From Burkholderiaceae bacterium (lineage in GTDB: Bacteria; Pseudomonadota; Gammaproteobacteria; Burkholderiales; Burkholderiaceae_F): 55,603 nt of DNA. Position 1 is the stretch's first letter. Every line of letters begins with the position of its first letter. The stretch covers positions 1 to 55,603 of the forward strand of contig JAGCMT010000098.1 of assembly GCA_017646335.1 (NCBI GenBank), in the 5' to 3' direction. Under the pieces are notes generated by a model, which was given only the letters and a program-made list of their open reading frames with translations, searched no databases and had not been told where the DNA came from. The translations under genes and the position numbers were made by a program. Shown here piece by piece: positions 1 through 55,603 of the stretch.

Positions 1-4
1 AACC

Positions 5-1357
5 ATGGATATTGGTATGGACTTTTGGCTGCAGCTCCTCGTGATGCTCGCATGCTTGTTTTACGGTGCTCGTAAAGGCGGTATGGCCCTCGGTCTCTTG
101 GGCGGTATCGGCTTGGTCATCTTGATTTTCGGCTTCGGTTTGAAGCCGGGTAAGCCGCCTACAGACGTGATCCTCACGATCTTGGCTGTGGTTTGCGGTT
201 CCGCTACGTTGCAAGCCGCTGGTGGTTTGGACTGCTTGCTCCAAATCGCTGAAAAGATCTTGCGTAAGAACCCGAAGTACGTTTGCTTCTTGGCTCCGTA
301 CGTTTGCTGGTTCTTGACGGTTCTTTGCGGTACGGGTCACGTCGTTTACACGATGCTCCCGATTATCTATGACGTGGCTATTAAGAACGGTGTTCGTCCG
401 GAACGTCCGATGGCTGGTTCTACGATTGCTTCCCAAATGGGCGTGATCTGTTCCCCGGCTGCAGTGGCTGCTGTCTCCATGATCGCCTTGATGGACGGTT
501 ACACGGTTGGTGGTCACTCCTTCGGTTTCGTTGACCTCTTCTCCGTCACGATCCCGGGTGGTATTGTTGGTGTCTTCGCAGTTGGTCTCTTCTCCATGTT
601 CCGTGGTAAGGACCTCGACAAGGACGAAGAATTCCAAGCTTTGATCGCTGATCCGGAAACGAAGCGCTATGTCTACGGTGACTCCCTCACGTTGATCGGT
701 AAGAAGTTCTCTAAGGAACAATGGTTGTCCTTGTACATCTTCTTGGGCGTGATCGTTATCGTCGCTCTCTTGGGTATGTTCCCGGAATTGCGTCCGTTGG
801 TTGGTAAGAAGCGCTTGTCCATGACGTTGGCAATCCAAATGTTCATGTTGATGGGTGGTTCCTTCATGTGCATCTTCTGCGGTGTTAAGGCTGCTGACGT
901 TGCTAAGAACTCCGTGTTCCGCGCTGGTTGCGTCGCAATCGTCGCTGTGTACGGTGTGGCATGGATGGCCGACACGATGTTCGCTGCTCACTTGCCGGCA
1001 TTGAAGGCTGGTTTGACCGAATGGGTTAAGGAAGCTCCGTGGCTCTACGGTGTCGTCCTCCTCTTGGTCTCCAAGTTGGTGAACTCTCAAGCTGCTTCCG
1101 TCGCTACGATCGTTCCGGTTGCTTTGGCAGTCGGTACGCCTCCGGGCATCGTCGTGGCTCTCTCCGCCGCTTGCTACGGTTACTACATCTTGCCGACGTA
1201 CCCGTCTGACTTGGCTGCTATCCAATTCGACCGCTCTGGTACGACGCGCATTGGTAAGTTCGTTGTCAACCACTCCTTCATCATCCCGGGTCTCCTCGGT
1301 GTGTTCGTGGCTTCCATCACGGGCTACATCCTCGGTATGGTTTACGGTTTCATCTAA
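5..1357 (+). CDS. dcuB: Anaerobic C4-dicarboxylate transporter, DcuA/DcuB family
   Basis: Inner-membrane carrier that exchanges or takes up fumarate, malate, aspartate and succinate, typically fumarate/succinate antiport during anaerobic fumarate respiration. The protein is hydrophobic throughout. It carries the family signature near residues 20-40 ([30 protein letters not shown]) and later [10 protein letters not shown] and [10 protein letters not shown], and its length (450 aa) fits DcuB (446 aa). ATG at 5 is taken as start because a ribosome site for it would lie outside the window; ATG at 17 would match the E. coli N-terminus exactly but has only a weak upstream site. Lys, Pro and Thr codons are almost all AAG, CCG and ACG, as in the ribosomal and translation genes of this window, which suggests high expression. 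It converges on the fumarase gene. DcuA and DcuB cannot be separated by eye. Confidence 0.93.
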
Positions 1358-1398
1358 TCAGTCACTGATTGCTGAAACAGGTTGATATAACCGAATAA

Positions 1399-1434
1399 AA
1401 AACGGCAAGGCTTAAAAACCTTGCCGTTTTTCTT
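1399..1434 (+). terminator. Rho-independent terminator of the dicarboxylate transporter gene
   Basis: A 12-bp perfect stem (1399-1410 with 1419-1430, core ACGGCAAGG/CCTTGCCGT) with an 8-nt loop is followed by T's and lies about 40 bp after the stop codon. Confidence 0.9.
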
Positions 1435-1754
1435 TGTCTCTCGATTGAGTGCCTTCATCCGCATGACCCTCTCCCTCTATTCGGCACTCTTGAAACTCAC
1501 TCCTCCAATTCCCATCTTCAGTCCACTGAAATCCCCCAAGTGGCGCACATACCACACCTTCCTAACAAAGCCTGTTAACGCGCACAAAAGTCCGCTAGAA
1601 GCCACCATCCTCCTTGATAGCCCTAGGCCTTATCATTGCCACAAACCACCGCAAAAGCCCCTCTAGAAGCCCTTGGCATCCACTCTCTATACGAGAGAGA
1701 GCAAACAAAGCGCTGACAGTGAAAGTTTGCAGCGTTGCCACCATATAAACTGAA
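1435..1754. other. Intergenic stretch without a recognisable gene
   Basis: About 320 bp between the two convergent terminators. Short ORFs here lack ribosome sites and resemble nothing recognised. The plus strand is strikingly rich in C and poor in G, unlike its neighbours. A small dyad lies near 1682-1698 (CTCTC/GAGAG). No tRNA or other RNA fold was recognised. Confidence 0.5.
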
Positions 1755-1790
1755 CAAAAAAAGCTCCCTACTCTTTCGAGTAGAGAGCTT
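1755..1790 (-). terminator. Terminator of the fumarase gene
   Basis: On the minus strand a 13-bp stem (1778-1790 with 1761-1773, one G-U pair, GAAA loop) is followed by a run of seven T's. It lies just after the fumarase stop codon. Confidence 0.9.
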
Positions 1791-1808
1791 GGGTTAGTCT
1801 AATTCGAC

Positions 1809-3464
1809 TTACTTAGCGGATTCGCACTTGCAAACAACGCGCGGCTTAAGTTGAGCAAAGAAGTCATTGCCCTTGTCGTCGACCAAGATGAAGCACGGGA
1901 AGTCTTCAACTTCGATCTTGTAGACAGCTTCCATACCGAGTTCCGGATATTCAACGCATTCGATGCTCTTGATGGAGGCTTCAGACAAAGCAGCAGCAAC
2001 ACCACCAATCGTACCGAGGTAGAAACCACCCCACTTATGGCAAGCGTCCGTCACAACCTTACCGCGGTTACCCTTAGCGATCATCACGTAAGAGCCACCG
2101 GCTTCCATGAACGGATCAGCATACGGGTCCATACGAGCAGCCGTCGTCGGGCCCATTGCACCGCAAGCGTAACCTTCCGGCGTCTTAGCAGGACCTGCGT
2201 AGAGAATCGGATGGTTCTTGATGTAATCCGGCAAACCTTGACCTGCATCGAGGCGTTCCTTAATACGAGCGTGAGCGATGTCGCGACCGACGATGATCGT
2301 ACCGGACATGGAAACGCGCGTAGAAACCGGGTACTTGGAGAGTTCTGCACGGATTTGATCCATCGGTTGGTTCAAATCGATCTTGATCGTTTGACCTTCA
2401 CCTTCCTTACGGAATTCTTCCGGAATCAATTCGGCCGGATGATCGTCAAGCTTTTCAATCCACAAGCCATCCTTGTTGATCTTACACTTGATGTTACGGT
2501 CAGCAGAGCAACTCACACCGATACCGATCGGGCAGCTAGCGCCGTGACGCGGCAAGCGAACGACACGAATGTCGTGAGCCATGTACTTACCACCGAATTG
2601 AGCACCGAGACCCGTGTTATTGGCAGCTTCGAGCAATTCGTTTTCGAGTTCGACGTCACGGAAAGCGCGACCCGTTTCATCACCGGTCGTGGGCAAGCCG
2701 TCATAGAACTTGGCAGAAGCCAACTTCACCGTCAACATCGTCTTTTCAGCAGACGTACCACCGATCACGATAGCGATGTGATACGGGGGGCAAGCTGCCG
2801 TACCGAATTCCTTGATCTTGCCAAGGAGGAACGGAACCAAAGCGGTCGGATTCAACACAGCCTTCGTCATTTGATAGAGCGTGGACTTGTTAGCAGAACC
2901 ACCACCCTTCACAACGCAAAGGAACTTGTATTCGTCACCATGGTGAGCATGGATGTCGATTTGAGCCGGGAGGTTGCACTTCGTGTTGACTTCCTTGTAC
3001 ATCGTCAACGGAGCGTTTTGAGAGTAGCGCAAAGCCTTTTCCGTGTACGTGTTGTAAACGCCGCGGCTAATGGCTTCTTCATCGTCGAAGTCCGTCCAAA
3101 CTTGTTGGCCCTTTTCACCGTGAACGATAGCCGTACCCGTATCTTGGCAGATCGGCAAAATGCCCTTAGCGGCGATTTCAGCGTTACGCAACATCGTCAA
3201 TGCGACATACTTGTCGTTATCGGATGCTTCCGGATCCTTCAAGATGGCAGCAAGACGTTCGTTGTGTTCGCGACGCAACATGAAGTTTGCATCAACGAAA
3301 GCTTGGTTAATCAACTTCGTCAAAGCTTCAGGTTCAACCTTGAGGATCGGCTTACCTTCGAATTCGCTAACGGAAACGTGATCCTTGGTCAACAAGTAGT
3401 ATTCCGTCTTATCTTCACCGACTTGGAACATCGGTGCATATTTAAATTCAGGCGCTTGAGCCAT
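1809..3464 (-). CDS. fumA: Class I (4Fe-4S) fumarate hydratase, FumA/FumB type
   Basis: Cytoplasmic oxygen-sensitive hydratase interconverting fumarate and malate. The 551-aa protein follows E. coli FumA/FumB (548 aa) along its whole length: an N-terminal catalytic/cluster domain and a C-terminal beta domain in one chain. Cluster cysteines appear at Cys106 (PICQDTG), Cys225 (AACPPYH) and Cys319 (VSCSADRN), matching FumA Cys105/224/318. The C-terminal half has [26 protein letters not shown] and the [12 protein letters not shown] stretch. The start is fixed by AAGGAGA about 8 nt upstream of ATG. Codon use is strongly biased (AAG, CCG, ACG), indicating high expression. Together with the convergent dicarboxylate transporter it suggests malate/aspartate-to-fumarate conversion for anaerobic fumarate respiration. 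FumA and FumB are not distinguishable here. Confidence 0.96.
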
Positions 3465-3582
3465 CGTCCTTCTCCTTAAGTAGCTTCAGAGAATTTGTTT
3501 TCAGTCTTCTGTCGAAAACGAAAAACCTTCTCCGCAATCCATAAAACCATTCTTACCCAAATCAAAAGCACACAAAAACCCT

Positions 3583-3644
3583 TCGATTTGAGCAAACACC
3601 AAATCGATTAAATTTTACGCTTTCACACCTTTACGAACCGTAAA
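3583..3644 (-). promoter_or_regulatory. Two dyads upstream of the fumarase gene (possible operators)
   Basis: An inverted repeat TCGATTTG-N9-CAAATCGA (3583-3607) and a second one, TTTACG-AAC-CGTAAA (3630-3644), lie 120-180 bp upstream of the fumarase start. Neither has a T tract, so they look like protein sites rather than terminators. No strong sigma-70 promoter could be fixed between them and the gene. Confidence 0.4.
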
Positions 3645-3686
3645 GACGCTTAACCGTCATCAGAATTTCTTCCTTTTTTAACGAAC

Positions 3687-3730
3687 AAAAAAAAGACGAA
3701 TATCAAATGTTTCGTTGATATTCGTCTTTT
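3687..3730 (-). terminator. Terminator of galU
   Basis: A perfect 16-bp stem (3691-3706 with 3715-3730) has A's on its left side, so the minus-strand transcript of galU ends in U's. The plus strand also has a T-rich tail, so it may work both ways. Confidence 0.88.
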
Positions 3731-3755
3731 CGTTTTTTCAAAGAGTTAGCTTGAC

Positions 3756-4598
3756 TTAACCGTCGATGCTATAACCTAATTTGCGAGCAAAGCGAATGGT
3801 CGCATCCAAGAAACCTTGCTTGGAACCACAGTCATAACGGATACCGTCAAAGCGGTGAGCCCACGTACGACCTTCGTCCAATTGGGAGGCAATGGCATCG
3901 GTCAACTGAATTTCACCGCCAACACCCTTTTGAACCTTTTCCAATTGTTTGAAGATTTCCGGCTCAAGCACATAACGACCGATTACGGCCATGGTCGAGG
4001 GAGCTACCTCAGGATCCGGTTTTTCGACCATCGAACGCACGATACTGGACTTAGCCGTCTTATCATCAACACCGACAATGCCATACTTCTTCGTGTCAGC
4101 CAACGGCACGTCTTGGACAGCCAAAACGTTACCGCCACCATTTTGACGGCGCACATCGATCAATTGACCGATTGCCGACTGTTGTGCATCAATCAAGTCG
4201 TCAGCCAACATCACGGCGAAAGGCTCGTCACCTACGACGGGACGTGCACAAAGAACGGCATGGCCCAAACCCAAAGGCTCTGCTTGACGAATATAAACGA
4301 ACGTCACATTCATCGGTGCAATGGAGCGAACCGTTTCCAAAAGTTCAAGCTTGTTTTTCTCGATCAATTCCTTTTCCAACATCGGAGCTTTGTCGAAATG
4401 ATCCTCGATCGCACGCTTGTAGCGACCCGTAATAAAAATCATATCGGTGATGCCGGCAGCATAAGCTTCTTCAACGGCATATTGAATCAAAGGCTTATCC
4501 ACGATGGGCAACATTTCCTTCGGCATTGCCTTCGTTGCCGGCAAAAAGCGCGTACCGAGACCGGCAACGGGGAAAACAACTTTACGAACTTCCTTCAT
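3756..4598 (-). CDS. galU: UTP-glucose-1-phosphate uridylyltransferase
   Basis: Makes UDP-glucose from UTP and glucose-1-phosphate, the precursor for surface polysaccharides and, through GalE, UDP-galactose. The 280-aa protein begins with the nucleotidyltransferase signature [17 protein letters not shown] (residues about 8-24) followed by [20 protein letters not shown]. It has the sugar-binding VEKPDP segment (about 191-196) and [10 protein letters not shown] (about 227-236). Length is usual for bacterial GalU. A weak AGGA lies about 9 nt upstream of the ATG. It stands alone, flanked by the divergent apaH and its own terminator. A galE gene lies 8 kb away. Confidence 0.96.
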
Positions 4599-4688
4599 GA
4601 CTATTCCTGAAAAATCGATTCAAACGGATCGAATAAGTATAGCGAGAATCCTTTGCAAGGCGTTACATTTGGGATTAGGATTATCGTT

Positions 4689-5507
4689 ATGAATAGCGAA
4701 AAAATTTATGCCATCGGCGACATCCATGGATGTTACGACACCTTAGTTGAACTGTTTGACTTACTTGATCCAGAAATCCCGATCATCTTTCTGGGAGATA
4801 TTGTCAATCGCGGTCCCAAATCGCTCGAGACGATTCGTTTTGTCAAAAGTCTCGGTGACCGCGCTCGTCTCATTCTCGGTAATCACGAAATGAGTCTTTT
4901 AGCGACAGCTGCCGGCCACGGCAAACAGCACCGCCTCGACACCATGCAAAGCATCTTGGACGAGCCTGATGCCAAGGAAATCGTCAATTGGCTTCGAAAA
5001 CAGTATTTGCTTCTTCAATGGAATGAATTCACCTTTGTGCACGGAGCCATCAATCCGGCATGGACGTTGGACAAGGCTAAAGAGCTGGCTGAAGAGGTGC
5101 ATGTCCATTTGCGCAATAAGGGATGGAAAAAATATCTCAAAGAAATGTACGGCAAGGATCAATGGGATGAAAACCTCACCAATCCTGCCCGTATGCGAGC
5201 CATTTTGAATGGTTTCACCCGTATTCGAATGGTCGATGAAAACGGCATTCCCGAGTTCAAAATGAAAGAAGGGATCGATAAGATCCCTCCCGGTTTTATG
5301 CCGTGGTTTGAGGTTCCCTGCCGAAAAACTCAAAACGACACACTGGTTTTCGGTCATTGGTCAACATTGGGCTTAGTCAATGAACCCAATGTCATTTGCA
5401 TCGACACAGGATGTCTTTGGGGTGGCGCTTTGACGGCTATGGAATTTCCAAGTCGGAAAATTATTTCCGTCAAGTCACCGCAGTATCTCGACCCCTTTGC
5501 CTGTTAA
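4689..5507 (+). CDS. apaH: Symmetrical bis(5'-nucleosyl)-tetraphosphatase
   Basis: Hydrolyses Ap4A to two ADP and can remove Np4 caps from RNA. The calcineurin-like metal motifs are in order: GDIHGCYD (about residues 9-16), GDIVNRGP (about 39-46) and GNHEMSLL (about 69-76). The C-terminal part has family-specific FTRIRM, FGHWSTL and DTGCLWGGALTA, as in E. coli ApaH. The longest reading frame begins at 4653, but ATG at 4689 is chosen: AGGA lies about 8 nt upstream and the protein then starts just before the first metal motif like E. coli ApaH (272 versus 280 aa). Its last four bases overlap the end of the convergent plsC. Confidence 0.93.
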   Translation: MNSEKIYAIGDIHGCYDTLVELFDLLDPEIPIIFLGDIVNRGPKSLETIRFVKSLGDRARLILGNHEMSLLATAAGHGKQHRLDTMQSILDEPDAKEIVNWLRKQYLLLQWNEFTFVHGAINPAWTLDKAKELAEEVHVHLRNKGWKKYLKEMYGKDQWDENLTNPARMRAILNGFTRIRMVDENGIPEFKMKEGIDKIPPGFMPWFEVPCRKTQNDTLVFGHWSTLGLVNEPNVICIDTGCLWGGALTAMEFPSRKIISVKSPQYLDPFAC

Positions 5508-6262
5508 TTAAGAAGATTCATTGCTTGCATCGGATCGGCAACGCCCATGGCCTTACTCATCAGAGCTGAGGCCTCTGCGGCTACTTCTCGACGATCTTTC
5601 CCCTTAGGATCAATGAGCGGCAAAACCTTCACCGTCAACGACAACCCGTCGCTCGTCACAATATTCCACAAACAACCAAAAAGAGAAATATCCGTATAAG
5701 ACGCCTTGGTCGTCGGCATGCCATGGTCTCGATACAGCAAGACAATCGGCTGAATAGGGGTCTGAGACATCACCGCCGGTTCCATCAAATTGGATCGCAA
5801 CGGTAACAATGTCGATCCTGCACTCGTACGACCTTCGGGAAACAACATGATCGTTTGCTTCTTAGACAACGCATCACTAATTTGCTGATTGACGGTCAAA
5901 ATGGAACGACGATTTTTTCGTTCAATAAAAAGCGTGTCGACCCCTTTGGCAATTTGTCCGAAAATCGGCCAATCGGCAATCTCGCTTTTGGCAATGAATC
6001 GACCCGGCTTAACCACATTCAAACCGAAAATATCCATAAAGGAAACATGATTGGCCACGATTAAACAATGCTCATCGTAAACCTTGCCGTCAATTTTCAA
6101 ATCAATACCGACGATACGTAACAAAGCTCGGCACCAAGTCCGCAAAAAACCGACCTTCTTTTCCGGCGTCACCCATTGCAAATACACCAGCACCATCAAA
6201 ATGCAGGCAAGGGTAAAAAGCATTGCCATCGCAAAGCGAAACGCACCCAGAATCGTCTTCAT
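5504..6262 (-). CDS. plsC: 1-acyl-sn-glycerol-3-phosphate acyltransferase
   Basis: Inner-membrane enzyme transferring an acyl group to lysophosphatidate to make phosphatidate. The 252-aa protein has an N-terminal hydrophobic segment (about residues 8-28), the catalytic block NHVSFMD (the HX4D motif, about 69-75) and FPEGRTS (about 143-149) for glycerol-phosphate binding. An upstream in-frame start exists at 6286, but ATG at 6262 fits better: it overlaps the ruvX stop as TGATG and follows AAGG, so translation is probably coupled. It is the last gene of yqgE-ruvX-plsC and converges on apaH with a 4-bp overlap, leaving no room for a dedicated terminator between them. Confidence 0.9.
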   Translation of the reverse strand: MKTILGAFRFAMAMLFTLACILMVLVYLQWVTPEKKVGFLRTWCRALLRIVGIDLKIDGKVYDEHCLIVANHVSFMDIFGLNVVKPGRFIAKSEIADWPIFGQIAKGVDTLFIERKNRRSILTVNQQISDALSKKQTIMLFPEGRTSAGSTLLPLRSNLMEPAVMSQTPIQPIVLLYRDHGMPTTKASYTDISLFGCLWNIVTSDGLSLTVKVLPLIDPKGKDRREVAAEASALMSKAMGVADPMQAMNLLN

Positions 6263-6657
6263 CAAGCAGCCTTTTCGTTCATCCAATGTTGCAAAATCAC
6301 CGCAGCCGCTTCGTCATCAATGTAATCGGCATCACTATCAACGACCGCAGACGAATAACGCTCATCAACCAATTCCACCGGCAAATGAAAACGCCCTTCC
6401 AACTGACGCGAAAAACGTTCTGCTCGTTGAGTCATTTCATGGGGCGTTCCATCCGGATGACAGGGACGACCGACCACTAAGCGTGTCGGTTGCCATTCAC
6501 GAATGACCTTTTCAACGCCTTGCCATCGAAGATCCTTACGCTCAGATCGAATAATGCAATGCGGATTAGCGCTTTTCATCAGCGTGTTACCAACGGCTAC
6601 ACCGATACGCTTTTCACCGAAATCAAATGCAACGACAACTTCATCCATTTCAAGCAT
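6262..6657 (-). CDS. ruvX: YqgF/RuvX family putative Holliday junction resolvase
   Basis: RNase H-fold nuclease (UPF0081). The family is linked to processing of the 5' end of 16S pre-rRNA and to Holliday junction resolution. The 131-aa protein has the first catalytic Asp in AFDFGEKRIGVA, the substrate-binding GRPCHPDG segment, and VDERYSS with a C-terminal acidic helix, close to the usual 138 aa. Its start overlaps the yqgE stop by 8 bp; a second ATG three codons in is also possible. Pairing with yqgE upstream is a widespread arrangement. Confidence 0.92.
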   Translation of the reverse strand: MLEMDEVVVAFDFGEKRIGVAVGNTLMKSANPHCIIRSERKDLRWQGVEKVIREWQPTRLVVGRPCHPDGTPHEMTQRAERFSRQLEGRFHLPVELVDERYSSAVVDSDADYIDDEAAAVILQHWMNEKAA

Positions 6658-7225
6658 GCCCTTCTTCAGAAATCCAATTTTCCAACGAGGTTGATTCTAA
6701 GCCCAACAAGCCGAGTGCCTTGGTATAACGCTCTTCAACCGGGGTCTCAAAAATAATCGACTCATCGGCCGGCGCAATGAGCCATCCGGTAACAGCCAAC
6801 TCGCTTTCCAATTGACCGGCACTCCAACCCGAATAGCCCAAGCTAATCAAATAATCATGGGGCTGATTTTTCCCGCAACCGATCGCATCCAACACATCTT
6901 TTGATGTCGAAAGCATCACATTGTTCGTAATCATCAACGTCGAATGATAGAAATGCTTGGGGCGATGCAAAACGAATCCTCGTTCGGTTTGAACGGGGCC
7001 TCCGTCAAACAACCAAGAAGCTTCCGTATCCGGATTGGTCACGTTGATATTGAGTCGTTGCAACAATGAAGCGATCGTCAAATTCAACGAACGATTGATC
7101 ATCACGCCCATCGCTCCTTTTTCCGTATGCTCACACAAATAGATGACGGCACCGGCAAAGGTCGGATCCTTCATGTTCGGGGCGGCGATAAGAAAATGAT
7201 TTTTATACGAAACAAACTGACTCAT
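6650..7225 (-). CDS. yqgE: YqgE/AlgH family protein (UPF0301)
   Basis: Protein of unknown biochemical role found next to ruvX in many proteobacteria. The 191-aa sequence shows the family features: LIAAPNMKDPTFAGAVIYLCEH near the N-terminus, GAMGVMINR, the LFDGGPVQTERGFVLH block, and a central LGYSGWSAGQLE motif. ATG at 7225 is chosen over an upstream in-frame start at 7261 because GAGG lies 6 nt before it and the protein then matches the usual length (187 aa in E. coli). First gene of the yqgE-ruvX-plsC unit. Confidence 0.92.
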   Translation of the reverse strand: MSQFVSYKNHFLIAAPNMKDPTFAGAVIYLCEHTEKGAMGVMINRSLNLTIASLLQRLNINVTNPDTEASWLFDGGPVQTERGFVLHRPKHFYHSTLMITNNVMLSTSKDVLDAIGCGKNQPHDYLISLGYSGWSAGQLESELAVTGWLIAPADESIIFETPVEERYTKALGLLGLESTSLENWISEEGHA

Positions 7226-7299
7226 ACTAACCTCGAGATCTCGTTGTAAATTGTGGCACAACCACGTCGATATCGCCCGTTACAAAGTCAAATGAACGA

Positions 7300-7333
7300 A
7301 AAAAAGAGACAGATTCCATCAAGAACCTGTCTC
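7300..7333 (-). terminator. Terminator of the amino-acid ABC transporter operon
   Basis: On the minus strand the stem GAGACAG/CTGTCTC (7327-7333 with 7306-7312), extended inward by GAA/TTC after one mismatch, is followed by a run of T's. It lies 30 bp after the ATPase gene. Confidence 0.85.
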
Positions 7334-7362
7334 CGTTTTCTCGGCTTGTCAGCCCAAAAAGA

Positions 7363-8097
7363 TTAAAGCACGCGCTTCAAGAAGGCACGCGTACGTTCTT
7401 CCTTCGGATTGACCAAAACGTCGTTCGGGTGACCTTGTTCAACGATCACGCCACCGTCCATGAAGATGACACGGTCGGCCACTTCCTTGGCAAACGTAAT
7501 TTCGTGGGTCACCACGATCATCGTCATGCCTTCGTCTGCCAAACTCTTCATGACGGCAAGCACTTCACCGACCAATTCGGGGTCCAATGCGGACGTCGGT
7601 TCGTCAAACAAAATAGCCTTCGGGTCCATCGCCAAAGCGCGAGCAATACCCACGCGTTGTTGTTGACCACCAGACAAGCGAACCGGGTATTGATCGGCCT
7701 TATCGGCCAAACCCACGCGAGTCAACGTTTCCATGGCACGTTGACGAGCATCGGCTTCGCTCTTGCCACTGACCACCATTTGACCCAACATCACGTTCTC
7801 GAGCACGGTCTTGTGCGGCCAAAGGTTAAAACGTTGGAAAACCATACCCAAGTGCTCACGCACCTTATTGATATTGGTCTTGCGATCGGTGATTTCCACG
7901 CCGTCAATCGCGATCACACCACCGTCGGCGTCTTCCAATGCATTCAAGCAGCGCAACATCGTGGACTTACCGGAACCGGACGGGCCCAACACGACCACCT
8001 TTTCACCACGATGAACATCCAAATCGATGCCATTGAGAACAAGCAAGTCACCGTAACGCTTTTGCAAATTACGAATCGAGATCATCACTTCGCTCAT
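7363..8097 (-). CDS. Polar amino-acid ABC transporter, ATP-binding protein (GlnQ/HisP type)
   Basis: Cytoplasmic ATPase of an amino-acid importer. Walker A is GPSGSGKST (about residues 36-44), the Q-loop lies in [11 protein letters not shown], the ABC signature is LSGGQQQR (about 140), Walker B is [13 protein letters not shown], and the switch His is in VVTHE. The 244-aa length is usual for GlnQ (240). ATG at 8097 is chosen; the longer frame would begin with TTG inside the permease stop region, and AAGGGGG lies about 10 nt before the ATG. It follows the permease gene by 5 bp and is the last gene of the operon. The substrate cannot be read from the sequence. Confidence 0.93.
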
Positions 8098-8102
8098 GAT
8101 TA

Positions 8103-8846
8103 TCAATCCCCCTTACCGAGACGCTTTTCAAGGCAACTAATACCATAAGCCAAAGCCAAGGTCATAACCCAGTACATCACAGAAATCGTCAAGTACGGTT
8201 CCCAATAACGGGCAGAGGCACCGGCCACCGTACGAGCGGCATAAGCCAATTCGGTCATGCCGATTGCGGACACCAAAGAAGAGTCCTTCAAAATTGCGAT
8301 GGCGTTGTTACCCAAAGCAGGCAACATACGACGGAAAGCTTGCGGCATGATGATATGACGCATGCTTTGCCAGTACGTCATACCCACGGAGCGTGCAGCT
8401 TCATCCTGACCCTTATCGAGGGATTGGATACCGGCACGGAACACTTCGGACATGTAAGCACCGGCATTGAGCGTAATAGCAAAGAAGCCGGCCATGAACG
8501 CACCATGGTTCGTACGCAATTCACGAGCCAATTGACCGTCGATGAGCAAACCGTCGACCGGGTGAATAAACACCGGCAAAACGGCGAAGTACATCAAGAA
8601 AATTTGAACGAAGAGCGGGGTACCACGGAAGAAACTCACCCAAATCGTCACCGGCCAACGAACGCCATAATGAAGAATAGATTTCCATGGGTCGTGACGA
8701 GCCGAAGCCATACGAGCCATACCCAACAACATACCTAACATCACACCGCAGACAACACAGCCGATCGTCAACTGAATCGTCATCGTGGCGCCTTCAACGA
8801 ATAATGGCCAATATTCCGCCAAAACGTCTAAGCGAAGTCCACCCAT
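8103..8846 (-). CDS. Polar amino-acid ABC transporter, permease
   Basis: Inner-membrane subunit of the HisM/GlnP class. The 247-aa protein begins with a periplasmic/amphipathic stretch, then a first membrane helix with the family [14 protein letters not shown] segment, [14 protein letters not shown], and the EAA loop ([22 protein letters not shown], about residues 155-176) that docks on the ATPase. ATG at 8846 is chosen over an in-frame start at 8903 because GGGGGA lies 8 nt upstream and the protein then has the usual length. A terminator-like hairpin separates it from the binding-protein gene, and only 5 bp separates its stop from the ATPase start. Confidence 0.93.
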
Positions 8847-8900
8847 TTCTGAGTCCCCCAACAAACAAGACAAAAAGAGATAATCGTAATTATATAAACA

Positions 8901-8944
8901 CAAAAGAACCCCGATAGGAGGTTTTCACCAATCCTCGGGGTTCT
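8901..8944 (-). terminator. Intercistronic hairpin between binding-protein and permease genes
   Basis: A 10-bp stem AGAACCCCGA/TCGGGGTTCT (8935-8944 with 8905-8914) encloses a further weak GGAGG-type hairpin and is followed by a short T-rich tail on the minus strand. Its place suggests partial termination, giving more binding protein than membrane subunits. Confidence 0.75.
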
Positions 8945-8969
8945 AGTTAAATTATTTAGGATAGTTTAC

Positions 8970-9749
8970 TTATTTAATCGGCAAAACAGGAACCGGAGCC
9001 TTTTCGCCGAACCACTTAGCATAAACCTTAGCATAAGCGCCGGAAGCGATAACCTTCTTCAAGCCTTCGTTGATTTCGTTCAAGACCTTGGTGTTACCCT
9101 TGCGAACGGCGATACCAAAGTATTGGTCTTCGAAGCTCGGGTCACGTGCCATGTTGAATTGCTTTTCCGGGTTTTGCAAAGCATAGTAAGCGAACACACC
9201 GACGTCACCGATAGCGGCGTCAACACCACCGGCGGAGAGCTCTTCAAGAGCCAACGGGGTATTGTCGAAACGCTTGATGTTCTTGGATGCCTTACCGAAA
9301 ACCTTAGAGGCGGCGATGTCACCGGCGGAGTTAGCCACCACAGCAACGTTCTTACCCTTCAAGTCAGCAACAGACTTCACGTGAACGTTCTTTTGCGTCA
9401 AGATCAATTGGTGAGCAGCAAAGTACGGATAAGAGAAGTCAACGTTTTCTTGGCGTTGCGGCGTGATCGTGATACCGCTCATGATGATGTCGCGGTCGCC
9501 ATTCTTCACGGATTCAAAAATAACACCCCAAAGCGTATTGATGAATTGAACCTTAAAGCCTTGAGCCTTAGCGATTTCCTTCATCAAATCGATGTCGAAA
9601 CCAACGATTTCCTTATTCGGCGTTTGGAATTCGAACGGACGATACGTTGCACCCGTACCCACGGTGTATTCCACTTGAGCTGCAGAGGCAGCACCGGTAG
9701 CCATCGTAGCAACTGCGGCAGCGGCAACGAGAAGATGTTTAAAACCCAT
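8970..9749 (-). CDS. Periplasmic amino-acid-binding protein (SBP family 3)
   Basis: Solute-binding protein of the importer. The 259-aa precursor has a signal peptide (MGFKHLL, hydrophobic Ala-rich core, cleavage near AASA-A at about residue 23), then YTVGTGATYRPFEF, the GFDIDLMKEIAKA motif and IIMSGITITPQRQENVDFSYPY, all typical of family 3 binding proteins for polar amino acids. DLKGKNVAVV starts the second lobe. The start is supported by GGGAGA 7 nt upstream. Codons are strongly biased to AAG, ACG and ATC, suggesting high expression. First gene of the three-gene operon. Exact ligand unknown. Confidence 0.93.
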   Translation of the reverse strand: MGFKHLLVAAAAVATMATGAASAAQVEYTVGTGATYRPFEFQTPNKEIVGFDIDLMKEIAKAQGFKVQFINTLWGVIFESVKNGDRDIIMSGITITPQRQENVDFSYPYFAAHQLILTQKNVHVKSVADLKGKNVAVVANSAGDIAASKVFGKASKNIKRFDNTPLALEELSAGGVDAAIGDVGVFAYYALQNPEKQFNMARDPSFEDQYFGIAVRKGNTKVLNEINEGLKKVIASGAYAKVYAKWFGEKAPVPVLPIK

Positions 9750-9786
9750 GATGTTTTCTCCCAGTGGTCGATATTTGATTTTCTTT

Positions 9787-9845
9787 GTGTCATTTTACGA
9801 CACTTCATTACCCCCTAATTATGAGAATTTTTTCGAATCACACAA
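9787..9845 (-). promoter_or_regulatory. Probable promoter and dyad of the amino-acid importer operon
   Basis: On the minus strand a -35 like TTGTGT (9840-9845) and a -10 like CATAAT (9818-9823) are separated by 16 bp. Between this and the gene lies the dyad GTGTC-N7-GACAC (9787-9803), which could be an operator or an mRNA hairpin. The rest of 9846-10041 holds no recognised gene or site. Confidence 0.45.
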
Positions 9846-10041
9846 TCAGAATTTTTCCCAATGAATCAAAAAATTAGGGAATAGTGCTCACCCTAAAAAT
9901 TGAGAACAAAATCAACTTATTTGTCGACCAATGAAGAGCTCTGTCTCGAAGCATCCGTCTTATGGCGTTACTCATTGAATTCGTTGAACAATTCTCAATG
10001 CCACCTCCAGACCATTCACACGCATTGAGCTTGTCCGCCGA

Positions 10042-10070
10042 GAAAGCCACTCTTTTTTTGAGTGGCTTTC
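10042..10070 (-). terminator. Hairpin after the patatin-type phospholipase gene
   Basis: Perfect 11-bp stem GAAAGCCACTC/GAGTGGCTTTC with a 7-nt homopolymer loop, 11 bp past the stop codon. The U tract after the stem is short on the minus strand, so termination efficiency is uncertain. Confidence 0.6.
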
Positions 10071-10080
10071 ATTTCCCGAC

Positions 10081-12312
10081 TTAATACGGCACACCCCAAT
10101 AAAAGTACACCGAGGCATCATCTTTATTCGTTCGACCAACGGCCAAATAGACCGGGCCCAAAACCGAATTGGCGGCAACGAAAAGGCTCCCGGCCTTGAT
10201 CCAATGACCAACATCGGGGTTGTCATGATTAAAACTTAAACGACTGGCCTCTTGCAATCGTCCGACCTCAAAACTACCCCCAACATAAATTGGGAAGCCA
10301 AAATAACCGCTTGTCGGCAAACGCTTATAACCGATTACCCGCCCAAGCAACATCTCCGAACCGGCATAACGACCGTACGCCGATCCCGACAAGTTAAAAA
10401 GGCCCCCAAGCGCATAGCGACCGGGAATTGAAGACTGCCCCGCCTTGGCAGACCATAGCATCACAAACTCGTCTCCCCAATGAATCGGCAAGGTCACGTC
10501 AATCGAGTAGTCTGTTGCATCCGTTTGATTACTAAACGTTTCTAAGAAATGAATCCCTTGTGCATGCACAGAGAACCCGCTCTTAGGGAAGGCCACATTA
10601 TCGAGCGTATCCATCTCTAAAGAGATTTTCCCGAAACCGGAATGAAGACTTTGTTTGCCATCGAGCAATTGCAACCCTTCGGTTGGCTCTGCCTTAATAT
10701 CAGCCCAACCGATAGCGCCTCGAATCAGACCGTAATTGCCCAATTCCAAACCCAAAGACAATTGGGATTCAAAAATGCGATTACGAATGTGAGAATCCGG
10801 ATAGTCTCGCCCACGGTACCACTCGTAATCTTGATTTTCGTAACTGATTTCCGGCTGGATAAAAAGGGAGCTACCGGCACCTAAAGGCTGATAGAAAGAC
10901 GTAGATAGATAGCCGTCTTTGCCGACTCGCAAGTCGTTACGCCATTCGCCACCCCATTCATTTAGCCACTCCATCGTATGGTTCATCACCACTTGAAAGG
11001 AATGCTCGTCTTGGAAGTCCGTCGAAAGCTTCCCGCCGATTCGAACGGTGTTATAGCCCCACGGCTTTTCTTGCGGACGGAACACCAAGACTTGAGTACC
11101 GTCGGGTCCCGGCTCCATCTCATAAGGAACAGTCGTGAAATTATTCAACGCCCAAATTCGCCCGGACGCCTGAGCCGCCTCTTCCTGAGTCAATAACTGA
11201 CCACTATTCAAATCAGCAGCCTTTTCAACAACCTTGGGATTGACAACATCAAGCCCTTCAACACGAACCGATGCCAAGCGTTGCGGTAACGGCGGATTCG
11301 AGGCCAATGTGCGAGCCAAATTCCAGCGATCGAACTGTTTCATATCGACAGCAAGACGCTTGAGTTCTGCCTGATGAGCACGAGCCGAGCGCTCCCCGGC
11401 ATCAATAATTTGAGCAGCCGACTTAAAATCCGCCGCCGAGAATCCGTCCAAATCAGGCGTAATCAAAATGTCGCCTTTGACGAGTTTCGCCTTTGACCGA
11501 TCAACATTTCGCTCGGTCAAAATGCCAATCATTTGACTCATAACACTGACGACACTGTTGAAACTCTCAGGTTTGGCCAACGGTGTGCCTACATTGACGG
11601 CAATGACAATATCCGCCCCCAATGCTTTAGCTGTCTCGACAGGCAAATTTTGAGCCAGGCCACCATCGACCAAACTGCGCCCTTGGTATTGCAACGGTGC
11701 GAAAGCCCCCGGTATCGACATCGAAGCACGCATAGCCGTCGCCAATGTCGCTTGCTTTTGCATAATCACGGTACTGCCGTCAGCCAAATCGGTTGCAATG
11801 GCCGCAAATGGAACTGCCAAACGAGACAGATCGTTGATATCGGCAACATGCTCGGTAATTCGGCTTAAAAAGACACCTAAATGGTGAGCGGGGACCAATG
11901 ACGAAGGCATTTTCGGCCCTTCGGGCGTAATACCGATCTCGCCGATGAAAAGATTTTTGTAGTCGTCATTACGCTGGCGCCAATTGAGCTCATTGCGATT
12001 CGGACGCAAGGCAAACATCTCATCCCAATCAACGCCCAAGATAATTTCTTGCATCTGATGGGTCGTCAAACCGGAGGCATACCCACCCCCGACCATGGAT
12101 CCCATACTAGTGCCGACCACGATATCAACAGGAATACCAATCTCTTCCAAAACCTTGATTACACCAACATGCGCAAAACCACGAGCACCACCTCCGGAAA
12201 GGACTAGCCCCACTTTCGGTCGCTGCAGTTGTACATCCTGAGATGCCAAGGAGGGCAATGAAAAGATCCCCCCAAGGCAAATAATCAACCACAAAATAAA
12301 AAAACGCTTCAC
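10081..12312 (-). CDS. Patatin-like phospholipase with C-terminal outer-membrane barrel (type Vd, PlpD/RssA-like)
   Basis: Predicted secreted or surface lipase joined to its own outer-membrane barrel. Signal peptide MKRFFILWLIICLGGIFSLP to about residue 24. A patatin domain (about 30-230) has the oxyanion SGGGARGFAHVG, the nucleophile elbow GTSMG (Ser69) and the DGG motif (Asp216), so the Ser-Asp dyad is intact. A POTRA-like region follows (about 300-380). The remaining 350 residues are rich in alternating aromatic and polar strands and end in an aromatic residue (VYFYWGVPY), as outer-membrane barrels do. Length (743 aa) is near P. aeruginosa PlpD (728). The GTG at 12312 is chosen because AGGAAG lies 9 nt upstream; another GTG nine codons earlier is possible. 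Single gene, divergent from galE. Confidence 0.9.
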   Translation of the reverse strand: MKRFFILWLIICLGGIFSLPSLASQDVQLQRPKVGLVLSGGGARGFAHVGVIKVLEEIGIPVDIVVGTSMGSMVGGGYASGLTTHQMQEIILGVDWDEMFALRPNRNELNWRQRNDDYKNLFIGEIGITPEGPKMPSSLVPAHHLGVFLSRITEHVADINDLSRLAVPFAAIATDLADGSTVIMQKQATLATAMRASMSIPGAFAPLQYQGRSLVDGGLAQNLPVETAKALGADIVIAVNVGTPLAKPESFNSVVSVMSQMIGILTERNVDRSKAKLVKGDILITPDLDGFSAADFKSAAQIIDAGERSARAHQAELKRLAVDMKQFDRWNLARTLASNPPLPQRLASVRVEGLDVVNPKVVEKAADLNSGQLLTQEEAAQASGRIWALNNFTTVPYEMEPGPDGTQVLVFRPQEKPWGYNTVRIGGKLSTDFQDEHSFQVVMNHTMEWLNEWGGEWRNDLRVGKDGYLSTSFYQPLGAGSSLFIQPEISYENQDYEWYRGRDYPDSHIRNRIFESQLSLGLELGNYGLIRGAIGWADIKAEPTEGLQLLDGKQSLHSGFGKISLEMDTLDNVAFPKSGFSVHAQGIHFLETFSNQTDATDYSIDVTLPIHWGDEFVMLWSAKAGQSSIPGRYALGGLFNLSGSAYGRYAGSEMLLGRVIGYKRLPTSGYFGFPIYVGGSFEVGRLQEASRLSFNHDNPDVGHWIKAGSLFVAANSVLGPVYLAVGRTNKDDASVYFYWGVPY

Positions 12313-12406
12313 AATCAAAATCTTCCTAATCAAAGGCACGTCACTGAATATTTCTCTAAAATTTTACTGTTAAAGGTTTTAATTTCTGCTTACCAACGAG
12401 TTTCAC

Positions 12407-13402
12407 ATGCGAATTTTGTTAACTGGCGGCGCCGGCTTTATCGGTTCTCACACCGCTGTTGAAATGGCTCAAAACGGACATGAAATTGTCATTTTGGACA
12501 ATTACAGCAATAGCGACGAATCCGTTTTAGAACGCTTAGAAAAAATCATCGGTTCTCCCGTTATCTTCGAAGAGGGCGACATTCGCGATTATGACCGCCT
12601 CTATGAAGTCATGGAAAAACATCATATTGAGGCTGTCGTACACTTTGCCGGCCTCAAAGCCGTCGGTGAGTCCTGTGCCATGCCCATCGAGTATTTCGAC
12701 AATAACGTTGCCGGCACGGTCACTCTTTTGCGAGCCATGAAGGCTCTCAATATCAAGAAATTAATCTTTTCTTCTTCGGCAACTGTCTACGGGGTTCCGC
12801 AATATCTGCCGCTTGATGAAAAACATCCGCTCTCGAGCACCAATCCTTACGGACGCACCAAATTGCATATCGAAGAGATTCTCCGAGATGTTGCCGCAAG
12901 CGACCCCGAATGGTCTATCGTGTGTTTGCGCTATTTCAATCCGATCGGCGCTCATGCAAGCGGTCTGATCGGCGAGAATCCCCGCGGCATTCCGAACAAT
13001 CTTTTACCGTATGTCGCACGCGTTGCCAACGGTCAATTAAAAGCCGTGCAAGTCTTCGGTAGCGACTATGAAACTCCTGACGGCACCGGCGTTCGCGATT
13101 ACATCCATGTCGTCGATTTGGCTTATGGTCACGTTTGCGCTGTCAACTACAGTGCAAACCATCAAGGTTGGGTCGCCATTAATTTGGGTACCGGTATCGG
13201 CTATTCCGTATTGGACATCATTCGTGCATACGAAAAAGCCTGCGGCAAACCCATCGCCTACCAGTTGGTCGATCGTCGCCCTGGTGACGTTGCCGCCAAC
13301 TGGGCCGATCCCAAATTAGCAAAGGAACTGTTAGGTTGGGAAGCCAAATTGAGCTTACAAGACATGTGCGAAAGTTCCTGGAAATTTCAGCAAAGTTGCT
13401 AA
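12407..13402 (+). CDS. galE: UDP-glucose 4-epimerase
   Basis: Interconverts UDP-glucose and UDP-galactose for LPS or capsule sugars. Rossmann NAD site TGGAGFIGSH at residues 6-15, followed by VILDNYSNS. The catalytic Ser-Tyr-Lys set is visible as SSSATVYG (about 122-129) and NPYGRTK (YxxxK). Late motifs include VRDYIHVVDLA and NLGTGIGYSVLDII. The 331-aa length is close to E. coli GalE (338). Only a poor ribosome site precedes the ATG. It is monocistronic, ended by a hairpin shared with the convergent rfbD. Confidence 0.95.
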   Translation: MRILLTGGAGFIGSHTAVEMAQNGHEIVILDNYSNSDESVLERLEKIIGSPVIFEEGDIRDYDRLYEVMEKHHIEAVVHFAGLKAVGESCAMPIEYFDNNVAGTVTLLRAMKALNIKKLIFSSSATVYGVPQYLPLDEKHPLSSTNPYGRTKLHIEEILRDVAASDPEWSIVCLRYFNPIGAHASGLIGENPRGIPNNLLPYVARVANGQLKAVQVFGSDYETPDGTGVRDYIHVVDLAYGHVCAVNYSANHQGWVAINLGTGIGYSVLDIIRAYEKACGKPIAYQLVDRRPGDVAANWADPKLAKELLGWEAKLSLQDMCESSWKFQQSC

Positions 13403-13422
13403 TTAACAATAATCAATACGAC

Positions 13423-13449
13423 AAAAGCCGCGAAATCGCGGCTTTTTCT
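13423..13449. terminator. Bidirectional terminator between galE and rfbD
   Basis: An 11-bp perfect stem AAAAGCCGCGA/TCGCGGCTTTT with a 2-nt centre has T's on both strands, between two converging genes. Confidence 0.88.
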
Positions 13450-13450
13450 T

Positions 13451-14317
13451 TCATTTCCAAAAAATCGTCTCTCGCACACCATCTTGCCATGAGCGAGCGA
13501 TGTACCCAAACGTTCTTTTAAATTTCCCCGTATCCAACCGACAGTTGAGCGGACGTTGAGCCGGCAACTTGAACGTGGAAGAGCTCACGGGGACAAGTTC
13601 TACGTTCGAGCGTGAATGAAGTTGTGATGCAATAAAACGCACACAGTCAAAACGAGTCGTAAAGCCTTCATTGGCAAAGTGATAGATGCCATCGACTGAG
13701 GAGTCCCGCATTGCACGATCGATGACCGCTTTAACAGCCCAAGCGATATCGTTTGCCGAGGTAGGACTACCCCATTGATCATGAACGACACGGACGGAGT
13801 TTTTTTCCTTTAGCCAATCCATCGCAGAGGTAATGAAGTTCTTATGGCCCGGCGCGTGAACCCAAGAAACACGAAGTACCACATAACGGCACCCGCTTTG
13901 TACAACGGCTTTTTCGCCAGCCAACTTGGATCGGCCGTAGGCATTTAACGGATTCGGCCGATCCTCCTCGCCCCAAGGATGCTCATCGATGCCATCAAAT
14001 ACAAAATCCGTACTGAAGTGAACCAAAAGGGCTCCGACGGCTTTCGCGCATCGTGCCAAATTGGCTACCGCAGCCTCGTTGACTGCGTAAGCTTCTTCAA
14101 CTTGACTCTCAGCCAAATCGACATTGGTAAAAGCCGCAGCATTCACAATCACATTCGGTTGATATTGGCTAATGGCGACCTCGACATCAGCCAACTGCAG
14201 AATATCGCCGCCATTATGATCGCGGCTTAAGCCCCGAACGTCAACGCCTGTTGAAAGCAAATATTTGCAAAGCGCACGTCCCACTTGGCCGTTGGCTCCA
14301 AAAACCATAACCCTCAC
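13451..14317 (-). CDS. rfbD: dTDP-4-dehydrorhamnose reductase-like protein
   Basis: NADPH-dependent reductase giving dTDP-L-rhamnose for surface polysaccharide. The 288-aa extended SDR has the modified Rossmann motif [12 protein letters not shown] (about residues 5-16), [16 protein letters not shown], and STDFVFDG, then the catalytic YGRSK (about 138-142), all as in RfbD/RmlD (299 aa in E. coli). The start is GTG, overlapping the uvrA stop as GTGA; AGGGA lies 8 nt upstream. The rest of the rhamnose set (rfbA, rfbB, rfbC) is not nearby, so it could be a related dTDP-sugar reductase. Coupling to uvrA is odd. Confidence 0.87.
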
Positions 14318-17166
14318 GACGATTTCCCTCGTTGATCGGCCAAACGCTCCTTATAGGCCTTCAAATACGGTCCGGTAACGCTCGAATTGTTTTCCAAGAT
14401 TTCGTCGGGCGTTCCTTGCGCCACGATCATGCCACCGCTTTCACCGCCTTCCGGCCCCATATCAATAATCCAATCGGCTGCGCGAATCACGTCCAAATTG
14501 TGCTCAATAATCACAATCGTATTACCGGCATCACGCAACTTACGAATCACATCGACCAGCATTTGAACGTCTTCAAAATGAAGACCCGTCGTCGGTTCGT
14601 CCAAGATATACAACGTTCGTGTCGTGTCTCGCTTAGACAATTCCAGCGCAAGCTTCATACGTTGCGCTTCACCACCCGATAACGTCAAGGCGCTTTGACC
14701 CAACTTCACATAGCCCAAACCAACATCCATCAACGTCTGCAGTTTTCGAGAAAGAATCGGATGGGCTTTAAAGAACTCACAGGCCTGCTCCACCGTCAAG
14801 TCGAGCACTTCCGCAATATTTAAACCCTTATAAAGAACTTCTAAAGTCTCACGGTTATAGCGTTGGGCGTGGCAAACCTCACAAGGAACGTACATATCCG
14901 GCAAGAAATGCATCTCGACTTTAATAAAGCCGTCACCTTGACAAGCCTCACAACGGCCGCCTTTAACATTGAAGCTGAAACGGCCGACATCGTAACCACG
15001 CTCACGAGCCGTCGGTGTTTGCGCAAAGAGTTCGCGAATATGAGTAAAGATGCCCGTATAGGTGGCCGGATTGGATCGGGGCGATCGACCAATCGGACTT
15101 TGGTCAACGTTAATCACCTTGTCAAAACGCTCTAACCCTTCTATCGCCTCGTAAGGCTCTGGTTCGGCACTCGCGCGATAAAGCTTTTGAGCGGCGATTC
15201 GATAAAGCGTGTCGTTAATCAAAGTCGATTTTCCGGAACCGGACACACCGGCAACCACCGTCACCATACCCTCGGGAATCTCTAAGGTCACATTCTTGAG
15301 ATTGTGCCCGCTCGCGCCAATCAAACGAAGCTTTTCGCCTCCGATCACTTGAGCGGATTTTTCGAACGTCACTTGTCGCGAGCCATTCAAATACGCACCC
15401 GTCAAGGATTGCGGATTACGCTGAATTTCCATCGGCGTACCCGCAGCCATCACTCGTCCGCCCAAATTACCGGCTCGCGGTCCCATATCGACCACAAAAT
15501 CGGCTTCGCGAATCGTGTCTTCATCGTGTTCAACCACAATGACGGAGTTCCCCAAATCACGCAAATACTTCAAAGTGGCAATCAAACGATCGTTATCGCG
15601 TTGGTGCAAGCCAATCGACGGTTCGTCCAACACATACATCACGCCGGTCAAACCCGAACCGATTTGACTAGCCAATCGGATACGCTGAGCTTCACCGCCC
15701 GAAAGAGTATCGGCACGACGATCGAGCGTAAGGTAACCCAAACCGACATCGTTGAGGAATTTCAAACGGTGACTGATTTCGGTTGCCAACTTCTGCGCCA
15801 CATCCTTTTTGGAGCCATCAATTGCCAACTCTTGGAAAAAAGTTTGCGCATGCGCTAACGACAGGGCGGTTATTTCATAAATCGCCTTTTTATCTTCCTC
15901 GTCCCCAACGTAAACATGACGAGCCGCTTCTTTCAGACGTGAACCGTGGCATTCACAACAGGGGCGCAAAACACGATAGCGATTCATCTCCTCTTTGACG
16001 GCTTCACTGCTGCTGTCTTGGTAACGTCGCTCCAATATCGCTAACACGCCTTCAAAGGTTTGACGTTGCATCGTCACCTTGCCGGCACGACGGTACGGGA
16101 CTTCAATTTCCTTTTCCCCTAGGCCATACAAAATGACCTCGCGAGCACGTTCAGGCAACTCTTGCCACGGCTCATCCACATCAAACCCCTCGGCCCGCGC
16201 AACGGCTGCAATCAACTCAAAGTTATAGGCATTGCGGCGATCCCAACCATGAATCGCCCCGGAACTTAGCGACAATTCCGGATGACGAATGATGCTCTCG
16301 GCCGTGAAAACGTGTTGTTCACCCAAACCGTTGCAAACCGGACAAGCCCCCATGGGGTTATTGAAGGAGAAAATTCGAGGTTCCAATTCATCGACGGAGT
16401 AGTCGCAAACCGGACAAGAAAAATGACTGGAGAAGGCAAGTTCGTCGTCACTATCCATCTCTTTGACGACAACACGGCCCTCGGCCAATCGCAACGCCGT
16501 TTCCAAACTTTCGGCAATACGCTGTTTGGATTCATCTTTGACGCGCAGACGGTCAACCACAACATCGATGTTATGACGTTCGGAACGCTCCAAATCGGGC
16601 AGACAATCGGCATCCAAAAGTTCCCCATCGACTCGGAATCGAATATAGCCCTGCGTTTGCATGTCTTGGAAAAAGTGCGTGAAATCCGCCTTCTTTTCTC
16701 GCATCACGGGGGCGAGAACCATGATGCGAGTTCCTTGCGGCTTTTGCAGGATACGATCGACCATAGAAGACACCGGCGTTGCTTCCAACGCTTGATGATG
16801 CGTCGGGCAATACGGCACACCGACTCGAGCATACAACAAACGCAAATAATCCATGATTTCGGTAATTGTGCCGACCGTAGAACGCGGATTATTGCTCACG
16901 GCTTTTTGCTCAATAGCAATCGCAGGAGATAGCCCCTCGATCAAGTCAACATCGGGCTTTTCCATTAAATCAAGGAATTGGCGGGCGTATGCCGACAAAC
17001 TCTCAACGTATCGACGCTGACCTTCGGCATAAAGCGTATCAAAAGCCAACGAGCTCTTGCCCGAACCGGAAAGACCGGTCACCACAACAAGTTGGTTACG
17101 AGGAATATCCAAGTCGATGTTCTTTAAATTATGAGTTCGAGCGCCGCGAATTCGAATGGCATCCAT
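14314..17166 (-). CDS. uvrA: Excinuclease ABC subunit A
   Basis: DNA-damage recognition ATPase of nucleotide excision repair. The 950-aa protein has the N-terminal [20 protein letters not shown] start and two ABC modules. Walker A motifs are GLSGSGKSS (about residues 31-39) and GVSGSGKST (about 640-648). Signatures are [12 protein letters not shown] and [12 protein letters not shown]. The zinc sites are [10 protein letters not shown]...CPVCNGLG and CEACQGDG...[10 protein letters not shown], four Cys each. Length fits the family (940 aa). It is divergent from ssb across 354 bp and overlaps rfbD downstream by 4 bp. I could not fix a LexA box upstream. Confidence 0.98.
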
Positions 17167-17520
17167 AACATCTACCCAATGATCAAAAAGCAGGGAAATC
17201 TATTTATTTTAGAAGTTTTTTTCGCTACTTGACCATCTTGATACTCGTCGCCCTCAAGTCGAACCTCTTTAGCAAACGTAACTGTATGAAAAACATTTGC
17301 GTTTAATCGAAAAGCCGTCCAAGAAAAGTAGAAATTTCCGACAACTTCAGACACAATTTGTCAGGAACGTTTTGGGTGACACTGCAAATTTGGGAAGAAA
17401 CTTAATTTGTCGGCTCGCCGACTCGACGTGAAGTAGCCTAGGATCTTTGGAGCCGTGGGTATTATTGGAATTTTGTAAGTGAAACAACGCTTACAAGTGT
17501 TTATTTGGAAGAGAGAAGTT
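17167..17520. promoter_or_regulatory. Divergent uvrA-ssb intergenic region with a hyphenated dyad
   Basis: No gene is seen in these 354 bp. A strong dyad TTGTAAG-N10-CTTACAA (17473-17496) lies 25 bp upstream of ssb, placed to act as an operator or to fold in its mRNA leader. A half LexA-like CTGT is present near 17283 but its partner is missing. Promoters for both genes must lie here but could not be assigned with confidence. Confidence 0.45.
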
Positions 17521-18000
17521 ATGGCTTCGGTGAATAAAGTCATCATTATCGGCAATTTGGGCCGAGATCCCGACACTCGTTACACAGCAGAAGGCGGTAC
17601 CGCCATCACGACGATTACGGTTGCAACGTCTCGTCGTTACAAGGACTCTAACGGTCAACCCCAAGAAGAAACGGAATGGCACCGTGTCGTGTTCTTCGGT
17701 CGTCAAGCCGAAATCGCGTCGGAATACCTCCGCAAGGGTCGTCCGGTCTATGTTGAAGGTCGCTTGCGCACCCGTAAGTGGCAAGGCGCCGACGGTCAAG
17801 ATCGTTACTCCACGGAAATCATTGCCGAAACGATGCAAATGTTGGGCACGCGCGAACGTAGCGAAGGCGCTCCGAGCGGTGGTTTCGAATCCGCCCCTCG
17901 TCGTCCTGCCCCGAGCAACAACTACCAACAACGAAATCCCGAACCGATGCCCGCTCCGGTTGATGGCATCGACAACTTGGACGAAGACATTCCGTTCTAA
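17521..18000 (+). CDS. ssb: Single-stranded DNA-binding protein
   Basis: Coats single-stranded DNA in replication, repair and recombination. The 159-aa protein has the OB-fold core (residues 1-110: [51 protein letters not shown]) followed by a Pro/Asn/Gln-rich linker and the acidic tip LDEDIPF, which recruits partner proteins. The frame is open from a GTG at 17479, but ATG at 17521 after a GAGAGAAG site gives the canonical N-terminus. Divergent from uvrA, a common pairing in proteobacteria. Ends in a strong terminator. Confidence 0.97.
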
Positions 18001-18020
18001 TCCAAGCCTCTGATTTCTAG

Positions 18021-18051
18021 CGACCCGTCGGCTTTCGGCGGGTCGTTTTTT
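18021..18051 (+). terminator. Terminator of ssb
   Basis: Stem CGACCCGTCG/CGGCGGGTCG (18021-18030 with 18036-18045, one G-U pair) is followed by six T's. Confidence 0.92.
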
Positions 18052-18104
18052 CTTGGTAACTCTATTGCAAGAGGCAAATCAAATTTGTTAGACTCATCGG
18101 TTAG

Positions 18105-18110
18105 TATATT
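18105..18110 (+). promoter_or_regulatory. Possible -10 element of the pyrimidine leader transcript
   Basis: TATATT sits 28 bp upstream of the leader GTG, which would give a 5' end near 18117 and a short untranslated stretch with a purine-rich ribosome site. The matching -35 is weak, so this is tentative. Confidence 0.35.
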
Positions 18111-18137
18111 GACAGTCTTTCACAAAAGAGAACGCCT

Positions 18138-18215
18138 GTGTACCAATTTTTTCTCTCTGCTAAACCTCAACATCGCCAAGCGGCTTTGCGCATGGTAGGG
18201 AGAAGTGTTTTCTAA
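18138..18215 (+). CDS. Putative 25-aa leader peptide of a pyrimidine-type attenuator
   Basis: A short frame starts at GTG 18138 with AAAAGAG about 7 nt upstream and ends at TAA 18213-18215, exactly where the attenuator stem begins. The peptide starts with Met-Tyr-Gln-Phe-Phe-Leu-Ser. Codons 3-7 lie over a pyrimidine tract with six T's (18147-18158), about 57 nt before the hairpin. This is the layout of UTP-sensing leaders of enteric pyrBI and pyrE: RNA polymerase pauses at the U-rich tract when UTP is low, and the coupled ribosome then prevents the terminator. The gene is too short for ORF callers. Function is inferred from layout and from the downstream pyrE-like gene. Confidence 0.6.
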   Translation: MYQFFLSAKPQHRQAALRMVGRSVF

Positions 18216-18247
18216 ACGGCAATCCTGCTAGGGTTGCCGTTTTTTTA
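18215..18247 (+). terminator. Attenuator hairpin upstream of amidohydrolase-pyrE
   Basis: A 12-bp stem (18215-18226 with 18230-18241, one G-U pair, core ACGGCAA/TTGCCGT) with a 3-nt loop and a T tract (18240-18246) lies 38 bp upstream of the amidohydrolase start. Being promoter-proximal and right after the leader stop codon, it looks like a regulated terminator. Confidence 0.85.
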
Positions 18248-18284
18248 CGATTTTGTTTCATTATTTTTTTGCGAGAAGAGAACA

Positions 18285-19286
18285 ATGAAAGTAGTACCGA
18301 ATACCGTCCGCGCCATGCTTGAGCCGATGATCAAAGCCAATGGCGGCTGGTGTAATACTCACGCTCACGCTGACCGCTCCTACACGTTGAGCCCGGAAGT
18401 GATGGATTTGCGTCGCAACTGCACGCTCCAACAAAAGTGGGACGCCCTTGACCGACTCAAGCGCGAATCGACGGTTGAAGATTTCTATGCTCGCTTGTCG
18501 ACGATGTTCGAATCCATGATCGACCAAGGTGTTACGTCTATGTGCACGTGGTTGGACGTCGACCCGCAAAGCCAAGACCGCGCCATCATCGCTGCCATGA
18601 AGGCTCGTGACCACTATAAGGATCAATTGACGATCAAGTTCGCCAACCAAACGTTGAAGGGCGTGATCGATCCGGAAGCTCGCAAGTGGTTTGACATCGG
18701 TGCCCAATTTGTGGACATCATCGGTGCTTTGCCCAAGCGTGACGAGCGCGACCACGGCAAGGCTGCAGAAGCTTGGGACATCATCATGGGCACGGCCAAG
18801 GAACAAGGCAAGATGGTCCATGCTCACGTTGACCAATTCAACCAAGCCAGCGAATACGAAACCGAACAAATGTGCTTGAAGACGATCGAATTCGGTATGC
18901 AAGGTCGCGTGGTCGGTGTTCACGGCATCTCCATCGGTGCTCACTCCAAGAAGTATCGTCAACGCCTCTATCAATTGATGCGCGAAGCTCAAGTGATGAT
19001 GATCGCTTGCCCGACGGCTTGGATTGATACGGCCCGTACGGAACTCGTCGGCCCGTTGCACAACTCCCTTACCCCGGTTGACGAATTGGTTCCGGCCGGC
19101 GTTCGCGTTGCTATCGGTACGGACAACGTGGCCGACGCAATGGTTCCGTGGAACGACGGTAACATGTGGCACGAATTGACCTTGATGGCTACGGGTTGCC
19201 GCTACGACCAATTCGAAGAACTTGTGGAAATTGCTACGAAGAGCGGCCGTATGGCTTTGGGCTTGGAACCGTACGTTGCGCTTTAA
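18285..19286 (+). CDS. Cytosine deaminase-like metal-dependent amidohydrolase
   Basis: Member of the amidohydrolase superfamily nearest CodA-type cytosine deaminases, but of unsure substrate. Metal ligands are visible as NTHAHAD (His26, His28), VHAHVDQ (His181), VHGISIGAHS (His213/His220) and GTDN (Asp280). In E. coli CodA the segment after the third ligand reads HCDE and its Glu217 is the proton shuttle; here it reads HVDQ, so the Glu position is Gln184. That casts doubt on simple cytosine deamination and leaves a ring-opening hydrolase possible. ATG 18285 follows GAAGAG; the longer frame (18234) would start inside the attenuator. It is 15 bp upstream of the pyrE-like gene and behind a pyr-type attenuator, so a role in pyrimidine supply is likely. 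Codon bias suggests strong expression. Confidence 0.8.
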   Translation: MKVVPNTVRAMLEPMIKANGGWCNTHAHADRSYTLSPEVMDLRRNCTLQQKWDALDRLKRESTVEDFYARLSTMFESMIDQGVTSMCTWLDVDPQSQDRAIIAAMKARDHYKDQLTIKFANQTLKGVIDPEARKWFDIGAQFVDIIGALPKRDERDHGKAAEAWDIIMGTAKEQGKMVHAHVDQFNQASEYETEQMCLKTIEFGMQGRVVGVHGISIGAHSKKYRQRLYQLMREAQVMMIACPTAWIDTARTELVGPLHNSLTPVDELVPAGVRVAIGTDNVADAMVPWNDGNMWHELTLMATGCRYDQFEELVEIATKSGRMALGLEPYVAL

Positions 19287-19301
19287 TAGGAGAATAAGAA
19301 A

Positions 19302-19973
19302 ATGCCCTCTATGCTTGCTGAAAACATTTTGACGGAAAATTTACTCTCCTTGAACGCCGTCTCTTTCTTGACCGAAGAACCGTTGCGTTTGCGCTCCGGT
19401 TTGGTTACGCCGATTTACATCGACAACCGTATGCTCATCGCTCATCCCGATGCATGGCATGACGTGATCGAAACCATGGCTTCCTTGATTGAAAAGTGGG
19501 GCTTGGAATATGACATCATCGCCGGTGTGGAAGCCGGTGGCTTGACGCACTCTGCCGCGTTGGCCTATCGCCTTTTCCGTCCGACGATTTATGTGCGTCA
19601 AAATGCAAAGACCTACGGCAACCTCCATCGTATCGAAGGCGGTAGCGTTAAGGGTAAGCGCGTTTTGATTATTGAAGACCACATCTCCACGGGCTTGTCT
19701 TGCTTGGATGCTATCAAGACGTTGCGCGAACAAGGCGCCATCGTGACGGACTGCGTCAGCATCACGAACTTCGACATGGCCGAAACGGCAACCCTCTTCG
19801 AAGAAGCCGGTGTGAAGATGCACCGCATGATCGCCTTCAACAAGGTTGTTGACAAGGCAATCGAAATGGGTCACATCACGGAAGAACAAAAGAAGACCAT
19901 TCAAGAATGGTTGAAGACGCCGTGGACGTGGGCAGCTCGCCAAGGGTTGGTCGCTGCTACGCGTGAAAACTAA
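19302..19973 (+). CDS. pyrE: Orotate phosphoribosyltransferase-like protein
   Basis: Type I phosphoribosyltransferase expected to make OMP from orotate and PRPP. The 223-aa protein has RLRSGLVTPIYIDNR (substrate loop, about residues 27-41), the IIAGVEAGGLTHS segment, VRQNAKTYGN (catalytic loop with its Lys) and the PRPP site VLIIEDHISTGLS (about 123-135). PRPP motifs are normally Asp/Glu-Asp rich with Thr-Gly; here it reads EDHISTG, so it fits. TAGGAG lies 9 nt upstream of ATG. It forms an operon with the amidohydrolase. It could instead act on another pyrimidine base, but the attenuator favours a biosynthetic or salvage role. Confidence 0.85.
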   Translation: MPSMLAENILTENLLSLNAVSFLTEEPLRLRSGLVTPIYIDNRMLIAHPDAWHDVIETMASLIEKWGLEYDIIAGVEAGGLTHSAALAYRLFRPTIYVRQNAKTYGNLHRIEGGSVKGKRVLIIEDHISTGLSCLDAIKTLREQGAIVTDCVSITNFDMAETATLFEEAGVKMHRMIAFNKVVDKAIEMGHITEEQKKTIQEWLKTPWTWAARQGLVAATREN

Positions 19974-19980
19974 TCGTGAA

Positions 19981-20046
19981 TAAGCCATCGTTTCGATGGC
20001 TTACCACACCAACGAAAAGCCCCGTTCGCTGAACGGGGCTTTCGTT
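19981..20046. terminator. Double hairpin between pyrE and tctA
   Basis: Two perfect dyads: TAAGCCATCG/CGATGGCTTA (19981-20003) directly after the pyrE stop, and AAAGCCCCGTTC/GAACGGGGCTTT (20016-20042). The second lies between the convergent genes and probably terminates both. T tails are short. Confidence 0.75.
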
Positions 20047-20061
20047 TAGGGCTTATAGCGA

Positions 20062-22047
20062 TCAGATAAGCCAGCCCATCGGCAATTGCAAACTCAAGAA
20101 CATGCCAAAAATGCCATAGATCATGCCGAGCGTGACGATCGGCAAAATCACCATCGCCCAACTCATTCGACAGCCTCGCAAGTACCAAACCGTTGCCATC
20201 AAGAAGAGCAATGCACTGGAGTAGAAGCCCAAATACGGGATAATCAAAACCCACAAGAAGAGCAACACAAAAACGAAGCATTCTCGACGATAACGAGTAA
20301 AGAACGGGATGACATATTCATCACGACGCTTTTGACGATATTGCATCCAACTCAAAATCAACGAACCGAGAGCAAAGAAACCTAAGCCGACAATCATGAT
20401 TTGAGGAATCAAACGACTACCGATCGGATCCCAACGGCTAGAACCCGGCAACTCCAACGAACCCAAGTAGAAACCGACTGCAACAAAGACCAAAACTGCC
20501 GAAAACTTAATACTCAGCGTGATCGTTTCTTTGGATTCTTGTTGAGCTTCGATTGCATTTTGCTTCTTACTCTTTTGATATTGCCAACCGCAGTAAACAA
20601 TCGACAAGACCGTCAAAGCCATGAAGAACGCAGAGATCGGGCGGGTGAAGAATAACGTCCAGTCACTATCGATGGAGAATGCTTGACGCAAGTTTTCTTC
20701 ACACATACCGCCCAAGAGCAAGCCGATAACGATCGGAGCCAAGGGATAACCGGCGCGATCCATCACAAAACCCACAACACCAAGCGCCACAAACAACCAA
20801 ATATCGAACGTTTGGTTATTCAATGCAAAGCAACCGATTGCGCACATCAACAACACGATCGGAATCATGCCCCATTGCGGGCATTGAGTCAGACGCAAGA
20901 ACACGCGACTACCGGCCCCCAATTGAATGGCAATCATGAAGAAGTGAGCCACGAAATAGACGACAAAGAGGCCATAAACCAGCATGGCACTGTCTTTAAA
21001 GAGCGCCGGGCCCGGCGGAATGGAGTGCACCATTAACACGCCTAGCAACACGGCATCGGACGCCGTCCCTGGAATGCCCAAAGCCAAAGTCGGGATCAAA
21101 CCGCCACCGGCGCAAGCATTGTTACCCGACTCGGAAGCAACCACCCCATCAGGGCAGCCTTTGCCGAATTGTTCCGGAGTCTTGGAATAACGCTTTGCTT
21201 GGTCATAGGCTAAGAAGTTAGCCACGGAACCGCCTTCACCCGGCAAGGCACCCACAAAAGACCCGAACAAGCTCGAGCGAATCAAATTCCACCAATTGCT
21301 ACGAAGACCCTTGAAAACTTTGCGATAAGGAATTCGAACTTCGTTTTCATGGAATTCAGTCTTTGTGGCTTGCACCTTCGGCGTTTGCATCCCGGCCAAA
21401 AGACTCGGCAAAGCAAACAAACCCACCAAAACCGGCAAAAGACTAAAACCGGACAAAAGCTCCGGCATATCAAACGTGAATCGAACCAAACCGCCCGTAT
21501 TATCGGTGCCGACCATCGACATCACCAAGCCCAAAAAGCCACTGGCCATGCCTTTAAAGAATGACTTGCCGCCCAAAGAGGCAATCAACGTCAACGAAAA
21601 GAAGATAAGGCCGAAAAGCTCCCACGGCCCGAACTTCAAACCGAATTCGGACACCGGCTTAATAAAGAGGACCATAATGATCCCGCCGATGATCCCGCCA
21701 AAGAATGAAGCGAAAATACCCAAACCCAGCGCTTCACCGGCTCGACCGGACTTGGCCATCGGATACCCGTCAAACACGGTACAAATCGAACTGGGCGTCC
21801 CCGGAATCCCCAACAAAATGCCGGAAATCTGACCACCGGAGAAACCGCCGACATACACGCCAATCAACGTTGAAAGGCCTTCCAACGGACTCATCGCAAA
21901 CGTAAAGGGGAAAACCAATACGATGGCCATCAAGATAGTGAAACCAGGGATGGCCGCTGCAACGATACCGACAAGCGTCCCGATGAATGCCAAGAACATG
22001 ACATTCCAACTAAATGCCTGCGAGCATAATTCAGCAAGAAATTCCAC
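20062..22047 (-). CDS. tctA: Tripartite tricarboxylate transporter, TctA-TctB fusion permease
   Basis: Inner-membrane part of a TTT-type importer for citrate-like carboxylates. Residues 1 to about 500 are TctA: GTLVGIVAAAIPGFT, GGFSGGQISGILLGIPGTPSS, DGYPMAKSGRAGEALG and the second-half repeat GALPGEGGSVANFLAYDQAK with ALGIPGTASDAVLLG. From about residue 510 a further 150 residues with four hydrophobic segments (starting near IKFSAVLVFVAVGFYLG) resemble the small TctB subunit, normally a separate protein of about 150 aa. So this looks like a natural A-B fusion. The start is GTG, 7 nt after AAGGA. TctC lies upstream on the same strand, with a hairpin between. Substrate not readable. Confidence 0.9.
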   Translation of the reverse strand: MEFLAELCSQAFSWNVMFLAFIGTLVGIVAAAIPGFTILMAIVLVFPFTFAMSPLEGLSTLIGVYVGGFSGGQISGILLGIPGTPSSICTVFDGYPMAKSGRAGEALGLGIFASFFGGIIGGIIMVLFIKPVSEFGLKFGPWELFGLIFFSLTLIASLGGKSFFKGMASGFLGLVMSMVGTDNTGGLVRFTFDMPELLSGFSLLPVLVGLFALPSLLAGMQTPKVQATKTEFHENEVRIPYRKVFKGLRSNWWNLIRSSLFGSFVGALPGEGGSVANFLAYDQAKRYSKTPEQFGKGCPDGVVASESGNNACAGGGLIPTLALGIPGTASDAVLLGVLMVHSIPPGPALFKDSAMLVYGLFVVYFVAHFFMIAIQLGAGSRVFLRLTQCPQWGMIPIVLLMCAIGCFALNNQTFDIWLFVALGVVGFVMDRAGYPLAPIVIGLLLGGMCEENLRQAFSIDSDWTLFFTRPISAFFMALTVLSIVYCGWQYQKSKKQNAIEAQQESKETITLSIKFSAVLVFVAVGFYLGSLELPGSSRWDPIGSRLIPQIMIVGLGFFALGSLILSWMQYRQKRRDEYVIPFFTRYRRECFVFVLLFLWVLIIPYLGFYSSALLFLMATVWYLRGCRMSWAMVILPIVTLGMIYGIFGMFLSLQLPMGWLI

Positions 22048-22075
22048 GACCCATTCCTTTCTAGTAGAGACAAAG

Positions 22076-22108
22076 AAAAGGGGCTGAGGTAACTCAGACC
22101 CCCTTTTT
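22076..22108 (-). terminator. Intercistronic hairpin between tctC and tctA
   Basis: On the minus strand the stem AAAAGGGG..CTGAG / CTCAG..CCCCTTTT (with a 2-nt bulge, TTAC loop) ends in a T-rich tail. It lies after the binding-protein gene and likely lowers expression of the large permease. Confidence 0.75.
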
Positions 22109-22121
22109 CTTCACTTAAAAA

Positions 22122-23084
22122 TTACTTTTGTTGTGCAAATGCTGCCTTATAGATCTCATTGAGCTTGCCGAAGTGTTCCTTCGTTTGTTCCGGATTCAAA
22201 TAAAGCATTTGGTTGCCCAAATCTTCAATCTTCTTAACCACGGCAGGATCCTTACAGGCAGCTTCATAAGCCTTGGCGATCTTATCGATCACGTGCTTAG
22301 GCGTTCCCTTCGGCGCAAACACTGCACGCGTCACAGCCAAGTTCACGTCATAGCCCAATTCTTTTTGCGTCGGAACATTGGCGATTTGATCAAGGCGAGT
22401 CGGGTTAGAAACGGCCAAGAATTGCATACGACCGTCCTTAACATATTCGATATTGGACGGAACGTCACCGGAAACCATATCAATGTGCTTACCCAAAATA
22501 GCCTTCACTTGCGGGCCGGAACCATTGATGATCACAACACGGAAATCTTTATTGAAATCCAAACCGGCCGTACGAGCGATTTCAGACCAAAGGACGTACT
22601 GCACCGAAGCGGGCGTCATACCGATGACTACCTTACCCGGATTCTTCTTGGCATAGTCAATCATCTCTTGGTAGCCCTTAAACGGCGTATGGGTACCGGC
22701 CGTGATCGTAAACGGCGTGGCAGCCAAAGTACAAACCGGCTCAAAAGCTTCCAAACCGAAATTGACCATACCGCCATAATAGGTCGTCATCATGAATTCA
22801 TGACCACCCAAAAGGGTATAACCGTCAGCCTTTTGTCCCTTCACAAACGTAGAGCCCTTCGAACCACCGGCACCGCCCATATTCATCGGAACGATCGACT
22901 TGCCAAGCTTGGCTTCTGCAGCTTCTGAAATCACACGAAACACAACGTCCGTTGCACCACCGGGAGCAAACGGAATAATCAACTTCACTTCACGAGACGG
23001 AAATTGATCGGCTGCAAAACTCGGAGAAATCGAACCCAACGCAAGAGCCAAACTACATGCGGCTAAAAACTGACGCTTTTTCAT
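22122..23084 (-). CDS. tctC: TctC/BugE-type periplasmic carboxylate-binding protein
   Basis: Periplasmic receptor for a tripartite tricarboxylate transporter. The 320-aa precursor has a signal peptide (MKKRQFLAACSLALALGSIS, cleavage near SFA-A at about residue 24), then FPSREVKLIIPFAPGGATDVVFRV, the family start motif, and GGAGGSKGSTFV in the ligand loop. ATG at 23084 is chosen over an earlier in-frame start because GGAGG lies 4-5 nt upstream. It is followed by a hairpin and then the fused TctAB permease, so the three functions form one locus. Bug-family ligands include citrate, glutamate and aromatic acids. Confidence 0.93.
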   Translation of the reverse strand: MKKRQFLAACSLALALGSISPSFAADQFPSREVKLIIPFAPGGATDVVFRVISEAAEAKLGKSIVPMNMGGAGGSKGSTFVKGQKADGYTLLGGHEFMMTTYYGGMVNFGLEAFEPVCTLAATPFTITAGTHTPFKGYQEMIDYAKKNPGKVVIGMTPASVQYVLWSEIARTAGLDFNKDFRVVIINGSGPQVKAILGKHIDMVSGDVPSNIEYVKDGRMQFLAVSNPTRLDQIANVPTQKELGYDVNLAVTRAVFAPKGTPKHVIDKIAKAYEAACKDPAVVKKIEDLGNQMLYLNPEQTKEHFGKLNEIYKAAFAQQK

Positions 23085-23133
23085 AAAACCTCCAGACAAT
23101 CCCAAATAGTCTGAGAGTTATTTTGCCTTATCA

Positions 23134-23162
23134 ATCATCGAACTATGGTCATTTTCGGTCAA
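23134..23162 (-). promoter_or_regulatory. Probable sigma-70 promoter of tctC
   Basis: On the minus strand TTGACC (-35, 23157-23162) and GATGAT (-10, 23134-23139) are separated by exactly 17 bp, 50 bp upstream of the tctC start. The -10 is weak. Confidence 0.45.
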
Positions 23163-23224
23163 AATTTTGCCATTCTCTAAACACTAGTGCTTACAGGTTT
23201 TATCTAAGACAATCTCCACGGATA

Positions 23225-23263
23225 TAAAAAAAACGATGCCAAAGAGAATCTTTAGCATCGTTT
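23225..23263 (-). terminator. Terminator of the efflux operon
   Basis: A 15-bp stem (23249-23263 with 23231-23245) is fully paired only as minus-strand RNA, where the single mismatch becomes G-U, and is followed by eight U's. It lies 20 bp after the binding-protein gene, the last of the efflux operon. Confidence 0.92.
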
Positions 23264-23283
23264 CGAGAGAAAACCAACAAAAA

Positions 23284-24216
23284 TCAACGGAAGAGTAACG
23301 ACTCAACATCCACAGATTGTTTCATCATTTTTTCCTTCAAGAGGAACGCTTGATTAACGTTCATTGCATCGATATCAGCTTGCGTGATTGTGGAATAGAA
23401 ATTGGCCCATGATGCCAATTCGCGAGCTTGTTCCACAGAAATTCCGTGCTCCTTAGCACCAATAGACAGAGCCGCATCAAAATTTCCTTCAATCCACGCG
23501 AGCGCTTCACGATTAACCTTGACGACTCGTCGAACCACTTCCGGATAAGCCTTGGCAAAACGCTCACTCACAGCCATGACCAAATTCGTATCCACATAAC
23601 CGCCGGCGCGAGTCAAAACCCGATGCCCAACGGAGGCAGCCTTTTGAATGCCCGGACCGACAAGAAGGGCCGCATCGGCATGCCACGTCAACAACGCGGT
23701 CAAACTCGCCGGCAAATTCATGGAAATCAGTTCGATATCGCTGGCCGACATCCCCTCTTTTGCCAAAGCCGCCACCAACAAATGATGTAAAACCGTCCCC
23801 TTGGGGCCTACCACGCGCTTGCCCTTTAAGTCTTTTACCGACTCGATCTTGCTATTTTTCGCCGTCACAATGGCAAAAATATCATTGGGATGAGCAACTC
23901 CATCCGCAATCAAAATACGGTTACCGGCACCGTTGGCAATCAGCAACGTGCTTGTATTCATTGCCGCAACCATATCCAAATCACCCGCCATCAACCCGCG
24001 GACCTGATTCAGGCCGGCTTTAATCGGAACCCAATTGACCTTGATGCCTTCCTTGGAAAATTCCTTTTCCAATAGCCCCTGTGTTTTCATCACGATGTTC
24101 TGCAGATTGAAGGGGGCTTTGACATACGTAATGTTGAGTGTTTGAGGCATGGGAGCCGCCCATGCCCAAACACTAACAACCAAGCTGAGAAGAAATACCA
24201 AACAACGATTCATCAT
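23284..24216 (-). CDS. SsuA/TauA-like periplasmic binding protein encoded in an efflux operon
   Basis: Solute-binding protein of the nitrate/sulfonate/taurine class (NMT1/THI5-like). The 310-aa precursor starts with a signal peptide (MMNRCLVFLLSLVVSVWAWA, cleavage near AWA-A), then LNITYVKAPFNLQNIVMKTQ, a GDLDMVAAMNTSTLLIANG lobe segment and SVKDLKGKRVVGPKGTVLHHLL, the usual hinge motif. Its ATG overlaps the MacB-type permease stop as ATGA, so translation is coupled. No importer permease or importer ATPase of the Ssu/Tau class is nearby; the only ABC partners are the MacB-like efflux subunits. It may therefore capture a substrate in the periplasm for export. This role is inference. Confidence 0.85.
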   Translation of the reverse strand: MMNRCLVFLLSLVVSVWAWAAPMPQTLNITYVKAPFNLQNIVMKTQGLLEKEFSKEGIKVNWVPIKAGLNQVRGLMAGDLDMVAAMNTSTLLIANGAGNRILIADGVAHPNDIFAIVTAKNSKIESVKDLKGKRVVGPKGTVLHHLLVAALAKEGMSASDIELISMNLPASLTALLTWHADAALLVGPGIQKAASVGHRVLTRAGGYVDTNLVMAVSERFAKAYPEVVRRVVKVNREALAWIEGNFDAALSIGAKEHGISVEQARELASWANFYSTITQADIDAMNVNQAFLLKEKMMKQSVDVESLLFR

Positions 24217-25418
24217 TCGTGTCGCACTGCCTCAATAGGATCCATTTGAGCGGCTCGTCGTGCCGGGAAATAGCCGAACACAATACCGGTCAAAGCGGCA
24301 AAACCAAAAGCAACCACATTGATAAAGGGGTCGAATATAAAGGGAACTCCCATCACCCCAGCCAAAACGATCGAGCCGACCAAAGCGATGACAACACCCA
24401 ACAATCCGCCTAAACAACCCAATACGATTGCCTCAATCAAAAACTGCATGAGAACTTCTCGAGCCAGTGCACCGATTGCCAAACGGATGCCAATTTCTCG
24501 AGTTCGTTCCGTCACGCTCACTAACATGATATTCATAATACCAATACCACCGACAATGAGACTAACGGCTGCAACGGCACCCAAAAGCATCGTCATAATT
24601 TCCGTCGTACTGGAAACCCGTTTTGCCAACTCTTCGGTATCCAAAATCGAGAAATTATCCTCATCGTTGTAGGAAAGCGAACGGCGTTCACGCATCAACT
24701 GACGCAAACTTTCAGTGAGCATTTCTCGATCAAATTCGGGATCAACAGCCACCGAAATTGAAGAGATACGATTGTTACCCGCCACTCGTCGTTGGAACGT
24801 TTGGATGGGCATCACAACCAAATCGTCTTGATCCCCACCAAATGCCGATTGCCCTTTCGCCTCCAACATGCCGATAATGCGACAAGAAAAACTCCCCGTA
24901 CGCAACATCTGACCAATGGGATTAACCGTACCAAAAATTTCTTTCTGAATCGTTGCACCAATCACGCAAACGGCCGATCCAGCACGCTCCTCTGTCGACT
25001 CAAAATAACGCCCGGCCGTCAGCGGTCGATTATCCAATTCGAAATATTGGTTGGAACTACCAATGACTTGAGTCGTCCAGTTCTTGCCTTGAGCAACAAC
25101 CGTCATTGATTGAGAGCGTTGCGGTGCCACGTTTTTCACACCGGCAATCTGCGATTGAATGGCGTCAACGTCTTCCAACTTAAAAGTCGGTGCACCGGCG
25201 GCTCGTCCCGGCCCCATTCGTTGCCCCGGTCGAATCGTCAACTGATTGCTACCAAGGCTTTCAATTTGCTCACGAACGGCTTGTGTTGCACCATTACCGA
25301 CCGTCACCATCGTAATGACGGCTGCCACACCGATCACAATCCCCAAAACCGTCAACAGCGATCGCATCGGATTGCGAAAAATCTGCCGCAAGGCAAGCCA
25401 CAAAGCATTCATTAACAT
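24213..25418 (-). CDS. MacB-type ABC efflux permease (separate membrane subunit)
   Basis: Mechanotransmission-type ABC membrane subunit. The 401-aa protein has a first helix (LLTVLGIVIGVAAVITMVTVG, residues about 21-41), a 200-residue periplasmic MacB_PCD domain, then three helices of the FtsX domain with GGIGIMNIMLVSVTERTREIGIR and the C-terminal FPARRAAQMDPIEAVRHE. In E. coli MacB the ATPase is fused in front; here it is a separate upstream gene. ATG at 25418 follows GAGG by 7 nt; a TTG four codons earlier is the alternative. It lies between its ATPase (8 bp gap) and the binding protein (4 bp overlap). Confidence 0.92.
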   Translation of the reverse strand: MLMNALWLALRQIFRNPMRSLLTVLGIVIGVAAVITMVTVGNGATQAVREQIESLGSNQLTIRPGQRMGPGRAAGAPTFKLEDVDAIQSQIAGVKNVAPQRSQSMTVVAQGKNWTTQVIGSSNQYFELDNRPLTAGRYFESTEERAGSAVCVIGATIQKEIFGTVNPIGQMLRTGSFSCRIIGMLEAKGQSAFGGDQDDLVVMPIQTFQRRVAGNNRISSISVAVDPEFDREMLTESLRQLMRERRSLSYNDEDNFSILDTEELAKRVSSTTEIMTMLLGAVAAVSLIVGGIGIMNIMLVSVTERTREIGIRLAIGALAREVLMQFLIEAIVLGCLGGLLGVVIALVGSIVLAGVMGVPFIFDPFINVVAFGFAALTGIVFGYFPARRAAQMDPIEAVRHE

Positions 25419-25426
25419 GGCAAACC

Positions 25427-26110
25427 TCAACTCTTTTCAATCATCCCGTCTCGGAACATCACAATACGTTTGGCAAATTTAGCCATTTCCGGTTCGTGAG
25501 TCACCAAGCCGATCGTAATACCATCTTCCTCATTGAGAGCCTGAAGCAATTGCATAATTTCAACGCTTCGATGAGAGTCCAAACTACCCGTCGGTTCATC
25601 GGCCAGAAGCAATAGCGGTTTGCTCACAATGGCTCGAGCGATGGCAACGCGTTGTTGTTGCCCACCGGACAGCTCTGCCGGTGTATGGTGTTCCCAAGGC
25701 AATAAACCCACTCGATCAAGCGCCGCCCGCGCTAAGCGATGACGCTCTTCGGTTTCAATACCTCGATAAAGTAAAGGCAGCTCGACATTTTCCAATGCCG
25801 TCGTTCGCGCCAATAAGTTAAATCCTTGGAAAACGAACCCAAAATACTGACGACGTAAGATCGATCGTTCATCGCGACTCAATGATTCAACATGAACCCC
25901 TTGAAACAAATACTCGCCATACGTCGGCGTATCAAGCGCACCGATAATATTCATACACGTTGACTTGCCGGAACCCGACGGTCCCATCACCGCAACAAAA
26001 TCACCTTGTTCGATGGTGAAATCAACGCCTTTTAATGCATCAAAGGCGGCTTCGCCTTGACCGTAACGCTTGCCGATGCCTCGCAATTCAACCAAAGGGA
26101 CCTTATCCAT
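25427..26110 (-). CDS. MacB-type ABC efflux ATPase (LolD/MacB class)
   Basis: ATP-binding subunit of the efflux ABC pump. The 227-aa protein has Walker [10 protein letters not shown] (about residues 42-50), the family [15 protein letters not shown] segment, signature LSGGQQQR (about 145), Walker [13 protein letters not shown] and the switch His in [13 protein letters not shown] lies 5 nt upstream of ATG. It starts 12 bp after macA and is followed closely by the membrane subunit, so the two make a split MacB. Confidence 0.93.
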
Positions 26111-26122
26111 ACGACCCTCCCA

Positions 26123-27397
26123 TTAAGGTTGCGAACGCAATTGACCGGTCACGACCTTGACCCCTTCGGCCAAATCGCCGGAAACAATCTCCGTCTTGGA
26201 TCCGTCCGTTGCTCCGGTCACGACCTTGACCGACTCAAGCTTGCCATTTTGCAAAATCCAAAGCGTCCTTTCGCGCTTTTGGCCACCGGCACGATTAACT
26301 TCTTTCGCCGTCTTTTGTTTCGTATTACGAGCCGGGATTACCAAACTACTGACGCTCGACGTTTTGGTCTCTGTCGCGCCCTTCGGAGTAAAACGTAAAG
26401 CCGTATTCGGAACCAACAAGATGTTTTCGCGACTATCTGTCACAATGCGAGCGGTCGCCGTCATCCCCGGGCGTAACAAACCGCGCTTATTTTCGACGGT
26501 TAAATAACTCGTATACGTCACCACATTATTTGTCATCGTCGGACCGAAAGCGACCTTTTGCAAATCAGCCGGGAACTGACGATTGGGATAGGCACTCACG
26601 GTAAAGGTTGCCTTCTGTCCGGGTTGGACCACGCTCACATCCGCTTCGTCAACGTCAACTTCCAACTCCAATTGACTCAAATCGGTTGCCAGCGTTAACA
26701 ATTCCACGGCTTGCAAAGAGGCAGCCACCGCATAACCGGGCTCCACCGAGCGAGACAAAACAACTCCGTCAATCGGCGACGTAATGAATGCCTTCGAAAG
26801 ATCCGTTTGCTTGGTTTGCAATGTGGCTTGCGCATCCTTAATTTTTGCCATTGCGGTCGCCACACTGGCTTTCGCGCGCTCAAGAACCGCCACCTGCTCA
26901 TCCAATTCACTTTGAGACGGCGTCTTTCCGCCGGAAAGTTTGTGCACCTTCAGCAAGCGGTCATATTTGGTTTTGGCTTCATTCAAAACGGCCTTGGCCT
27001 CCAACTCGTTGGCCTTGGCGCTCTCCAAGCTCGCCTCGGCTTGTTGGACTTGTGCCTTCAACTTTGCCGTGCCCAACTCAATGAGCACTTGACCGACTTT
27101 CACGGTGTCATTGACATCAACCAAAACGCGCGAAACGATCCCAGACAACTCCGAACCGATTGAAACGGTACGCGTCGGCTCCAGTGTCCCATTAGCACTG
27201 ACCTCTACACGTAAGTTCCCTCGTTCAACATCTGCAGTCATATAGCTGACCTTATCGGCACCGGCTCCAATAAACCACCAAGCGCCAAAAGCAACCGCAG
27301 CTGCCACCGTCAATGCCAAGACCTTTTTCTTGCGAGAGCTTTGAGTTTGTCCTGACGACAAGAGTGTCTTGATGGATTCTTTATCGATTTTCTTCAT
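26123..27397 (-). CDS. macA: MacA-like periplasmic adaptor (membrane fusion protein)
   Basis: Links the inner-membrane ABC pump to an outer-membrane channel. The 424-aa protein has a short cytoplasmic stretch, one membrane anchor (VLALTVAAAVAFGAWWFIGA, about residues 27-46), a lipoyl-like half (GTLEPTRTVSIGSELSGIVSRVLVDVNDTVKVGQVL), a coiled-coil hairpin rich in Ala/Glu/Lys (about 115-200), the second lipoyl half (ITSPIDGVVLSRSVEPG) and beta-barrel segments. This order is that of MacA/HlyD adaptors. GGGAG lies about 10 nt upstream of ATG. It sits 6 bp after the outer-membrane channel gene. Confidence 0.92.
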   Translation of the reverse strand: MKKIDKESIKTLLSSGQTQSSRKKKVLALTVAAAVAFGAWWFIGAGADKVSYMTADVERGNLRVEVSANGTLEPTRTVSIGSELSGIVSRVLVDVNDTVKVGQVLIELGTAKLKAQVQQAEASLESAKANELEAKAVLNEAKTKYDRLLKVHKLSGGKTPSQSELDEQVAVLERAKASVATAMAKIKDAQATLQTKQTDLSKAFITSPIDGVVLSRSVEPGYAVAASLQAVELLTLATDLSQLELEVDVDEADVSVVQPGQKATFTVSAYPNRQFPADLQKVAFGPTMTNNVVTYTSYLTVENKRGLLRPGMTATARIVTDSRENILLVPNTALRFTPKGATETKTSSVSSLVIPARNTKQKTAKEVNRAGGQKRERTLWILQNGKLESVKVVTGATDGSKTEIVSGDLAEGVKVVTGQLRSQP

Positions 27398-27403
27398 ATT
27401 GAT

Positions 27404-28810
27404 TTACTCCCCTGTCGTCGTTTGTTGCGGCTTCCAACCGCCACCTAATGTACGGTAAAGATCGATGTGGGCGGTCGCCCAATCGGCTTGGTTGGTTGCC
27501 TGTGTTTCTTGGGCGCTAAAGAGTGAACGTTGAGTTGACAAGACCGTTTGATAGTCCACCAACCCACTTGAATATTGCTGTAATGCCAACTGCGCAGCCA
27601 GTTCGCTACTTTGGGTTGCACGATTTAGCGACGCTTGGCGACGATCTGCCGTCTTCATCGCAGACAAGGCGTTTTCCGTTTCTTCCAAAGCCGCTACGAT
27701 GCTTTGACGATATTGGGCCGTTGCACGATCAAGTGCAGCCTTTTGTTGCTCGGTCTTTGCAATCGTCGAACCCCAATTGATGATCGGCATTGACAAAGAA
27801 GCGATCAATGCGCCAACTCCGGTCCCGGAAGCGCCGAGCGCGCCAATCGTTGCCGCCGTGGTTCCGATCGTTCCCGACAACGAAAGCGAAGGCAAATAAT
27901 CCGCTTGCGCAACACGAACATCTTCCATGGCGGCCAATACCATTTGCTTGGCCGCTTGTACATCAGGACGAAGTTCTAAAACGCGAGCCGGAATGGAAAC
28001 ACTCATCGCTTCGGGAGGTTGAGGAATCGAATCGGTTGCCATTGCCTGAATCTGACCCAAAGGCAACAACGTTAGTCGTGACAAGGCTGTTTGATATTGC
28101 AAAATCGATTGTTCATAGCTCGCAATCGTTGCTTTTGCACTTTCATATTGAGCCACGGCCTGTTCTACATCGGTCGCTTCGACAAGACCGGCCTGATAGC
28201 GCCATTGAGAAAGACTTTTAGCTTCCTCATAAGCATTTAAACTTTTTTGTGCAATCGTGAGTTTTTGCTTGGCCAAACAAAGACGGATATAAGACGAGGC
28301 CACTTCCGCACTCATGGCGCTCTTTGTTTCATCCAAGAGCATAGCCTTGGCCGACGCATTCAACGCAGCGCTACGACGAGCAGCGATATCTCGACCGCCA
28401 AAACTAAAACTCCAAGACGCAGCGGCATCAGCCGAATAGCTCTCATTGGTCACATCGTTGGCTCGTCGACTCGAAGCATCCGCACCAATCGAAGCCGTCG
28501 GCAATAACGAAGCATTGGCACCAAATAGCGACGCTTGTGCTGCACGTAAATTGGATTGAGCAACCACAACATCGGTATTGTTCGACAACGTCGCTTCGAT
28601 CAGCATCATCAAATCTTCATTGTTCCAACGCTTCCACCATTGGGCGGGCGCTTCCAACAACACCTCTTGACTAGGCGATGCAACCTGATTCCACGTAGCA
28701 GGCACCAAGGACTGTTCGTGATCGGGAAGTTGCGCGGGAAAGAGTGCACAACCGGACAAACTGACGGTCGAAATTAATGCGACACAAGGAAAGAACCAGC
28801 GTTTTTTCAT
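27404..28810 (-). CDS. NodT-family outer-membrane efflux lipoprotein (TolC-like)
   Basis: Outer-membrane exit duct for the pump. The 468-aa precursor has a lipoprotein signal with lipobox LSGC (Cys about residue 21). It contains the duplicated outer-membrane efflux pattern: two halves with long helices (AQSNLRAAQASLFGANASLLP and AAKQMVLAAMEDVRVAQADYLPSLSL) and the family RPDVQAA motif. First gene of the efflux operon (channel, adaptor, ATPase, permease, binding protein). The channel gene leading the operon means all parts of a complete tripartite pump are encoded together. Confidence 0.92.
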   Translation of the reverse strand: MKKRWFFPCVALISTVSLSGCALFPAQLPDHEQSLVPATWNQVASPSQEVLLEAPAQWWKRWNNEDLMMLIEATLSNNTDVVVAQSNLRAAQASLFGANASLLPTASIGADASSRRANDVTNESYSADAAASWSFSFGGRDIAARRSAALNASAKAMLLDETKSAMSAEVASSYIRLCLAKQKLTIAQKSLNAYEEAKSLSQWRYQAGLVEATDVEQAVAQYESAKATIASYEQSILQYQTALSRLTLLPLGQIQAMATDSIPQPPEAMSVSIPARVLELRPDVQAAKQMVLAAMEDVRVAQADYLPSLSLSGTIGTTAATIGALGASGTGVGALIASLSMPIINWGSTIAKTEQQKAALDRATAQYRQSIVAALEETENALSAMKTADRRQASLNRATQSSELAAQLALQQYSSGLVDYQTVLSTQRSLFSAQETQATNQADWATAHIDLYRTLGGGWKPQQTTTGE

Positions 28811-28855
28811 AAGCCTTCACACCCATTTACTTTTGAAACAGTTTGCCTCAGATTT

Positions 28856-28883
28856 ATGTAAAGGAGTGAAACAAGAATGTAAA
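28856..28883. promoter_or_regulatory. Phased half-sites between efflux operon and regulator gene
   Basis: ATGTAAA occurs at 28856-28862 and again at 28877-28883, exactly 21 bp apart (two helical turns), with a degenerate GTGAAAC between (GAAAC at 28868). GTAAA-like half-sites thus recur every 10-11 bp, the spacing used by OmpR/CpxR-class regulators; CpxR's known box is GTAAA-N5-GTAAA. They lie 46 bp upstream of the efflux channel start and 126 bp upstream of the regulator start. Confidence 0.5.
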
Positions 28884-28925
28884 TTTTTGAAAGAAATATC
28901 AATCAAAATTTGAATCGAAAACTAA

Positions 28926-28967
28926 TGAGAATTGCTCAGGAAGTTTTGTACAATTTCATTATCATTT
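28926..28967. promoter_or_regulatory. Possible Fur-like elements upstream of the response regulator
   Basis: TGAG-AATTG-CTCA (28926-28938) is an imperfect dyad within AATGAGAATTG, and TTTCATTATCATTT (28954-28967) reads on the other strand as AAATGATAATGAAA. Both resemble parts of a Fur box (GATAATGATAATCATTATC). The match is partial and rests on eye inspection. Confidence 0.3.
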
Positions 28968-29008
28968 GCACGTTTTAAGACACTCTCAGTTTCCATTTTG
29001 CACACACT

Positions 29009-29710
29009 ATGACATCGAAAATTTTCCTTCTGCACCATAACAACACTTACGAAGTATTGTTAGCCGATTTTCTGTCGTTTTGTGGCTTCAACGTTTTACC
29101 GACTTACGCTCATCAAGAGGCTCTTGCCTTGAGCACGTCGCAAGACTTTGATATGGGCATTTTGGATCTCAACAATGAAACGGATTTGGCTTTAATCGAA
29201 AACATTGAGAAATTGCATCCGGGATTTCCAATCATTGCGCTCACTCACAAAAACTCCCCTCAGGAGTTGATTGAGCGTTCAAAATTGCCTTCCAATCAAA
29301 TTATTGAGTTGCCGATTCCGTTGGCAGATATTCTTGATGCGGTTAACAATGTTTTTTCGTCTTCGGAAAACTTCCGTTCCAACAAAATGGCGCCGTTAAC
29401 CATCGGTTCATTGCAATTGGACATCAAGAATCAAAAGGCCTGTATTAACCAAGAGCCTTTTGCCTTGACGTCGACGGAATTTTCATTGTTAGAGCTGTTG
29501 GCAGAAAATTGCGGCCAACCGGTCTCCAAAGACGTCATTTACCCGAAAGTTTTAGGCCGAACCAAAGGTCGATTTGACCGCTCGATTGACGTTCATGTCT
29601 CGAGTATCCGCCATAAATTGCAAGATTTCGGCTGTCATGACGTCGCTATTGAAAGTGTTCGAGGCATTGGTTATCGCCTAGCCTGCAAAAACATTTCAAC
29701 CGAGTCCTAA
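29009..29710 (+). CDS. OmpR-family regulator with degenerate receiver domain
   Basis: DNA-binding regulator divergent from the efflux operon. Residues 1-120 form a receiver-like fold and residues about 130-228 a winged-helix domain (LTSTEFSLLELLAENCGQPVS, RSIDVHVSSIRHKL, SVRGIGYRLA) closest in style to CpxR. In the receiver the phosphoacceptor position is kept (Asp53 in GILDL) and a Thr follows (ALTH), but the two Mg-binding acids after strand 1 are His9-His10 (LLHHNN instead of VDDD), and the usual Lys-Pro of strand 5 is Leu-Pro (ELPIP). Phosphorylation is thus doubtful. No sensor kinase is adjacent. No clear ribosome site precedes ATG. It probably controls the efflux genes and itself; this is inference. 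Confidence 0.9.
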   Translation: MTSKIFLLHHNNTYEVLLADFLSFCGFNVLPTYAHQEALALSTSQDFDMGILDLNNETDLALIENIEKLHPGFPIIALTHKNSPQELIERSKLPSNQIIELPIPLADILDAVNNVFSSSENFRSNKMAPLTIGSLQLDIKNQKACINQEPFALTSTEFSLLELLAENCGQPVSKDVIYPKVLGRTKGRFDRSIDVHVSSIRHKLQDFGCHDVAIESVRGIGYRLACKNISTES

Positions 29711-29744
29711 TTCTCATTTGAGAAACTCTCCGTCCTGCAAAGTT

Positions 29745-29782
29745 CGAGGATTTGTATCGATATATATCAAATCCTCGTCTTT
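29745..29782 (+). terminator. Terminator of the regulator gene
   Basis: A 10-bp perfect stem CGAGGATTTG/CAAATCCTCG (29745-29754 with 29768-29777) is followed by a T-rich tail. Confidence 0.82.
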
Positions 29783-29872
29783 TAGCACCCCCAAAAATCC
29801 TCTTTTGGCGCAAAATGGTAGATGTCGTTACTAAAAAGTGACATCCAATTTTTACTTTGTTAGGGGATTATC

Positions 29873-31924
29873 ATGAGTCAATATCCAGTTGAGAATCTGC
29901 GCACCATTGCCTTTGTCGGTCATGGCTCTAGCGGCAAAACGACCTTAGTGGAATCGCTTCTCTACCGCAACGGCATGATCAAGGAAGTCGGTTCGGTTGA
30001 AAAAGGCACTACGGTTTGTGACTTTGACCCCCTCGAAAAAGAAGTTCAACACTCCTTGCGTACGTCCGTTACGCACCTTGATGCTCAAAAAGACGACGGC
30101 ACGCCCGTTCGTATCCACTTGTTAGACACCCCGGGGAATCCTGACTACGTCGGTCAAGCTCTTGGCGCATTGGACGCCGTCAAGACCGTTTGCGTTGTTG
30201 TTGACGCCACCAAGGGTATTGAATTGATGACCCGTCGTATGATGTCTTGGGCTAAGGAACGTAACCTTTGCCGCATGATCGTCATCAACAAAATCGACCA
30301 ACCGGATGTGGACCTTTACGGTTTGATTCATCAATTGCGTGAAGCTTTCGGTAATGAAGTGCTTCCGTTGAATTTGCCGAACAAGGATTGCAGCCACGTG
30401 ATCGACTGCTTCGACAACGACAAGGGTGAATCCAATTTCGCTAGTGTTGAAGCCGTTCACAACGCCTTTATCGAACGCGTGGTCGAAATGGACGACGCTA
30501 CGATGGAAAAATACCTTGAAGAAGGCACGGTCGATCCGAAGATTTTGCACGCTCCGTTGACGAAGGCTTTGCGCCTCGGTCACATCATCCCGGTCTGCTT
30601 CACGTCTGCTAAGAACTTGATCGGTATGCGCGATTTGATCAAGGTGTTTGTGCGTCACTTGCCGAACCCGACCGAAGCTAACGCTCCGCTCTTCTATCGT
30701 GAAGACGGTTCTGAATACACGACGGTTCCTGATGCTTCTCGCCCGATCGTTGCTCACGTCTTTAAGGTTGTTAACGACCCGTACATCGGCAAGATCGGTT
30801 TGTTCCGCTTGCATCAAGGTTTGATCACCAAGGATGCAACGCTCTACGTTGATAACGGTAAGAAGCCCTTCAAGATTGCCCACCCGATGATGCTCCAAGG
30901 TAAGGACACCATGGAAGTCGACGAAATGAATCCGGGTTACATCGGTGCTGTCGCTAAGGTTGATGACATCGTTTACGGTTCCGTGTTGCATGACGCCTCC
31001 ATCGAGGGCGGCATCCACATGAAAAAGCTCAGCTTCCCGAAGCCGATGTTCGGTTTGGCTGTTAAGCCGGCTCGCCGCGGTGACGAAGGCCGTATGTCCG
31101 AAGTGCTCTTGAAGATGGCTTCCGAAGACCCGACGTTGTCCATCGAACACGATGCCGTGATGAATGAAACGGTTTTGCGTGGTGTAAGCGAACAGCACAT
31201 CAAGACGGTTATCCGCCGTATGGCAATGCAATTTAAGTTGGAAATCCAAACGAGTACGCCGCGTATTCCGTATCGTGAAACGATTTCCGGCAAGGCCGAA
31301 GGTCACGCCCGCCATAAGAAGCAAACGGGCGGCGCCGGTCAATTCGGTGAAGTGTTCTTGCGCGTTGAACCGTTGCCGCGTGGCGCCGGCTTCAAGTTCG
31401 TTGACCAAATCAAGGGCGGTGCCATTCCGTTCAACTTGGTCCCGGCCGTTGAAAAGGGTGTTCGCGAAGTGTTGGATTCCGGTTACGTTGCCGGCTATCC
31501 GATTCAAGACGTTCGTATGACGGTTTACGACGGCAAGTATCACCCGGTCGACAGTAAGGAAATCGCTTTCGTTTCCGCTGGTCGTAAGGCTATGCTCGAA
31601 GCATTGGGCAACGCCAAGCCGACGCTCTTGGAACCGATCGTTCGTATCGACATCGAAGCTCCGGATTCCTGCATGGGCGACATCACGGGCGACCTCGCAA
31701 GCCGTCGCGGTCAAGTCAGCGGTACGGAAAACATTCCGGGCGGTATGATGCATATCACGGGCCGTGTACCGTTGACCGGTTTGGACGGTTACGCCAATCG
31801 CTTGAATGCTTTGACGCAAGGTGCCGGTAGCTACACGATCGAATTGGACGCTTACGAGCCGGTTCCGGCTCAAATCCAAGCCGACTTGGCCAGCAAGTTC
31901 CAACGTAAGGCTGAAGAAGATTGA
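29873..31924 (+). CDS. Elongation factor G-like translational GTPase (EF-G paralogue)
   Basis: Five-domain translational GTPase of the EF-G-like group. G1 is GHGSSGKT (about residues 17-24), G3 DTPGNPDY (about 85-92), G4 NKID (about 140). Domain IV carries HARHKKQTGGAGQFGEV and domain V ends with SMGDITGDLASRRGQVSG. The G3 His of canonical EF-G (DTPGH), which activates the hydrolytic water, is Asn here. The insert-poor layout and 683-aa length fit the EF-G-like (EF-G2) family rather than FusA of the str operon. Such paralogues are often not full translocases. Strong codon bias indicates high expression. Single gene with its own terminator. Confidence 0.9.
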   Translation: MSQYPVENLRTIAFVGHGSSGKTTLVESLLYRNGMIKEVGSVEKGTTVCDFDPLEKEVQHSLRTSVTHLDAQKDDGTPVRIHLLDTPGNPDYVGQALGALDAVKTVCVVVDATKGIELMTRRMMSWAKERNLCRMIVINKIDQPDVDLYGLIHQLREAFGNEVLPLNLPNKDCSHVIDCFDNDKGESNFASVEAVHNAFIERVVEMDDATMEKYLEEGTVDPKILHAPLTKALRLGHIIPVCFTSAKNLIGMRDLIKVFVRHLPNPTEANAPLFYREDGSEYTTVPDASRPIVAHVFKVVNDPYIGKIGLFRLHQGLITKDATLYVDNGKKPFKIAHPMMLQGKDTMEVDEMNPGYIGAVAKVDDIVYGSVLHDASIEGGIHMKKLSFPKPMFGLAVKPARRGDEGRMSEVLLKMASEDPTLSIEHDAVMNETVLRGVSEQHIKTVIRRMAMQFKLEIQTSTPRIPYRETISGKAEGHARHKKQTGGAGQFGEVFLRVEPLPRGAGFKFVDQIKGGAIPFNLVPAVEKGVREVLDSGYVAGYPIQDVRMTVYDGKYHPVDSKEIAFVSAGRKAMLEALGNAKPTLLEPIVRIDIEAPDSCMGDITGDLASRRGQVSGTENIPGGMMHITGRVPLTGLDGYANRLNALTQGAGSYTIELDAYEPVPAQIQADLASKFQRKAEED

Positions 31925-31951
31925 TGCTCATTCTGAGTAACAACCTCTAAC

Positions 31952-31994
31952 AATTGCGGGTATTTTCCATAAAAAATACCCGCAATTTGTTTTT
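31952..31994 (+). terminator. Terminator of the EF-G-like gene
   Basis: A 15-bp perfect stem (31952-31966 with 31973-31987, core GCGGGTATTTT/AAAATACCCGC) is followed by TTTGTTTTT. Confidence 0.9.
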
Positions 31995-31997
31995 AGA

Positions 31998-32633
31998 ATG
32001 CGTGTCACTATGTTTAAAAAATATTTTTCCGCAGGCCTGCTTTTCTGGATCCCCTTGGCCATCACCGTTTGGATCCTCAATATGATTGTCGACTTCGGCG
32101 ATCACCTTCTTGATTTGTTGCCACCGACATGGCGACTCGGCATTGACTTCCCCGGTTTTGGTTTGATTCTTGGCTTTTGCTTGATTCTGGCAACCGGCTT
32201 GGTTGTCGCCAATATTTTGGGACAAAAGCTTGTTCAATTATGGGAATCGCTTTTGGAAAAGATTCCTGTCGTGCGCCCGATTTATTCCGGTGTCAAACAA
32301 ATTGCCAATACCTTGCTAAGTCAACAAGAACGTAGTTTTGAAAAAGCTGTCTTGATTCAATTCCCGCAGCCCGGTCAATGGACGTTGGGTTTAATCGTTA
32401 AATCTGTCGATAAAAACCTTTCCGATATGATGACGGGAGAACCGATGTTGACGGTTTTCGTACCGACAGCACCGAATCCGACCTCCGGTTACGTCGTCAT
32501 GGTTCGACAATCGGACATCCAAGAAACCGATCTCTCGGTCGACGAAGCATTCAAATTCCACGTCTCTTTAGGGGTTGTTTCCCCTAATTTAAGGAACTCT
32601 GCCAAGGTTTCATTAGAAAAAAGTACCAAATAA
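31998..32633 (+). CDS. DUF502 family inner-membrane protein
   Basis: Conserved membrane protein of unknown function. The 211-aa chain has two membrane helices near the N-terminus (YFSAGLLFWIPLAITVWILN and FGLILGFCLILATGLVVANILG) and the family block IPVVRPIYSGVKQIANTLL, followed by a soluble beta-rich domain with VFVPTAPNPTSGYVVMV. DUF502 is often found just upstream of aspS in betaproteobacteria, as here (67 bp). The start is unsure: ATG 31998 and ATG 32010 both lack a clear ribosome site, and both lie right behind the EF-G terminator. Confidence 0.88.
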   Translation: MRVTMFKKYFSAGLLFWIPLAITVWILNMIVDFGDHLLDLLPPTWRLGIDFPGFGLILGFCLILATGLVVANILGQKLVQLWESLLEKIPVVRPIYSGVKQIANTLLSQQERSFEKAVLIQFPQPGQWTLGLIVKSVDKNLSDMMTGEPMLTVFVPTAPNPTSGYVVMVRQSDIQETDLSVDEAFKFHVSLGVVSPNLRNSAKVSLEKSTK

Positions 32634-32700
32634 CCTCACTTCAAGCTAAAATGCTTTGGTTATTTGTTGGGATTTTTTCCCGTTATTGTCTGGAGCTTTT

Positions 32701-34497
32701 ATGCGTACCGAATATTCCGGTCTTATCAATGAGTCTTTCATTGGTCAAACGGTTACTTTGTTTGGTTGGGCCCATCGTCGCCGTGACCACGGCGGTGTGA
32801 TCTTCATCGACTTGCGTGACCGCGAAGGTCTTGTGCAAGTGGTTTGCGACCCGGACCGTCCTGAAGTGTTTGCAACGGCAGACTCTGTTCGTAATGAATA
32901 TTGCTTGAAGGTTGTCGGTCTCGTCCGCGCTCGTCCTGAAGGCACCAATAATGCAGACTTGATCTCTGGCGGCGTGGAAGTGCTTTGCCACGAAATGGAG
33001 ATCCTCAACAAGTCTGAAACGCCCCCGTTCCACCTTGATGACGAAAACTTGTCCGAAACGACGCGTTTGACGTATCGCGTTCTCGACTTGCGTCGTTTGC
33101 AAATGCAAAAGAACTTGAAGTTGCGTTACAAGGTTGCATTGGCTATCCGTAACCACTTGGATCGCTTGGGCTTTATCGACATCGAAACGCCGATGTTGAC
33201 GCGTAGCACCCCGGAAGGTGCTCGTGACTACTTGGTCCCGAGCCGCGTCCATGACGGTAACTTCTACGCTTTGCCGCAATCCCCGCAATTGTTTAAGCAA
33301 TTGTTGATGATGGCAAGCTTTGACCGTTACTATCAAATCGTCAAGTGCTTCCGCGACGAAGACTTGCGTGCCGACCGTCAACCTGAATTTACGCAGGTCG
33401 ATATTGAAACGTCCTTCTTGAACGAATTCGAAATCCGCGACATGATGGAAAACATGATTCGCGACGTGTTCAAGGAAACGGTCAACGTGCAATTGGCTGA
33501 ACAATTCCCGGTCATGAGCTGGCATGAAGCCATGACGCGCTTCGGTTCTGACAAGCCCGACTTGCGCATCAAGGGCATCGAATTGAAGGAAATCACCGAA
33601 TTCGCTAAGGATTGCCAATTCAAGGTCTTTAAGTCCGCTACGGAATTGGCTGACGGTAAGGTCGTTGCTATGAACGTGCCGCACGCAGCAAGCATGCCGC
33701 GCTCTGAAATCGACGCTTACACGGAATTCGTCAAGATCTACGGCGCTAAGGGCTTGGCTTACATCAAGGTCAACGAAAAGGCTAAGGGCCGCGACGGTCT
33801 CCAAAGCCCGATCGTGAAGAACTTGTCCGACGAACTCATCGCTAAGATTTTGGAAGTCACCGGTGCACAAGACGGCGACGTCATCTTCTTCGGTGCAGAC
33901 CGTGCCAAGATCGTTTATGACTCCTTGGGCGCATTGCGCTTGAAGATCGGTCACAGCGAATTCGGTAAGGCTAACGGCTTGTATGAAGACGGCTGGAAGG
34001 CTCTCTGGGTCGTTGACTTCCCGATGTTCGAATACGACGAAGAAGACAACCGTTGGGTTGCTTGCCACCACCCGTTCACGATGCCGAAGGCTGAACACGT
34101 TGACATGTTGGCTACGGATCCGGGCAAGTGCTTGGCTCAAGCCTATGACATGGTCTTGAACGGTTGGGAAATCGGTGGCGGTTCTATCCGTATCCACCGT
34201 GCTGACGTTCAAAGCAAGGTCTTCAGCGCCTTGAACATCGACGAAGAACAAGCTCGTGCCAAGTTCGGCTTCTTGCTTGATGCATTGCAATTTGGCGCAC
34301 CTCCGCACGGCGGTATCGCCTTCGGTCTTGACCGTATCATCACGATCATGGCCGGTGCTCCGTCCATCCGTGACGTGATCGCCTTCCCGAAGACGCAACG
34401 TGCACAATGCTTGCTCACGCAAGCTCCGTCTACGGTTGATGAAAAGCAATTGCGCGAACTCCACATCCGTTTGCGTAATCCGCAACCGATCGAATAA
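32701..34497 (+). CDS. aspS: Aspartyl-tRNA synthetase, probably non-discriminating
   Basis: Class IIb synthetase charging tRNA-Asp and, if non-discriminating, tRNA-Asn. The 598-aa protein has the OB anticodon-binding domain (1-105), motif 2 ([20 protein letters not shown], about 216-235), the bacterial insertion (GAD) domain and motif 3 (GIAFGLDRI). In the anticodon domain it has His30 (RRRDHG) and Gly81 (RPEG). The P. aeruginosa non-discriminating enzyme has His and Gly at these places; E. coli, a discriminating enzyme, has Leu30 and a Lys. This points to Asp-tRNA-Asn formation followed by GatCAB amidation. ATG 32701 follows TGGAG by 5 nt; the longer frame from 32656 lacks support. Strong codon bias. 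Confidence 0.96.
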
Positions 34498-34517
34498 TCC
34501 TTAACGGATTAACGAAC

Positions 34518-34550
34518 AAAGGCCACCGAAATCGGTGGCCTTTGCTTTTA
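34518..34550 (+). terminator. Terminator of aspS
   Basis: A 12-bp perfect stem AAAGGCCACCGA/TCGGTGGCCTTT with an AA centre is followed by GCTTTTA. It could also serve the convergent lipoprotein gene. Confidence 0.88.
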
Positions 34551-34568
34551 TTGATGAAAAATTAATTT

Positions 34569-35072
34569 TCACAAGTCCCAAATCGGATCGACATCACGCT
34601 CCCAAGGGTCCTGGGTAACGGCCGTCTCCGTCACAATGCCTTGTTGATTGAATTGAACCCACCAAGCCATATCCATCCCGCCGGCTTCTTCAAATCGATA
34701 CATCAATGCATACTCATCGATCAGATGGAAGGTGTACTCTTGAGCGCAGCGCCCAAACATTTGACGAACTTGAGCTTCGGTATGTTGACCGGGCACAACC
34801 AACTTAAAATGGTCTTCATTCAAGGCGCGCTCTTTTTTAACGAAACGACCGTTTGAATCGAAGTGCATCCACCACACTTCCTGACCGAATGGTTGATCGG
34901 AATAAACCAAAACAAAGCTGCCGTCTGCACTGACGAGCTTACCGTCCGGAATTCCCAACTCGGTTTGGACCTCATGATCGGCCTGACCGACTTTAATAAA
35001 ATCCGGATGGGCACAACCGACCAATACCAAAGCCGCCGCGGCCACCGTCAACCATTTCAAACGTTTGATCAT
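34569..35072 (-). CDS. Lipoprotein with two BamE-like repeats
   Basis: Predicted outer-membrane lipoprotein: signal peptide with lipobox LVGC (Cys20). After it, two units resemble each other and the BamE/SmpA fold: residues about 27-84 (VGQADHEVQTELG ... VWWMHFDSNGRFV) and about 92-155 (PGQHTEAQVRQMFG ... MAWWVQFNQQGIV). Each has a Gly-x-x-x-x-x-V start, an Leu/Phe-Gly turn and a late WW/W strand, as in BamE. BamE itself has a single unit. GGAG lies 8 nt upstream of ATG. It may bind an outer-membrane or cell-wall partner; role not known. Monocistronic, divergent from the MFS gene. Confidence 0.83.
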   Translation of the reverse strand: MIKRLKWLTVAAAALVLVGCAHPDFIKVGQADHEVQTELGIPDGKLVSADGSFVLVYSDQPFGQEVWWMHFDSNGRFVKKERALNEDHFKLVVPGQHTEAQVRQMFGRCAQEYTFHLIDEYALMYRFEEAGGMDMAWWVQFNQQGIVTETAVTQDPWERDVDPIWDL

Positions 35073-35125
35073 AATTCGACTCCACTTTTGACTTTATTCA
35101 TTGTAGCTCAGGGATTGTCTTAAGG

Positions 35126-35144
35126 TTGTCATCAATGGTGACAA
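35126..35144. promoter_or_regulatory. Dyad in the lipoprotein-MFS divergent region
   Basis: TTGTCA-N7-TGACAA sits midway between the two divergent starts (54 bp and 50 bp away). It has no T tract and looks like a regulator site. No regulator gene is adjacent. Confidence 0.4.
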
Positions 35145-35193
35145 AAACTCTTCGGAGTATATTTTTATTATCAAGACTTGTAGGTGGAATATT

Positions 35194-36384
35194 TTGAGCT
35201 CCATTCGTCACGCACTCGTCTCTACGATGAGTATTCAAATGTTGGCGACGGCCAGTACCGTCACGTTATCAACCATTGCTCCTATGGTTGCATTGAGCCT
35301 GGGCGTTGAAAGTTCACTCATCGGCATCTACGTCTGTTGTATTTTTTCCGGCGCCGCCATCTCCGCCGTCATCGGTGGCACGATGGTCACGCGTTACGGT
35401 GGCATCCACGTCTCTCAAGTCTGCCTCATCCTTGCAACCATCGGACTGATTCTGACCTGCTTGGGCAATTTATGGCTTATGGCACTCGGCGCACTTTTTA
35501 TCGGTGTCAGTTACGGCCCCATCACACCGGCATCGAGTGATATCTTGGCTCATACGGTCCCTCGCGAAAAAATGGGTTTTGTCTTCTCTCTAAAACAAAC
35601 CGCCGTTCCCCTTGGGAGCGCACTTGCCGGCTTTGTCATTCCCGGCATCGCCTTATGGGCTCACGATTGGCGCGCCGGCCCGCTTTTTACCGCACTCACC
35701 TGCTTATTGGTGATGCTATTGGTGATGTACCATCGAAGTGACTTGGACAACCATACGGACCCTGAAGCACGCTTTAGCATGCAAAGCATCATCAATTCAT
35801 TGCGCTTGGTCATTACCCACCCCGAACTTCGTCGTCTTTTGGTTGTGGGCTTTACCTATAACGGTGCACAAATGTGCATCTTCAGCTACATCGTTGCCTA
35901 TTTGGTCGAAGATGTGACGCTTCCCATTGTTTTTGCCGGTTTTGCATTAAGTACCGCCAGTGCCGGCGGTATGATCGGACGGATTTTTTGGGGTGTGTTT
36001 GCTGACTGGGTACGTTCGCCGCGCTTGACTTTGTCATTTCTCGGCTTTTTGATGGCCTCTTTGGCCGTTACCACGTCATTTTTTAATGATCAATGGCCTT
36101 CATGGTTGATTCTGGTGACCGTTTTTGGTCTTGGAGCCTCAGCGATCGGCTGGAACGGTGTGCACTTGGCTCAAATTGCACGCGTTGCTCCCGCCGGCAA
36201 AGCCGGCGTTGCAACGGGCGGCACCCTCTTTTTCGGATTTGGCGGAGCAATTTTCTTACCGGTGCTTTTCGGCAAGCTTCATTCTTGGTTCGGACAATAC
36301 CAAGAAGGATTCTGGGTCATTGCCACTACGTCAAGCTTGGTTGCGTTGTGGCTATTGACGTCTCGGACGCAAACGAAACCCTAA
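35194..36384 (+). CDS. Major facilitator superfamily transporter
   Basis: Twelve-helix secondary carrier of the YbfB/CynX-like or nitrate/sugar-phosphate-type group; substrate not readable. The 396-aa protein has the MFS pattern: a first hairpin with GAAISAVIGGTMVTRYGG, a GVSYGPITPASSDIL segment in helix 4, SLKQTAVPLGSALAGF in helix 5, and the mirrored second half with GMIGRIFWGVFADWVRSPR. The start is TTG at 35194 supported by AGGTGGA upstream; the next ATG (35227) would cut the first helix. Its last 4 bp overlap the convergent small gene. Confidence 0.85.
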   Translation: MSSIRHALVSTMSIQMLATASTVTLSTIAPMVALSLGVESSLIGIYVCCIFSGAAISAVIGGTMVTRYGGIHVSQVCLILATIGLILTCLGNLWLMALGALFIGVSYGPITPASSDILAHTVPREKMGFVFSLKQTAVPLGSALAGFVIPGIALWAHDWRAGPLFTALTCLLVMLLVMYHRSDLDNHTDPEARFSMQSIINSLRLVITHPELRRLLVVGFTYNGAQMCIFSYIVAYLVEDVTLPIVFAGFALSTASAGGMIGRIFWGVFADWVRSPRLTLSFLGFLMASLAVTTSFFNDQWPSWLILVTVFGLGASAIGWNGVHLAQIARVAPAGKAGVATGGTLFFGFGGAIFLPVLFGKLHSWFGQYQEGFWVIATTSSLVALWLLTSRTQTKP

Positions 36385-36614
36385 GGATGAACTTGGGACT
36401 CCGTCACGTCGGATTTGATTTGATCGATTAAATCGTGAAAACTTTGTCGAATCTGCGCCTCCGAGCAACCCAACAAGAGAGCATCTTCCAAGGCGTCTTT
36501 TAACGTTTCACGAAGCTCTTCGTAATTTTCGTTCAGAACCTTCACTTTCTCCGTACAGGAAACGGGAGAACCGTCCGGCTTGATCCAACAAGGCGTACCC
36601 ATCGACTTTGTCAT
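36381..36614 (-). CDS. Small conserved-looking protein of unknown function
   Basis: A 77-aa soluble acidic protein with a short Cys-containing N-terminus (CWIKPDGSPVSCTEKVKVLNEN) and a long amphipathic helical rest (ELRETLKDALEDALLLGCSEAQ). Its ATG overlaps the aldolase stop as ATGA, which argues that it is a real, translationally coupled gene. No family is recognised with certainty; the pattern suggests a small helical accessory protein. Last gene of mtnA-aldolase operon. Confidence 0.7.
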   Translation of the reverse strand: MTKSMGTPCWIKPDGSPVSCTEKVKVLNENYEELRETLKDALEDALLLGCSEAQIRQSFHDLIDQIKSDVTESQVHP

Positions 36615-37282
36615 TTCTGTACTCCGTACGTTTTGAACTTTTCAATATTAAGAGCCATTTCCTCATCGGAGAGAAGCGGAACCTCTCCTAAAGATCGTGC
36701 AATGCAATAGCACTGAGCAAGATTCTCTACCTCAATGGCCATTCGCAAAGCGGCACTTAAATCGTTCCCGGTGGCGACCACACCATGATGAGACAATAAG
36801 CATGCCTTATGCTCAGCCAAGGCATCGGCTGCCGACATCGCTAACGCATCCGTACCAAAGGTACAGTAAGGAGCACAAGGAATCTCCTTTCCGCCTACCG
36901 TAGCCACCATGTAATGAAAAGCCGGTATCGGCATTTCTTGACAGGCCAGTGCCGTTGCATAAACGGAATGCGTATGGACAATGGCACCTACGTCGCCCTT
37001 TCGTTCATATACACGAGCATGCAATGCCCATTCACTCGATGCAATCCGTTCACCTTGTGCTTGGGAAAGATCCTTTGCGAACAAAGGAATAAAAACCAAA
37101 TCGCTCGGAACCAATGCCTCGTATGCAATACCGGTCGGCGTAATCAAAAAGCCCTCTTGACCCAACTCGTTCAAAACACGAGCCGAGACATTTCCGCTCT
37201 TATTGACATTGATACGCGCGATATTCATTTGCCGCGCCGTTGCTATCAATGATTCTCGAATCGCTTGGCTATCTTTCATCAT
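36611..37282 (-). CDS. Class II (zinc) aldolase, FucA/Ald2-like
   Basis: Zinc aldolase of the class II aldolase/adducin family. The 223-aa protein has NKSGNVSAR (phosphate loop), SSEWALHARVY (catalytic Glu, about residue 83), HTHS (two zinc His, about 102-104) and LSHHGVV (third zinc His, about 164). It overlaps the mtnA stop by 4 bp. Next to mtnA two roles are possible: MtnB-like dehydration of methylthioribulose-1-phosphate, or cleavage to DHAP plus methylthioacetaldehyde by an Ald2-type enzyme (DHAP shunt). Overall it resembles fuculose-phosphate aldolase and no other mtn gene follows, so the aldolase route is favoured. Confidence 0.85.
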   Translation of the reverse strand: MMKDSQAIRESLIATARQMNIARINVNKSGNVSARVLNELGQEGFLITPTGIAYEALVPSDLVFIPLFAKDLSQAQGERIASSEWALHARVYERKGDVGAIVHTHSVYATALACQEMPIPAFHYMVATVGGKEIPCAPYCTFGTDALAMSAADALAEHKACLLSHHGVVATGNDLSAALRMAIEVENLAQCYCIARSLGEVPLLSDEEMALNIEKFKTYGVQK

Positions 37283-38367
37283 GCTTGGTGAGCTTCTTCG
37301 GGAAAAAGCTGCATTAAATCTTCAGGCGAGCAAACACCGCGTTCGGTAATAATGGCCGTCACCAATCGAGCCGGCGTTACGTCAAATGCCGGATTTTCAA
37401 CATTGGTATCGGCTCCAACGATTGCCACTCGCTCAACTTGTCCTTGCTCATTCACGCCGGTGACGTAACGAATTTCATCGGCACTGCGATTTTCAATCGT
37501 AATACCGTGCTTGCCATCGCTGATCGACCAATCAATCGTCGAAGATGGCGCTGCCACATAGAACGGAACATCCATATCGCGGGCTGCCAATGCCTTCAAA
37601 TACGTACCGATCTTATTGGCAACGTCGCCGGCAGAGGTAATACGATCGGCACCGACGATCACCATATCGACATCGCGATGTTGCATCAAATGACCGCCGG
37701 CATTATCGACAATTAACGTATGAGGAACGCCATGAGCTGCCAATTCCCACGCGGTCAACAAACCTTGATTGCGCGGACGCGTTTCATCAACCCAAACATG
37801 CAAAGGAATACCCTGTTCCATCGCAATGTAAATGGCGGACAAAGCCGTACCAAAGTCAACCGTAGCCAACCAACCGGCATTGCAGTGCGTCAAAATATTG
37901 ACGGGTTCACGCTTTTGAGCATAAATCTGAGCAATGAGCTTGGCCCCGTGCGTACCGATTGCACGATTGGCAATGACATTTTCTTGTGTCATTTTCTCCG
38001 CCAAACGGACCGCCTCGTTGAAACGCTCATGCGGCTCAAAAGACATCACTCGGGTAACGATTCGATCTACGCCCCATTGCAAATCGACTGCCGTCGGACG
38101 AGTCGCAATCAAGGCAGAACGTGCCTCGTGAATCGCTTCATCTTCAGGAGACTCCTTAATGGCCATCACCATCCCCCAAGCACCGGCAATGCCGATTAGG
38201 GGGGCGCCACGAACACGCATGTTGCCAATGGCTTCTTGAATTTCTCGCCAAGTACGGAGAATCTTTTTCTCGAATTTAAAAGGCAATAACGTTTGGTCCA
38301 CGATACCAACGGCCTGACCGTTATCAAGCGACCAAATACTGCGGGTATGGATGCCATCAACCTTCAT
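37279..38367 (-). CDS. mtnA: S-methyl-5-thioribose-1-phosphate isomerase
   Basis: Isomerises 5-methylthioribose-1-phosphate to the ribulose form; related enzymes also take 5-deoxyribose-1-phosphate. The 362-aa protein has RVRGAPLIGIAGAWG (about residues 51-65), the catalytic Cys162 in THCNAGWLA and Asp241 in VGADRI, matching Cys160/Asp240 of the B. subtilis enzyme. ATG 38367 follows AAGGAGA; a TTG one codon earlier is in frame. It leads the operon mtnA-aldolase-small protein. The phosphorylase or kinase that makes its substrate is not in the window. Confidence 0.95.
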   Translation of the reverse strand: MKVDGIHTRSIWSLDNGQAVGIVDQTLLPFKFEKKILRTWREIQEAIGNMRVRGAPLIGIAGAWGMVMAIKESPEDEAIHEARSALIATRPTAVDLQWGVDRIVTRVMSFEPHERFNEAVRLAEKMTQENVIANRAIGTHGAKLIAQIYAQKREPVNILTHCNAGWLATVDFGTALSAIYIAMEQGIPLHVWVDETRPRNQGLLTAWELAAHGVPHTLIVDNAGGHLMQHRDVDMVIVGADRITSAGDVANKIGTYLKALAARDMDVPFYVAAPSSTIDWSISDGKHGITIENRSADEIRYVTGVNEQGQVERVAIVGADTNVENPAFDVTPARLVTAIITERGVCSPEDLMQLFPEEAHQA

Positions 38368-38567
38368 CAAAATCTCCTTCTGATTGAACTATCTATTTTA
38401 TCAAGCTCGCGAGGGCAACAACCTCGTAAACACCTCAAAGCTAAGCCTTTTGTCTCAGAAAAACACGCCCCTTTCAAGTCCCCTAAGCCCTTTTCGTCTA
38501 AAATAGCTAGATTCTGTCCATTTCGGATCTTTTAACACTTGTCGTTTACATCTTCGTGTCTTTGAGC

Positions 38568-41243
38568 ATGGATATTCAACACTGTTTACATCGTGCCCTC
38601 GCCCCTAAGAGCATTGCCGTTCTCGGAGCTAGTGATCGTGTTGGCTCTCTCGGTACCATCTTGTGGAGTAGCCTCATCGGCGGTCATTTCCAAGGCAAGG
38701 TTTATGCCGTCAATCCCAAATACAAATATTTGGGCGACATTCCGTGCCACGCTTCGCTCAAGGACATCAACGACACGATTGACCTGGCGATCGTAGCGAC
38801 GCCGGCCCAAAAACTCGAGGTGTTATTAGACGAAATCGCTCAAAAGGGCATCGGTTGGGTCGCCATCCCTCCGAGTGATCCGAAAATCACCTCGCAACAA
38901 GCATGGCAAGCCGCCGTCGTCAACAAAGCCAACCGTCTCGGTATTCGCATAATCGGCACCGACTGCTTGGGCATTTTGCGACCGGACATCTCGTTGAATG
39001 CGAGCTATTGGACGGACATGCCCGCCGCCGGCGACATCGGTTTTGTCTCTCAATCGGGTGTGATCGGTACGTCCGTGTTGGCCTATGCCCGTGAGAGCGG
39101 CTTGGGCTTTTCGAGCATCATCAACACCGGCGATGAAATTGATGTCTCCATGAGCGAAGTCATTGACTTCTTAGCTCAAGACCGAAAGACTCGTACCATT
39201 GTTTTGCACGTAGAAGGCGTTCGTACTCCCCGAGAATTTTTCTCGGCCATTCGTGCAGCCTCTCAACACAAGCCGGTCATCGTTTTACGCGGTGGCAAGA
39301 GCATGCAATCGGGACATCTTTTGGCCAATCGCATGGCCATCCCTGCCGGTGACGACCAAGTCTTTAACGCACTGTTAGAGCGAGCTGGCGCCATCCGTGT
39401 CCACAACTTGGAAGAATTGTTAGCTGCCATTGAAACCTTTAGCGATCGACGCCAACCTCGCGCCAATCGCCTTGGTGTTATTTGTAACGGTAGCGGTTTT
39501 GGCGTTCTTGCTGCTGACGCCGCGTCTCACGCTGGCGTTGCGTTGCCGAGCCTTTCTCGCACCACCATTGAAAAAATTCAAACGCTGGTTGACTCGCCGT
39601 TACCGGTGACCAATCCGGTCGATTTGGGCGCCAATGCCGATCCGCGTCGCATCAAGCTGGCTTTGGATGCTCTGAATCAAGATGAAAACATCGATGCCGT
39701 TTTGGTAATCACGGCTCCGAGCGTAATGGCTCCGCTTGATAAAGTTTGTGATGCGTTGGTTTGGTCTACGGCTTCGTCTTACAAGCCGTTATACACCGCT
39801 TGGATTGGCGAATATGAAACGATCGACGCCCGCAAGCGCTTACTTGAAAAGCGCATCACGGCATTGAAGAGCCCGGAAGTCGCGATCCAAGCTTTCTCTT
39901 GGATGTCTCGATACGCCGACAATCAACGTTTCCAAGTGACGGCAACTCCGGAAAGCGATCAACGCTTCCCGATCAATACGCAAGCGGCACGTGACATCAT
40001 TGCACAAGCGTTGCAAGCCAACCGTTTCAACCTCAATGAATATGAAACAAAAAAAGTGTTGGCCAGTATCGGCTTGACGACGGCCTCGGGCATGATCGTT
40101 CACTCCCCCATCGAAGCAGTCGACGCTGCCAAGACCCTTGGGATGCCGGTTGTCTTGAAAGTATTGGCCGACGGCATTCACCACAAGAGCAACGTGGGCG
40201 GTGTTGCACTGGACCTTCGAACGGAAAACGAGGTTTACGAAGCCAGTCAACGCTTGATCGATACGGTTAAAGCACAGGCTCCGTATGCATTGATTCGCGG
40301 CATTTATGTCCAACGTTTGATTAAGCAAACGAACGGCCGAGAATTGGCCATCGACATCCAAACCGATCCGTGTTTCGGTCCGTATATTCGATTTGGGTTT
40401 GGCGGCTACATCGGTGAAATTTATAACGACAGTGCAGTCGAACTCTTGCCGTTGACCGAACCGTTAACCAATCAACTGATCGATGCGCCGAAAATTGCTC
40501 GCCTGCTCGGTCAGTTCCGCGGCATGAAGGCAATCAATCGAGAGGCTTTACGTAACGTATTGATGCGTCTTTCAATGTTGATCACCGAAATTCCGGCCAT
40601 TCGCCAACTGACGATTGACCCGATTTTGATCGACGACGGCGGTTGCATCGTATTGGATGCGAACATCGGTTTAACCAATGCCGCCTTGGCTCGAGATGAA
40701 ATGACCAGTCATATGGTTATCAGTCCCGAACCGACTTTTGATTCGACGTTACGCGATTTGCGCCAAGGGCGTGTCGTTTTGCGTTCGATGCGTGCAGAAG
40801 ACTACGGTGCCATTAAGAGCTTTATTACTCGACTGTCTCCGCAAACCGCATATTTGCGTTTCCATATCTCCAACACGGATTTGGCACGAGAAAAGATTGT
40901 CGAATTAACAAACTTAGACTACAACCGCGAGGTAGCCGTTGTCGCTCAAGACTACGAATACCCCGAAATGATTCGTGCCGTGGCTCGCTACAAACGAATC
41001 AACGGCTCGTCCACCGCGGAATTTGGCCTTGTCGTCGAAGACGCATGGCAACGCCGCGGTTTAGCAACGATTTTGATGAATGCTCTGCATGAGAAAGCTC
41101 GCGAAAATAACGTCTCCATGTTGATCGGTTACGTTTTACGCGGCAACGAATCCATGTTTGCATTGATGGAATCGCTCGGATACACGCGTATCGACGGTTC
41201 CGACATTGATACTCAATTCATTACTTTTGTGAAGAAGATTTAA
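38568..41243 (+). CDS. Pat/acyl-CoA synthetase (ADP-forming)-like protein with C-terminal GNAT domain
   Basis: Large protein of the protein-lysine acetyltransferase (Pat, YfiQ/PatZ) architecture. Domains in order: CoA-binding Rossmann (about 1-130: APKSIAVLGASDRVGSLG), two succinyl-CoA-ligase-like domains (about 140-440: SQSGVIGTSVLAYA, LGVICNGSGFGVLAAD), ATP-grasp (about 475-690: GMPVVLKVLADGIHHKSNVGG) and GNAT acetyltransferase (about 735-885: LRSMRAEDYGAI, AEFGLVVEDAWQRRGLATILM). E. coli PatZ has the same plan and 886 aa versus 891 here. It likely acetylates metabolic enzymes such as acyl-CoA synthetases. ATG 38568 is preferred; a GTG four codons earlier is possible. Only 3 bp separates it from the next gene. 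Confidence 0.9.
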   Translation: MDIQHCLHRALAPKSIAVLGASDRVGSLGTILWSSLIGGHFQGKVYAVNPKYKYLGDIPCHASLKDINDTIDLAIVATPAQKLEVLLDEIAQKGIGWVAIPPSDPKITSQQAWQAAVVNKANRLGIRIIGTDCLGILRPDISLNASYWTDMPAAGDIGFVSQSGVIGTSVLAYARESGLGFSSIINTGDEIDVSMSEVIDFLAQDRKTRTIVLHVEGVRTPREFFSAIRAASQHKPVIVLRGGKSMQSGHLLANRMAIPAGDDQVFNALLERAGAIRVHNLEELLAAIETFSDRRQPRANRLGVICNGSGFGVLAADAASHAGVALPSLSRTTIEKIQTLVDSPLPVTNPVDLGANADPRRIKLALDALNQDENIDAVLVITAPSVMAPLDKVCDALVWSTASSYKPLYTAWIGEYETIDARKRLLEKRITALKSPEVAIQAFSWMSRYADNQRFQVTATPESDQRFPINTQAARDIIAQALQANRFNLNEYETKKVLASIGLTTASGMIVHSPIEAVDAAKTLGMPVVLKVLADGIHHKSNVGGVALDLRTENEVYEASQRLIDTVKAQAPYALIRGIYVQRLIKQTNGRELAIDIQTDPCFGPYIRFGFGGYIGEIYNDSAVELLPLTEPLTNQLIDAPKIARLLGQFRGMKAINREALRNVLMRLSMLITEIPAIRQLTIDPILIDDGGCIVLDANIGLTNAALARDEMTSHMVISPEPTFDSTLRDLRQGRVVLRSMRAEDYGAIKSFITRLSPQTAYLRFHISNTDLAREKIVELTNLDYNREVAVVAQDYEYPEMIRAVARYKRINGSSTAEFGLVVEDAWQRRGLATILMNALHEKARENNVSMLIGYVLRGNESMFALMESLGYTRIDGSDIDTQFITFVKKI

Positions 41244-41246
41244 TAT

Positions 41247-42017
41247 ATGGCTGATTTTTCCGTCAATATGAATGCCGGCGTGTGCCACATCACCATCACT
41301 CGCCCCACCAAGCGTAATACCTTGGATGCTCAAGCTTGCATCACCTTTGTCGAATTGCTTGCTCAAGCTCAACGTGACCCGGAAGTTCGTGTCGTGGTTT
41401 TGTCCGGTAGTGACACCATTTTCTGTGCCGGCACCGATATCACTGAAAATCTTCAACGCACACAAGCAACGCAAGCCGCTTTTGATGCCGTCATCCAAGC
41501 GCTTATCGCATTCGACAAACCGGTTTTAGCTGCCGTTCGCGGCCCGTCTTTGGGTATCGGTGTGGCAATGCTTTACTACTGTGATATCGTTTATTGTGGT
41601 AAGAAGGCACTCTTCTCGATGCCGTTTACGGCCTTGGGTTTGACGCCCGAATACGGCCTTTCCAAGATGGTTGCTCAACGAGCCGGTTTCCATAAGGCTG
41701 CAGAAAAGCTGTTCTTAAGCGAACCCATTGATGCCATGGAAGCCTATGACATGGGTATCGTCAACGGCATCGTTGATGATGAAAAGGTTTTGGAAGAAAC
41801 CTTGTCTCGCGCCGCACGATTAACCACGTTGCCTTTGGGCAGCCTTCGCGCCACGAAAGCGCTTTTGCGCCAAAGCCTCGCACAAGAGCTCTCCGGTGCT
41901 TTCAAGAACGAACAAACGACGATTGCCGACCGCTTGCAAAGCGCTGAAGCCCAAGAAGCATGCCAAGCTTTCCAAGAAGGTCGTAAGCCGGACTTCTCCA
42001 ACATTGCATCCGAGTAA
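41247..42017 (+). CDS. Enoyl-CoA hydratase/isomerase family protein
   Basis: Crotonase-fold enzyme acting on an acyl-CoA. The 256-aa chain has both oxyanion-hole segments (FCAGTDI, about residues 57-63; [10 protein letters not shown], about 99-108). Of the two catalytic glutamates of hydratases only the second position is kept (LTPEYGLS, about 137-144); this single-Glu pattern is usual for Delta3-Delta2-enoyl-CoA isomerases or PaaG-like members. It directly follows the Pat-like gene (3 bp) and precedes an orphan ABC ATPase, so it belongs to the same transcript. Substrate unknown. Confidence 0.87.
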
Positions 42018-42040
42018 GTCCGATTCAGAGGAATATCATC

Positions 42041-42778
42041 ATGGCAATGATTGAAATCAAGAACGTCAGTAAGTGGTACAACGAAAACTTCCAAGTTTTG
42101 AAGAACTGTTCCGTTGACGTTGAAAAAGGTGAAGTGATTGTGGTTTGCGGACCTTCGGGTTCGGGCAAGTCCACATTGATTAAGACAGTCAATGCATTGG
42201 AGCCTTTCGAACAAGGTGAAATTATCGTCAACGGTATCAGTGTCGGCGATCCGAAAACGAATTTGCCGAAATTGCGTACCAATATCGGTATGGTATTCCA
42301 ACACTTCGAATTGTTCCCTCATTTATCCATTACGGACAATTTGGCATTGGCCCAAATGAAGGTGCTTGGTCGCTCTCGTGCCGAAGCGGTAGCTCGCGGT
42401 CTGGAATTACTCGACCGAGTCAACCTCAAGGCTCACGCCGACAAGTTCCCCGGCCAACTCTCCGGCGGTCAACAACAACGTGTTGCCATCGCTCGCGCAT
42501 TGGCCATGGACCCCGTTTGCATGTTGTTCGACGAACCCACCTCCGCCTTGGACCCGGAAATGATTAACGAAGTGCTCGACGTCATGACCGAGTTGGCAAA
42601 AGACGGAATGACGATGATGGTGGTGACCCACGAAATGGGCTTTGCCCGTCGCGTGGCCGACCGCGTGATTTTCATGGAAGACGGTATGATCATTGAGGAT
42701 GCGCCGAGCGAACAATTCTTCACGCAACCGAAGTCCGATCGTGCGGTGAAATTCCTCTCCAAGATTTTGAATCACTAA
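42041..42778 (+). CDS. Amino-acid ABC transporter ATP-binding protein (GlnQ type), orphan
   Basis: ATPase for a polar amino-acid importer. The 245-aa protein has Walker [10 protein letters not shown] (about residues 33-41), [11 protein letters not shown], signature LSGGQQQR (about 137), Walker [14 protein letters not shown] and [17 protein letters not shown] lies 9 nt upstream of ATG. No permease or binding protein gene is next to it; the complete importer at 7.4-9.7 kb has its own, different ATPase. It probably serves membrane subunits encoded elsewhere. It ends the Pat-crotonase-ATPase operon before a terminator. Confidence 0.92.
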
Positions 42779-42825
42779 TCGTTTGTCATCCGTTTGGATC
42801 GACTTTCGATTTTCTGAATCCAACC

Positions 42826-42857
42826 AAAAGTGCCAAGCATTTGACTTGGCACTTTTT
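42826..42857 (+). terminator. Terminator of the Pat-crotonase-ATPase operon
   Basis: A 12-bp perfect stem AAAAGTGCCAAG/CTTGGCACTTTT (42826-42837 with 42845-42856) ends in five T's. Confidence 0.9.
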
Positions 42858-42941
42858 GTCACATTTAAGAATCTCATTTTTGAGCGAAGGCTTCCTCCCT
42901 AATGGTATCATTGAAAGTTAAACCATTAAGGGCTTATTAAG

Positions 42942-43928
42942 ATGACTGATCACGTTTACTCTGCCGATACAACGTTGGCTTTAGCCAAAGATGTTCTTCA
43001 GGACGAAGCACAAGCTTTGACGAATTTGGCTGACACTCTCGGCGCTCCGTTCTTAGCCGCCGTTCAATTATTGCTTGCCTGTAAGGGACGTGTTGTCGTC
43101 TCGGGTGTCGGCAAAAGCGGTCATATCGGTTGTAAACTCGCCGCCACGTTGGCATCTACCGGCACGCCGGCCTTCTTCGTGCACGCTGCCGAAGCCGCTC
43201 ACGGCGACCTTGGCATGATTACCAAAGATGACGTCGTGATCGGCATTTCCAACTCCGGTACCACGAGTGAATTGTTGACGATCGTTCCGGTCTTAAAGCG
43301 TGAAGGCACGCCGTTGATTGCAATGACGAGCGCTCCGGAAAGCGCTTTGGCCAAATACGCAGATGTTCACTTGGATATCGGCGTCAAAACGGAAGCTTGC
43401 CCCCTTAATTTGGCACCGACGACGAGTACCACCGCCACGTTGGCTATGGGCGATGCTTTGGCCATTGCTTGTATGGCTGCCAAGGGCTTTAAGAGCGAAG
43501 ATTTTGCGCGCTCTCACCCGGGTGGCGCTCTCGGTCGACGCCTCTTGATGCACGTCGCCGATGTAATGCGCAGTGGCGAACAAGTACCTGCCGTTCTCCA
43601 AGATGTCAGTGTTTTGGATGCTATTCGTGAAATTACTCGCAAGCACATCGGCATGACCGCCGTTATCGACAACGATCGCCATGTGGTGGGCATCTTTACT
43701 GAAGGTGACTTGCGCCGTCTTATTGAAAAGGTCGGCGACATCCGAGACATGAAGATTGCCGAAGTGATGACTCCGCATCCGAAAACCATCCGCGCCGAAG
43801 CTTTGGCTGCCGAGGCCGCTCGCATTTTGGACGAAACGCTTTGCAACCAATTGTTGGTCATTGACGATAACAATTGCCTTATCGGCGCCTTGCATGTCCA
43901 TGACTTGATGACGGCCAAGGTTATCTAA
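42942..43928 (+). CDS. kdsD: D-arabinose-5-phosphate isomerase
   Basis: Converts ribulose-5-phosphate to arabinose-5-phosphate, the first step to Kdo. The 328-aa protein has a SIS domain (about 40-175: GRVVVSGVGKSGHIGCKLAATLASTG, SNSGTTSEL) and two CBS domains (about 205-328: VADVMRSG and EVMTPHPKTI). His85 in HAAEAAHGDLGM lies in the usual place. Length equals E. coli KdsD (328). Leads the kdsD-kdsC-lptC-lptA-lptB-ptsN-rapZ run. Confidence 0.96.
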   Translation: MTDHVYSADTTLALAKDVLQDEAQALTNLADTLGAPFLAAVQLLLACKGRVVVSGVGKSGHIGCKLAATLASTGTPAFFVHAAEAAHGDLGMITKDDVVIGISNSGTTSELLTIVPVLKREGTPLIAMTSAPESALAKYADVHLDIGVKTEACPLNLAPTTSTTATLAMGDALAIACMAAKGFKSEDFARSHPGGALGRRLLMHVADVMRSGEQVPAVLQDVSVLDAIREITRKHIGMTAVIDNDRHVVGIFTEGDLRRLIEKVGDIRDMKIAEVMTPHPKTIRAEALAAEAARILDETLCNQLLVIDDNNCLIGALHVHDLMTAKVI

Positions 43929-43950
43929 TTTTTGTGATTGAAGGTTTTAC

Positions 43951-44505
43951 ATGCTTACGCTTCAACAACGAGCACAAAAGATCAAATTGCTGATTTGTGA
44001 CGTCGATGGTGTTTTGACCGACGGCAAAATTTATATCGGCAATGAAGGTGAATTGTTTAAAGCTTTCAATGTTAAAGACGGTTTGGGTATCAAGATGTTG
44101 ATGGCCAACGGTATCGACGTTGCCATTTTGACGGCCCGCTCTTCCCAAATCCTTGACAAGCGAATGAAAGAACTTGGTGTAACCAATGTTCGCCAAGGCC
44201 AACGCGACAAAGTTAAGGGTTTAAAGGAATTGTTGGCCGAGGTCCATCTTTCTGAAGAAGAAGTCGCCTATATCGGCGATGACTTACCCGACTACGCCGT
44301 TATTCAACGTGTCGGCTTGGCGGCTTGCCCGGTCGATGCAAACACTCACATTCAAAAAGTGTGTCATTTCAAGAGTGGCTTCAAAGGCGGCGACGGTGCC
44401 GTTCGCGACTTGGCCGAATTGATTTTGACCGCTCAAAATCGCATGAACTGGACGATTGAAAATATGTTCTTGAATCCGGATCCGAACGCGAAGCATCGCT
44501 ACTAA
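43951..44505 (+). CDS. kdsC: 3-deoxy-D-manno-octulosonate 8-phosphate phosphatase
   Basis: HAD phosphatase releasing Kdo from Kdo-8-phosphate. The 184-aa protein has the nucleophile motif DVDGVLTDG (about residues 15-23), FNVKDGLGIKML, the Thr in LTARSS and the IGDDLPDY acidic motif (about 106-113). The small capless HAD layout and the length are typical of KdsC (188 aa). GAAGG lies 7-8 nt upstream. It follows kdsD by 22 bp. Confidence 0.96.
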   Translation: MLTLQQRAQKIKLLICDVDGVLTDGKIYIGNEGELFKAFNVKDGLGIKMLMANGIDVAILTARSSQILDKRMKELGVTNVRQGQRDKVKGLKELLAEVHLSEEEVAYIGDDLPDYAVIQRVGLAACPVDANTHIQKVCHFKSGFKGGDGAVRDLAELILTAQNRMNWTIENMFLNPDPNAKHRY

Positions 44506-44519
44506 TAAGGATTGACTTT

Positions 44520-45113
44520 ATGCGTGAACGAATGACGGCAATCGTGGCCATTATCCTCTTGCTGGGGCTTATTGCAGCCAGCTATTGGTATGCCGTGCGT
44601 GCCTCCTACTCCAACTTGAAATACGTCCCGAACGAAAATTCACCGGATTTCATCGCCAAAGACATCTCTATGGTGCAATTCGATGAAAAAGGGATGGCTA
44701 AGTCCAAGCTTCAAGCTCAGGAATTCAAGCACTATTCTGATGACCGTATTTCCATGATTGAACCGCGAGCCATCAGCGTTGCACCAAATGAGCAAATCAC
44801 GAAGGCCAGCGCTCGCACTGGTCGTTCAGACGACGGTGGAGAAACGTTCGTGTTTGAAGGTGATGTACGTATCGTTCGCGAAGCCAACGAAAAGACGCCG
44901 TTAACGCAAATCGAAACGCAAAACGTCACGGTTCACCCCGAAAGCAACCTCATTGAAACCGACGCTTACGTCGTGATGACGAGCGGACAAGATCGCATGG
45001 AAGGTGAAGGCTTGGTCTTTGACAATGTCGAACAAACCATTGAGCTGAAAAAGAACGTGAAAACGGTCATTCAACCCAAAGCCAATTCGAAAAACTTGTT
45101 GACGCCGCAATAA
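44520..45113 (+). CDS. lptC: LPS export ABC transporter periplasmic protein LptC
   Basis: Bitopic inner-membrane protein passing LPS from LptB2FG to LptA. The 197-aa chain has one N-terminal helix (MTAIVAIILLLGLIAASYWYAV, residues about 4-25) and a periplasmic beta-jellyroll with ISMVQFDEKGMAKSKLQA and a late LVFDNVEQTIELKKNV segment, the usual LptC pattern. AAGGA lies 8 nt upstream. Position between kdsC and lptA fits. Confidence 0.92.
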   Translation: MRERMTAIVAIILLLGLIAASYWYAVRASYSNLKYVPNENSPDFIAKDISMVQFDEKGMAKSKLQAQEFKHYSDDRISMIEPRAISVAPNEQITKASARTGRSDDGGETFVFEGDVRIVREANEKTPLTQIETQNVTVHPESNLIETDAYVVMTSGQDRMEGEGLVFDNVEQTIELKKNVKTVIQPKANSKNLLTPQ

Positions 45114-45123
45114 AGGTAGCCAT

Positions 45124-45699
45124 ATGAAAAAGTGGATCGTTTCCTCCTTAGCCCTTGCTTTGTGTTCGACAATGGCTTTGGCCGATGCAACGGATCGCGA
45201 AAAGCCGATTTCCGTTGAGGCCTCGTCTTTTAAGGCTGACCAAGTCAATCAAGTTGCCACCTACACGGGCAATGTTGTTGTTCGTCAAGGAACGTTGCAG
45301 ATGAATGGCAACAAATTGGTTATTACCGAAAATGCGAAGGGTTATCGCCAAATGGAGCTTTTCGGTAAAAATGCCACCTTCCGTCAGCGTCGTGACCCGC
45401 AAGCCAAGGGTATCGAAGAGTGGTTTGAGGCCGAGGCTCAACGCATCGTGTACGAAGAGTCCAACGGCATCATCACGCTTTACCAAAACGCCAAAGTCGC
45501 ACGTACGGAAAACGGCGTCGTGAAGGATCAAACCGAGGGCAGTCGCATCGTTTACGACTCCCATCGTTCACGTACAATTATTCAAGGTTCTGCCGGTGGA
45601 CGAGCCAGTACGGTCATTGCGCCTCGAAACAAGGCCAATGCAACGCCTGACACGCCCGCAACGAAGCTTAATTCTTCAACCAAGATCTCGACTCCTTAA
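45124..45699 (+). CDS. lptA: LPS transport periplasmic protein LptA
   Basis: Periplasmic bridge protein carrying LPS to LptD. The 191-aa precursor has a signal peptide (MKKWIVSSLALALCSTMALA, cleavage at about 20), then KPISVEASSFKADQVNQVATYTGNVVVRQGTLQMNGNKL, the OstA/LptA start, and a Thr/Pro/Lys-rich low-complexity tail (about 165-191). It starts 10 bp after lptC. Confidence 0.93.
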   Translation: MKKWIVSSLALALCSTMALADATDREKPISVEASSFKADQVNQVATYTGNVVVRQGTLQMNGNKLVITENAKGYRQMELFGKNATFRQRRDPQAKGIEEWFEAEAQRIVYEESNGIITLYQNAKVARTENGVVKDQTEGSRIVYDSHRSRTIIQGSAGGRASTVIAPRNKANATPDTPATKLNSSTKISTP

Positions 45700-45738
45700 T
45701 GGAGCCGCCGATCTGAGACCACGTTAGAAACAAACAAG

Positions 45739-46557
45739 ATGGCAATCGAAAATATCGTCAAAGAAACGAATGTGACTGCAAATGAAACGGCACAAACGGA
45801 AAATGGTGCCCATGCCGCTCACATTTTGGAAGCGAAGGGACTCAAAAAGCATTACGGTAGTCGCTTAGTCGTCAAAGATGTGTCCTTGTCTGTCAAGAGC
45901 GGTGAAGTCGTCGGCTTATTGGGGCCGAACGGTGCCGGTAAAACGACCTCTTTTAACATGGTGGTCGGCTTGGTCGTGGCCGATGGCGGCACGGTCAACT
46001 TGAACGGTGAATCGATTTCTCATATGCCCATCTATATGCGCTCGCGCATGGGCGTTTCGTATTTGCCGCAAGAAGCATCCGTTTTCCGTCGCTTAACCGT
46101 TGAAGAAAACATTCGTGCCATCCTTGAATTGCAAAAGGATGACAACGGCAAGGCTTATACCAAGAAAGTCGTCGACGAAAAGCTTGAGTCTTTGCTCGAA
46201 GAGTTGCAAATTACCCATTTGCGCACCAACATGGCAATCAGCTTGTCCGGCGGTGAACGTCGTCGTACCGAAATCGCTCGTGCCCTTGCTGCCGAACCGA
46301 ATTTCATTTTGCTCGACGAACCGTTTGCCGGTGTGGACCCGATTGCTGTGATTGAAATTCAACGCATCATTCGATTCTTGAAGAATCGAGGCATTGGCGT
46401 ATTGATCACCGACCACAACGTGCGCGAAACGTTGGGCATTTGTGACCATGCTTATATCATTTGCGACGGTACGGTTTTGGCTAGCGGTCACCCGAAAGAC
46501 ATCGTTCAAAACGAAGCGGTTCGCCGCGCCTATTTGGGCGAAGCTTTCCGTATGTAA
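45739..46557 (+). CDS. lptB: LPS export ABC transporter ATP-binding protein LptB
   Basis: ATPase of the LptB2FG extractor. The core has Walker [10 protein letters not shown] (about 60-68), [17 protein letters not shown], signature LSGGERRR, Walker [14 protein letters not shown], the switch His in TDHNVRET, and the C-terminal YLGEAF. At 272 aa it is about 30 residues longer than E. coli LptB (241); the extra is a polar Asn/Glu/Thr-rich N-terminal stretch (residues 1-29). No better start with a ribosome site is seen inside, so the extension may be real. 39 bp after lptA. Confidence 0.95.
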
Positions 46558-46568
46558 GAGCACGGTTT

Positions 46569-47180
46569 ATGAACCAGGTATTGCAATATCTGCCGACCTC
46601 TCGCGTCATTTTCGCCAACCCGCTACAGCGAATGACGAAAAAGCGCGTGTTTGAAGAAGCCAGCTTGCTTTTTCAAATGAGCGGCGTGCCTCATACCACG
46701 GTTTTTGAATCGCTTTTTGCTCGCGAACGCTTGGGCAACAATACGTTAGGTAAAGGCGTAGCGCTTCCGCACTGCCGCCTCCCTAACATCACCAAACCCA
46801 TGGCGGCTCTCATTCTCTTGTCGCGACCGATCCATATCGACCCCGAACCGATTGATACGAAGCCGATCGATTTGTTCTTTTTCTTAGTCGTGCCGGAAAG
46901 CGATGATGACGAAGCCTACATTCCCTTGTTGCGTGAATGTATCCGTATGCTTCAAACCAAAAAGCTTTGCGACGAATTACGTGCTGCCGCCAATCCGGTC
47001 GAAGTCTGTGCCGCCATCCTTAACTGGGAACCGCCCAGTGCTTTGATTTCAGAAAATAAAAGCGATGCTTTGGCTAAAGAGTGGGAAGCGCTCAATGAAG
47101 AAGTTGATGCCGCATTGGCAGAAGACTCAACCGCGGAACCTGCTGTTGCAGCCGTAGAAAACGACACCACAGAAGAATAA
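46569..47180 (+). CDS. ptsN: PTS EIIA-Ntr-like regulatory protein
   Basis: EIIA component of the nitrogen PTS phosphorelay, regulating potassium and nitrogen/carbon functions. Residues 1 to about 150 form the PTS_EIIA_2 domain with the phosphorylated His in GVALPHCRLP (about residue 69) and IDLFFFLVVPESDD. It differs from the usual 150-165 aa proteins by a 50-residue C-terminal tail rich in Ala/Glu/Asp (AEDSTAEPAVAAVENDTTEE end). Follows lptB by 11 bp; its stop overlaps the next possible ATG. Confidence 0.9.
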   Translation: MNQVLQYLPTSRVIFANPLQRMTKKRVFEEASLLFQMSGVPHTTVFESLFARERLGNNTLGKGVALPHCRLPNITKPMAALILLSRPIHIDPEPIDTKPIDLFFFLVVPESDDDEAYIPLLRECIRMLQTKKLCDELRAAANPVEVCAAILNWEPPSALISENKSDALAKEWEALNEEVDAALAEDSTAEPAVAAVENDTTEE

Positions 47181-47194
47181 TGAAGGGGAAATTT

Positions 47195-48091
47195 ATGCGT
47201 TTAGTCATCGTTACCGGCTTATCTGGCTCCGGCAAATCCGTGGCAGTTCGCCAATTGGAAGATATCGGTTACTACTGCATCGATAACTTGCCGGTTCCCT
47301 TCATCGCCTCCGTCGCACAAACGCTCGCAAAAACGCAAAAGTTTGTCGCCTTTGCCGTAGACTCTCGAAGCGGCTTCGATAAAACGTTCAACACGCAAGC
47401 CTTATTTGAAGAATTGCAAGCTCAAGGCTGGGACGTTCGAGTCCTCTTTCTGACGGCTTCGACGCCAGAATTGATTCAACGCTTCTCGGAAACGCGTCGT
47501 CGTCACCCGTTAACGCTTCGCCTTTGTAGCCCTGAAACGGAAATCACGCTTGCTGAAGCAATCCAGACCGAACGCGATATGATGGCACCGTGGGTAACCA
47601 TGGCCCACGTGGTGGATACGACGAGCTTACAAAGCAATACGTTGCGTACTTGGATCAAGGATTTCGCACAAGCGCCTCGAACCAGTTTGACCCTCGCTTT
47701 CGAATCCTTCGGTTTCAAGCATGGTCTGCCGAGCGCTGCCGACTTGGTGTTTGACGTTCGTAATTTGCCCAATCCGTATTACGATCCGCAATTACGTCCG
47801 TTTACCGGTCGCGATCAACCGATCATCGACTATATGCTCACACAACCGAGCGTCACAGAAATGGTCGATGACATCGAACGTTTTATTGAAAAGTGGTTAC
47901 CGAGTTACCAAGCGACCAATCGTCACTATTTAACGATTGCCATCGGTTGCACCGGAGGTCAACACCGCTCGGTTTATGTCGCAGAAACGTTAGCCAAACG
48001 TTTTGCAGCCAAAATGGAAGGTATTGCCATTCGTCACCGCATCATCGGACAAGCCAAAGCACCGACCAAAGGCATGCATCAAAGCCACTAA
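47195..48091 (+). CDS. rapZ: RNase adapter protein RapZ (YvcJ family)
   Basis: Nucleotide-binding protein; in E. coli it directs RNase E to the sRNA GlmZ and senses glucosamine-6-phosphate. The 298-aa protein has Walker [12 protein letters not shown] (about residues 7-17), EDIGYYCIDNLP and the C-terminal sensory motif IGCTGGQHRSV (about 252-262). ATG 47195 follows AAGGGG; an upstream ATG at 47180 overlapping the ptsN stop is less likely. hprK, which often stands between ptsN and rapZ in betaproteobacteria, is absent. Convergent with mutY, overlapping by 4 bp. Confidence 0.94.
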   Translation: MRLVIVTGLSGSGKSVAVRQLEDIGYYCIDNLPVPFIASVAQTLAKTQKFVAFAVDSRSGFDKTFNTQALFEELQAQGWDVRVLFLTASTPELIQRFSETRRRHPLTLRLCSPETEITLAEAIQTERDMMAPWVTMAHVVDTTSLQSNTLRTWIKDFAQAPRTSLTLAFESFGFKHGLPSAADLVFDVRNLPNPYYDPQLRPFTGRDQPIIDYMLTQPSVTEMVDDIERFIEKWLPSYQATNRHYLTIAIGCTGGQHRSVYVAETLAKRFAAKMEGIAIRHRIIGQAKAPTKGMHQSH

Positions 48092-49122
48092 ACGCTAAAA
48101 AATTTAGAAACGATTGCCAAAATCGGAGCGGGAAGTCCCACTCGATCAAGATTGGAAGCCTCAATGAAAAGATGATTCTCATCACTCATTGGGGCTTTTT
48201 TAATATTGATCGCCACCGGGTTCATGAAAAGCCGATAATGAGAAAAATCATGAGTGTAGGGAGCCAACAGCTTGGCATTGCGCACTTCAAAACCCATTCG
48301 TTGGGCTTCATTTTCAGCCAACTCTTCGTCAAGCTCCCCATCAACTTCGGGAAGCGAAAAGAGTCCTTGCCAAATCCCCTTTTGTAAACGCTTTTCAAGC
48401 CAAATGCGATCGTCTTGCCACAGCAACAAAAACGTACGAGTATGTTGCGGGCGATTCTTTTTGGGATTGGGCGTCGGCAACTCCAACTGCCGACCTTGTT
48501 CACGAGCTTGGCAATGCGACGCAACAGGACAAAGATCGCATTTAGGCGTGCGTGTACACACCAACGCCCCCAAATCCATCAGACCTTGGGTATAAGCAGT
48601 CATCTGTGTCTCGGGAACCAAAGCCTGTGCTTTTTCCCATAACAATTTCGACACGGATACCTGATTAACCGGCCCTTCGATGGCTAAATATCGCGTCAAG
48701 ACCCGTTTGACATTGCCATCTAAAATCGTTTCTCGAGCATCGAATGCAAAAGCGGCGATAGCGGCTGCGGTACTTCGTCCAATACCGGGTAACGATTCCA
48801 ATTCTTCACGAGTACACGGAAATTGTCCCTGATATTGATCGACAATCGTTTGGGCGCAGCGATGCAAATTACGAGCTCGAGAGTAGTACCCTAAGCCAGC
48901 CCAATGTTGCATCACCTCATCTTCATGAGCGAGAGCCAATGCCTCAACGGTTGGGAATCGTTTGATAAAACGGTCAAAGTAACCCAAAACCGTGGTAACT
49001 TGAGTTTGTTGCAACATCACTTCGGAAAGCCAACGAACGTACGGATCTTTCACTTGCCACGGCAGATCATTACGTCCATGGCTTTTTTGCCAAGCAATCA
49101 ACTTTTCAGAAAAAAGAGACAT
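48088..49122 (-). CDS. mutY: Adenine DNA glycosylase MutY
   Basis: Removes adenine mispaired with 8-oxoguanine. The 344-aa protein has the catalytic Glu in SEVMLQQTQV (about 32-41), helix-hairpin-helix LPGIGRSTAAAIAAFAF with the catalytic Asp in LDGNVKRV, and a C-terminal NUDIX-like domain. The iron-sulfur loop reads CTRTPKCDLCPVASHC, that is C-X5-C-X2-C-X5-C, one residue shorter in the first gap than E. coli MutY (C-X6-C-X2-C-X5-C). ATG 49122 is preferred over a start at 49179 because GGAAAG lies upstream and the N-terminus then matches. Confidence 0.95.
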   Translation of the reverse strand: MSLFSEKLIAWQKSHGRNDLPWQVKDPYVRWLSEVMLQQTQVTTVLGYFDRFIKRFPTVEALALAHEDEVMQHWAGLGYYSRARNLHRCAQTIVDQYQGQFPCTREELESLPGIGRSTAAAIAAFAFDARETILDGNVKRVLTRYLAIEGPVNQVSVSKLLWEKAQALVPETQMTAYTQGLMDLGALVCTRTPKCDLCPVASHCQAREQGRQLELPTPNPKKNRPQHTRTFLLLWQDDRIWLEKRLQKGIWQGLFSLPEVDGELDEELAENEAQRMGFEVRNAKLLAPYTHDFSHYRLFMNPVAINIKKAPMSDENHLFIEASNLDRVGLPAPILAIVSKFFSV

Positions 49123-49206
49123 TTTCTTTCCAAAGCGTTTGAGGATACGGCTCTCGCACCAAGCGATTAAACAGTACAATAGCGAATATTTGTCGCATTA
49201 TATCGT

Positions 49207-50982
49207 TTGTTTTATTCCCTTTTGAGTGCTGTGTTTGGTTTGCAATTCACCCATTTTCTTCGTCGTTTAGCATCCGCTCGTCTGTCGGCATTGGCTGGCC
49301 TATTGTGCTTGCCTTTGGCTACACAAGCCGCACTTTTCGAAGAAAAAGTCCCCTTACCCAACAACGACCTCGACGGCAGTCTGCTCTATCAGATTATCGC
49401 CAGCGAAGTCGCATTACAAAACCAGGATCCCGCTCTTGCCTTCCAGACTTACCTGTCAATGGCTCGCAAAACAAAAGATCCTCGTTTGGCTCAACGCGCT
49501 TTTGAAATCGCCGATACCGTCCACGCCTATAAAGAAGCGTTGGAGGCAACGCAATTGTGGCAAACGCTAGCTCCGATGAGCGCCTCTGCACAAGGCGCTA
49601 ATGCCTTGGTTCGCCTGCGTTTAGGCGAGTCTGACAACACCCTTCAAAAAGTTATCATCGATTTATTGAAGAAAACGGCGGACCAACAAGAGCGTGAGAA
49701 CTTCCTCTATCAGGTCATTGTCCAAACGGATATCGGATTGAACGACGCCAACAAAACATTGGCATTTTTGCAACCGTGTCTGTCTTTAGTCGAACATCGA
49801 AATCACGTCGCCTTGGCCTTGACCAAGCTGTATCGCCAAGTTGGCAACTTTGAACAAGTCCAACATTACGCTCGACGTGCTTATCAAGACTTGCCCGACA
49901 ACACCTCGGCCATGCTTGAATACGCCGATACGCAAACGAAAAGCAATTTACAAGTCGCCATTGCAACGATTGAGGCTTTTATTGCCAAACATCCCAAAGA
50001 TCTCGATGCGCATTTAGGTTTAGCAAAGGCTTTTGCCAAAGCAAAGCAAGCCCAAAAGGCATTGTCCGAAATTCAATTGATTGAAAAGCGTCAAGCTGAC
50101 AATCCCGGTGTGATCTTTGCGCTAGCGGGTATCGCCGACAACGTCGGTCTGACCAACGAAACAACGCGCTTATTGGAGAAATTTGAAAAATTAGCTCATC
50201 AAAAATCCGGTTACGAAAACAAGTTACCCCAAACGTATTTGGCCTTGGGCGTCAATGCTTATCGCCAAAAAGATTACGAAAAGGCCATCGCTCAGTTCAA
50301 AAAAATTGAAAAAGACAGCGATCTTTACATTCAAGCCAAGATCCTAGAGGCGCACTGCCTTGCCGCGACGAATCAGGGCACAGCGGCAATCAAAATGCTT
50401 GAAAAGCTTTCCGCCGGTAAGCGTCAATTCGAAGTGTTGGAAACTCAGGCCAAAATTACCGATCAGCTCAAACGATATGGCGACAGCTATCGCTTTATTA
50501 AGAAAGCTCTCGATCTCAAGCCCAATGATGCGGCCTTGCTCTATCGAGCTGCCATCACGGCCGAAAAACTCGGGCGTTTAGATGACGCAGAGAAATGGCT
50601 TGAGCACGGAATTGAGCAATACCCTGAAAAACCCGATTTTTATAATGCATTGGGTTACTTATGGGCCAATAAGGGGATTCACCTCGACAAAGCCAAACGC
50701 CTTTTGGATAAAGCGTTGCGAATGTCTCCGAATGACTCGGCAATCCTCGACTCGATGGGATGGCTTTATTTCAAGAAAAAGCAATTCGTTGAGGCTGAAC
50801 GTTACTTATTAAAAGCAACGAAAAAGTCCTCCGATAAAGAAATTTGGTTGCATTTGGCTGAGCTCTATCATGCACAAGGAAAAACGGATAAGACCATGGA
50901 AATCTTACGAACGTTGATGCCGCTTTATCCGAAAGATGAAATGATTGAACAAATGATGGATCGCTTGCATCTTCACTTCTAA
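49207..50982 (+). CDS. Secreted TPR-repeat protein upstream of lolB
   Basis: Large protein of tetratricopeptide repeats, probably periplasmic or outer-membrane attached. The 591-aa frame starts with a signal-like segment (ARLSALAGLLCLPLATQA, cleavage near residue 41). Repeats continue to the end with typical patterns: NALGYLWANKGIHLDKAKRLLDKALRMSPNDSAILDSMGWLYFKKKQFVEAERYLLKA. Such a TPR protein precedes lolB in many betaproteobacteria. The start is uncertain: TTG 49207 gives the longest form, GTG 49231 would also keep the signal. Function unknown; a scaffold role for envelope complexes is possible. Confidence 0.85.
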   Translation: MFYSLLSAVFGLQFTHFLRRLASARLSALAGLLCLPLATQAALFEEKVPLPNNDLDGSLLYQIIASEVALQNQDPALAFQTYLSMARKTKDPRLAQRAFEIADTVHAYKEALEATQLWQTLAPMSASAQGANALVRLRLGESDNTLQKVIIDLLKKTADQQERENFLYQVIVQTDIGLNDANKTLAFLQPCLSLVEHRNHVALALTKLYRQVGNFEQVQHYARRAYQDLPDNTSAMLEYADTQTKSNLQVAIATIEAFIAKHPKDLDAHLGLAKAFAKAKQAQKALSEIQLIEKRQADNPGVIFALAGIADNVGLTNETTRLLEKFEKLAHQKSGYENKLPQTYLALGVNAYRQKDYEKAIAQFKKIEKDSDLYIQAKILEAHCLAATNQGTAAIKMLEKLSAGKRQFEVLETQAKITDQLKRYGDSYRFIKKALDLKPNDAALLYRAAITAEKLGRLDDAEKWLEHGIEQYPEKPDFYNALGYLWANKGIHLDKAKRLLDKALRMSPNDSAILDSMGWLYFKKKQFVEAERYLLKATKKSSDKEIWLHLAELYHAQGKTDKTMEILRTLMPLYPKDEMIEQMMDRLHLHF

Positions 50983-50994
50983 TAGGTGACTGAG

Positions 50995-51570
50995 ATGTTG
51001 AGAAAACTTTGCCTCACAATCGGTTGTCTGAGCGCCGCCTTACTTTCCGGCTGTTTATCGACAACCACCTTCGCCCCGGTCAACCAATGGGACGGTCGCT
51101 TTTCCCTGATTGCCCAAAGCGACCAACATAAAGAAAACCAAACAGGCCGCTTTACTTTACAGTTAGCGCCTCAAGGCGACCTCGTCTTGGATTTAAAAAC
51201 CGCTCTGGGGAACACACTGGCTCGAATTGAATACGCCAGTGAAGAAGTACGACTCCAAGCCGTCGGCATGAAAGAGGTTATCGGAAAAAATCCCGAACAG
51301 CTGATGAACGAGCTGTTGGGGTTCTATGTCCCATTGGACGGTCTCGCATTTTGGATTGACGGAGCTCTCCTACCGGACGCTCCGGCCCAAACTCAACCGG
51401 CAACAGCCCCTTACGACACGATTGATCAACTCGGTTGGAACATCACTTACCGTCAATTCGATGATTCCGGCTTGCCACGCCGTATCGTATTTGAGCGCAA
51501 ACAAACACCGTTATCACCCGCTTTGAAAATTACACTCATTATTTTGGAACGTCGCCATGGAACTCCTTAA
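50995..51570 (+). CDS. lolB: Outer-membrane lipoprotein LolB
   Basis: Receives lipoproteins from LolA and inserts them in the outer membrane. The 191-aa precursor has a lipoprotein signal (MLRKLCLTIGCLSAALLSGC, lipobox LLSGC, Cys20), then the WDGRFSLIAQSD and GRFTLQLAPQGDLVLDL strands and the LLGFYVPLDGLAFWIDG block that is typical of LolB. ATG 50995 follows AGGTGA by 6 nt; a GTG three codons earlier is less likely. It overlaps ispE by 14 bp. Confidence 0.92.
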   Translation: MLRKLCLTIGCLSAALLSGCLSTTTFAPVNQWDGRFSLIAQSDQHKENQTGRFTLQLAPQGDLVLDLKTALGNTLARIEYASEEVRLQAVGMKEVIGKNPEQLMNELLGFYVPLDGLAFWIDGALLPDAPAQTQPATAPYDTIDQLGWNITYRQFDDSGLPRRIVFERKQTPLSPALKITLIILERRHGTP

Positions 51571-52396
51571 TCTTCCGGCCCCGGCCAAATTAAATCTGTT
51601 TTTACACATCACCGGTCGACTGCCCAACGGCTATCACGAATTGCAGTCTGTCTTCGTGCTGATTGATTTATGCGACCGTATCGATCTTCGTATGACGCAA
51701 GACGGTCAAATTCATCGCACGGGTGACGTCATTGGTGATGTAGAGAAAGACTTGTGTGTTCGAGCCGCCCGTTTGTTAAAAGAAAAAACCGGTTGTCCTT
51801 TGGGTGTGGCAATTCATGTTGAGAAAAAAATCCCCTCCGGAGCCGGCATGGGAGGCGGTTCTTCCGACGCTGCTACCACATTAATGGGACTCAATCGTCT
51901 TTGGAATTTGGGCTTATCGAAAGCAGAGCTGATGGAAATGGCTCCCAAACTTGGCGCTGATGTCCCATTTTTCCTTTTAGGAACAAATGCTTGGGTAGAA
52001 GGCATCGGTGAAAAATTAACCCCCATCGATATCCCCGAGACCCTATTCGAGGTCATCTGGCCCGGTGTTCATCAAGGTACCCCTGAAATTTTTTCACACA
52101 AGGACTTGACAAGAGATACGGAACGTGTCACAATGACGTTCTTCGCTGATGCACTTGCAAAAAACAAGTGGTCACGATGGGGTCACAACGATTTAGAACC
52201 GATTGTTCGACGTGTGAACCCGGAGGTAGCCAAAGTATTTGAGTTGCTTCCAGACTTTCGCATGACAGGTTCCGGTTCTGCGGTTTTCAAGCCGACAGAT
52301 GAGCCGTTAGCGAAAGGGGTGTTAGAAAATTTTCCTCAAAAATGGCAACATTTTTTAGTAAAAAGTTTTACAATACACCCGTTGCTTTCAGCATGA
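51557..52396 (+). CDS. ispE: 4-diphosphocytidyl-2-C-methyl-D-erythritol kinase
   Basis: GHMP kinase of the MEP isoprenoid pathway. The 279-aa protein starts LPAPAKLNLFLHITGRLPNGYHELQSV, has the ATP loop IPSGAGMGGGSSDAA (about residues 91-105), DVPFFL (about 135), and MTGSGSAVF near the C-terminus. Length is typical (283 in E. coli). Overlaps lolB, followed by tRNA-Gln 22 bp on. Confidence 0.96.
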   Translation: MELLNLPAPAKLNLFLHITGRLPNGYHELQSVFVLIDLCDRIDLRMTQDGQIHRTGDVIGDVEKDLCVRAARLLKEKTGCPLGVAIHVEKKIPSGAGMGGGSSDAATTLMGLNRLWNLGLSKAELMEMAPKLGADVPFFLLGTNAWVEGIGEKLTPIDIPETLFEVIWPGVHQGTPEIFSHKDLTRDTERVTMTFFADALAKNKWSRWGHNDLEPIVRRVNPEVAKVFELLPDFRMTGSGSAVFKPTDEPLAKGVLENFPQKWQHFLVKSFTIHPLLSA

Positions 52397-52418
52397 GAGT
52401 GCTGAACCAAAAATTCGT

Positions 52419-52496
52419 AGGGGAATCGCCAAGCTGGCCTAAGGCACCGGATTTTGATTCCGGCATTCGAAGGTTCGAATCCTTCTTCCCCTGCCA
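52419..52496 (+). tRNA. tRNA-Gln (UUG anticodon)
   Basis: Complete cloverleaf: acceptor AGGGGAA/TTCCCCT, D arm GCC...GGC, anticodon stem CCGGA/TCCGG with loop TTTTGAT (anticodon TTG at 52454-52456), T arm GAAGG-TTCGAAT-CCTTC, discriminator G, and CCA encoded in DNA. It resembles E. coli tRNA-Gln1. Position between ispE and prs is usual for betaproteobacteria. Confidence 0.96.
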
Positions 52497-52501
52497 ACTT
52501 T

Positions 52502-52541
52502 CGGGAGCAAGCATCGTTGTGCTGGCTCCCGTTTGTTTTTT
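52502..52541 (+). terminator. Terminator after tRNA-Gln
   Basis: A stem CGGGAGC...GCTCCCG (52502-52508 with 52525-52531), with an inner AGCA/TGCT, is followed by GTTTGTTTTTT. Confidence 0.88.
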
Positions 52542-52600
52542 CTAACCCAGTTAATCTTCTCTCTCTCGAACGATTAACCTCACTTTAGACGAGCGATATC

Positions 52601-53563
52601 ATGGTTCCTATGGTCCCGGATAATCTCATGGTCTTCACGGGCAATGCCAATCCGAAACTTGCCCAAGCAGTCGCCGACCACCTCGGCATCCCCCTCGGTA
52701 AAGCTACTGTCAGCCACTTCTCCGACGGCGAAGTTATGGTTGAAATCGGTGAAAAGGTTCGTGGTCACGACGTTTTCATCGTTCAAAGCACCTGCACCCC
52801 GACGAACGACAATCTCATGGAATTGATGATCATGGTCGACGCTTTGCGCCGTGCCTCTGCTCGTCGTATCACGGCTGTTGTGCCGTACTACGGCTATGCA
52901 CGTCAAGACCGTCGTCCGCGTTCCATCCGCGTGGCAATTTCTGCTCGTGTGGTTGCTGACATGTTGCAATCCGTTGGCGTCGACCGCGTTTTGACGATGG
53001 ACTTGCATGCAGACCAAATCCAAGGTTTCTTCAACATCCCGGTCGATAACATTTACGCCACGCCGATTCTTTATAAGGAATTGTTGAGCCGTAACTACGA
53101 AAACATGATCGTCGTCTCCCCGGATATGGGTGGCGTGGTCCGTGCTCGTGCAATGGCTAAGGCATTGTCTTGCGACATGGCTATCATCGACAAGCGCCGT
53201 CCGCGCGCTAACGTCGCTGAAGTGATGAACTTGATCGGTGACGTCAATGGTCGTACGTGTATCATCACCGACGACATGGTTGACACGGCCGGTACGCTCT
53301 GCAATGCAGCTAAGGCATTGAAGGAACGTGGCGCTATCAAGGTTTGTGCATACATCACGCACCCGGTTCTCTCCGGTCCGGCTATTGAGCGTATCTCTAA
53401 CTCCGAACTCGACGAATTGATCGTGACGGATACGATCCCGTTGACGGAAGCCGCTCAAAACTGCCCGAAGATCACGCAAGTCTCCGCTGCTGGCTTGTTC
53501 GGTGAGTCTATCTCCCGTATCGCCCGCGAAGAGTCTGTGAGCGCATTGTTCGAAGGCTTCTAA
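52601..53563 (+). CDS. prs: Ribose-phosphate pyrophosphokinase
   Basis: Makes PRPP from ribose-5-phosphate and ATP, feeding nucleotide synthesis, including the OPRT step found at 19.3 kb. The 320-aa protein has the N-terminal [27 protein letters not shown] (ATP loop), HADQIQGFF and the PRPP motif [14 protein letters not shown] (about residues 226-239). ATG 52601 gives a length near the family (315 in E. coli). Codons strongly biased as in translation genes. No strong ribosome site is seen. Confidence 0.97.
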
Positions 53564-53580
53564 TCCAGGCTTTTTAGCAG

Positions 53581-53620
53581 ATAAGTCCTTGTTTGAAAAA
53601 ACAAGGACTTATTTTCTTTT
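53581..53620 (+). terminator. Terminator of prs
   Basis: A 14-bp perfect stem ATAAGTCCTTGTTT/AAACAAGGACTTAT with a GAAA loop is followed by TTTCTTTT. Confidence 0.93.
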
Positions 53621-53625
53621 GGGTC

Positions 53626-53653
53626 TCGACATTCGACACGAAATGTGTACAAT
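53626..53653 (+). promoter_or_regulatory. Promoter of rplY
   Basis: TCGACA (-35, 53626-53631) and TACAAT (-10, 53648-53653) each match the sigma-70 consensus in five of six positions and are 16 bp apart, placed just after the prs terminator. Confidence 0.65.
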
Positions 53654-53659
53654 GTCACC

Positions 53660-53800
53660 CTCACGAAGAAATACGTTAAATTGACGGGTTTCTTCTCGCA
53701 ATCGATTCGATTGCATTTTTATAGAACACCACAATTCGGTGTTCGCTCCTAGTGGATGGTCGCGTCCCGGGAGTCTTTTATTATTTTTGGAGTAATCTAA
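53660..53800 (+). promoter_or_regulatory. Structured 5' leader of rplY (possible L25 autoregulation site)
   Basis: About 140 nt of mRNA leader hold three hairpins in series: GAAGAAA/TTTCTTC (53665-53695), GCAATCG/CGATTGC (53698-53714) and GAACACC/GGTGTTC (53724-53744). None has a T tract. In E. coli, L25 represses its own mRNA through the 5' leader. A similar role here is inference. Confidence 0.5.
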
Positions 53801-54391
53801 ATGAAAATTATCGCCACCACGCGTCAAGTGCAAGGTACGGGTGCGAGCCGCCGCCTTCGCCGCGCTGACAAGTTGCCGGGTATCATCTACGGCGGCAAGT
53901 CTGCTGCAACGACCATCGAGCTCGAACACAATCCGATTTTCTACGCATTGCGTAAGGAAAAGTTCCACTCCTCGATCTTGACGATGGAATTGGACGGTAA
54001 GGAAGAACTCGTTGTGTTGCGCGCTTTCCAAATGCATCCGTACAAGCCGCAAGTTTTGCACATCGACTTCCAACGTATCGCTGCTGACGAACCGGTCGTG
54101 ATGAGCGTTCCGCTCCACTTCCACGGCGCAGAAAACAGCCCGGCTGTTAAGATCAGCAAGGGTTTGATCTCCCACGTTCGTTCCGCTATCGAAGTGTCCT
54201 GCTTGCCGAAGGATTTGCCGGAGTTCATCTCCGTTGACCTCTCCGGTTTGACGGCTCAATCCACGCTCCGCGTTTCCGACATCCAATTGCCGGAAGGCGT
54301 GCACGCTGTTGTCCACGGCAACGAAAACCCGGCCGTGATCTCCGTGATCACGAAGGGTGGCGCTGCTACGGCTGAAGCTGCTGCTGAATAA
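53801..54391 (+). CDS. rplY: 50S ribosomal protein L25 (CTC/TL5 form)
   Basis: Binds 5S rRNA. The 196-aa protein is the two-domain CTC type: an N-terminal L25 fold (residues about 1-90: RRADKLPGIIYGG, LHIDFQRI) and a C-terminal TL5-type beta domain (about 95-185: VPLHFHGAENSPAVKISKG, LPKDLPEFISVDLSGL), ending in an Ala/Glu-rich tail. GGAG lies 8 nt upstream. Gene order prs-rplY-pth is kept except for the radical SAM gene inserted on the other strand. Confidence 0.97.
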   Translation: MKIIATTRQVQGTGASRRLRRADKLPGIIYGGKSAATTIELEHNPIFYALRKEKFHSSILTMELDGKEELVVLRAFQMHPYKPQVLHIDFQRIAADEPVVMSVPLHFHGAENSPAVKISKGLISHVRSAIEVSCLPKDLPEFISVDLSGLTAQSTLRVSDIQLPEGVHAVVHGNENPAVISVITKGGAATAEAAAE

Positions 54392-54410
54392 TTTCGAGTT
54401 ATTCAAAAGA

Positions 54411-54443
54411 AAACGGGCGAACTTTCGGGTTCGCCCGTTTTTT
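54411..54443 (+). terminator. Terminator of rplY
   Basis: A 12-bp perfect stem AAACGGGCGAAC/GTTCGCCCGTTT followed by T's. The minus strand has A/T on the other side, so it may also serve the convergent radical SAM gene. Confidence 0.9.
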
Positions 54444-54457
54444 CATTCCGGCGTCGA

Positions 54458-55237
54458 TTAATACGACACGGTTACATCAAAACCCTCTTCACGCAAACGA
54501 GAAGCAATGCCATCAAGCTCTTCGTGCGTTGCCTTCATCAAATCCTTATCGGGCGTCTCTCGATCAATCGTATAAATCATCACCTTTTCCGGCGCGATGG
54601 TCTTTATCGCTTCCAACCAAGGCTCAACATACTGCGCCGTCGTATTATCGACATCACGCCCCAAAAAGTCCTTGCCCTTTAAAAACATGGTCTGAACCAT
54701 TACATGACCGTCAAAGCGCTTGAAAGCCTCAATTTGCTCGGCCACTCGATAGTAACTGCTTGGACGATTGACCCTTTCAATGTAGGCCTCATCAACCGTA
54801 TCCAACTTCAAAATATTATTGTCGACCTTGCAAAGGGCATCGAAAACGCGAGGCTTATGAATTTGGGTCCCGTTACTTAAAACACTGACCTTGGCCTCTG
54901 GAGCGTAACGGTCTCGAAGAGCAAGCACCCCCTCAATAATGTCCGCAAAGTGTGGATGTGCCGTCGGCTCCCCATTTCCGGCAAAGGTAATCACATCAGG
55001 AAGACGTCCCTGTTGGCGCATCTTCTCGAGAGTCATCTCCAATTCTGTAAAAACCGATTCCACTGTCGGCATCTTTTCATCGGTCTTTCGCTCTTTATTG
55101 AGACCGCACTCACAATACAGGCAATCAAAAGTACAAACCTTACCGCTTGCCGGCAACAAGTTAATACCCAAAGAAACGCCCAGTCGACGACTGATCACCG
55201 GACCAAAAATAGGAGATTCAAAAAGAATGGTGGACAT
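54458..55237 (-). CDS. Radical SAM protein (COG0731-like)
   Basis: Radical SAM enzyme of unknown substrate. The 259-aa protein has the [4Fe-4S]/SAM motif CTFDCLYC (CX3CX2C, about residues 34-41) preceded by SLGINLLPASGKV, the TFAGNGEPTAHP stretch (SAM-binding GNGEPT, about 84-95) and VSVLSNGTQ. It lacks an obvious auxiliary cluster domain; one extra Cys pair (ECGL) follows the motif. ATG 55237 follows AAGG; two ATGs a few codons upstream (55255 region) are possible. It sits on the minus strand between rplY and pth, breaking their usual run. Confidence 0.87.
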   Translation of the reverse strand: MSTILFESPIFGPVISRRLGVSLGINLLPASGKVCTFDCLYCECGLNKERKTDEKMPTVESVFTELEMTLEKMRQQGRLPDVITFAGNGEPTAHPHFADIIEGVLALRDRYAPEAKVSVLSNGTQIHKPRVFDALCKVDNNILKLDTVDEAYIERVNRPSSYYRVAEQIEAFKRFDGHVMVQTMFLKGKDFLGRDVDNTTAQYVEPWLEAIKTIAPEKVMIYTIDRETPDKDLMKATHEELDGIASRLREEGFDVTVSY

Positions 55238-55370
55238 AGGGAAGCCTTTCATCATTTTTGATGACTATATCACCAAGGCATGGTTTTTCGTCATTTCTCT
55301 TCGATACAAACGTAAAAAACGATAATATTGGGATACAATAACGTACTCATTTTTTTGACAAAACTTTACT

Positions 55371-55603
55371 ATGGCACAGATTCGTCTCATTGTCGGTTTA
55401 GGCAATATCGGCAGTGAATATGAAGACACGCGACACAATGCCGGTTTCTGGTTTGTGGACCAATTAGCTCGCCGTGAGAACACGTTCTTCCGAGAAGAAA
55501 AGAAATTCCAAGCCGAAGTCGCACGCGTTCGTTTAGCCGGTCAAGATGTTTGGTTGATGAAGCCGACAACTTACATGAACCGCTCCGGCTTGGCAGTCGT
55601 CGC
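55371..55603 (+). CDS. pth: Peptidyl-tRNA hydrolase, N-terminal part (cut by window end)
   Basis: Releases tRNA from stalled peptidyl-tRNA. The visible 77 codons read [27 protein letters not shown], with the catalytic His in TRHNAGF (about residue 22) and conserved Asn in GLGNIG, then [11 protein letters not shown] with the substrate Asn (about residue 70). The frame is open to the last base, so the C-terminal two-thirds lie outside. A TACAAT element near 55335 could be its -10. Confidence 0.95.

Follow-up and report, generated by a model that had tools for sequence, protein, structure and literature searches.

A candidate pyrBI-like attenuator in front of an amidohydrolase–OPRT-like operon in a gut bacterium of the Burkholderiaceae

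An operon coding for an amidohydrolase and an orotate phosphoribosyltransferase (OPRT)-like protein is preceded, in a 55,603-nt stretch of Burkholderiaceae DNA (the whole stretch analysed, hereafter the window), by a short leader reading frame that runs up to an intrinsic terminator. This region is probably a ribosome-coupled attenuator working like that of pyrBI, which would sense UTP and act on an operon of the salvage type. The involvement of a coupled ribosome is considered quite likely, and UTP is on the whole the favoured signal. An earlier, sequence-only reading had described the region as a pyrBI/pyrE-style UTP attenuator. A leader frame reaching the terminator, a U-rich tract and a weak, pyrL-like pairing energy agree with that description, but the OPRT is not a canonical PyrE and the leaders do not belong to the PyrL family.

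Leader region and operon in the window

The window comes from a gut bacterium and carries the following features in the region of interest, all of them on the forward strand.

18105..18110, + strand: -10-like element TATATT, 5/6 consensus, 27 nt upstream of the leader GTG
18126..18133, + strand: Shine–Dalgarno (SD)-like site AAGAGAAC of the leader frame, from the sequence
18138..18215, + strand: leader frame, GTG start, 25 codons, read directly in the sequence
18147..18152, + strand: T6, early pyrimidine tract, from the sequence
18150..18162, + strand: 5' arm of a 13-bp leader helix, reached by 0/300 shuffles
18193..18205, + strand: 3' arm of the leader helix, pairing with 18150–18162
18208..18211, + strand: T4 (U tract), nearly abutting the terminator
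18214..18246, + strand: intrinsic terminator (putative attenuator), read directly and from terminator scans
18276..18283, + strand: SD-like site AAGAGAAC of the amidohydrolase gene, from the sequence
18285..19286, + strand: amidohydrolase, PRK06886 family, cytosine-deaminase-like (NF005365, 467 bits, cut-off 340)
19302..19973, + strand: OPRT-like phosphoribosyltransferase, PyrE paralogue (TIGR00336, 93.6 bits, cut-off 106.8)

The leader frame encodes the peptide VYQFFLSAKPQHRQAALRMVGRSVF and ends with TAA at 18213–18215, a stop codon that overlaps the first two stem bases of the terminator. The latter consists of a 12-bp stem (AAACGGCAATCC/GGGTTGCCGTTT, 18214–18225/18231–18242, −18.0 kcal/mol) and a T run at 18240–18246, which is separated by 38 nt from the amidohydrolase ATG at 18285, and the identical octamer AAGAGAAC stands ahead of both this ATG and the leader GTG. 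Direct reading and scanning thereby bear out what had been claimed of the region, namely a GTG frame of 25 codons preceded by a ribosome site, a stop on the terminator base and 38 nt to the amidohydrolase. The terminator was missed by a simple scan and listed by two other terminator scans, and the TATATT element is absent from the output of a simple promoter scan; the transcript likely starts at about 18117. The U tract at 18208–18211 is proposed to act as a UTP-sensitive pause, and the T6 at 18147–18152 might provide a first one.

By one rule, 14 strong terminators were found in the window on both strands, and the one at 18214–18246 is the only one that combines a leader-like start, the lack of a same-strand frame of at least 100 codons in the 60 nt before it and a gene start close behind it. 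The terminator at 1430–1399 on the reverse strand has the first two of these features, with the next frame 423 nt off. The leader–terminator arrangement of the window exceeds chance expectation. Moreover, since the ssb gene located upstream has its own terminator at 18019–18047, the terminator at 18214–18246 is not required for ending ssb. The fold of 18105–18290, terminator included, gave z = −3.1, and that of the leader segment alone z = −0.83.

The amidohydrolase belongs to a family that carries the NCBIfam label 'hypothetical protein' and shows a distant likeness to the cytosine deaminase 4r7w (E 5e-17). It is present in 40 of the 67 genomes of the bacterial family (E <= 1e-60), hereafter carriers, and the OPRT-like gene lies directly 3' of it at all 40 loci. 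In each of the 40 homologues, the motif HVDQFN has an invariant Gln aligned with the Glu of HCDEID in 4r7w, a residue presumably catalytic, and because Gln stands where 4r7w has Glu, the protein is not claimed to be a plain cytosine deaminase. Regarding the second gene, the pyrE-like OPRT expected downstream is indeed there, but as a divergent paralogue and not as canonical PyrE: in all 17 carriers tested, the linked OPRT scores under the TIGR00336 cut-off of 106.8 (89–103 bits), while canonical pyrE (168–199 bits) is located elsewhere in 15 of these 17 and reaches 198.8 bits at another site in the genome of the window. The linked OPRT is a paralogue with the canonical pyrE elsewhere and, therefore, the expression 'pyrE operon' is strictly wrong; a canonical pyrE operon was rejected on these grounds. 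Both proteins, the OPRT-like and the cytosine-deaminase-like one, are divergent, and the pyrimidine link of the operon enzymes would follow from the likenesses described above.

The leader across related loci

Up to 400 nt upstream of the operon were read at the 40 loci, window included (262 nt at L014), and the start of each leader and the arms of each terminator were assigned manually on inspection. At 19 loci from five genera, a terminator comes after a leader frame; these are nine in g1 (the genus of the window), five in g2, three in g6 and one each in g13 and g15, and the 21 remaining loci belong to g10 (12) and g16 (nine). The sequence-only reading had named a lost frame beside a kept hairpin as the result that would count against its interpretation; what was found is a frame 0 open to the terminator in 19/19 leader loci, with U runs and terminators present, compared with 2/19 for frame 1 and 12/19 for frame 2. 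The shuffle-chance product for the open leader frame is 10^-5.7 for 13 representatives with hand-marked starts.

In the genus of the window, the leaders count 25 to 29 codons up to the terminator and, by eye, follow a loose pattern with an early F, R-x-R and, in most of them, a late G-x-[SN]-V-F. The stop codon falls on the stem base in the window, L008 and L011, and 15–17 nt into the terminator in the other six loci of the genus. It lies 13 nt into the terminator in g15 and past it in g2 and g6, and the g13 leader has no stop in the sequence read. The way in which the leaders begin varies as well. A script placed the ATG 7 nt after a -10-like element (8 nt in L024) in all nine loci of g2, g6 and g13, and TAAGCT was recognized by eye 7 nt ahead of the ATG in L018 (g15), where the script did not list it. 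Since the ATG comes only 7–8 nt after the -10 element in these four genera, their leaders look leaderless. The genus of the window has instead a 5' stretch and an SD-like site, the -10 element of the window lying 27 nt before the GTG.

The pyrimidine tract emphasized by the sequence-only reading, the T6, is present in the window, but what is found again in relatives is the U run adjoining the terminator. Of the 266 bases that make up the final 14 nt ahead of the terminator in the 19 leader loci, 117 are T, against an expectation of 69 derived from the leaders. Runs of at least three U occur within 35 nt before the terminator in 17/19 loci and runs of at least four in 13/19; L017 and L069 have no run of at least three U in these last 35 nt.

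A hairpin ahead of the U tract is suggested across the leaders, and the 13-bp helix of the window (18150–18162/18193–18205) is a possible pause hairpin. Helices outside the pair formed by the window and L008, its closest relative, have 6–9 bp, and they were reached by shuffles 6/300 times in L016 and 15 to 213/300 times in the rest; the L008 helix was reached in 2/300. Only in the window, its near twin L008 and L016 does the helix stand out clearly from the shuffles and, given the weak shuffle results outside these three, a conserved pause hairpin common to the leaders was kept as no more than a possibility. The fold of the leader segment has z <= −1.5 in 14/19 loci, and that of E. coli pyrL has z = −0.70.

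Control genes, sister genera and pyrimidine metabolism

A strict rule, in which a terminator had to lie within 200 nt before the start, detected one at 18 of the 19 leader loci, the nineteenth (L018) having a bulged terminator in the fold. The same rule detected none before 14 upp genes and none before 15 canonical pyrE genes, for which the sequence was taken up to 10 nt upstream of the family match; before the canonical pyrE of L089 (g10), a 6-bp hairpin with T5 was seen by eye and failed the rule. As for the sister genera, the strict rule was satisfied at 2/12 loci of g10 and 0/9 of g16. In the latter genus, at least six of the nine operons lie close behind another frame and, given this position and the lack of such a terminator, the control of the operon must be different there.

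The g10 loci have no leader, and all 12 carry A[A/G]TTT at a distance of 6 nt from a TA...T element upstream, a pattern that shuffles gave in 0.1 loci on average and in 2/12 at most, and that occurs in 1/28 of the other loci. Moreover, a GC-rich hairpin directly after this start was seen by eye in most of the 12, mostly followed by U. Since reiterative transcription (stuttering) dependent on UTP is described for pyrBI, codBA, upp and carAB in passages of PMC6245113, and g10 shares with these UTP-sensitive starts A[A/G]TTT 6 nt after a -10-like element (in E. coli pyrBI, AATTTG follows TATAAT at 7 nt), the g10 pattern may be a hint that independently supports, at the level of sequence only, UTP as the signal of the operon. 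It is absent as a feature of the genus of the window.

The gene content of the carriers points to a role of the operon outside de novo synthesis. No pyrB over the cut-off was found in the 40 carriers, compared with 19 of the 27 non-carriers of the same family, and neither type of pyrC was over its cut-off in any of the 17 carriers tested, while both types were in G011, the sole non-carrier tested. The gene upp is over the cut-off in 14 of these 17 carriers, falling below it in G000 (the genome of the window), G005 and G022, and it is not over the cut-off in G011. An ATCase-like protein with 181–192 bits (cut-off 237) occurs in 10/40 carriers; two of these ten were checked and matched ATCase models best, under their cut-offs. 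With several genomes incomplete, and that of the window 83% complete, the carriers look, with reserve, like pyrimidine auxotrophs living by salvage. Since they have no pyrB, and the 17 tested no pyrC, above cut-off, the operon probably serves salvage and not de novo synthesis, in which case its enzymes would have a salvage role. Carriers and pyrB-holders have no genus in common and, thus, the pattern may represent a single event of descent.

Proposed mechanism, known systems and alternative explanations

Attenuation in the pyrBI style is textbook knowledge for enteric de novo genes. The region resembles E. coli pyrBI, with its leader pyrL, in the leader frame that reaches the terminator, the U-rich tract before it, the weak antiterminator pairing energy and the presumably pyrimidine-related operon. 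The order is also the same, the U tract being followed by the terminator inside the leader frame, although 23 nt separate the U tract from the stem in pyrL and 2 nt in the window. On the other hand, the operon is different, the leader start of g2, g6, g13 and g15 is apparently leaderless, and the leaders in the genus of the window stop at or within the terminator. None of the nine leaders (of 19) given to a search for the PyrBI leader family PF08052 matched it, whereas E. coli PyrL obtained 117 bits in the same search. The E. coli rph-pyrE attenuator is alike in having a terminator just before an OPRT gene and behind a frame, but that frame is rph and not a 25-codon leader, and the OPRT of the present operon is a paralogue whose gene follows that of an amidohydrolase.

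In the proposed mechanism, RNA polymerase would start near 18117, transcribe the leader frame and the hairpin, and slow down in the U-rich tract adjoining the terminator. At low UTP, it would wait in this tract while the leader ribosome catches up, and a ribosome at the stop codon on the stem base would cover the 5' arm, so that the terminator could not fold and the amidohydrolase–OPRT operon would be transcribed. At high UTP, the polymerase would run ahead, the terminator would fold and transcription would end. Pausing at low UTP combined with a coupled ribosome that blocks the terminator is the logic of pyrBI according to passages of PMC10135430, and it is stated likewise in a part of PMC5021804. 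Moreover, an excerpt of PMC4824070 reports for E. coli that, with a stop codon 5 nt before the terminator, termination fell from ~90% to <10%. The anatomy of the window fits both the pyrBI logic and the statement that a terminator is largely suppressed by a stop codon a few nt upstream of it.

A coupled attenuator could also respond to something other than UTP, such as amino acid supply (through Phe or Arg codons) or the general rate of translation. This is improbable, even though Phe codons (UUU/UUC) stand right before the terminator and basic residues occur in many leaders, as no run of a single codon is common to all genera by eye. Moreover, the frames of the window and L008 differ at five positions, all of them in the helix loop, and four of these changes alter the peptide (codon effects by eye), and the length of the U run shifts the frame at the terminator in the closely related pairs L026/L070 and L010/L011, as if the peptide were immaterial. 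The two kinds of attenuator were compared by the pairing of the 5' arm of the terminator with upstream RNA before the 3' arm is made, a test in which energy separated the controls and probability did so less well. The energy is −5.5 kcal/mol for the window and −5.3 for pyrL, compared with −8.1 for hisL and −9.3 for trpL, and it amounts to 2.0–5.5 kcal/mol in 18/19 leaders and to 7.4 in L010. Thus, the competing pairing is weak except in L010, which comes near the amino-acid attenuator controls by energy, as L011 and L024 do by probability (0.79 in both and 0.62 in the window, compared with 0.49 in pyrL, 0.71 in trpL and 0.81 in hisL). This test replaced an equilibrium calculation of how the terminator forms when the leader is occluded, in which trpL and hisL had given the same flat result, and it lends a pyrBI-like logic only a modest advantage over a trp/his-like one.

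Two further explanations were considered. The 13-bp helix, or a predicted three-way junction, could be the sensor of a ligand- or protein-binding RNA with the frame being incidental, which seems about as unlikely as a coupled sensor of another signal. The arms of the helix are constant and its loop varies between the window and L008, and a consensus junction is predicted for L012, L013, L015 and L016. In these four alignable leaders, both partners differ in one of the 17 predicted pairs (L013 has C-G, L015 and L016 have U-A, and the pair is broken in L012); the others comprise five with one-sided changes, nine invariant ones and two with a broken cell only, making three broken cells in total. 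One such pair in 17 is too little, and a claim of covariation was dropped. However, the folds vary by genus, the frame is kept and so is the U run in 17/19, and the scanned stretches of three of the seven PRT hits in the genome resemble purine PRTs, not PyrR. A search of Rfam with 17900–20200 returned seven matches up to E 5 and none at the gathering score, for which reason a known riboswitch or other Rfam family was rejected; the best match over the leader had 18.7 bits against a cut-off of 40. This weak match is to the Burkholderia small RNA BcKCsr2 and, together with the ~130 nt from the proposed start to the end of the terminator, it is what would speak for a small RNA independent of the operon, which would have a promoter and a terminator to itself and lie in front of the operon by chance. 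Such an RNA is very improbable, however, as the arrangement tracks the operon through five genera and is independent of the gene lying upstream, ssb being located there in 8/40 loci only, all of them in the genus of the window.

Regarding the pyrBI-like attenuator, its working principle would be that of pyrBI in another operon and another lineage, with leaders outside the PyrL family and other leader starts. If so, its presence on a salvage-type operon of betaproteobacteria without pyrB and pyrC above cut-off would show that coupling of transcription and translation has come, or continued, to serve UTP sensing outside the enterics as well, and that the device can be rebuilt from different parts; the attenuator would also provide a lead toward the function of a conserved pair of genes in gut bacteria, for which amidohydrolase and OPRT-like are the only names available. 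A broader reading, doubtful at present, is that a bacterial family, after losing de novo pyrimidine synthesis, brought one conserved amidohydrolase–OPRT salvage operon under UTP sensing at RNA polymerase itself and exchanged at least three 5' designs for this purpose, which would be an SD-led leader attenuator in the genus of the window, a leaderless leader attenuator in four genera, and a stuttering-type A[A/G]UUU start with a hairpin close to the 5' end of the transcript in one genus. If this were true, ribosomes loading on a leaderless leader would be coupled to the polymerase as early as the first base. Leaders of the leaderless kind are already known, since the leader frame of Sinorhizobium meliloti trpL starts at the 5' end of the transcript, as stated in a passage of PMC7298713. 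In this respect, trpL is like g2, g6, g13 and g15 only and not like the window, and it is an amino-acid attenuator, unlike the pyrBI-type device considered here. Searches of open-access literature retrieved no report of such a control region for this lineage, no paper on a leader peptide in Sutterellaceae and none on Sutterella together with orotate phosphoribosyltransferase and pyrimidine.

A related amidohydrolase, 52% identical, is found in another phylum at locus L036 (Gastranaerophilales), where an OPRT match was not found in the stretch available around it. This single AT-rich example may be taken as a lead only; the gene lies behind a frame of 32 codons that has an SD-like site and a U-rich tract and runs into a terminator-like hairpin.

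Start region upstream of the operon in genera g10 and g16

In genus g10, a TA...T element followed, after 6 nt, by A[A/G]TTT is found upstream of the amidohydrolase at 12 of 12 loci (L021, L022, L037–L045 and L067), and in most of them a GC hairpin comes next. Judged from its sequence, this region is a putative UTP-stuttering start, which resembles pyrBI in its A[A/G]TTT start and lacks the type of leader peptide seen in the window. Ahead of the canonical pyrE in L089 of g10, separate from the OPRT-like gene of the operon, a 6-bp hairpin with T5 was noticed by eye, which falls below the threshold of the strict terminator rule; the canonical pyrE in this genus might have an attenuator of its own.

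At six loci of genus g16 (L020, L023, L047, L049, L065 and L066), the operon has no attenuator and closely follows another frame, which looks like the 3' part of an ApbE-type gene. Thus, control of the operon seems to have moved in this genus.

Leader regions in the window and in Gastranaerophilales

In the window, leader and amidohydrolase share an identical ribosome site, the octamer AAGAGAAC:
18126–18133, ribosome site of the leader
18276–18283, ribosome site of the amidohydrolase

The amidohydrolase of the Gastranaerophilales locus L036 is 52% identical and has its own leader frame, while no OPRT match adjoins it:
L036:2730–2926, leader region with a 32-codon frame, a U-rich tract and a terminator-like hairpin

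ATCase-like proteins and neighboring genes

ATCase-like proteins (181–192 bits, family cut-off not reached) occur in 10 of the 40 genomes carrying the amidohydrolase, at these places:
L075
L076
places in eight g10 genomes

These same 10 genomes lack a pyrB above the cut-off. For the two proteins compared with models, ATCase models were the best match, yet below the cut-off.

The following window genes are convergent and, by eye, resemble those for a tripartite tricarboxylate transporter (membrane protein of 661 aa) and two solute receptors:
20062–24216, minus strand, putative transporter genes
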